Notes: generated by a model not told the origin, from the letters alone. A stretch of 26,079 nt of DNA from Nanoarchaeota archaeon (GCA_018897155.1 JAHILE010000032.1:1-26079); one strand, 5' to 3'. Positions 1 through 26,079 are shown, numbered from the stretch's first letter. Translations and numbers: made by a program.

Positions 1-143
1 CGGATTTTTGGAATCTTTGAGCTAATTTGGAAAATATTTTTTGACGACTCAAGTTATTCGGCCAAAAAAATATTTTTGACTTGATTTTTGGTGATAAAAA
101 GCATCAAAACGTGCCATTATCACGGAAATTTTACTGAGACCCG

Positions 144-527
144 TTAAATCGTTGTCCAGAAATGAATCTCTTCAGTCGTATTCAAGAGAACCCCGACCTT
201 ATTGATTTGCGATGCGTTTACGGCAATTGATTTTTCCAAAGTCGTATTGCCTCCGTCACCAACAAAAACCAATTCATTTGAAATTGTCGCATTGTCGACA
301 AGATAAGCGACATCATAAGTCATGCCGCGATTTTCGTGGTTTTCTATGGTGTAATTAAAAGAAACAATTCCGCCAACCGGTTTTTTTGTATAATTTCCGA
401 AATAGACTGCTGTGAAATCTTCGGAAGGTTTTGGATAGAACAATATAAGCCCTGCAACAATCAATATCCCGATAACAGACGCGATGATAATTGCATTCAA
501 AACGCTATCGTCTTCTGTTTCTTCCAT
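144..527 (-). CDS. Membrane-anchored small extracytoplasmic protein, DUF1616-like
   Basis: The 127-residue protein has an acidic N-terminus (MEETEDD), one hydrophobic segment at about residues 11-31, and then a roughly 95-residue domain rich in N-x-T/S sequons (NYT, NAT, NTT, NAS). This fits a signal anchor with the C-terminal domain outside the cell. The beta-rich pattern (FTAVYFGN, GGIVSFNYTIEN, GMTYDVAYLV) resembles the DUF1616-type domain of archaeal membrane proteins; that family call is from memory of the pattern. The start is supported by an AT-rich TATA-like box at 549-558 on the reverse strand, centred about 26 bases before the ATG, so the transcript would be leaderless. No enzymatic motif is visible. 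It may belong to an envelope or surface system, but no neighbour confirms this. Confidence 0.7.
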   Translation of the reverse strand: MEETEDDSVLNAIIIASVIGILIVAGLILFYPKPSEDFTAVYFGNYTKKPVGGIVSFNYTIENHENRGMTYDVAYLVDNATISNELVFVGDGGNTTLEKSIAVNASQINKVGVLLNTTEEIHFWTTI

Positions 528-548
528 ATCAGGTAACTTGTTACCGCG

Positions 549-558
549 TATTTAAAAA
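549..558 (-). promoter_or_regulatory. TATA box for the membrane-anchored protein gene
   Basis: Reads TTTTTAAATA on the reverse strand and is centred about 26 bases upstream of the ATG at 527, the spacing expected for a leaderless archaeal transcript. Confidence 0.5.
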
Positions 559-568
559 GTTTGTTAAA

Positions 569-1015
569 TCAAAGCCTGCCCGAATATCTGCGTAGGCATT
601 CCGGAAATCCTGAATGAAGCAATAGCGGAATTTCGCGGGCCATATATTCGATTTCGCCTAATGGGAAAAAGCCGACTTCATCAAACTTATGCGGCTCGCC
701 ATTTCTGACTTTGTCTCTATCAACAAGCACACGATAATCGTGCAATATCCAATGCATTTTTTCTCCATTTTCTTCCCTGCAGGCATACCGACATCCCAAA
801 AATTCAAAAGAAATAATGGGCACGCAATACTCTTCCAAAACTCCGCGGCGTAATGTTTGTTCTATAGTTTCTCCGGGTTCTGCCGCTTCGCCGCCGCAAT
901 CCCACTTGCTATTTTCATCCCTGCAATTAGCCCTATAGTTTAATACATAATTTCCTTTGCCATCATTGCAGAAAAGAACGGCAGCCACCTGTATTTGCTC
1001 AACACCAAAAACCAT
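569..1015 (-). CDS. Nudix hydrolase with a divergent Nudix box
   Basis: The 148-residue protein has a Nudix-fold layout with a recognisable but altered Nudix box. It reads GGEAAEPGE, then about seven residues, then RRGVLEEY. Compared with the consensus G-x5-E-x7-RE-x2-EE there is one extra residue between the GG pair and the E, and the usual Glu of RE is Gly. The metal-binding EE pair is kept. Nudix enzymes hydrolyse nucleoside diphosphates linked to another moiety; the substrate cannot be read from this sequence. Several Cys residues (about eight) are unusual for the family. The start has an AT-rich TATA-like box at 1035-1044 on the reverse strand, about 25 bases upstream, again suggesting a leaderless message. 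It is transcribed away from the ribosomal cluster. Confidence 0.75.
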   Translation of the reverse strand: MVFGVEQIQVAAVLFCNDGKGNYVLNYRANCRDENSKWDCGGEAAEPGETIEQTLRRGVLEEYCVPIISFEFLGCRYACREENGEKMHWILHDYRVLVDRDKVRNGEPHKFDEVGFFPLGEIEYMAREIPLLLHSGFPECLRRYSGRL

Positions 1016-1034
1016 AAAGTGAATTCAAAAAAAT

Positions 1035-1044
1035 AATATTTAAA
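1035..1044 (-). promoter_or_regulatory. TATA box for the Nudix gene
   Basis: Reads TTTAAATATT on the reverse strand, centred about 25 bases before the ATG at 1015. It lies back to back with the ribosomal-cluster TATA box at 1064-1072. Confidence 0.5.
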
Positions 1045-1063
1045 GCCGTCTCTCGCCGCTGCC

Positions 1064-1072
1064 TTTATAAAT
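1064..1072 (+). promoter_or_regulatory. TATA box for the ribosomal protein/RNA polymerase cluster
   Basis: TTTATAAAT, the best archaeal TATA match in the 260-base gap. A transcript start near 1094 would give a leader of about 190 bases before S13, long compared with the leaderless genes elsewhere in the window. Confidence 0.6.
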
Positions 1073-1093
1073 CTATCGCGCCAATATAGATAA

Positions 1094-1287
1094 GTTCCAA
1101 ACCATTAACCAAATGCATTAGGTTTGGAAGCTTGAAAATCCTTGATTTTCATGATTCCACCGCACACTCAAGAACTGCGGTTCCGCATATGCTGATAATG
1201 GTTAATGTATGCGGGCAAAAATCAGCGCAAAAATTCCTTAATGGAAGCTGCGAATTCTGATTTAATACTAGTCAACAAATGATTCCT
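1094..1287 (+). promoter_or_regulatory. Structured 5' leader of the S13 gene
   Basis: Seen directly: successive inverted repeats. CCAAACC at 1098 pairs with GGTTTGG ending at 1127; TGAAAATC (1133-1140) pairs with GATTTTCA (1144-1151) across three bases; GAAC-TGCG-GTTC lies near 1172-1183; and CCGCATA/TATGCGG competes with GCTGAT/ATCAGC further on. No tRNA, SRP or RNase P signature fits. Two mutually exclusive helices next to a ribosomal operon suggest an autoregulatory leader, which is inference. Confidence 0.4.
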
Positions 1288-1866
1288 ATGGATCCAAAAA
1301 AAGAGGCAAAAAAAGTCGATAAAGGCGCACAGGCGGCCGGAGACAAGGCTATCAAAAAAGAAAAATCCGGAAAGCCGGATGCAAAGCGCGAGGCAAAACA
1401 GATTATAAGAATCATGTCCACAGACCTTGACGGCGCGAAGAAAATCAAGACTACTCTATGCAATATCCGAGGAATAAGCTATAATTTTTCACACGCAGTG
1501 CTTTACGCCGCAAAAATTGACGGCGAACGCAAGCTCGGCGACCTTGATGAAAAGGACATCGAAACAATCGAAGCAATTGTCAAAGACCCGGTAAAATTCG
1601 GAATTCCCGGATGGATGCTCAATCACCAGTTCATGTACAAGACCGGAGAGACAAAACACCTCATGGGCGCTGATTTAATGGTGACTCTAAGAGATGAGAT
1701 TAACCGGCTCAAGAAAATACGCTCATATAGGGGTGTGCGCCACGAAATGAACCTGCCGGTGCGCGGACAGAGAACAAGAACTGCCGGAAGAAAGGGCGTT
1801 AAAATCGGCGTAACAAAAAAGAGAGAAGAGAAATCAAAAACTATCTCAAACGATAAGAAAAAGTAA
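1288..1866 (+). CDS. rps13: 30S ribosomal protein S13 (uS13)
   Basis: Small-subunit protein of the 30S head, contacting the P-site tRNA and the intersubunit bridges. The archaeal signature is clear: IRGISYNFSHAV near the start of the globular domain, LDEKDIETIEAIVKDP in the middle, and RSYRGVRHEMNLPVRGQRT with a basic tail at the end. A Lys-rich N-terminal extension of about 40 residues (MDPKKEAKKVDKGAQAAG) precedes the conserved part. An in-frame ATG at 1279 would add three residues. I prefer 1288 because AATGATT just before it resembles the GAT-rich ribosome-binding sites in front of S4, S11 and L18e. It is the first gene of the cluster and is followed 16 bases later by S4. Confidence 0.95.
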   Translation: MDPKKEAKKVDKGAQAAGDKAIKKEKSGKPDAKREAKQIIRIMSTDLDGAKKIKTTLCNIRGISYNFSHAVLYAAKIDGERKLGDLDEKDIETIEAIVKDPVKFGIPGWMLNHQFMYKTGETKHLMGADLMVTLRDEINRLKKIRSYRGVRHEMNLPVRGQRTRTAGRKGVKIGVTKKREEKSKTISNDKKK

Positions 1867-1882
1867 ATAATGGGTAATGATT

Positions 1883-2512
1883 ATGGGCGATCCAAAAAAG
1901 ATGAAAAAGCACTATGAGAGTCCGAAAAGGCCATGGGAAAAGACGCGATTCGAAAAGGAGCGAAAAATAGTAACGGATTACGGAATCAGGCGCAAAAAAG
2001 AAATACGAAGATTTGAAACAATTATCAGAGACTTGAGAAGGCGTACAAGATCACTTATCGCAACAAAGGATGAAAAGGAATCAAAACTAATTATCGAAAA
2101 AGTGTTAAAAATGGGCCTTCTTGCAAAGGCAAATCCTGCTCTTGAAGATATTCTGAGTATAGAATTAAACAACATACTTGAGCGAAGGCTTCAAACTTTG
2201 GTTGTAAAAAAAGGCTTCGCAAACACAATAAAACAGTCGCGCCAGTTCATAACGCACGGCCACATCACGCTCAACGGCCAGAAAATAATTTCGCCAAACT
2301 ACATAGTCACCATTGCAGAAGAAGCTGCAATAATGTTCCGCCCGACATCATCGCTAAATTCGACATTCGAGCGCGCAGAAAGGCGCGAAGAGCGGGAAGT
2401 CCGCGAAGCGCAGGAAAAAAAGGCGCGGGAAATCGTTGATAAAAAAGAAGTGCAATTAGAAGAAATAGCTGATGAGGAAGAGATAAAGGAAGTTAAAAGC
2501 GAAACAGTATGA
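1883..2512 (+). CDS. rps4: 30S ribosomal protein S4 (uS4)
   Basis: Primary 16S rRNA-binding protein of the 30S body. The N-terminus MGDPKKMKKHYESPKRPWEK is the archaeal S4 start, which is why I choose 1883 over the upstream in-frame ATG at 1877; GGGTAATGAT in front of it serves as ribosome-binding site. An S4 RNA-binding domain is visible in RRLQTLVVKKGFANTIKQSR, then QFITHGHITLNGQKI. The C-terminal stretch of about 45 residues is strongly charged and ends in an acidic segment (EEIADEEEIKEVKSE), a lineage extension. At about 209 residues it is slightly longer than typical archaeal S4 because of this tail. It lies between S13 and S11 as in most archaea. Confidence 0.95.
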   Translation: MGDPKKMKKHYESPKRPWEKTRFEKERKIVTDYGIRRKKEIRRFETIIRDLRRRTRSLIATKDEKESKLIIEKVLKMGLLAKANPALEDILSIELNNILERRLQTLVVKKGFANTIKQSRQFITHGHITLNGQKIISPNYIVTIAEEAAIMFRPTSSLNSTFERAERREEREVREAQEKKAREIVDKKEVQLEEIADEEEIKEVKSETV

Positions 2513-2524
2513 GATGATATTTAT

Positions 2525-2550
2525 CTTGAAAATTCTTACAAATTTTCAAG
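2525..2550 (+). promoter_or_regulatory. Perfect hairpin between S4 and S11
   Basis: CTTGAAAATT (2525-2534) and AATTTTCAAG (2541-2550) are exact inverse complements around a six-base loop, 12 bases after the S4 stop. There is no T-run, so a processing site or attenuator is as likely as a terminator. A direct repeat ATGATTCAAAAT follows just before the S11 start. Confidence 0.45.
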
Positions 2551-2601
2551 CTTTCGAATCCAATAAATATGAAGAATGATTCAAAATTGAGATGATTCAA
2601 A

Positions 2602-3108
2602 ATGGCAGAAATTCAAACAGAAAAAGCGGCAGAACCGGAAGCACAAGCTCCAAAAGAGGCTCCAAAGCCGGAAATAAAAGTTCAAAAAATCGAGCCGGCA
2701 AGCCCTCCGGCGAAACTGAAAAAGCTTTCAAAATGGGGTGTTGCAAATATATACAGCAGCGGCAATAATACCATTATCCATATTACCGATATGAGCGGAG
2801 CTGAAACAATCGCAAGAGTCAGCGCAGGAATGATGACTGATAAAGGCAGATTGAAAGGCACTGCATACCCGGCAATGCAGGCCGGAAGAAAAGCTGCTGA
2901 AGAGGCGCGAGAAAAAGGCCTTTATGGCGTTCATGTTAAAGTAAGAGCTCCTGGCGGGCACAACACAAAGACTCCGGGCCAGGGAGCGCAGCCTTCAATT
3001 CGGGCACTTATCCAGGGCGGAATGAGAATCGGTAAAATAGAAGATATCACTCCGATTCCGCACGACACAACAAGAAAACCTGGCGGGCGGCGCGGCAGAA
3101 GAGTATAA
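2602..3108 (+). CDS. rps11: 30S ribosomal protein S11 (uS11)
   Basis: Platform protein of the 30S subunit near the E-site/mRNA exit. The conserved body begins at about residue 45 with [20 protein letters not shown] and continues with [36 protein letters not shown] and the basic C-terminus [16 protein letters not shown]. The first 40 residues form an Ala/Pro/Glu/Lys extension ([17 protein letters not shown]), longer than usual. The start follows a GAGATGAT ribosome-binding site. The stop TAATG overlaps the ATG of the next gene, so translation of S11 and Rpo3 is probably coupled. Confidence 0.96.
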
Positions 3109-3911
3109 TGAGTTTTGGTGGTTTATTGAAAATCAAATTGCTTGAAAAGGGCGATAAGTCGATAAGATTCGAGATAAAGGACACGACACCGGCGTTTGTA
3201 AACGCACTTAGAAGATCAATCAGCAATGTCAAAATAATGGCCGTTGACTATGTTGAGGTAAAAAAGAATACATCCACAATGTACAATGAAACAATTGCGC
3301 ACCGCCTTGGATTGATTCCGCTTACTTTCGAGCCAGGATCATATGTTGAAACCAAAAACTGCAAATGCGAGGGCGTCGGGTGCGATAAATGCAGTGTAAA
3401 ACTTGCGCTTAAAGTAATCGGTCCGGCAAACGTTTATGCTTCAAACATTGCATCAACTGATGAAACAGTGAAGCCTGCAGATAAAAACATACTAATAACA
3501 AAGCTTATCGAAGACCAGGAAATCGACTTCGAAGCAACTGTTAAGCTTGGAAACGCTAAACAACATGCAAGATGGCAGGCAGCAATAGCAGGATACCAAT
3601 ACTTTCCAAAAGTCAAGATGAACGACGGCTGCGATTTGTGCGGCGTCTGCATAAAAAAATGCCAGAAAAAACTGCTTGAAGAAGTAAAGGGCGGGAAAAA
3701 AGTAGAGCTTAATGAACCCTACAAATGCGATCTCTGCAACAACTGCGCAAAATCATGCCCGAAAAGCGTACTCGCGATTGAAGGCGACCCAACGAAAATA
3801 ATCATGACCGTTGAAAGCGTTTCAGGATTATCCCCTAAAGAAATAATTACTCAAGCCGCAGAAAATTTGAAAGAGCAACTGGGCGAATTAAGGGAAAAGC
3901 TTAAAGATTAA
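3108..3911 (+). CDS. rpo3: DNA-directed RNA polymerase subunit D (Rpo3) with two ferredoxin-type clusters
   Basis: Alpha-like assembly subunit of archaeal RNA polymerase, partner of Rpo11. The dimerisation domain is shown by TTPAFVNALRRSISNVKIMAVDYVE and by AHRLGLIPLTF. A Cys-rich insert (NCKCEGVGCDKC) follows at about residues 84-95. A ferredoxin-like domain 3 then carries two C-x2-C-x2-C-x3-C sets, at Cys175/178/181/185 and Cys207/210/213/217, so two [4Fe-4S] clusters are predicted. Known archaeal D subunits range from two clusters to one to none, so this is the full version. At 267 residues it has a normal length. The start overlaps the S11 stop codon, and tRNA-Leu begins 12 bases after this gene. 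Confidence 0.96.
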   Translation: MSFGGLLKIKLLEKGDKSIRFEIKDTTPAFVNALRRSISNVKIMAVDYVEVKKNTSTMYNETIAHRLGLIPLTFEPGSYVETKNCKCEGVGCDKCSVKLALKVIGPANVYASNIASTDETVKPADKNILITKLIEDQEIDFEATVKLGNAKQHARWQAAIAGYQYFPKVKMNDGCDLCGVCIKKCQKKLLEEVKGGKKVELNEPYKCDLCNNCAKSCPKSVLAIEGDPTKIIMTVESVSGLSPKEIITQAAENLKEQLGELREKLKD

Positions 3912-3962
3912 GATCATAATCTTGCAGGGGTACCCAAGCTGGTCAAAGGGGCAGGACTCAGA

Positions 3963-4075
3963 TTACTCATATAATAATCTGGTGCTAAACTTAAGGTCAT
4001 AAAACCTCTTCGCAAAAAGCAGGTTTTAAGCTTTCAAGGCTAACGCTTTGAAAATATCGCTATATGTAATGAGCG
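3963..4075 (+). other. tRNA-Leu intron 1, after position 37, 113 bases
   Basis: Bulge-helix-bulge logic fits. The outer helix is the anticodon stem, the four-base central helix is CTCA (3957-3960) with TGAG (4070-4073), and the intron-side helix is TTAC (3963-3966) with GTAA (4066-4069). The 3' bulge is CGA; the 5' bulge is two or three bases depending on pairing of T3963. Inside the intron are further hairpins such as AAAACCT/AGGTTTT. No clear C/D box guide RNA was seen. Confidence 0.8.
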
Positions 4076-4108
4076 ATCCTGTAGGCGAAGGCCTTTCGTG
4101 GGTTCAAA

Positions 4109-4140
4109 TTCAGTTTAATGTTTTCATTGGCTGAGGGATA
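4109..4140 (+). other. tRNA-Leu intron 2 in the T loop (position 59/60), 32 bases
   Basis: The outer helix is the T stem GTGGG/CCCAT. The central helix is TTCA (4103-4106) with GGGA (4135-4138), three pairs plus an A-G mismatch. Bulges are AAT and TAT, with cuts after the second base of each. The inner helix is TCAG/CTGA, extended by TTTAATG/CATTGG with wobbles. Splicing at these points restores a seven-base T loop, TTCAAAT. Confidence 0.8.
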
Positions 4141-4187
4141 TCCCATCCCCTGCATTGATATTTCAAAATAGTAACTAGATGATATTT

Positions 4188-4550
4188 ATGAAACCAACAG
4201 GGCCTACAAATCCGATTACGCGCAAATTGATTGTTGCGCTAGAAAAGCAGTCCAAGAAAGAGAAATCAGCAATATGGGCTGACGTAGCGGACAGAATCGG
4301 AAAATCAACGCGCAGAATCCCTGCAGTAAATCTTGAAAAGCTTCAGAAATACTGCGAAAAAGGCGACACAGTAGTTATTCCTGGAAAGCTCCTTGCACAG
4401 GGCGCGCTTACAAAAGCAATAACAATCGGCGCTTTCAAGGCATCCGCAGCAGGAAAGAAAAAGGTTGAAGCAGCAGGCGGAAAGGTCATGACAATAACAG
4501 AGCTGATGAAAAGAAATACAAAAGGAAGTAATATAAGGATTATGGGTTAA
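4188..4550 (+). CDS. rpl18e: 50S ribosomal protein L18e (eL18)
   Basis: Archaeal/eukaryotic large-subunit protein without a bacterial counterpart. The start MKPTGPTNPITRKLIVAL is typical. The in-frame ATG at 4179 lies inside the GATGAT ribosome-binding site and is less likely. The conserved centre reads DRIGKSTRRIPAVNLEKL, followed by GDTVVIPGKLLAQGAL, and the end contains KVMTITELMKRNTKGSNIRI. At 120 residues it has the usual archaeal length. It follows the tRNA-Leu directly and is probably released from a common transcript by tRNA processing. Confidence 0.95.
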   Translation: MKPTGPTNPITRKLIVALEKQSKKEKSAIWADVADRIGKSTRRIPAVNLEKLQKYCEKGDTVVIPGKLLAQGALTKAITIGAFKASAAGKKKVEAAGGKVMTITELMKRNTKGSNIRIMG

Positions 4551-4558
4551 TCTTTATA

Positions 4559-4861
4559 ATGGCACATCGCAGGCAATACCTAATGTATGTGGATGCAGTC
4601 TCGCGGGAGATAATTAAAGGCAAAAGATGGACAACGGAACTTGCGGCTATGCTTTCGCGCAGGTTCGGAATACGGAAAAAAACAGCATATAAAATCCTAC
4701 GCAGCATATATGCAGAAAACATCAGCGAAATCGAGCGGCGCCGCATCGGAAAAAACGGAATGAAGGTCAGCCCGCTCACACTTGTCTGGCGCGGAAAAAC
4801 AGATCTAATGAAAAAATACCTCAACGGACAGACAACAGTAAAGATGTTCACAAGACAATAA
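4559..4861 (+). CDS. Unrecognised basic protein with HTH-like segment, inside the ribosomal cluster
   Basis: I do not recognise a family. The 100-residue protein is very basic (many Arg and Lys, few acidic residues). Residues 23-50, WTTELAAMLSRRFG then IRKKTAYKILRSIY, have the pattern of a helix-turn-helix: helix, tight turn at the Gly, and a second helix rich in Lys/Arg. A second basic patch (EIERRRIGKNGMK) precedes a short C-terminal part with LVWRGKTDLMKKYL. There is no Cys, so no zinc finger. It sits eight bases after L18e and 31 before L13, where most archaea have no gene, so co-transcription with ribosomal proteins is very likely. A nucleic-acid-binding role, possibly in ribosome assembly or operon control, is inference only. 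Confidence 0.75.
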   Translation: MAHRRQYLMYVDAVSREIIKGKRWTTELAAMLSRRFGIRKKTAYKILRSIYAENISEIERRRIGKNGMKVSPLTLVWRGKTDLMKKYLNGQTTVKMFTRQ

Positions 4862-4892
4862 ATTATAAAAATAAACAAAGGAAGGAAAATAT

Positions 4893-5297
4893 ATGATAAT
4901 TGATGCAACAGATACTATCTTAGGAAGAATGGCTTCCATTGTAGCGAAAAAAGCGCTGCAGGGCGAAGAAATCACAATAATAAACGCAGAAAAGGCTGTG
5001 ATTTCAGGATCCCATGAAAGCGTTTTCATGAAGTACAAGTTCAAAAATGATGTCGGAGACCAGATAAAAGGGCCTTTTATGTCAAGAATGTCGGACAGGC
5101 TCGTACGGCGCGTAATCAGAGGCATGCTGCCGTGGCATTCATCGCGCGGAAGAGCAGCGTTCAAAAAAATTCATGTTTTCATCGGCAACCCGGAAAACGT
5201 AAAAGGCGCCGAAAAGCTGAAAGAAATCTCAAGTTCAGCATTAAAAAATCTCAGGTACGTACATATTGAAGAGATAAGCAAGCATCTTGGTGCATAA
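4893..5297 (+). CDS. rpl13: 50S ribosomal protein L13 (uL13)
   Basis: Large-subunit protein binding 23S rRNA early in assembly. The N-terminus reads DATDTILGRMASIVAKKALQ, followed by ITIINAEKAVISG; the centre has KGPFMSRMSDRLVRRVIRGM with LPWHSSRGRAAFKK, the archaeal form of the L13 core. At 134 residues it is slightly short for archaea. A good ribosome-binding site, GGAAGG, lies about ten bases before the ATG. The TAA stop is two bases before the S9 start. Confidence 0.95.
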   Translation: MIIDATDTILGRMASIVAKKALQGEEITIINAEKAVISGSHESVFMKYKFKNDVGDQIKGPFMSRMSDRLVRRVIRGMLPWHSSRGRAAFKKIHVFIGNPENVKGAEKLKEISSSALKNLRYVHIEEISKHLGA

Positions 5298-5299
5298 TT

Positions 5300-5704
5300 A
5301 TGAAGACTGTAAATACTGTCGGAAAACGAAAAACAGCAATCGCGCGCGCAACATTGAGAGATGGGAAAGGAAAAGTCACAATCAATGGCGCGCCTCTTAA
5401 ATTTTACGCTCCTGAAATCGCAAGGCTTAAAATCGAGGAAGCAATAATACTTTCGGCGCCGCTTTCACAGAAAATCGATATTGCTGTTGAAGTCGTGGGC
5501 GGCGGAGTTTTCGGCCAGGCCGACGCCGCAAGGCAGGCAATAGCAAGAGGGCTAGTCCAGTTTTCCGAAAGCGCGGAGCTGAAACAGAAATACCTTGCTT
5601 ACGACAGGAATTTGCTTATTTACGATTCAAGGCGCACCGAGGTCCGAAAACCTTCAAGATCGAGCCAGGGCGCGCGCAGAACAAGGCAGTTGAGCAAGAG
5701 ATAA
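5300..5704 (+). CDS. rps9: 30S ribosomal protein S9 (uS9)
   Basis: 30S head protein whose C-terminal tail reaches the P-site tRNA. The start VNTVGKRKTAIARATLRDG, then VEVVGGGVFGQADAARQAIA, AYDRNLLIYDSRRTEVRKPS and the terminal SKR are diagnostic. At 134 residues it is the expected archaeal length. It is separated from L13 by two bases and is followed 16 bases later by the AlaX-like gene, where most archaea would have rpo10. Confidence 0.96.
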   Translation: MKTVNTVGKRKTAIARATLRDGKGKVTINGAPLKFYAPEIARLKIEEAIILSAPLSQKIDIAVEVVGGGVFGQADAARQAIARGLVQFSESAELKQKYLAYDRNLLIYDSRRTEVRKPSRSSQGARRTRQLSKR

Positions 5705-5720
5705 ACTGCTCTTCATAGTA

Positions 5721-6359
5721 ATGACTGAGTTGTTGTATTTAAAAGATGCATATCTTAGCGAAGTATGGGTAAATGTCCTCGCTATAGAGGGGAAGAAAGT
5801 ATTGACCGAAAAAACAATATTTTCTCCAAAAACGCATGAGCAGATTGGCGATATCGGCCTTTTTGACGGCATACCTCTTTTGGGCGTGCTGAAACAAGGC
5901 GAAGAAATATGGCACATGCTTGATAGAAAGCCCAGATTAAATATCGGCGAACAAGCCCTGCTTAAGCTAAACTGGAAAAAGAGATACCAAACACTTCGGC
6001 TTCACACAGCGCTTCATATGCTTGCACAGATATTCAAGCGCGAATTCAAAAAATACGCGGACATACTAACTATTGATGAAACTGGCGCACATCTGGAATT
6101 CAATGAAGAAATAGATGTAATGACGATAAATAAGGTACTTATGCTCGCAAATGAAATGATACTCAAAGGCTCTGAACTCGAGCCTTTTATCGACGAGCTC
6201 ACAGGAAAAAAAGCGATAAATATCGGTTATCTTCCGAAATTCGAATGCGACGGGCTTTTTGTCAAAGACATAAAAGAGATTGGCGCAATATCGTTTTCAG
6301 GTGAGGATTTCAAATCAGGAAAATTTATAATAACTATAAACGTTGAATCAGTAAAATAA
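5721..6359 (+). CDS. AlaX-like alanyl-tRNA editing domain protein, atypical
   Basis: This resembles the second-domain/AlaX fold that hydrolyses mischarged Ser- or Gly-tRNA(Ala). Seen directly: an N-terminal beta-rich part, then the first zinc motif H95-T-A-L-H99 (from RLHTALHML) at the right place, then EPFIDELTGKKAINIGYLP, and the second motif region C176-D-G-L-F180 followed by EIG. In known enzymes the second motif is C-x3-H, so the histidine ligand is replaced by Phe180, although the Cys and the EIG after it are kept. Length (212 residues) matches short AlaX proteins. Loss of one ligand suggests changed zinc binding or a non-catalytic role. It sits between S9 and rpo10 in the operon. Confidence 0.75.
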   Translation: MTELLYLKDAYLSEVWVNVLAIEGKKVLTEKTIFSPKTHEQIGDIGLFDGIPLLGVLKQGEEIWHMLDRKPRLNIGEQALLKLNWKKRYQTLRLHTALHMLAQIFKREFKKYADILTIDETGAHLEFNEEIDVMTINKVLMLANEMILKGSELEPFIDELTGKKAINIGYLPKFECDGLFVKDIKEIGAISFSGEDFKSGKFIITINVESVK

Positions 6360-6374
6360 TATAATGGTGTCCAT

Positions 6375-6668
6375 ATGTTAATACCTATACGATGCATGTC
6401 TTGCGGAAAAGTTGTGGCTGACAAATGGGAAGCTTACAATAAAGAAGTCGCTTCAGGCAAAGCGCCGAAAAAAGCCCTTGACGAACTTGAAATAAAAAGA
6501 TACTGCTGCAGGTCTTTGTTTTTGACACAGGTTGACATGATTGACAACATAACGCTTTTCAAGTCAAGGACAATCCCTACAAAAGAAGATATAAATATAG
6601 AAAACATAATAGGCAAACACCTTGAGCATGTTGAAAACAGCGCGAATCCTTATAAGAAAGAAGAATAA
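6375..6668 (+). CDS. rpo10: DNA-directed RNA polymerase subunit N (Rpo10)
   Basis: Small zinc-binding subunit at the Rpo3/Rpo11 assembly platform. The signature PIRCMSCGKVVADKWEAY gives Cys7 and Cys10, and KRYCCRSLFLTQVD gives the adjacent Cys44 and Cys45, the four zinc ligands in the atypical CX2C...CC arrangement known for this family. The conserved domain is about 60 residues; here there is a C-terminal extension of about 35 residues (NIENIIGKHLEHVENSANPY), making 97 in total. GGTGTCC before the ATG may act as ribosome-binding site. The usual rpo6 (rpoK) neighbour is absent; a tRNA-Glu and the integrated element follow. Confidence 0.95.
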   Translation: MLIPIRCMSCGKVVADKWEAYNKEVASGKAPKKALDELEIKRYCCRSLFLTQVDMIDNITLFKSRTIPTKEDINIENIIGKHLEHVENSANPYKKEE

Positions 6669-6720
6669 ATAATCGCAGTGTTCTTAATTTTTTAAATAAG
6701 CCAATATCTGATTCTGCACT

Positions 6721-6795
6721 GCTCCCATAGTCTAGTCCGGTCAAGGACACTGGCCTTTCAAGCCGGTAACAGGGGTTCGAATCCCCTTGGGAGCA
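6721..6795 (+). tRNA. tRNA-Glu(TTC), integration target
   Basis: Acceptor GCTCCCA (6721-6727) pairs with TGGGAGC (6788-6794), discriminator A6795. Anticodon stem CTGGC/GCCGG encloses CTTTCAA with anticodon TTC at 6757-6759. T-arm is AGGGG-TTCGAAT-CCCCT. All stems are complete, no intron, no encoded CCA. Its last 11 bases recur at 14167-14177, so the tRNA was kept intact while an element inserted at its 3' end. Confidence 0.97.
6785..6795 (+). repeat. attL: tRNA-Glu 3' end
   Basis: CCTTGGGAGCA covers the last T-stem bases, the acceptor 3' strand and the discriminator. It is the left copy of the element's direct repeat. Confidence 0.75.
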
Positions 6796-6824
6796 CTTGA
6801 TATTACTTCTAATCTCTACAGTCC

Positions 6825-6832
6825 TATAAAAG
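6825..6832 (+). promoter_or_regulatory. Integrase TATA box
   Basis: TATAAAAG centred about 27 bases before the integrase ATG, inside the element, so the integrase has its own leaderless promoter and does not depend on tRNA transcription. Confidence 0.65.
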
Positions 6833-6855
6833 GGATGAAAATGTAGGGGTTAAGT

Positions 6856-8058
6856 ATGGATGCAGATATAAGAGAGCAATTATTTGATTTAAATAAACAG
6901 ATTGCGCAAACAGAAAACACCATTAAAAAATCTTGCATGCTTGGATCAAATAAACAAATATTAGAAGGGTTTGAAAAATTCTTATACTCTCGAGGCCTGA
7001 GTATCCTTCGAATCGTAAAGTATCTTAGAACGAGCAAGACCATAGCAGAAATATATGATAAACCATTCTCAGAATATACGAAAAATGATTGCGATACTGT
7101 TATGATGCGTTTGCGGCAGTCACCGAAGAAATACAAACCAAACACGATAAACGACTTTATTGGTGGGCTTCGGATGCTGTTTAAGTATATTGACGGCGCA
7201 GACGGAAAGGCTCAAAGCCCGAGAACTGCGCATTTAATAAAAAAGGCAACACAAAACAAACTTCGGAAAGAAGACCTCATAAGCGAATCGGAACTTTTAA
7301 AAATTATCTCTGCCATGCCGAGCAAACAATATCAATGTATTATTTCTTTGTTATATGAAAGCGGAGCGCGACCATCAGAAATAAGAGCGATACAACAAAA
7401 AGACATTTCTCAAATAGAGAACGGGTATAAACTAAACATTTCTGGCAAAACAGGGCAAAGAACTATATTCTCGGTATCATCCGCGCCACTTTTGCGCGAA
7501 ATAATCAACAACAACCCATATAAAGAGGCTCAAACGCCGTTATTCTATGCGCTTGAGGATGGAAAGCCGCGCTTTTGCCAACACAAAGCATGGGAAAGCA
7601 TGTTCGGGAAAGTCACGTTTAAAGTGCTTGGTAGAAAACTTAATTTATATCGATTGAGGCATAGCAGAGCAACAACACTTATCGAGCGCGGTTTTAATAC
7701 ATCCATCGTTAAATCAGTTCTCGGACATTCGCGCGGAAGCAACACTTTAGAAAAAACCTATTTGCATCTTAATGACGGGGATTTATTAGATGCGTATTGC
7801 ACCGCAGCAGGACATGAAAACAAAGAGAAAAAACCTATAAAAAATATATTTCAGGCCAAAGTATGCCGATGCGGCAATACCATGAGCGCGCATCAAATAC
7901 TCTGCGAAAAATGCGGAACGCCGGATAAGAACGCAGAACTCTTTAAAAACGAAAAAAACGAACTCTATGAGCGCATGCTTGCGGCATTTCTTGCAATAAA
8001 GGAAACGCCCGGACTTGCAGCCGATATTGAAAAGAGATTGACGGCGCAGAAGAAGTGA
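6856..8058 (+). CDS. Tyrosine recombinase/integrase with C-terminal zinc ribbon
   Basis: Site-specific recombinase of the phage-integrase/Xer family, presumed to integrate and excise the element at tRNA-Glu. An N-terminal SAM-like core-binding domain (about residues 25-120) precedes the catalytic domain. Catalytic residues seen are Arg172 (ESGARPSEIRAI), Lys near 199 (SGKTGQR), Arg268-His269 in YRLRHSRATT (the first His of the H-x2-R box is Tyr265), His291 (VLGHSR) and nucleophile Tyr302 (LEKTYLHL). After the catalytic domain lies a four-Cys zinc ribbon (CRCGNTMSAH, CEKCGT) and a short helical tail. The gene is complete at 400 residues, so integration did not split it as in the SSV type. Confidence 0.93.
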   Translation: MDADIREQLFDLNKQIAQTENTIKKSCMLGSNKQILEGFEKFLYSRGLSILRIVKYLRTSKTIAEIYDKPFSEYTKNDCDTVMMRLRQSPKKYKPNTINDFIGGLRMLFKYIDGADGKAQSPRTAHLIKKATQNKLRKEDLISESELLKIISAMPSKQYQCIISLLYESGARPSEIRAIQQKDISQIENGYKLNISGKTGQRTIFSVSSAPLLREIINNNPYKEAQTPLFYALEDGKPRFCQHKAWESMFGKVTFKVLGRKLNLYRLRHSRATTLIERGFNTSIVKSVLGHSRGSNTLEKTYLHLNDGDLLDAYCTAAGHENKEKKPIKNIFQAKVCRCGNTMSAHQILCEKCGTPDKNAELFKNEKNELYERMLAAFLAIKETPGLAADIEKRLTAQKK

Positions 8059-8061
8059 GCT

Positions 8062-8727
8062 TTATTCTTTAAAATATTTCCAATCTTTAGGATGGTTAAT
8101 TATTGACTGGGATATTTTTGAAAAATAAGCGGATAATTTAAAGGCGAACATGGAATCGAACAGAAGAAATATGTGCGAAGTCCAGTTGCGTAATAAGTTG
8201 GCTTCTATGCTTTCTTGTTTTTCAGTAATCCCCAGGCGTTTAGCCTTTACTATTTCATCCAATATAGTGCTTGACGTAAGAATGAAAATCATGGGTGTGA
8301 GTGGGTTTGCTCGAACATTATCAACCGAGCCATTAAAAAATTCATATAACACATCGAGACTAAGGAGCTCCTCGCGAACCCATGTTTTATTTAGAAGCTC
8401 GATAAACTCATTTGAACGTAATGTTTCGAGAGTATTGCTTTTTTGTTTTTTTGAGTCATACGCTGGAAAAAAGACATCCACTAATTGCGGCAATCCCTCA
8501 AATTTAGACGAATAATTATTGCCGTCTGCCTCAAGAAGTCCATTATCAATTAGTGCCTTTATTGTTTTTTGTGCGGACTCCCGATGCAAAGGCCTTCCAG
8601 AAAGCGATGATGATGTGTACCATTTGCGTGTAATTTCTAATTTATTGCGCGGTTTATCGATACACGATAACCAAATCAGGCCAATATACCCGTCTTTCTT
8701 TAATGGTGTTAATGGTGTGTAAGTCAT
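8062..8727 (-). CDS. Probable winged-helix transcriptional regulator of the element
   Basis: I do not recognise the full-length family. With the start at 8727 the protein has 221 residues. Its first half looks like a winged helix: GYIGLIWLSCIDKPRNKLEI, then ESAQKTIKALIDNGLLEADG (recognition helix and wing). The C-terminal half is alpha-helical and hydrophobic without clear transmembrane spans, possibly a dimerisation or ligand domain. Upstream in-frame ATGs up to 8841 exist, but the TATA box at 8750-8757 read on this strand places the transcript start at the 8727 ATG, so the shorter form is preferred. It converges with the integrase gene (four bases apart) and diverges from a small ribbon-helix-helix gene, a layout typical of element control switches. 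Confidence 0.65.
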   Translation of the reverse strand: MTYTPLTPLKKDGYIGLIWLSCIDKPRNKLEITRKWYTSSSLSGRPLHRESAQKTIKALIDNGLLEADGNNYSSKFEGLPQLVDVFFPAYDSKKQKSNTLETLRSNEFIELLNKTWVREELLSLDVLYEFFNGSVDNVRANPLTPMIFILTSSTILDEIVKAKRLGITEKQESIEANLLRNWTSHIFLLFDSMFAFKLSAYFSKISQSIINHPKDWKYFKE

Positions 8728-8749
8728 AGGTATGTAATACACACACGCC

Positions 8750-8757
8750 TTTATATA
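8750..8757. promoter_or_regulatory. Symmetric TATA box shared by two divergent leaderless genes
   Basis: TTTATATA; the other strand reads TATATAAA. Its centre (8753.5) lies 26.5 bases from the ATG at 8780 on the forward strand and 26.5 bases from the ATG at 8727 on the reverse strand. Both distances match a leaderless archaeal start. A second AT run (8769-8776) is closer to the forward gene. Confidence 0.55.
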
Positions 8758-8779
8758 CTTATGCGTTCTATATATGTGT

Positions 8780-8917
8780 ATGTATTGCACAACAAGAAAA
8801 AACATAGGCATTTCACGAGAAGCGTTTGACCTTTTAAACAAAAGGAAACATCCCGGACAATCTTATTCAGGTTTAATCATTGAATTTTTTGGTGAATCTC
8901 ATGATGCAAAAAAATAA
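8780..8917 (+). CDS. Small ribbon-helix-helix protein (antitoxin/CopG-like)
   Basis: A 45-residue protein. The pattern TTRKNIGISREAFDLLNKRK then HPGQSYSGLIIEFFG is that of archaeal VapB/CopG-like ribbon-helix-helix proteins: an N-terminal beta strand, helix 1 (REAFDLLNKRK), a P-G-x-S turn, and helix 2 (SGLIIEFFG). Such proteins dimerise and bind operators, either as antitoxins or as plasmid copy-control repressors. No toxin is recognisable next to it, so a repressor acting on the shared divergent promoter is the more economical reading. An in-frame ATG at 8774 would add two residues; 8780 fits the TATA spacing. Confidence 0.65.
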   Translation: MYCTTRKNIGISREAFDLLNKRKHPGQSYSGLIIEFFGESHDAKK

Positions 8918-8996
8918 TCAAGCTGATAATTCAGCAAAGGAAAAATCCGATGCTATTAGAGAAGTAAGCGAATTGCTCCAACGCTTCGGATACTGA
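8901..8996 (+). CDS. Possible 31-residue coupled peptide
   Basis: ATG at 8901 lies within the last codons of the ribbon-helix-helix gene in another frame, and the reading frame ends at TGA 8994-8996. The peptide is polar at first (KNNQADNSAKEKS) and then has an amphipathic helix (AIREVSELLQRFGY). The overlap suggests translational coupling, but the short length makes the coding status uncertain. Confidence 0.25.
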   Translation: MMQKNNQADNSAKEKSDAIREVSELLQRFGY

Positions 8997-9039
8997 AAAA
9001 GAAGAAAGCGAGCGCATGGGCGCGCTCGAGGTGTTAGTT

Positions 9040-9354
9040 ATGGGAACTTTGTTAAAAGTAAATGTGCAAGAGCCTATTAATAGGTTCGTTCAAGTAGAGC
9101 CGTATTCAGAGAGCTTTCAAGAGCGATTTATTCAACGCCGCAATTTTGATGTTAAGCATCGTATTCTCAATTTTCTCAAAAAGTCCGGCAACGGCAAGCA
9201 CACAGTAACACACGGCACGTTCAGAAAGCTAATATCCCCAACCTACTACAAAACCGAGAGCAGGCAGGTCATAAAACTATTAGAAACAGAGGGGTTTTTG
9301 CGAGACAGCGGCGTATATATTTATATTTTAAATTCTGAGGTTGATGAAAAATGA
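9040..9354 (+). CDS. Small winged-helix protein at the head of the replication operon
   Basis: Unrecognised as a named family. ATG 9040 is preferred over 9016 because GAGGTG at 9028-9033 is a good ribosome-binding site seven bases before it. The 104-residue product has a helical core, VKHRILNFLKKSGNGKHTVT, then FRKLISPTYYKTESRQVIKL and LETEGFLRDSGVYIYILN, which has the order helix-turn-helix-wing of a winged-helix domain. A hairpin-forming sequence CGAGCGC/GCGCTCG lies just upstream. Its stop overlaps the ATG of the primase gene (ATGA), so it is translated with the replication proteins and may bind the origin or regulate the operon. Confidence 0.6.
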   Translation: MGTLLKVNVQEPINRFVQVEPYSESFQERFIQRRNFDVKHRILNFLKKSGNGKHTVTHGTFRKLISPTYYKTESRQVIKLLETEGFLRDSGVYIYILNSEVDEK

Positions 9355-10037
9355 CAGAAAAAGAAATACGAAAAGCATTAGACGTTTTGTTTGAAGCTGG
9401 CGATGTTGTTGAACTTCGCGTAATAACAAAAGGAGGATATGGCAAAATCGATTCGGGGTTTTTTGATGACTTTGACAAGCTTGCTAAATGCGCGGCAAAA
9501 TATGAAAAAATCGCAGAAGGTGTTTATGTTACGCTTAATCCCGTTATTCCTGCGCTTCTGGCACGCGCATATAATCGTGTTCAGACTGGCGCGAAGCTAA
9601 CAACATCAAAAGAGCACATTCTAAAAAGAAGATGGATTCCGATAGACATAGATGCAGACCGCCCGACTGGAATTTCAAGCAGCAACGAAGAACATGAGCT
9701 TGCGATAAAGAAAGCATACGAAATCAGAGACGGCTTAAAAGCGATGGGAATGCCCGAAGGTGTCGTTGCAGATAGCGGAAACGGCGCGCATGTTCTGATT
9801 AGAATTGACTTGCAAAACACGCCGCAAGCCGAAACGAAAATCGCAAATATCCAAAAAATGATAAAAGACAAATTCGATAACACTAATGGGCTAAAACTGG
9901 ATATGTTCGCCGATGCAAACCGAATATGGAAGCTTTACGGAACGTGGGCTTGTAAAGGCGATTCAATCCCTGCAAGACCGCATAGGATTTCTAAGCTATT
10001 GAGCGTTCCTGAAAACGTTAAAGGTGGTTCTGAATGA
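9351..10037 (+). CDS. Archaeo-eukaryotic primase (PrimPol-like) of the element
   Basis: A 228-residue primase/polymerase domain that would synthesise primers for element replication. Three motifs of the archaeo-eukaryotic primase superfamily are visible: metal-binding Asp99-x-Asp101 in RRWIPIDIDADRPTG, the S-x-H-type motif in DSGNGAHVLIRI (Ser142, His147), and a third motif in KLDMFADANRIWKLYGTWAC with a conserved Asp, Arg and the GT turn. In many archaeal plasmids this domain is fused to a helicase; here it is a separate protein whose TGA overlaps the ATG of the helicase gene, so the two probably act as a pair. Confidence 0.85.
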   Translation: MTEKEIRKALDVLFEAGDVVELRVITKGGYGKIDSGFFDDFDKLAKCAAKYEKIAEGVYVTLNPVIPALLARAYNRVQTGAKLTTSKEHILKRRWIPIDIDADRPTGISSSNEEHELAIKKAYEIRDGLKAMGMPEGVVADSGNGAHVLIRIDLQNTPQAETKIANIQKMIKDKFDNTNGLKLDMFADANRIWKLYGTWACKGDSIPARPHRISKLLSVPENVKGGSE

Positions 10038-11896
10038 GTGATTGTGAATTTTTAACTGAAGAAATGATGAACAAGCTTGCGCCTCCGATGGCGCAAGCTC
10101 CTGTCGCACCAGAACAAAAAAACACAACCAAAAGAAACGGAAAGTTACCGACACCAACAGAACTTATGGCGCGCCATCCTGATAAATTAGTAAGAGCGAA
10201 AGAAGACGTTACAACTGATGAAATTAAAGATAATTGGCGAAGAACTGCTTTAAAATTCTGTCCTTTCAATCCAGAGCAGCATACAAAAGGTTCTGTTAAT
10301 ATTTTTGAAAATATAGAAACGGGTGAAGGAGGCTTTAAATGTTTTCACGCTTCGGATAAGGATAAAACATATATTGACATTGTGAAGCTTATTGAACATA
10401 AAACACGTGATATGGAAAAACTCGTAAATGATGAAGAAAACGCACCCATCCGAAACAAAGCACTTGAGATTTTAGAAAAAGGCGAGCCGGTTGAATACTT
10501 ATTAAGCGCGGCGCAGAAGTTTCATATTGGCGATACAAATTTACTAAAAGGGCTTCTTTGTTCGGTTGCTTCTCAAAGCATCCTCAATTCAAAGGGTATA
10601 CAGCCGAAGCTTTCAGGCCGTTCTGGAGCTGGGAAAACGCATGCGTGCCAAACCATTATCTATTTAATGCCGCTTGAGAATTACCTCGAATCTTCGCTGT
10701 CGGCAAAGGCTTTATTTTATCTCGGAATTGCACCCGGAACAACTATTTTCTCTGACGATGTGGATTTTTCCGAAGGTTTAGAAGGGGTAATAAAGCGCAG
10801 CACAACTAATTTTCAGCGCGAAACAATACATAGCACAGTCGATAAACAAGGCAAACCGAGTAAATTGGTTATTCCGGCGCGTATAAATTGGTGGCTTACT
10901 TCGGTTGATGACGAACAATCAGGACAACTGATAAACAGAGAATTCACATTTGATATTGACGAATCGAAAGAACAAGATGAAGCAGTTTGCGCAAAACAAA
11001 TTCAAGATGCGGCTTTCGGGCATCCCGAATTTTATGAATCTGAGGATGTTTTGGTTTGCCGGGAAATTATCCGAGAAATTCATGCTCAAAATATGATGGT
11101 GAGAATACCTTACGCGGTTGATTTTCTTTGGTCGGACAAATCAAATAGGCGAAATTTTCCCATGTTCGTTGATATGATTCGAGCCTTTACAGTTCTGCGA
11201 TCCAAACAGCGCAAAGTCGATGATACGGGTTGCCTCATAGCAAATTTAGCCGATTTTGATGATGCGCGCGCTCTTTATTGCAGCCGGGCAGAAAACCAAT
11301 CTCTTAAACTCAATCAGCGCGAAATCAATATCTGTAATATGCTTTCGGCAGGTGATATGGATGCAAAGGAACTTCAAGAAAAAATGAATATGTCACAAAG
11401 TTATCTACATAAATTGATTCACGGCCGGAATGACCGGAAGGAAACCGGATTATTGCATAAAGTTCGTGGGCTTCATGCAGAACTCGAAAATACGGGTGAT
11501 GAAGTTTCAAGACGAACCAGATGGGTTTATTCTCTCAAAGGTTTTAAAAAATGGGATGTTTTTAACTCGGTTGTAACTTTGCCGGATGAATCCCGAATTA
11601 AATGGGAAAAAGAATTATCCCTCTGTAAAAGTGGGGAAAAGTGGGAATATGGGCATAGTTCTTCTTCTGATAGCGAAAATCTTGGGCATAGATATGGGAA
11701 TAAATCGGGCATAGAACCGATTGATAGCGAAAATCTTGGGCATACGAACGAAAATATTTCAGATGAAGAACCTTTAAAAGAAAACGACCTATGCCCAAAA
11801 ATCCTTACTATGCCCGACCTATGCCCAAATAATATCAATAACAGTAAAGGAAGTATTCCCAATTTCCCCGAAAAAGAGAAACATATAGGTGATTAA
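10034..11896 (+). CDS. Replicative helicase with zinc finger and AAA+ domain
   Basis: A 620-residue replication protein. Order: a short linker; a primase-type zinc finger at about residues 70-115 (Cys76, His83, Cys103, His105; the final Cys of related proteins is Asp here); an AAA+/superfamily 3-like ATPase with Walker A GRSGAGKTH (195-203), Walker B IFSDDVD (Asp241-Asp242) and a sensor segment INWWLTSVDDEQSG; a C-terminal helix-turn-helix (AKELQEKMNMSQSYLHKLIH); then a tail of about 100 polar, low-complexity residues containing DSENLGH twice. The zinc finger and ATPase together resemble phage/plasmid primase-helicases with the primase part encoded by the gene upstream. The tail coding DNA carries the iteron-like cluster. 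Confidence 0.85.
   Translation: MSDCEFLTEEMMNKLAPPMAQAPVAPEQKNTTKRNGKLPTPTELMARHPDKLVRAKEDVTTDEIKDNWRRTALKFCPFNPEQHTKGSVNIFENIETGEGGFKCFHASDKDKTYIDIVKLIEHKTRDMEKLVNDEENAPIRNKALEILEKGEPVEYLLSAAQKFHIGDTNLLKGLLCSVASQSILNSKGIQPKLSGRSGAGKTHACQTIIYLMPLENYLESSLSAKALFYLGIAPGTTIFSDDVDFSEGLEGVIKRSTTNFQRETIHSTVDKQGKPSKLVIPARINWWLTSVDDEQSGQLINREFTFDIDESKEQDEAVCAKQIQDAAFGHPEFYESEDVLVCREIIREIHAQNMMVRIPYAVDFLWSDKSNRRNFPMFVDMIRAFTVLRSKQRKVDDTGCLIANLADFDDARALYCSRAENQSLKLNQREINICNMLSAGDMDAKELQEKMNMSQSYLHKLIHGRNDRKETGLLHKVRGLHAELENTGDEVSRRTRWVYSLKGFKKWDVFNSVVTLPDESRIKWEKELSLCKSGEKWEYGHSSSSDSENLGHRYGNKSGIEPIDSENLGHTNENISDEEPLKENDLCPKILTMPDLCPNNINNSKGSIPNFPEKEKHIGD
11651..11826. repeat. Iteron-like cluster of seven GGGCATA boxes
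   Basis: GGGCATA occurs on the forward strand at 11651, 11684, 11707 and 11738, and as TATGCCC at 11790, 11809 and 11820. The consensus is about TTGGGCATAG. The boxes fall in all three codon positions of the helicase gene, so the repeats are not explained by protein repeats. Four direct copies face three inverted copies, as in origins or partition sites. Confidence 0.6.
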
Positions 11897-11900
11897 AAAT

Positions 11901-12098
11901 ATGCAAAAAATCTTTGTTTCAGTTTTTAAGGGATGGCCTGAGCGCGTCTATTCGCCGGAAGATATGCGGTTTTATCCGCTTGTTGCATGCTCAAAGATAG
12001 CCTTGCCGCCGAAAATGGCAGAAATTTTAATAAATTCCGGTTTTGCCGAAGCGGTGCATCTTGCCGATAACGCTTCAAAAGTGCCGATAGAGGCTTAA
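11901..12098 (+). CDS. Small hypothetical protein of the element
   Basis: A 65-residue product starting MQKIFVSVFKGWPERVYSPE; the ATG at 11901 follows AGGTGATT, a strong ribosome-binding site that overlaps the helicase stop. The upstream in-frame ATG at 11889 lacks this. The sequence shows a short beta-like start, a region with FYPLVACSKIALPPKMAEIL, and a helix INSGFAEAVHLADNA. No family recognised and no transmembrane segment. Confidence 0.5.
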   Translation: MQKIFVSVFKGWPERVYSPEDMRFYPLVACSKIALPPKMAEILINSGFAEAVHLADNASKVPIEA

Positions 12099-12115
12099 TT
12101 TCAAAGGTGTTTCAA

Positions 12116-12262
12116 ATGCAAAAACTTCAAAAATGTTCTCAATGCCGGAAACATTCGGGCGTTATGTTCGAAATGTTGAGGCCTGAAAAAAGGATATTTT
12201 GCGAGGATTGCTTTAGAAAGCAGCACTCGCAACAATACCGCGAAATGAATCGCGCCGCTTAG
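12116..12262 (+). CDS. Tiny zinc-ribbon protein
   Basis: A 48-residue protein with two C-x2-C pairs: Cys7/Cys10 (KCSQCRKH) and Cys29/Cys32 (FCEDCFRK), 18 residues apart, as in treble-clef or ribbon zinc fingers. AAGGTG at 12104-12109 is a good ribosome-binding site seven bases before the ATG. The tail KQHSQQYREMNRAA is basic and helical. Tiny zinc proteins like this are frequent in archaeal viruses and plasmids and usually bind nucleic acid or protein; the partner is unknown. Confidence 0.6.
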   Translation: MQKLQKCSQCRKHSGVMFEMLRPEKRIFCEDCFRKQHSQQYREMNRAA

Positions 12263-12275
12263 AGATGTGATTTTT

Positions 12276-12365
12276 ATGACAAAAAAACAGAAAAACAGAA
12301 AAAATAATATGTCGAACGCCTATAAAGAGCGCGGCTTGGAATTGAAAGCCGAGATGATACGATGA
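12276..12365 (+). CDS. Possible 29-residue basic peptide
   Basis: MTKKQKNRKNNMSNAYKERG then LELKAEMIR; very basic at the start. Its TGA overlaps the ATG of the next gene (ATGA), the same coupling used by the replication genes, which is the main support. Confidence 0.35.
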   Translation: MTKKQKNRKNNMSNAYKERGLELKAEMIR

Positions 12366-12652
12366 AGAAACTTGAAAAAAAGAAAAAAGAAGATTTTGAA
12401 ATTGATTCTTCCGATGAAGAACCCGAATCAAGAGCCTTTAAAACCGATGTTTATGAAATTCCGACAGCAACCGATTTCTATTTGTCGAGCATCCCGAAGA
12501 AAGCCGCATGTAGCCTAAAGTTTCAAATAGGCCGGATGCACATCAAAAAAACTATTTTCGAGCTTGAAACTGCTTTGAGCGAGCAGCGGCGCGTAGAAGG
12601 ATTATTTGCAAAATTCAGAAAGTCCGGCTTGCATCGTTGCGAACTTGGTTAA
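12362..12652 (+). CDS. Hypothetical protein of the element
   Basis: A 96-residue product with no recognised family. The first 20 residues are highly charged (KKLEKKKKEDFEIDSSDEEP), probably disordered. The rest has a core TDFYLSSIPKKAACSLKFQI and a helical C-terminal half (KKTIFELETALSEQRRVEGL, then FAKFRKSG). No signal or membrane segment. It is translationally coupled to the small basic peptide before it. Confidence 0.5.
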   Translation: MKKLEKKKKEDFEIDSSDEEPESRAFKTDVYEIPTATDFYLSSIPKKAACSLKFQIGRMHIKKTIFELETALSEQRRVEGLFAKFRKSGLHRCELG

Positions 12653-12748
12653 TTTTTACAGACATTAAAAAAGGCTTATAGCACACCATAAATAAGGCGT
12701 TAATCCCTACTGCAAACAAACGCCAAACCTTACAAATGGTGACTATTC

Positions 12749-12982
12749 ATGCTTGAGCCCACATTAAAACGCCAAACATACGAAAAACGCACTTTCTACG
12801 AACTCAGAAATGCAATACAGGCGCAACTAAAAACGCGCCCTATGACATGCCATGAATTGACGAAAGGCATACCTAAGGCGCGGCATCAAACAATTAAAGA
12901 GCATCTTTTGCACTTGCAGGCGCTCGGCGTTCTAAATTCTTTCATGCTTGAAGGTAAGAATTATTATCGATTGACGAGATGA
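12749..12982 (+). CDS. Small winged-helix DNA-binding protein
   Basis: A 77-residue protein. RTFYELRNAIQAQLKTRPMT is helix 1, CHELTKGIPKARHQTIKEHL contains helix 2 and the recognition helix, and LHLQALGVLNSFMLEGKNYY is the last helix with a beta wing, so an ArsR/MarR-like winged-helix fold is likely. GGTGACT at 12738-12744 precedes the ATG as ribosome-binding site, and a TATA-like CCATAAATAAGG lies near 12687. It probably regulates the right-hand part of the element. Confidence 0.65.
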   Translation: MLEPTLKRQTYEKRTFYELRNAIQAQLKTRPMTCHELTKGIPKARHQTIKEHLLHLQALGVLNSFMLEGKNYYRLTR

Positions 12983-12986
12983 TTTT

Positions 12987-13472
12987 ATGACAAACATAGA
13001 CGAAAAAACAGAATTGGAAAACGCGAGACTGCTAAAAAGCGAGATAACCAATGAGGTTAATCGCTGGCTTAATCCCGAAACATATCTTGAGGGAACTTTG
13101 CCGACAACATACCACACTTCAGAAGTCGACAGATGCCGCTTAGAATTTGTCATGCGATTGCATTACATCTTAAGTATGTCGAAAGAATCAAACTTTAAAG
13201 AACTGATAAAAAGGCAGACAGGAAACCTTAAATCTCAAAATAGGATTAGTGAACAAACTGCAAAGTGGCTCAAAAAGATGTACAACCCTAATGAAGTCGG
13301 AAAAGACAGAACTTATTTATGTCTTGGCTCGGCGTGTGGTCATTCAGCGAGTGCGGTGATGCGCGCCCTGCAATTAACAGATGACGAGATGAGACGATTC
13401 GAGGCGCGAGAACGTGCGAGGGATGACATCAGACACCATAGAACACCCAAGCCCGAAGATATATGCGCGTGA
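12987..13472 (+). CDS. Hypothetical protein of the element
   Basis: A 161-residue product starting four bases after the winged-helix gene, with GATGATTTT before the ATG. It is mainly helical: KTELENARLLKSEITNEVNR, a central segment CRLEFVMRLHYILSMSKESN, then SEQTAKWLKKMY, and a C-terminal very charged helix DDEMRRFEARERARDDIRHH. A short Cys/Gly/His segment (YLCLGSACGHSASA) lies near residue 112. I recognise no family. Pairing with the DNA-binding protein upstream suggests a two-gene unit. Confidence 0.5.
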   Translation: MTNIDEKTELENARLLKSEITNEVNRWLNPETYLEGTLPTTYHTSEVDRCRLEFVMRLHYILSMSKESNFKELIKRQTGNLKSQNRISEQTAKWLKKMYNPNEVGKDRTYLCLGSACGHSASAVMRALQLTDDEMRRFEARERARDDIRHHRTPKPEDICA

Positions 13473-13688
13473 GTGCAGAACGTAGAAACGTTTATTTTTC
13501 AAGTTTTTGCCCACAATATATAATATCGAAATAGTCCGAAACTCCGAAAAAGAAGTATAGAGAGAGAAAATGTATAAATGTTTTTTGCCGATACATCACG
13601 GCCATATATGTAATAGATTAATTGAATTTAGAAAATAAGAGATTGTTTCAAACCAACGCGCCATATATACAGATTCAAAGGTGTTTAT

Positions 13689-13793
13689 GTGACAAAGACG
13701 AGAACTTTATTGTTGAAGAGGCTATTTGTAGTAGGTTATCTTATCTTTGCAGTCCTATTGGGTGTTATCGCCTATAGATTGGTGTTTGTTTGA
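13689..13793 (+). CDS. Possible 34-residue single-span membrane peptide
   Basis: GTG start at 13689 preceded by AAAGGTG at 13678-13684. The product has a basic N-terminus (TKTRTLLLKR) followed by one hydrophobic span of about 21 residues (LFVVGYLIFAVLLGVIAYRL), so N-in orientation is predicted. Such peptides are common in archaeal mobile elements. Short length limits confidence. Confidence 0.4.
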   Translation: MTKTRTLLLKRLFVVGYLIFAVLLGVIAYRLVFV

Positions 13794-13807
13794 TTGGATG
13801 GTAGCCT

Positions 13808-14059
13808 ATGGTTTCCAAACGCAAGCTAAAAGAGATGCTGATGATTGCTCGGCGCATGGGCAACACGCGAGAGATGCGCCGGATAGAAAAGCTTTCAATA
13901 TATGCGAGCGAGGATTGTTCGGATGATGATGTGTTTCTTCGTCAGTCCATTATGGATGATTCTTTTATTCATCGAGAACATATTGAAAAGAAAAAGACGA
14001 AACGATTAAGAAAGCTAAATCCCAACATATCTTTTGTCACTCAAAAAACTGCTATTTAG
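13808..14059 (+). CDS. Basic hypothetical protein, last gene of the element
   Basis: An 83-residue product. The first 30 residues are strongly basic and helical (SKRKLKEMLMIARRMGNTRE), the middle is acidic (SEDCSDDDVF), and the end is basic again (EKKKTKRLRKLNPN). No family recognised. GGATGGT lies just before the ATG. It ends 107 bases before the right attachment repeat. Confidence 0.4.
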   Translation: MVSKRKLKEMLMIARRMGNTREMRRIEKLSIYASEDCSDDDVFLRQSIMDDSFIHREHIEKKKTKRLRKLNPNISFVTQKTAI

Positions 14060-14166
14060 TGAAAAGAGAATAAAAGAAAATCGCTATACTGCGACCATAC
14101 ATAAAAAGTATATAAATCTGCGAATTCTTAATAAATGTAGAGAGATTAGAACATATCAAGACTTCT

Positions 14167-14177
14167 CCTTGGGAGCA
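14167..14177 (+). repeat. attR: displaced tRNA-Glu 3' end
   Basis: CCTTGGGAGCA is identical to the tRNA-Glu 3' end at 6785-6795 in the same orientation. With three more bases to the left 13 of 14 match. Nothing else tRNA-like surrounds it, as expected for the leftover of the original tRNA end. Confidence 0.75.
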
Positions 14178-14541
14178 TATTTTAAGGAATTACAATCCCT
14201 GTCGAACACTACATAATTCAAAAGTATTTAAACATTTTTAATGTTCTCGGTTTTTTCGTTGTTTTTTATTGAAGTGAAAGGATATATTTTAAGAACAAAT
14301 AGAGTTGCTCTCATTTGAGCCAAAACATCCCGCAAAAAAGCGAAAAATCGCCAAAAAGAACGTATTTATATATTTAATCACATAATAGTAGTATCTGATG
14401 ATTTATGAAGAACTATTCAATCAAGCAACATACTCTTTCTGTATTTGATGCATAAAACCATATAATAACGGATTTTGTAGACACAATGGCTTGCATGATT
14501 CAGTTCCATGTGAATTGTTTAACTGTTATGCTCATGGCTTT

Positions 14542-14568
14542 TACCCAACCGCAGCAAGCTGCGGGGTA
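14542..14568 (-). terminator. Hairpin after the Hef gene
   Basis: CCGCAGC/GCTGCGG around two bases, extended by outer TACC/GGTA, seven bases downstream of the Hef stop on the reverse strand. It is the only strong GC hairpin in this AT-rich gap. Confidence 0.5.
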
Positions 14569-14574
14569 GCAGTA

Positions 14575-16878
14575 TTATAAAATATGTTCCCGTTCCACCA
14601 ATCCCTTAATCCTCTTCGCTTTTTCCTCGCCGATGCCTTCAACTTTCTGCAAGCTTTCTTCGCTCGCATTGACAATACGCTTGATTGTCCTAAATCTAGA
14701 AAGAAGCCGCTTTGCAAGCGCAATATTTATTGAAGGAAATCCCGAAATAATGACTTCCTGCTCCTCATTTTCTGACATCGCATGCTTGACGCCTTTGTGC
14801 TGGACACTGCGGTCTAAATTGAGCTGCTCGCGCTTTGCAAGCCCTGCAATCACTTCAGCAGTTTCCTGTATTGACTTTGTCCAGATTATCGGAATGCGAA
14901 AATCAATTGTGATTGAATTAAGCGCTCCCTTAATCGCATTCTGATGAATATTTCTTGTGCTGTAAAGATTCTCGCCCTCAATCACAAGCACAGGCCTTGA
15001 GAAATTCGCCGAAAGCTCCTTGAGTTGCGTAAAAAGCCTGCCGTCAATTATTGACTCAAGAAAATCAGGAACTGTCTTTCGCTCGATACAGACTCTATCA
15101 GAAATCAAAAAATCTCCGACTTCAAGCTGCTTGGTCACGATTTCAACGTCCATATCAACAAGCTCTTTCAATAATTTTGTTTCGCGGATATCTGTAAAAA
15201 TGATCGCTTTATCTTCTTTTTTCGGCGTGGATAATGCGTTTGGCAGCAATAAATTAGAAGTTACTGCCGCACCTGCAAAAGCGCCAAGCGACATCTGCCC
15301 CCCAGCTTGTTCGTCATCAGAAATCTCAATCCCTTCGCTTTTTTCTGCAACGCCCTTATCATTCTTTACATCAATTCCGCCCGCCTCTTTCATTCCCGCA
15401 AGGACTGAGCGCATTTTCTTCTCTCTGCTTTTTGCCACCCAGGTATAAGCTTGATCCATAGTGCCTTTTGCTATTAAAACGTAAACCTCGCCAGCCTTCA
15501 TCCTGCCGGTTCTTCCGCGGCGCTGGATATTCCTTATTTCTGAAGGCACTGCTTCGTAGAAAACAATCAAATCAACCTGCGGAATGTCCAAGCCCTCCTC
15601 CCCAATTGAGGTAGATACAAGCGTGTTATACATCCCATCTCTGAAGTTCTGCAAAGTCTCGAGCTGTTTTTTCTGTGTATTGCCGTTTCTCTGACCGATG
15701 AATTTCACGGGCTTTATCTTATCAGATGCGATTTTGTCGATTATCTTTTCAACAGTGCTCACATACTGGGAAAATATTATAGCTTTTTTGTCAGGAGAAT
15801 TCGCAAGCTTTTCTTCAATAAGCTCTTTCAGCGCCTCAAGCTTTGGATGCTCAAGATTCTGGTCTTTGGCCCAGTCAAGAATCTGCATTGCAGTTTTAAA
15901 ATCATCGTCAGCAAGAATCGATTGGACTGATTTTGTTTTTGTATCTGCGCGAATTTTAGCCACATACTCGCGAAGCTGGCCAAGCCCCTGCGTCTGCAGA
16001 AGCTCGATGCAGTAGTTGAGTTTTATTGCGGCGGAGCATGCTGAAATCGCCTGATAAAGAACAGGATCATGCGTCTCCTGAGCTTTGCGCATTATTTCGC
16101 CCTGCGCCGCAAGAAGGATTCCTTTCCCGGGCCGCTTGCCATAAACAAGGTGTAGTTTTCGAAGATGCTCAATGCGCTTTTCAAACGCCGCCTCAAGCCG
16201 GTTTTTTATTCTTGCAAAATCCTCGGGCAAATCAATCTCAAGCTTGTTAATCTTGATTTCATGGACATACTGTGAAACATCCCGGTCTGTTTCTGTACGC
16301 ACCTCAACATTCTCAATAAAAAGATTTCCGCAGATGCTGCCGATTTTTTCCGCATTGCCTCCGGGCGATGCAGTAAGTCCGAGAATCAGCGGGTTTTTTG
16401 CGCGCTCAGTATATTTTCTTGCAATGAATGTGTATGCGTAGTCGCCGATGGTTCTGTGGGCTTCATCAAATACTATCAGGGAGAAATCATTCAAGTCAAC
16501 AGCATCGGTAATTATGTCGTTCTGGACCACTTGCGGCGTTGCAAAAATCACTGGTGCAGATGTCCAAAGTGTTTTGCGCTCATCTGGCGAGTGTGCGCCA
16601 GTAATAACCTGGAATCCGCTTGCGATAAGGACTTTTTCAAAGCTTGTCCTATGCTGGTCAACAAGCGGCTTTGTCGGTGCAAGGATTAAGACGCGCGAGT
16701 CCTGAAAAGCCTGCAGCCGCATTGCCGCAACTCCAATCGCAATCATTGTTTTCCCTATTCCTGTCGGAAGCACAACAAGGGAGTTTTTGCGCGACGCCGA
16801 GGCTATTATTGTCTCCTGAAAGAGCCTGCGCTCTGCGACATTTTCTTTTATGAGGGGATGAGTAAGAAAATCAGACAT
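14575..16878 (-). CDS. hef: Hef: XPF-family helicase-nuclease
   Basis: Acts on stalled replication forks and branched DNA in archaea, related to FANCM and XPF. The 767 residues match the length of known Hef proteins. The N-terminal superfamily 2 helicase has Walker A PTGIGKT near residue 37, the DEAH box (VFDEAHRTIGDYAY) near 138, motif III LTASPGG, and motif VI QRRGRTGR near 455. After a low-complexity linker comes the ERCC4-type nuclease: VGDFLISDRV with ERK at about 599-601 and D four residues on (the GDx-ERKx3D motif), plus DGRLFTQ. Two helix-hairpin-helix units end the protein (NIALAKRLLSRF and VEGIGEEKAKRIKG). Both activities look intact. The start is supported by a reverse-strand TATA box at 16901-16907, 26 bases upstream. 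Confidence 0.96.
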   Translation of the reverse strand: MSDFLTHPLIKENVAERRLFQETIIASASRKNSLVVLPTGIGKTMIAIGVAAMRLQAFQDSRVLILAPTKPLVDQHRTSFEKVLIASGFQVITGAHSPDERKTLWTSAPVIFATPQVVQNDIITDAVDLNDFSLIVFDEAHRTIGDYAYTFIARKYTERAKNPLILGLTASPGGNAEKIGSICGNLFIENVEVRTETDRDVSQYVHEIKINKLEIDLPEDFARIKNRLEAAFEKRIEHLRKLHLVYGKRPGKGILLAAQGEIMRKAQETHDPVLYQAISACSAAIKLNYCIELLQTQGLGQLREYVAKIRADTKTKSVQSILADDDFKTAMQILDWAKDQNLEHPKLEALKELIEEKLANSPDKKAIIFSQYVSTVEKIIDKIASDKIKPVKFIGQRNGNTQKKQLETLQNFRDGMYNTLVSTSIGEEGLDIPQVDLIVFYEAVPSEIRNIQRRGRTGRMKAGEVYVLIAKGTMDQAYTWVAKSREKKMRSVLAGMKEAGGIDVKNDKGVAEKSEGIEISDDEQAGGQMSLGAFAGAAVTSNLLLPNALSTPKKEDKAIIFTDIRETKLLKELVDMDVEIVTKQLEVGDFLISDRVCIERKTVPDFLESIIDGRLFTQLKELSANFSRPVLVIEGENLYSTRNIHQNAIKGALNSITIDFRIPIIWTKSIQETAEVIAGLAKREQLNLDRSVQHKGVKHAMSENEEQEVIISGFPSINIALAKRLLSRFRTIKRIVNASEESLQKVEGIGEEKAKRIKGLVEREHIL

Positions 16879-16900
16879 ATAATCTAAAATATAGATTAAG

Positions 16901-16907
16901 GTTTATA
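16901..16907 (-). promoter_or_regulatory. TATA box for hef
   Basis: Reads TATAAAC on the reverse strand, centred 26 bases before the ATG at 16878, so a leaderless transcript is expected. Confidence 0.55.
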
Positions 16908-16951
16908 TTGTGGATGGCTTGAGATTGCCGATAGATGCGCGCAGAATCAAC

Positions 16952-16957
16952 TATAAA
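16952..16957 (+). promoter_or_regulatory. TATA box for the AI-2E-type transporter gene
   Basis: TATAAA centred about 27 bases before the ATG at 16982, which decides in favour of this start over the internal ATG at 17072. Confidence 0.55.
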
Positions 16958-16981
16958 TCCCTTCTCGCACAAAAATAATAC

Positions 16982-18157
16982 ATGGCACTGCCAGCATTAC
17001 AAAAGCCGAGAAGGACCCGCGGCGTTTTCAGCCAGACTGAAAAGCTTCGAGTGGAGCGCGAGCGTAACGAGATGAAAACGTCGGACGCGGCTCCGGCGCA
17101 GGAGAAAGAAAAAACGCAAAATTCTGAACCGCGCGCGCACCCAGCAGTATTTATTCTGGCGGTGATTTCTGCACTCGTGCTCCTGTACCCGTTCATTGTA
17201 CCCCTTATGCTTGCAATAATAACTTCATATGTCCTTCGCCCGATAGTAAAGCGCCTTGAAATACACACTCGCTCGTATCACCTTGCTCTCGTCCTGCTTC
17301 TAGCAATTATTGCAGTTCCTATTGCAGCATCTATTTCATACATTTTTACAAATTCCTCACTTTTTTTCAGAGACATTTCCGGAATCGGCAATATTATAAA
17401 GACATCAATTTTTGAGGTTTCTGACGCAATTGCAGCAACAGGTCTTGGAACATACGCAAACTATTTTCTCAGCGCGCAGAATATAACAGAAAAAATAACG
17501 CAGCTTGCAATAAATCTTGCCAATGAATTCATAAAAAATACTCCGATGTATTTGCTTGACTTTGTAATTTACATTTATGCATCTTATCACTTTATGCTGA
17601 GCGGGCCAAAAATAGTGCGATTCATAAAGGAATATGCTTCAACACTATCATCTGAGGATGAGCATTTTATTTCAAGCATAATGCGCGGGTTAAAAAGAAG
17701 CTTTGATGTGCTTTTCCTTTCATATATCACAATGTCGATAATAATGGCTGTTGTCTCTTTCATAGGCTACTCTATTTTCGGCGTTCCGCATGCATTTATT
17801 CTTGCGCTGCTAACGGGCCTATTTGGATTCTTACCCATTCTTGGTGTGTGGATGGTCTACGTTCCGATTGCTGCATACATGTATTATTATCTGGGCAATT
17901 CATTGGCCGCGGCGGGCGTGCTGATTTTCGGCATATCGATGCTTACAATATTCGTTCCCATTATCCTTCAGCCGTATCTTGGGGCGAAAAAATCAGGAGT
18001 GAGCGCACTCACAATACTGCTTGGATTCTTCTCAGGGCCATTGATTTTCGGCGCAAAGGGCCTCTTGCTCGGCCCGATACTATTCGTAATGATTGAAACC
18101 CTCATAGTCGAATATATGCGATACCGGATTGAAAATGCGAAAACAAGCAAAAAGTAG
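16982..18157 (+). CDS. AI-2E family (PerM-like) integral membrane transporter
   Basis: A 391-residue polytopic protein. Hydrophobic segments begin near residue 52 (AVFILAVISALVLLYPFIVP), with the pair LALVLLLAIIAVPIAASISY next; after a long loop comes the typical C-terminal half with SYITMSIIMAVVSFIGYSIF, HAFILALLTGLFGFLPILGV, and LGFFSGPLIFGAKGLLLGPI, which carries the family's G-rich signature (GLFGFLPILG). About eight spans are predicted. Substrates in the family include small signalling molecules and ions; none can be assigned here. The first 45 residues are unusual: Arg/Glu-rich (VFSQTEKLRVERERNEMKTS) and encoded by one copy of the palindromic repeat family, so they look like an insertion at the N-terminus. 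Confidence 0.88.
   Translation: MALPALQKPRRTRGVFSQTEKLRVERERNEMKTSDAAPAQEKEKTQNSEPRAHPAVFILAVISALVLLYPFIVPLMLAIITSYVLRPIVKRLEIHTRSYHLALVLLLAIIAVPIAASISYIFTNSSLFFRDISGIGNIIKTSIFEVSDAIAATGLGTYANYFLSAQNITEKITQLAINLANEFIKNTPMYLLDFVIYIYASYHFMLSGPKIVRFIKEYASTLSSEDEHFISSIMRGLKRSFDVLFLSYITMSIIMAVVSFIGYSIFGVPHAFILALLTGLFGFLPILGVWMVYVPIAAYMYYYLGNSLAAAGVLIFGISMLTIFVPIILQPYLGAKKSGVSALTILLGFFSGPLIFGAKGLLLGPILFVMIETLIVEYMRYRIENAKTSKK
17023..17080 (+). repeat. Palindromic dispersed repeat, copy A (inside a coding region)
   Basis: CGTTTTCA (17023-17030) and TGAAAACG (17073-17080) are exact inverse complements and enclose TTTTCAG/CTGAAAA and the core CTGAAAAGCTTCGAG, then GCGAG and GAGATGA. It encodes part of the atypical N-terminus of the AI-2E-type protein. 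Confidence 0.5.
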
Positions 18158-18229
18158 CCGCACAAACCCCCAAACTAAAGAATATAAGCTTTTTTTGCGC
18201 ATAACACAATATCTAGACAAATGGTGACT

Positions 18230-18285
18230 TAAAAATGAAAATCATCTCATTCAGCTTCGCTACATTCGAAGCTTTTCATTTTTAG
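18230..18285 (-). repeat. Palindromic dispersed repeat, copy B (HAD gene leader)
   Basis: On the reverse strand it reads TGAAAAGCTTCGAA, then GCGAAGCT, then GAGATGATTTTCA. The whole stretch folds as TAAAAATGAAAA against TTTTCATTTTTA (12 pairs) with an inner AGCTTCG/CGAAGCT hairpin. It is bracketed by near-copies of ATGGTGA-(C)T-AAAAATGAAAAT at 18221 and 18291. Confidence 0.5.
18235..18285 (+). CDS. Possible 16-residue Phe-rich leader peptide
   Basis: MKIISFSFATFEAFHF, five Phe in 16, with its own GGTGACT ribosome-binding site at 18223-18229, ending 18 bases before the HAD start. The reading frame coincides with a strong hairpin, which could be chance or an attenuator-like leader. Confidence 0.25.
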   Translation: MKIISFSFATFEAFHF

Positions 18286-18303
18286 ATAATATGGTGATAA
18301 AAA

Positions 18304-18840
18304 ATGAAAATTCTCATAACTGATTTGGAAAACGTCCTGACGAACGATGCTGGCCTTGAAAGCGATGCTATGGATTTTCTTTCAGGCGCACATGAGAAAT
18401 TCTTCATCGTGCTTCTCACAAACCTGCCTGCAAAAAATACACAAGAACGCGTAAAATCCCTCGGGATAACAGGAGTTATAGATTTTGTAATATCTGCGGC
18501 AGATTATGAAATGGCAAAACCGGATTCAAGAATGATAAATGTTCTTCTTGCAATACTTAACGCCGAAACCAAGAAATTCGGAAAAAACGACATGATTCTT
18601 ATAGGTGACAAGCCCGACCGCGACATAAAGCTCGCAAACAATGCGGGCGTCCAATCCATACGCGTAAGGCGTGGAAAACATGCAGCACAAGAGCCGGAAT
18701 ATGCTGATGAAATCGCCAAAGTTGAGGTAAAAAGCCTTGCGGATCTCATACCTATTCTTGGAATAACTATTAAAAAAGAAGAACCGATGGGCGAAAAAAA
18801 GGCGCGAAAAAAACCGCAACACAAAAAGAGCGTAAAATAA
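18304..18840 (+). CDS. HAD-superfamily hydrolase
   Basis: A 178-residue phosphatase-like protein. Motif I is DLENVLT (second acidic residue is Glu instead of the usual Asp), motif II is LLTN, motif III is the Lys in MAKPDSRM, and motif IV is IGDKPDRDIKLANNAG. These are the four catalytic motifs in order, with a small helical cap after motif I. HAD enzymes usually hydrolyse small phosphorylated metabolites; the change in motif I could weaken phosphatase activity. The C-terminal 25 residues are a very basic tail (GEKKARKKPQHKKSVK), which might bind nucleic acid. GGTGAT at 18293-18298 is the ribosome-binding site. Two tandem hairpins follow the stop. Confidence 0.85.
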   Translation: MKILITDLENVLTNDAGLESDAMDFLSGAHEKFFIVLLTNLPAKNTQERVKSLGITGVIDFVISAADYEMAKPDSRMINVLLAILNAETKKFGKNDMILIGDKPDRDIKLANNAGVQSIRVRRGKHAAQEPEYADEIAKVEVKSLADLIPILGITIKKEEPMGEKKARKKPQHKKSVK

Positions 18841-18888
18841 AGAAATTGCCACGGCAATTTCTATCTTTTTCAGTCTCGAACTGAAAAA
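18841..18888 (+). terminator. Two tandem hairpins after the HAD gene
   Basis: AGAAATTGCC/GGCAATTTCT (18841-18862, ten-base arms, two-base gap) begins at the first base after the stop, then TTTTTCAGT/ACTGAAAAA (18866-18888) around a five-base loop. Likely termination or RNA end protection. Confidence 0.55.
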
Positions 18889-18951
18889 TATGCAATTATT
18901 CGTCGCAAGGTCATGAAACTTTTGGGCTGGATTGTGTGAGTTTCAAGCCAT

Positions 18952-18995
18952 TTTCAGCTTGCTGAAAAGCTTCGAGCACAAGCGAGATGATTTCA
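18952..18995 (+). repeat. Palindromic dispersed repeat, copy C
   Basis: TTTTCAGC-TT-GCTGAAAA (18952-18969) overlaps the core CTGAAAAGCTTCGAG (18962-18976), followed by GCGAGATGATTTCA, as in copies A and B. Another hairpin, GCTCCGCG/CGCGGAGC (19002-19023), follows just before the next promoter. Confidence 0.5.
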
Positions 18996-19037
18996 AGGTT
19001 TGCTCCGCGAGAAAGCGCGGAGCCGCACCATTGAAAG

Positions 19038-19045
19038 TATAAATA
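19038..19045 (+). promoter_or_regulatory. TATA box for the coiled-coil gene
   Basis: TATAAATA centred 25-26 bases before the ATG at 19067; leaderless transcript expected. Confidence 0.6.
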
Positions 19046-19066
19046 CCTAATGGAACAATAGTACTT

Positions 19067-19666
19067 ATGGGATTTCTTGAATCTCTTTTTGGGGATAAAA
19101 AACAAAAAGAAATTAATATGCTCAAAGTAACTGTTGAAGGAATACGAGCTCAATTTCTTAAGAGTGCCCTTGAATCTAAAAACGACATAAACCAGATAAT
19201 AAATGTTCTTGCAGATCTTGACCAGGAAATTAAAGGCATTCAGGCATATTTGAGGGCAATCCGCGAATCAGAAGATGAATCAGAAGTAGATATGAATACA
19301 ATAAAAAAACTAGAGACTTTTGGCTTGAGAAACGAAGAAGCGATTAACATATTGAAAAATCGCCTTGACGATATAGAAAAAACAGCGGGCGTTCTAAAGA
19401 TTATGGGCCGGCTTTCTGTAAAGAATTACGACGCAATAAAATCAATGGATTCAAAAGCCAAAAAGCTTGATGCTCTTGAAAAGAACATTCTCGAACACAT
19501 AAAATCGACGCCTGAAGCCGTTGTATCAAAAGATGACTATTTTGAAGAGCTGCGAAGCCTTAAAAAAAGGCTTGATATGCTGGAAAACAATGCTAGATCC
19601 CCTACGCATCCTATGGAAGAAAATATTCTTATCCGCTCTGAAAAAAAGAAGCAAAAAAAACAATGA
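19067..19666 (+). CDS. Coiled-coil protein of unknown function
   Basis: A 199-residue protein, mostly charged amphipathic helix. It opens with MGFLESLFGDKKQKE, a short amphipathic segment that could touch the membrane, then long heptad-like helices (INQIINVLADLDQEIKGIQA, NILKNRLDDIEKTAGVLKIM, AKKLDALEKNILEHIKS, ELRSLKKRLDMLENNA). The C-terminus is a basic tail (RSEKKKQKKQ). There is no transmembrane segment or catalytic motif. The next gene starts 15 bases later on the same strand and encodes a pilin-like membrane protein, so the two probably form one operon. A scaffold or envelope role is inference. Confidence 0.7.
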   Translation: MGFLESLFGDKKQKEINMLKVTVEGIRAQFLKSALESKNDINQIINVLADLDQEIKGIQAYLRAIRESEDESEVDMNTIKKLETFGLRNEEAINILKNRLDDIEKTAGVLKIMGRLSVKNYDAIKSMDSKAKKLDALEKNILEHIKSTPEAVVSKDDYFEELRSLKKRLDMLENNARSPTHPMEENILIRSEKKKQKKQ

Positions 19667-19681
19667 AACTTGCGTGATCTG

Positions 19682-20074
19682 ATGAAAGAACGCAACACAA
19701 CAGGAATTTTTGGCGAAACAAAAAGAAAAGGCCAATTCTTTATACTCAGCGCAGTCATTATGTTGCTTGTACTCTATAGCATATCAAGAACACTGAATTC
19801 AAACTGGAAGACTGATGTGTCGGAAGTGCAGGGAAATGATGCTGCAGAAGCGCTTAATAATATAGCGAATGGAATCAATAGAACAATGAACTTTTCTGAT
19901 CAATCTAATCTTGAAGAAAATTTATACACATTCATCCTCTCTGAAAAAGGCGCGATAGGAGATACATACTCATTGGATTATTTTTTCAACATAACTTATC
20001 CAAATGTTACTGCGAATATAACACTTTCATCAAGAACTTTCTTTGTGAATAAAGAGATGCGATTTGAGAGATGA
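19682..20074 (+). CDS. Pilin-like protein with class III (archaeal prepilin) signal
   Basis: A 130-residue protein. Residues 12-40 show a basic stretch TKRKGQ followed directly by a hydrophobic span FFILSAVIMLLVLYSI. K-G-Q before a hydrophobic helix is the pattern of archaeal prepilin-peptidase substrates (cut after Gly). The extracellular part has several N-x-T/S sequons (NRT, NFS, NIT, NVT, NIT), suited to glycosylation. The usual Glu at position +5 of mature pilins is absent, so it may be a minor pilin or a simple signal-anchor protein. ATG 19682 is preferred over the upstream in-frame TTG at 19670. It follows the coiled-coil gene in one unit. Confidence 0.6.
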   Translation: MKERNTTGIFGETKRKGQFFILSAVIMLLVLYSISRTLNSNWKTDVSEVQGNDAAEALNNIANGINRTMNFSDQSNLEENLYTFILSEKGAIGDTYSLDYFFNITYPNVTANITLSSRTFFVNKEMRFER

Positions 20075-20090
20075 TTTTCGGTTTTGCAAA

Positions 20091-20099
20091 CTATTTATT
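20091..20099 (+). promoter_or_regulatory. TATA box for the acetyltransferase gene
   Basis: CTATTTATT centred about 26 bases before the ATG at 20121; leaderless transcript expected. Confidence 0.45.
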
Positions 20100-20120
20100 G
20101 ACTCCTGCCAAATATAGTTT

Positions 20121-20600
20121 ATGAATATACGAAATGCAACACGTTTAGATGTAATAGCGTGTGCTCGAATTCAAAGAGCTACAGAAAGCTCAAGAATGGA
20201 GTATTCAAGAAAAGCGGAAATGCTAACGCGAAAGTATCTTCAGAGATATTTGAGTAATGATTATTCCACGTTCTTGGTTGCAGAGGATGGTAACGAAACT
20301 ATGGGCCACATAGTTTTCAGTTATGACGAATGGAACAATTCAATACATATTGACCTACTTTTTATCCGGCCGAACCGACAGAATCAAGGCATCGGCTCAA
20401 AACTTATTGATGCAGTTGTTGAAAGAGTGAAAAAGCAAGGCGCAAGAATCATATTCTTAGAAACCAATAAGATGGAAAATGATGCAATTAAGTTTTATAA
20501 GAAAAACGGATTCAGAGTTGCCGGACACATAAACGGAATGTATAATGAGGCACGAGGAGATGCGATTGTGATGAGCAAGGCATTAAATAAGAAAAATTAA
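20121..20600 (+). CDS. GNAT-family N-acetyltransferase
   Basis: A 159-residue acetyl-CoA-dependent transferase. The N-terminal strand-helix IRNATRLDVIACARIQRATE, the strand TFLVAEDGNETMGHIVFSYD, then motif A: IDLLFIRPNRQNQGIGSKLI, which holds the R/Q-x-x-G-x-G/A pyrophosphate-binding loop (QNQGIG). The last part, FLETNKMENDAIKFYKKNGF, is motif B with the common A-x-x-F-Y-x-x-x-G-F helix. All core parts are present at normal length. The substrate cannot be inferred; candidates are an N-terminal amino group or a small molecule. Confidence 0.9.
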   Translation: MNIRNATRLDVIACARIQRATESSRMEYSRKAEMLTRKYLQRYLSNDYSTFLVAEDGNETMGHIVFSYDEWNNSIHIDLLFIRPNRQNQGIGSKLIDAVVERVKKQGARIIFLETNKMENDAIKFYKKNGFRVAGHINGMYNEARGDAIVMSKALNKKN

Positions 20601-20955
20601 TTCGTTCACTTCGTTCTCGGCTTTTTATTCCAATGACGATGATAAATGATTATAAATCCCGCTGGCCGAATAAGAAATAACGCTTCCAAATTGGACAACT
20701 TATAAATATTAAATATATACAGCCTAAAAATGTATATTTTGGAGCATATATTTAAGTTATAATACAATAGCGTCATTTATCTAACTTTTTAAACATTATC
20801 ATTCCCCTTCCTGCCTTTGGACCATATACATCTCGCGCCAATTCATGCTATTACTTAACCGCAGCATCGCTCCGAATAACCAACAATATCCTCATTATTG
20901 TTAATGCAAAATACCACAAAACAAGAATATAAACCACTTTAGACAATTACCACGT
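20601..20955. other. AT-rich intergenic stretch before the RNase J-like gene
   Basis: 355 bases without a gene. It has TATA-like runs GATTATAAATCC (about 20648) and ACTTATAAATATT (about 20699), a small hairpin AACAATA/TATTGTT (20882-20902), and the promoter of the next gene. No tRNA and no clear small-RNA boxes. Confidence 0.5.
20928..20933 (+). promoter_or_regulatory. TATA box for the RNase J-like gene
   Basis: TATAAA centred about 26 bases before the ATG at 20956; leaderless transcript. Confidence 0.6.
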
Positions 20956-22365
20956 ATGCCTTCCCTTACGTTTTACGGCGGTGTGAACGAAATAGGCGGC
21001 AACAAGATACTTCTGAAAGACTGTGATACTTCCATATTTCTTGACTTTGGCATGAGCTTTGGCAGGCGCGCCCAGTTCTTTGAGGAATTCTTAACGCCGA
21101 GAACGTCGGCAGGAATAAAGGATTATCTTGCAATGGGGCTCCTTCCGGACATAAAAGGGATTTACAGGGACGATTTACTGACGCACCTCGGAAGAAGGCC
21201 GGAGCATCCGGAAGTAGATGGAGTTCTTCTGTCTCATGCGCATGCAGACCACGCAAACTATATCTCGTTTTTGCATAAAGACATTCCCATTTACTGCGGG
21301 AATACCTGCAAAGCAATACTGGACGCAGTTGAGGAGTCCAGCCAGAGGGACATGGAAAGCGAGGTAATAAACTTCAAGAAACGGCCTCTTTTCAGGAAAA
21401 ATTACAAAGACGCGCCAGAGGAGCGCAAATTCAAGCTATTTCGGACAGGCGATAAGTTCAAAATCGGCTCCCTTGAAATAGAGCCTATTCATGTGGACCA
21501 TTCTGTTCCGGGAGCTTACGGATTTATCATTTGGACGAGCAACGGCCCTATCGCATATACCGGAGACTTGCGTTTGCATGGCACTCATTCTGAAATGACA
21601 ATGGATTTTATGAATAAGGCAAAAGAAGCAAAGCCCATTGCAATGATAACTGAAGGAACAAGGATAAACACAGGCAAAACCGACGAATCCGAGCCAAAGG
21701 TTTTTGCGGATTCTAAAAAAGAGGTTTTGAAAACAAGAGAACTGGCAATAGCGGATTTCAATTTCAAGGATGTTGATCGCTTCAGGACGTTTTATAATAT
21801 AGCCAAAGAATCCGGAAGAAAGCTTGTTATCTCGTTTCGGCATGCGTGCTTTCTTGAAAGATACCACAAGGACAAAAATCTGAATGTTCCGGATTCAAAA
21901 GATGCGAATATTATGCTCCTGAAGCCGAAGAGAATGACCGGAACATATTGTGATGAGGATTACTGCGATAATAACATCAAAGACCGGCTGAATTATCCGA
22001 ACATAATCGTTGCCGAGGATATTGCAAAAAACCCTTCAAAATACCTTGTTGTCCTTAATTTCTGGTATTTCAACACATTGATAGATATGCAATCAAAAGG
22101 CACATATATCCATTCCCTTTCAGAGCCGTTCAACGAGGAAATGGAGCTGTCTTACGGGCGAATGAAAAACTGGCTGGGCTATTTCGGCCTGAACTTCTTT
22201 CAATCGCATTGCTCAGGGCATATTTGCGGCGCGGATATGAAAGAACTCATTAAAGAGATAAATGCGAAAGAATTGTTTCCTGTGCATACAGAGCATCCCG
22301 AACTGTTCAAGAAACTTTCTGATAAGGTGAATATGATTGAAGAAGGGAAGGAGTATTTTTTATGA
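20956..22365 (+). CDS. Metallo-beta-lactamase/beta-CASP ribonuclease, RNase J-like
   Basis: A 469-residue RNA-processing enzyme. The start TFYGGVNEIGGNKILLKD is typical of the RNase J/CPSF-like metallo-beta-lactamase fold. Zinc motifs: LSHAHADHANY (H-x-H-x-D-H), the VDHSVPGAYGF loop (His) and YTGDLRLHG (Asp). The beta-CASP part has motif A Glu in ITEGTRIN, motif B His in FFQSHCSGHICG, and motif C His in PVHTEHPE. All metal ligands are present, so it should be active. An insert between about residues 115 and 160 (KRPLFRKNYKDAPEERKF) and another near 320-350 with four Cys/Asp-rich residues (YCDEDYCDNN) distinguish it from bacterial RNase J. Its TGA overlaps the ATG of the HAD gene that follows. 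Confidence 0.9.
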   Translation: MPSLTFYGGVNEIGGNKILLKDCDTSIFLDFGMSFGRRAQFFEEFLTPRTSAGIKDYLAMGLLPDIKGIYRDDLLTHLGRRPEHPEVDGVLLSHAHADHANYISFLHKDIPIYCGNTCKAILDAVEESSQRDMESEVINFKKRPLFRKNYKDAPEERKFKLFRTGDKFKIGSLEIEPIHVDHSVPGAYGFIIWTSNGPIAYTGDLRLHGTHSEMTMDFMNKAKEAKPIAMITEGTRINTGKTDESEPKVFADSKKEVLKTRELAIADFNFKDVDRFRTFYNIAKESGRKLVISFRHACFLERYHKDKNLNVPDSKDANIMLLKPKRMTGTYCDEDYCDNNIKDRLNYPNIIVAEDIAKNPSKYLVVLNFWYFNTLIDMQSKGTYIHSLSEPFNEEMELSYGRMKNWLGYFGLNFFQSHCSGHICGADMKELIKEINAKELFPVHTEHPELFKKLSDKVNMIEEGKEYFL

Positions 22366-23027
22366 TTCGCGCGATACTATTCGATTTGGACCAGACGCTC
22401 ATAGACTTCATAACTATGAAGAAGAAAGCGTCAAAGAAAGCCGCTCAGGCTATGGTGAAAGCAGGCCTTAAAATTGGCATAAAAACTGCCGGAAAAGAAC
22501 TGTTTGATTTCTACCTGAAAAACGGAATTGACGGAAATACGGCATTCCAGGAATTTATCAAAAAGCATAACGGAGAGATGAACGACCGCATCCTTGCTGC
22601 TGCATTAAACGCGTATCTTGATGCAAAAAGGCATTATATAAAGCCGTATCCTGACGTTATCCCAACGCTGAAGAAGCTGAAGAAAAAAGGCATAAAACTT
22701 GCGATTGTTACTGATGCGCCTCGACTAAAAGCATACATGCGATTGGATTCTATGGGGATTACCGAATTCTTTGATGTTGTCGTTGGCTTCGAGGATACTG
22801 GAGAACAGAAACCCTCTTCTTTGCCGTTCAAAAGGGCATTAAAAGAGCTGAACGTCAAGCCGGAAGAAGCTCTGATGGTCGGCGACTGGCCGGATAAAGA
22901 TGTGTTAGGCGCGCAAAAGGCCGGGATGAAAGCGTGCTGGGCGTCTTATGGCGCGGCGCGTCCGAATCCCAAGATAAAGGCAGACTACGAGATTAAGGCG
23001 TTTAGGGAATTGCTAGATTTGCTTTAA
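22362..23027 (+). CDS. HAD-superfamily hydrolase (phosphoglycolate phosphatase-like)
   Basis: A 221-residue enzyme with all HAD motifs: motif I FDLDQTLID (nucleophile Asp8, acid Asp10), a helical cap from about residue 20 to 90, motif II IVTDAPRLK, motif III Lys in EQKPSSLPF, and motif IV MVGDWPDKDVLGAQKAGM. It likely hydrolyses a phosphomonoester; the substrate is unknown. Start and stop overlap (ATGA) with the RNase J-like gene, so the two are co-translated. Its last 31 codons have a diverged duplicate at 23820-23918. A long hairpin follows the stop. Confidence 0.92.
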   Translation: MIRAILFDLDQTLIDFITMKKKASKKAAQAMVKAGLKIGIKTAGKELFDFYLKNGIDGNTAFQEFIKKHNGEMNDRILAAALNAYLDAKRHYIKPYPDVIPTLKKLKKKGIKLAIVTDAPRLKAYMRLDSMGITEFFDVVVGFEDTGEQKPSSLPFKRALKELNVKPEEALMVGDWPDKDVLGAQKAGMKACWASYGAARPNPKIKADYEIKAFRELLDLL

Positions 23028-23031
23028 TTTA

Positions 23032-23074
23032 TGCCTGAATTGCGCTGTACGGGTTATACGTGCAAACTTCGGCA
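23032..23074 (+). terminator. Long bulged hairpin after the HAD gene
   Basis: TGCC-GAA-TTGC-ACG pairs with CGT-GCAA-TTC-GGCA with small bulges, five bases after the stop. It lies between the HAD stop and the toxin promoter. Confidence 0.5.
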
Positions 23075-23085
23075 TTCAACAGCGA

Positions 23086-23092
23086 TTTATAT
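23086..23092 (+). promoter_or_regulatory. TATA box for the toxin-antitoxin pair
   Basis: TTTATAT centred about 26 bases before the ATG at 23115; leaderless transcript expected. Confidence 0.5.
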
Positions 23093-23114
23093 TTTTTCAT
23101 GATTGTGATTTTAC

Positions 23115-23447
23115 ATGGATAAGGAAGAGCTGGAGGAAAAACTGAAGCGGGCAGCAGTAATAAAGTTTACCGAGCACGCATTGTTTCAGATGAATCTCAG
23201 GCATATTCCAAAGACTATGATTGTCGAGTTCCTGAAAGATAAACGGCCGTTTGATTTCATAATAGAAAAAGACCCGCGAGGCAAGAAATACACTGTCGGA
23301 TACCACATAAGCAATAGCCGCGACCTTTATATCACGTTAAAGTTCAAAAATGAAGGTATTTATATTATAACTGCCATAATATCCAGTAAGAAGGTTATAG
23401 ATAACATAAGAAAAAGGATGGGAAAATGGACAAAAAGGCGCTTGTAA
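23115..23447 (+). CDS. DUF4258-type toxin candidate
   Basis: A 110-residue protein. The signature KFTEHALFQMNLRHIPKTMI matches the DUF4258 pattern (F-T-x-H-A then R-x-I-x), a small RelE/BrnT-like fold predicted to cleave RNA. Later strands YTVGYHISNSRDLYITLKFK and GIYIITAIISSKK are the expected beta core, and the end is basic (KRMGKWTKRRL). It overlaps the next gene by 22 bases. Toxin activity is inferred from the family and the gene pair; no experiment is implied. Confidence 0.8.
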   Translation: MDKEELEEKLKRAAVIKFTEHALFQMNLRHIPKTMIVEFLKDKRPFDFIIEKDPRGKKYTVGYHISNSRDLYITLKFKNEGIYIITAIISSKKVIDNIRKRMGKWTKRRL

Positions 23448-23779
23448 ATTATGATGGTGAAGAGGATATTTTAAGTATAGTTAAATCCGATTCTATCAAT
23501 AACAGCGCAAGAATTGGTGATGTTATTCTTGATTTTGACATAGATATGAGGATTGTCGGCGTTGAGATAATGAACGCAGGGGAGTTTTTTGAAGCATTTG
23601 AATTGTCAAAGGAAGATTTTAAAAGCATAAAAGAGGCAAGGCTTTCAGTGCATTATTCTTTAGATTGGGCAATTGTAAAAATAACCTTATTCTTGAACAA
23701 TCGAAGCGTTCCAATTGTAAAAGATTTTAGCATTCCTTCTCTGGATGCTCAGAAGCAATTGGCTGACGTGGAAGCGTAA
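23426..23779 (+). CDS. DUF2283-type antitoxin candidate
   Basis: A 117-residue protein. The first half carries the DUF2283 pattern: VNYDGEEDILSIVKSD, then GDVILDFDIDMRIVGVEIMN, a YD-x-x-x-D-x-L strand and a hydrophobic D-x-D strand followed by VGVEI. DUF2283 genes commonly follow DUF4258 genes and are taken as their antitoxins. Here a second half of about 55 residues (SIKEARLSVHYSLDWAIVKI then TLFLNNRSVPIVKDF) is longer than the minimal family. The ATG lies inside the toxin gene in another frame, typical of coupled toxin-antitoxin pairs. Confidence 0.8.
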   Translation: MDKKALVNYDGEEDILSIVKSDSINNSARIGDVILDFDIDMRIVGVEIMNAGEFFEAFELSKEDFKSIKEARLSVHYSLDWAIVKITLFLNNRSVPIVKDFSIPSLDAQKQLADVEA

Positions 23780-23819
23780 TGTGTCTATCTATCACCCACC
23801 TACGTCGAAGCCGCGTATT

Positions 23820-23918
23820 ATGGCATGCTGGGCTTCTTATGGCGCGGTGCGCGCGAATTCCAAGATAAAGGCAGACTACGAGATTAAGGCATTCGGAGAC
23901 TTATTGGACTTCGTTTGA
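23820..23918 (+). pseudogene. Truncated 3' end of a HAD hydrolase gene
   Basis: Encodes MACWASYGAVRANSKIKADY then EIKAFGDLLDFV, matching the last 31 codons of the HAD gene at 22935-23027 (about 81% identical bases, with many third-position changes and 29 identical bases in a row). The N-terminal catalytic part is missing. The synonymous pattern indicates a paralogue that evolved as a gene before being cut down, not a recent copy. Confidence 0.7.
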
Positions 23919-23944
23919 GCGCCATCCTATTATATTCAAAACTA

Positions 23945-24607
23945 TTAGCCCTTCTTCTCAACAAGAACCTTTAATAGTGCTTCAATGTTTTTGTCGGTCT
24001 TTTCCATTCTCTTCTCCATAGCGCCTACAACCGAAAACATGCCTTGAGAAATTTTATCGTACTTTTCATCCATGTGCTTAAAGCTTGCCTGCGTATTCGC
24101 ATCCAACTGCTTAAAGCTTGCCTGCGTATTCGCATCCAACTGCTTAAAGCTTGCCTGCGTATTCGCATCCAAACGATTGAAACTTGATTGTGTATTCGCA
24201 TCCAACTGCTTAAAGCTTGCCTGCGTATTCGCATCCAAACGATTAAGATATTTAATTCCTGTAGAAAATCCCTGCGCCATCTCAGCTACAGAATCACTGT
24301 ATTTTTCCTCGAAGGTTGTCTGTTTAATCGTTCCTTGCGCAAGCTGTGTTTCTTTTATATCTTCTACATCTATAAGCGGTGCTGCTTCGGGATTCTTCAT
24401 ATTAATAAGCTTCTTGAATTGGCTAATGGCTTCATCATTTCCCTTGCAATGAATTAGAACAGTGCCGTCTTTAATGTTCTCGGCAAACCCTGCAAGCTTT
24501 AGCTTTCTTGCGACTTTTGCAGCATATTGCCTGAAGCCGACGCTCTGAACATCGCCTGAAACAATTAATTCAACTTCCTTTACAGTTTTACCGTCTAAAG
24601 ACGCCAT
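23945..24607 (-). CDS. Acylphosphatase domain fused to an 11-residue-repeat coiled coil
   Basis: A 220-residue protein. The N-terminal 90 residues are an acylphosphatase: VELIVSGDVQSVGFRQYAAK with the catalytic Arg in GFR, then LAGFAENIKDGTVLIHCKGN with the catalytic Asn in EN; both are present, so hydrolysis of acyl phosphates is possible. A linker (TTFEEKYSDSVAEMAQGF) leads to five 11-residue repeats LDANTQASFKQ (two of them variant, e.g. LDANTQSSFNR), then a charged helix ending KNIEALLKVLVEKKG. Eleven-residue repeats favour right-handed coiled coils. Acylphosphatases are usually stand-alone proteins of about 90 residues, so the fusion is unusual. The promoter region is flanked by inverted repeats. 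Confidence 0.85.
   Translation of the reverse strand: MASLDGKTVKEVELIVSGDVQSVGFRQYAAKVARKLKLAGFAENIKDGTVLIHCKGNDEAISQFKKLINMKNPEAAPLIDVEDIKETQLAQGTIKQTTFEEKYSDSVAEMAQGFSTGIKYLNRLDANTQASFKQLDANTQSSFNRLDANTQASFKQLDANTQASFKQLDANTQASFKHMDEKYDKISQGMFSVVGAMEKRMEKTDKNIEALLKVLVEKKG
24074..24238 (-). repeat. Five tandem 33-base coding repeats
   Basis: Units at 24074, 24107, 24140, 24173 and 24206, each 33 bases (11 codons). Four are nearly identical in DNA; the unit at 24173 has diverged. The repeats keep the reading frame, which points to recent expansion of the coiled coil by slippage or recombination. Confidence 0.9.
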
Positions 24608-24628
24608 AGATTAAAACCTCGGTACGTA

Positions 24629-24684
24629 TACTTGCGGACACTAAAATTAGTATACTTTTTAATAAAAATAAATGTCCGCAAGTA
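24629..24684. promoter_or_regulatory. 12-bp inverted repeat flanking a promoter
   Basis: TACTTGCGGACA (24629-24640) and TGTCCGCAAGTA (24673-24684) are exact inverse complements 32 bases apart. Between them lie a TATA-like AAGTATACTAA (reverse strand, about 24647-24657) and an AT run. The left arm sits about 22 bases before the start of the acylphosphatase fusion gene, near its expected transcript start. An operator is likely. Confidence 0.55.
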
Positions 24685-24691
24685 GATATGA

Positions 24692-24722
24692 GAAGACATA
24701 TTTTACAAATAGTTATGTCTTC
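24692..24722. promoter_or_regulatory. Second inverted repeat, GAAGACATA/TATGTCTTC
   Basis: Nine-base perfect arms 13 bases apart, immediately right of the 12-bp inverted repeat. No gene overlaps. It could be another operator or a transcribed hairpin. Confidence 0.4.
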
Positions 24723-24808
24723 GACTATATTTTGTATACTGCCAAATAATGTATCTTTTTGAGTATTAGAACTCGCGGCTTTATATACCTTTTTTATGAT
24801 TAAATCCC

Positions 24809-25068
24809 ATGAATATGGACTACAACGAAGCCAAAAAAACAGGCAATTTCTTTATATTCTCTGAACCCATTAGTCTATGTGTGAGTCTATGCAGCCGAAA
24901 TTACTGAAGGAAATCGTCCAGAGTCCGAGAAAACTGCGAAAGGAAATATCCTTTCTGAAGAACAATCCAGAGCAGCGCAGGATATGCTGCGGTAATGCCG
25001 CACCCAAATATTCTGTCGTGGCGTTTGCGGTTGATGGAAATACGTGGGATGTTATTGGAGTTAAGTAA
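24809..25068 (+). pseudogene. Doubtful small gene, possibly frameshifted
   Basis: TTTATATA at 24780-24787 lies 26 bases before the ATG at 24809, so a transcript is plausible. That frame gives MNMDYNEAKKTGNFFIFSEP and ends at TGA 24905. A second frame opens at 24874 and runs from ATG 24877 to 25068 (63 residues, MCESMQPKLLKEIVQSPRKL ... FAVDGNTWDVIGVK). One frameshift would join them into about 85 residues. Neither part matches a family I know. Either a decayed gene or two chance frames. Confidence 0.3.
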
Positions 25069-25106
25069 AACTGTGTGCCGAGACAAATTGTATTGAACAA
25101 GCTTTT

Positions 25107-25120
25107 TGCGCACGTGCGCA
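25107..25120. promoter_or_regulatory. 14-bp perfect palindrome
   Basis: TGCGCACGTGCGCA, about 100 bases beyond the 3' end of the restriction specificity gene, in an otherwise geneless gap. It may be a terminator hairpin or a protein-binding site. Confidence 0.3.
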
Positions 25121-25223
25121 TTCAGTTTCTTTGCGCGTCCACATCAACATATTTGCGCATATTTCAGAACGTGACATCACTGCTAAAAATCCGTGCGGCG
25201 CAATTATATGTGCGAGTTTGTCA

Positions 25224-26079
25224 TCAACCCACCAACTCCCCGTTAAACGCCTTCTGCATAAGCGTATTGAATAGGTTTTCGATTTCCTGCTTTGATGATT
25301 TTTGACTGGCGCGCATCGCCTCGACTTTTTCAACGATTGAAGCGAATTTTTGCTGAAGTTCGATAGGTGGGGAAATAATTTCGAATAATTCTAATTCCCT
25401 AGGGCTTACTCTTGGTAGATTTGCTCCAACAGAACGATCTGTTGCTAATTGAATATAATACGGTTGTTTTAGAATATACGCGATAAAATACTTGTTAGAT
25501 TTTTCTTTAATGGGTCTAATTGGTACAATATCGGTACTACAAATTCCTTCAAAATCAGGCAACGCTATTTTGTTTAGATAGGGTCTTAATTTTCCATACA
25601 AAACACAATCTTCATCGAAAGAGAATTTGTTGCTTTTTAAATCGCCGGCAGAAACAGATATAATCTTTATTATTCTTCCCGATTCTGATTCCAAATGCTC
25701 CAATCCAACATATTTATCTCCTTTCTTGATTTTATCAGAAGTAATAGAATTTCTTTCAATAAGTGCCACATCATTAAGTTTTACAATGGGGAACTTTTTA
25801 CTATTACTAACAGGATCCCCAAACATCTCCATAAAAACCGCCTGCAAAAACTTGCTTGTGAGTTCGTCGGATTCGGTACGCATCTGCTTAGTTTGCTCTG
25901 CGCGTTCGAGGATTGAAACGATTTTTTGCTGAGTTGAGAGTGGTGGGAGAGGGATTTTAATATGTTGATAGTTAGATAAATAATACCTTTTATGTGTGGT
26001 GGAATCAACATTTATTGTTTGCATCAGCCAGAAAACAAACTTTAAATCAATATCTTTAGTTTTGGGAGTTAACAATTTC
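25224..26079 (-). CDS. hsdS: Type I restriction-modification specificity subunit HsdS (partial, 5' end beyond the window)
   Basis: DNA-recognition subunit of a type I restriction enzyme. Visible are the end of target-recognition domain 1, the central conserved helix (IPLPPLSTQQKIVSILERAE, then LQAVFMEMFGDP), a full domain 2 starting FPIVKLNDVALIERNSITSD with YGKLRPYLNKIALPDFEGIC and ANLPRVSPRELE, and the distal conserved helix (IISPPIELQQKFASIVEKVE, ending LMQKAFNGELVG). These two Q-rich helices set the spacing between half sites. The coding frame is open to the window edge, and the ATG at 26075 is internal to the first domain, so the N-terminus lies outside. Genes for HsdM and HsdR should be sought to the right. 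Confidence 0.9.
   Translation of the reverse strand, partial: KLLTPKTKDIDLKFVFWLMQTINVDSTTHKRYYLSNYQHIKIPLPPLSTQQKIVSILERAEQTKQMRTESDELTSKFLQAVFMEMFGDPVSNSKKFPIVKLNDVALIERNSITSDKIKKGDKYVGLEHLESESGRIIKIISVSAGDLKSNKFSFDEDCVLYGKLRPYLNKIALPDFEGICSTDIVPIRPIKEKSNKYFIAYILKQPYYIQLATDRSVGANLPRVSPRELELFEIISPPIELQQKFASIVEKVEAMRASQKSSKQEIENLFNTLMQKAFNGELVG

Follow-up and report, generated by a model that had tools for sequence, protein, structure and literature searches.

What occupies the 7.4 kb between a tRNA-Glu gene and the gene for a Hef nuclease-helicase in an uncultured DPANN archaeon? The window analysed here (26,079 nt) makes up all of contig C32; the genome totals 1.43 Mb in 62 contigs and is 96% complete. 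Host genes border the interval, RpoN and the tRNA on its left and Hef on its right. By a chain of matches the host falls in the same genus as the MAG LFW-46, a member of lineage LFWA-IV of host-dependent DPANN archaea, p__EX4484-52 (PMC8561730), which confirms the DPANN-type host of the original prediction. We consider it probable, with fairly high confidence, that positions 6796 to 14177 are an integrative plasmid-like element with a scheme of integration, excision and replication. Its enzymes are akin to proteins already known from archaeal plasmids and viruses, brought together in a new combination, in a sparsely sampled lineage. The suggestion that this may be a new family therefore holds for the combination and the host lineage, but not for the integrase and replication proteins, which are of known kinds. 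The window also carries, both on the minus strand, an acylphosphatase gene after which a unit like QASFKQLDANT is tandemly repeated (23945-24607) and, at the contig end, a type I restriction specificity subunit, HsdS (25224-26075).

Gene content and the nature of the element

The gene nearest the tRNA, beginning 60 nt past it (6856-8058, plus strand), encodes a tyrosine integrase of 400 aa with a C-terminal CxC..CxxC zinc ribbon (PF00589, 1.6e-15; phrog_1 integrase, 6.6e-28). As had been predicted, it is complete, with the catalytic residues R172, K198, R268 and Y302 intact, and because the gene lies whole within the element it is not an SSV-type suicidal integrase split by integration. In the databases, its nearest matches are the integrases of the pleomorphic viruses GacPV1 and ThalV2 (25-27% identity over 330 aa). 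Related integrases follow tRNA genes elsewhere: in LFW-46 one comes directly after a tRNA-Leu with an intron, in the window's own genome (contig C25) one follows a tRNA-Leu that is interrupted, and in genome G033 one follows tRNA-Gln. At locus L022 (minus strand, ~6709-7105), the tRNA-Leu preceding an integrase has its T-arm broken by ~120 nt of inserted sequence whose ends are inverted repeats, and it probably also has an anticodon intron; the LFW-46 copy is without the T-arm insert, and ARAGORN misses both copies.

The predicted primase and helicase are confirmed by motifs and homologies and, for the former, by fold. The first is an AEP-superfamily prim-pol of 228 aa (9351-10037, plus strand) with DxD (D99, D101), sxH (SGNGAH, H147) and third acidic (D184) motifs, all conserved across the eight sequences aligned. 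Its AF2 model (pLDDT 89.8) has the AEP fold, with Foldseek matches to the CAPP prim-pol 7p9j (E 3.2e-4), RepB' 3h20 and PriS. It is 94% identical to the prim-pol of C53, a second element in the same genome, and 48% identical to an ORF of pMETHO01, and several IMG/VR contigs carry relatives. The second is a P-loop replicative helicase of 620 aa (10034-11896, plus strand; Walker A GRSGAGKT) that matches plasmid Rep and virus proteins: a 122-aa N-terminal part in common with the C53 element is followed by a pME2001-type helicase domain (139-518), which is homologous to the Rep of pMTBMA4/pMTB1 (24% over 330-370 aa, E 4e-8 to 8e-7). pME2001 replicates autonomously (PMC8609365). A single-sequence fold of the helicase reached pLDDT 36 and gave no usable model.

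The helicase is also 45% identical to a protein of G021, a genome of the same order, and to IMG/VR virus contigs. In G021 (contig C13; L061, 117-3143) this helicase type is fused to a DnaG-type CHC2/Toprim primase, and L061 is likely another plasmid or virus; beside the fusion gene lies one resembling a ParB-like/MT-A70 methylase fusion. Two IMG/VR contigs with a related helicase domain (L096/L097) are 99.99% identical over 14 kb, and inspection of one of them by eye picked out terminase-, portal- and capsid-like proteins; by gene content they appear to be a tailed virus, in which the helicase domain (45%) forms part of a primase-helicase. Since the helicase type is found in both pME2001-type plasmids and a tailed virus, it does not on its own separate plasmid from virus. 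Modular exchange is suggested by these arrangements: the helicase type beside a separate AEP prim-pol here, fused to DnaG/Toprim in the same-order genome, with another N-terminal part in the tailed virus, and, in C53, the same prim-pol with another helicase. Overall, database searches found kin of the helicase in pME2001-type plasmids and in IMG/VR contigs including the tailed virus, and kin of the prim-pol in pMETHO01 and IMG/VR contigs; single prim-pol or helicase queries and alignment A2 found no relatives in the viral contigs, nor did a single helicase query in the genome contigs.

Most of the other genes are small. Between the integrase and the prim-pol lie a divergent gene on the minus strand (8062-8727, ATG at 8727, open frame to 8841), which has no family match and by eye is possibly a winged-helix regulator; a 47-aa VapB/AbrB-like DNA-binding protein of antitoxin type (8774-8917, plus strand), a weak match to PF02697 (E 4.1e-5; 24.7 bits, cut-off 27.9); and a protein of 112 aa, probably winged-helix (9016-9354, plus strand; 28% over 88 aa to L021:15549-15286, E 5.9e-6), a relative of which also precedes the C53 prim-pol. 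Beyond the prim-pol, all on the plus strand, are a 69-aa ORF overlapping the helicase end (11889-12098), a putative treble-clef zinc finger of 51 aa (12107-12262; weak, PF23477 at 2.5e-4, below cut-off), a 96-aa ORF without family match (12362-12652), a 77-aa ORF that is winged-helix-like by eye, also without family match (12749-12982), a 161-aa ORF of no significant family (12987-13472) and, near the right end, an 83-aa ORF without family match (13808-14059). The stretch from 13473 to 13807 is long and AT-rich with no clear gene, and is a candidate origin. Among the ten element ORFs scanned, no structural or conjugation family was recognised, in agreement with the original prediction, nor was a relaxase or other conjugation gene of the kind that defines an integrative conjugative element; defence genes were also looked for, and none was found.

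One could envision instead a virus satellite or phage-inducible element that integrates and replicates by itself but relies for packaging on a helper virus that infects the DPANN host. The small size, the element's own integrase and replication genes, the lack of structural genes and the many small genes of no family would all suit such a satellite, as would the use of the same helicase type by a tailed virus and the presence in the same genome of the larger related C53. However, no packaging, capsid-size or terminase-like gene was recognised in the element, no helper virus was identified and C53 itself has no recognised capsid gene, and we regard this explanation as unlikely. Less probable still is a remnant provirus that has lost its structural genes. 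Integrases nearest to those of pleomorphic viruses and prim-pol relatives in IMG/VR contigs could be read in this way, but the main genes are all open, tightly packed and overlapping, both ends are intact and no degraded genes were seen. Moreover, tblastn found no similarity to an RCR Rep or to VP3/VP4, the proteins by which Pleolipoviridae are recognised (GacPV1 VP3/VP4 against the window, none at E 0.01). A plasmid-like element, as originally predicted, is thus the best reading of the gene content, with autonomous replication suggested by genes of which the helicase type also serves a tailed virus.

Element ends and attachment sites

The integration target is tRNA-Glu(TTC) (6721-6796, plus strand; ARAGORN; Rfam RF00005 at 6721-6795, 68.5 bits). 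An exact copy of the predicted 11 bases of its 3' end, CCTTGGGAGCA, which do start at 6785 (attL, 6785-6795), recurs in direct orientation at 14167-14177 (attR, the right end of the element), and a search of both strands found only these two copies in the window. One repeat copy plus the intervening DNA gives an element of 7,382 bp, whose left end supplies the tRNA 3' end, which stays intact. The chance of such a match had been predicted to be low: in 7.4 kb of Markov-shuffled DNA, finding again any of the 11-mers contained in the final 41 nt of the tRNA has p ~0.015, and CCTTGGGAGCA itself recurred in 0 of 400 Markov shuffles; nevertheless, an 11-bp repeat is short and not decisive when taken alone.

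The ends are better fixed because an inverted motif, absent from the original prediction and unique to this element in the 1.43-Mb genome, flanks both repeats. A genome motif count and alignment define a left arm (6796-6819), which on the minus strand reads GTAGAGATTAGAAGTAATATCAAG, and a right arm (14137-14160, plus strand), GTAGAGAGATTAGAACATATCAAG. The motif GAGATTAGAA-N(1-4)-ATATCAAG, a pattern picked after being seen, occurs exactly twice in the genome (control, 0), at 6796-6816 (minus) and 14142-14160 (plus), so that each repeat has one copy immediately on its inner side and the copies face in opposite directions, and the gapped match between the 60-nt inner flanks has p ~0.0004 against shuffles. 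That 14167-14177 is a chance match and the true right end lies elsewhere, for which the shortness of the repeat might speak, is very improbable, given that no longer or better-placed match to tRNA-Glu lies between 14177 and the window end (the next best is 10 nt at 16193), that the arms abut exactly these two copies and are absent elsewhere in the genome, and that the host gene Hef starts 400 nt beyond. Of the 41 genomes searched with Hef, 40 gave a match, weak in some.

With the arm motifs inverted inside the repeats, rejoining the ends yields an attP that is nearly palindromic about the repeat; in silico it spans ~57 bp and is centred on TTG, and attB, from the sequences, has no arms. An equal or better dyad occurs at a fraction of 0.0008 of positions in the window, 0.0001 in C53, 0.0003 in GacPV1 and 0.00006 in ThalV2, figures uncorrected for the +-20 nt search, and in neither GacPV1 nor ThalV2 does any dyad of the genome surpass that at the junction of the record. 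In viruses with unrelated integrases the same fraction is 0.047 (AvPV1, junction not palindromic) and 0.004 (GahPV1, borderline). Taken alone, the palindrome score of the window junction is modest. The arms are probably extra binding sites for the integrase; excerpts of PMC8371274 state that archaeal integration sites need nucleotides beyond the shared core, and contain no description of arms of this kind. We tentatively propose, as a possibility that falls somewhat short of an even chance, that an archaeal clade of integrases with a C-terminal zinc-ribbon extension, found in DPANN elements and pleomorphic viruses of Archaeoglobi, acts on an extended palindromic attP in which inverted arms ~18 bp on each side of the crossover, absent in attB and split on integration, set the direction of the reaction. 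Such an att architecture could give a site-specific recombination tool for archaea.

A search of contigs found no circle, no attP junction contig (sought with the arm motif) and no exact empty site for the window element. The nearest comparison is contig 32 of LFW-46, which has a matching block of ribosomal-protein, RNA polymerase, AlaX-like, RpoN and tRNA-Glu genes with no integrase behind. To the right of its tRNA-Glu the sequence is rearranged, with no similarity to the inner flank of the element or to 14178 onward, and LFW-46 has no clear Hef match. A related genome lacking the element was thus found as regards the left block and the tRNA, but the locus is not an exact empty site because the sequence past the tRNA is unrelated to the right flank of the window.

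A sister insertion in the same genome

C53 (L021; own genome, G000) is an element of 18.5 kb with two tyrosine recombinases and a surface-type protein of 1702 aa. The core TCCCAAAGA stands at both ends (133-141 and 18662-18670), and inside the cores is a 32-nt inverted repeat (81%). Both ends overlap other contigs by 141 nt: the start of C53 coincides with the end of contig C56, the overlap finishing exactly at the end of the core, and the end of C53 coincides with the start of contig C28, the overlap beginning 3 nt past the core. Homologues of the genes at the ends of C56 and C28 are adjacent in LFW-46, in the same order and orientation, and C53 is therefore an insertion. The fixed 141-nt overlaps suggest branches of an assembly graph with k = 141, and their position at the att cores suggests a mix of empty and filled cells; no intact contig with the empty site was found in the own genome, and neither C53 nor contig C13 of G021 is circular.

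C53 resembles the window element in its integrase (46% identity), its prim-pol and its att palindrome, and the DNA is 82.6% identical over 1,055 nt, ending inside the helicase gene, past which the C53 helicase is of another type. It differs in its greater size, its extra recombinase, its surface-type protein and its site, a terminator-like hairpin after a surface-protein gene instead of a tRNA. The literature searched has little on the mobile elements of DPANN archaea, and this genome offers a related pair, one of them a shown insertion. Support for the original prediction of an integrated element in tRNA-Glu comes from the repeat in direct orientation and the inverted arm motifs, from the tRNA-Glu context of LFW-46, which is without the element, from the clean sister insertion and from the adjacent integrase.

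Proposed cycle and comparison with known systems

We envision that the non-suicidal integrase, whose gene is read from the left end, carries out recombination between attP and the tRNA-Glu 3' end, and that the tRNA is made whole again by the 11-bp copy of its end that the element brings. The circular form would have the core between the two inverted arms as the near-palindrome that attB lacks; splitting of the arms between attL and attR may favour the integrated state. The excised circle would replicate with the AEP prim-pol and the pME2001-type helicase that it encodes; the two genes overlap and probably share expression with a gene for a small DNA-binding protein ahead of them, and such small proteins may control excision and copy number. 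With no capsid or conjugation gene recognised, the element would have to spread by passive or helper-dependent transfer.

The plasmids pME2001/pMTBMA4 and pMTB1 share with the element the P-loop helicase domain of their large protein and the lack of recognised conjugation genes, but they are free plasmids of 4.4-4.9 kb with no integrase or separate prim-pol annotated, and the N-terminal part of the large protein differs from that of the window helicase. GacPV1 and ThalV2, pleomorphic viruses of Archaeoglobi, have the related integrase and a palindromic junction; unlike the element, they carry VP3/VP4 and a rolling-circle Rep, without match in the window. Insertion at tRNA 3' ends is common to SSV, pT26-2, SNJ2 and the iMGEs of Thaumarchaeota; excerpts of PMC8371274 give att sites of only 8-13 bp for integrated archaeal elements, and a review confines the SNJ2-type integrase family to Halobacteria. 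In contrast to these systems, the window element combines a classical, unsplit zinc-ribbon integrase with a replicon of prim-pol and pME2001-type helicase, in a DPANN host.
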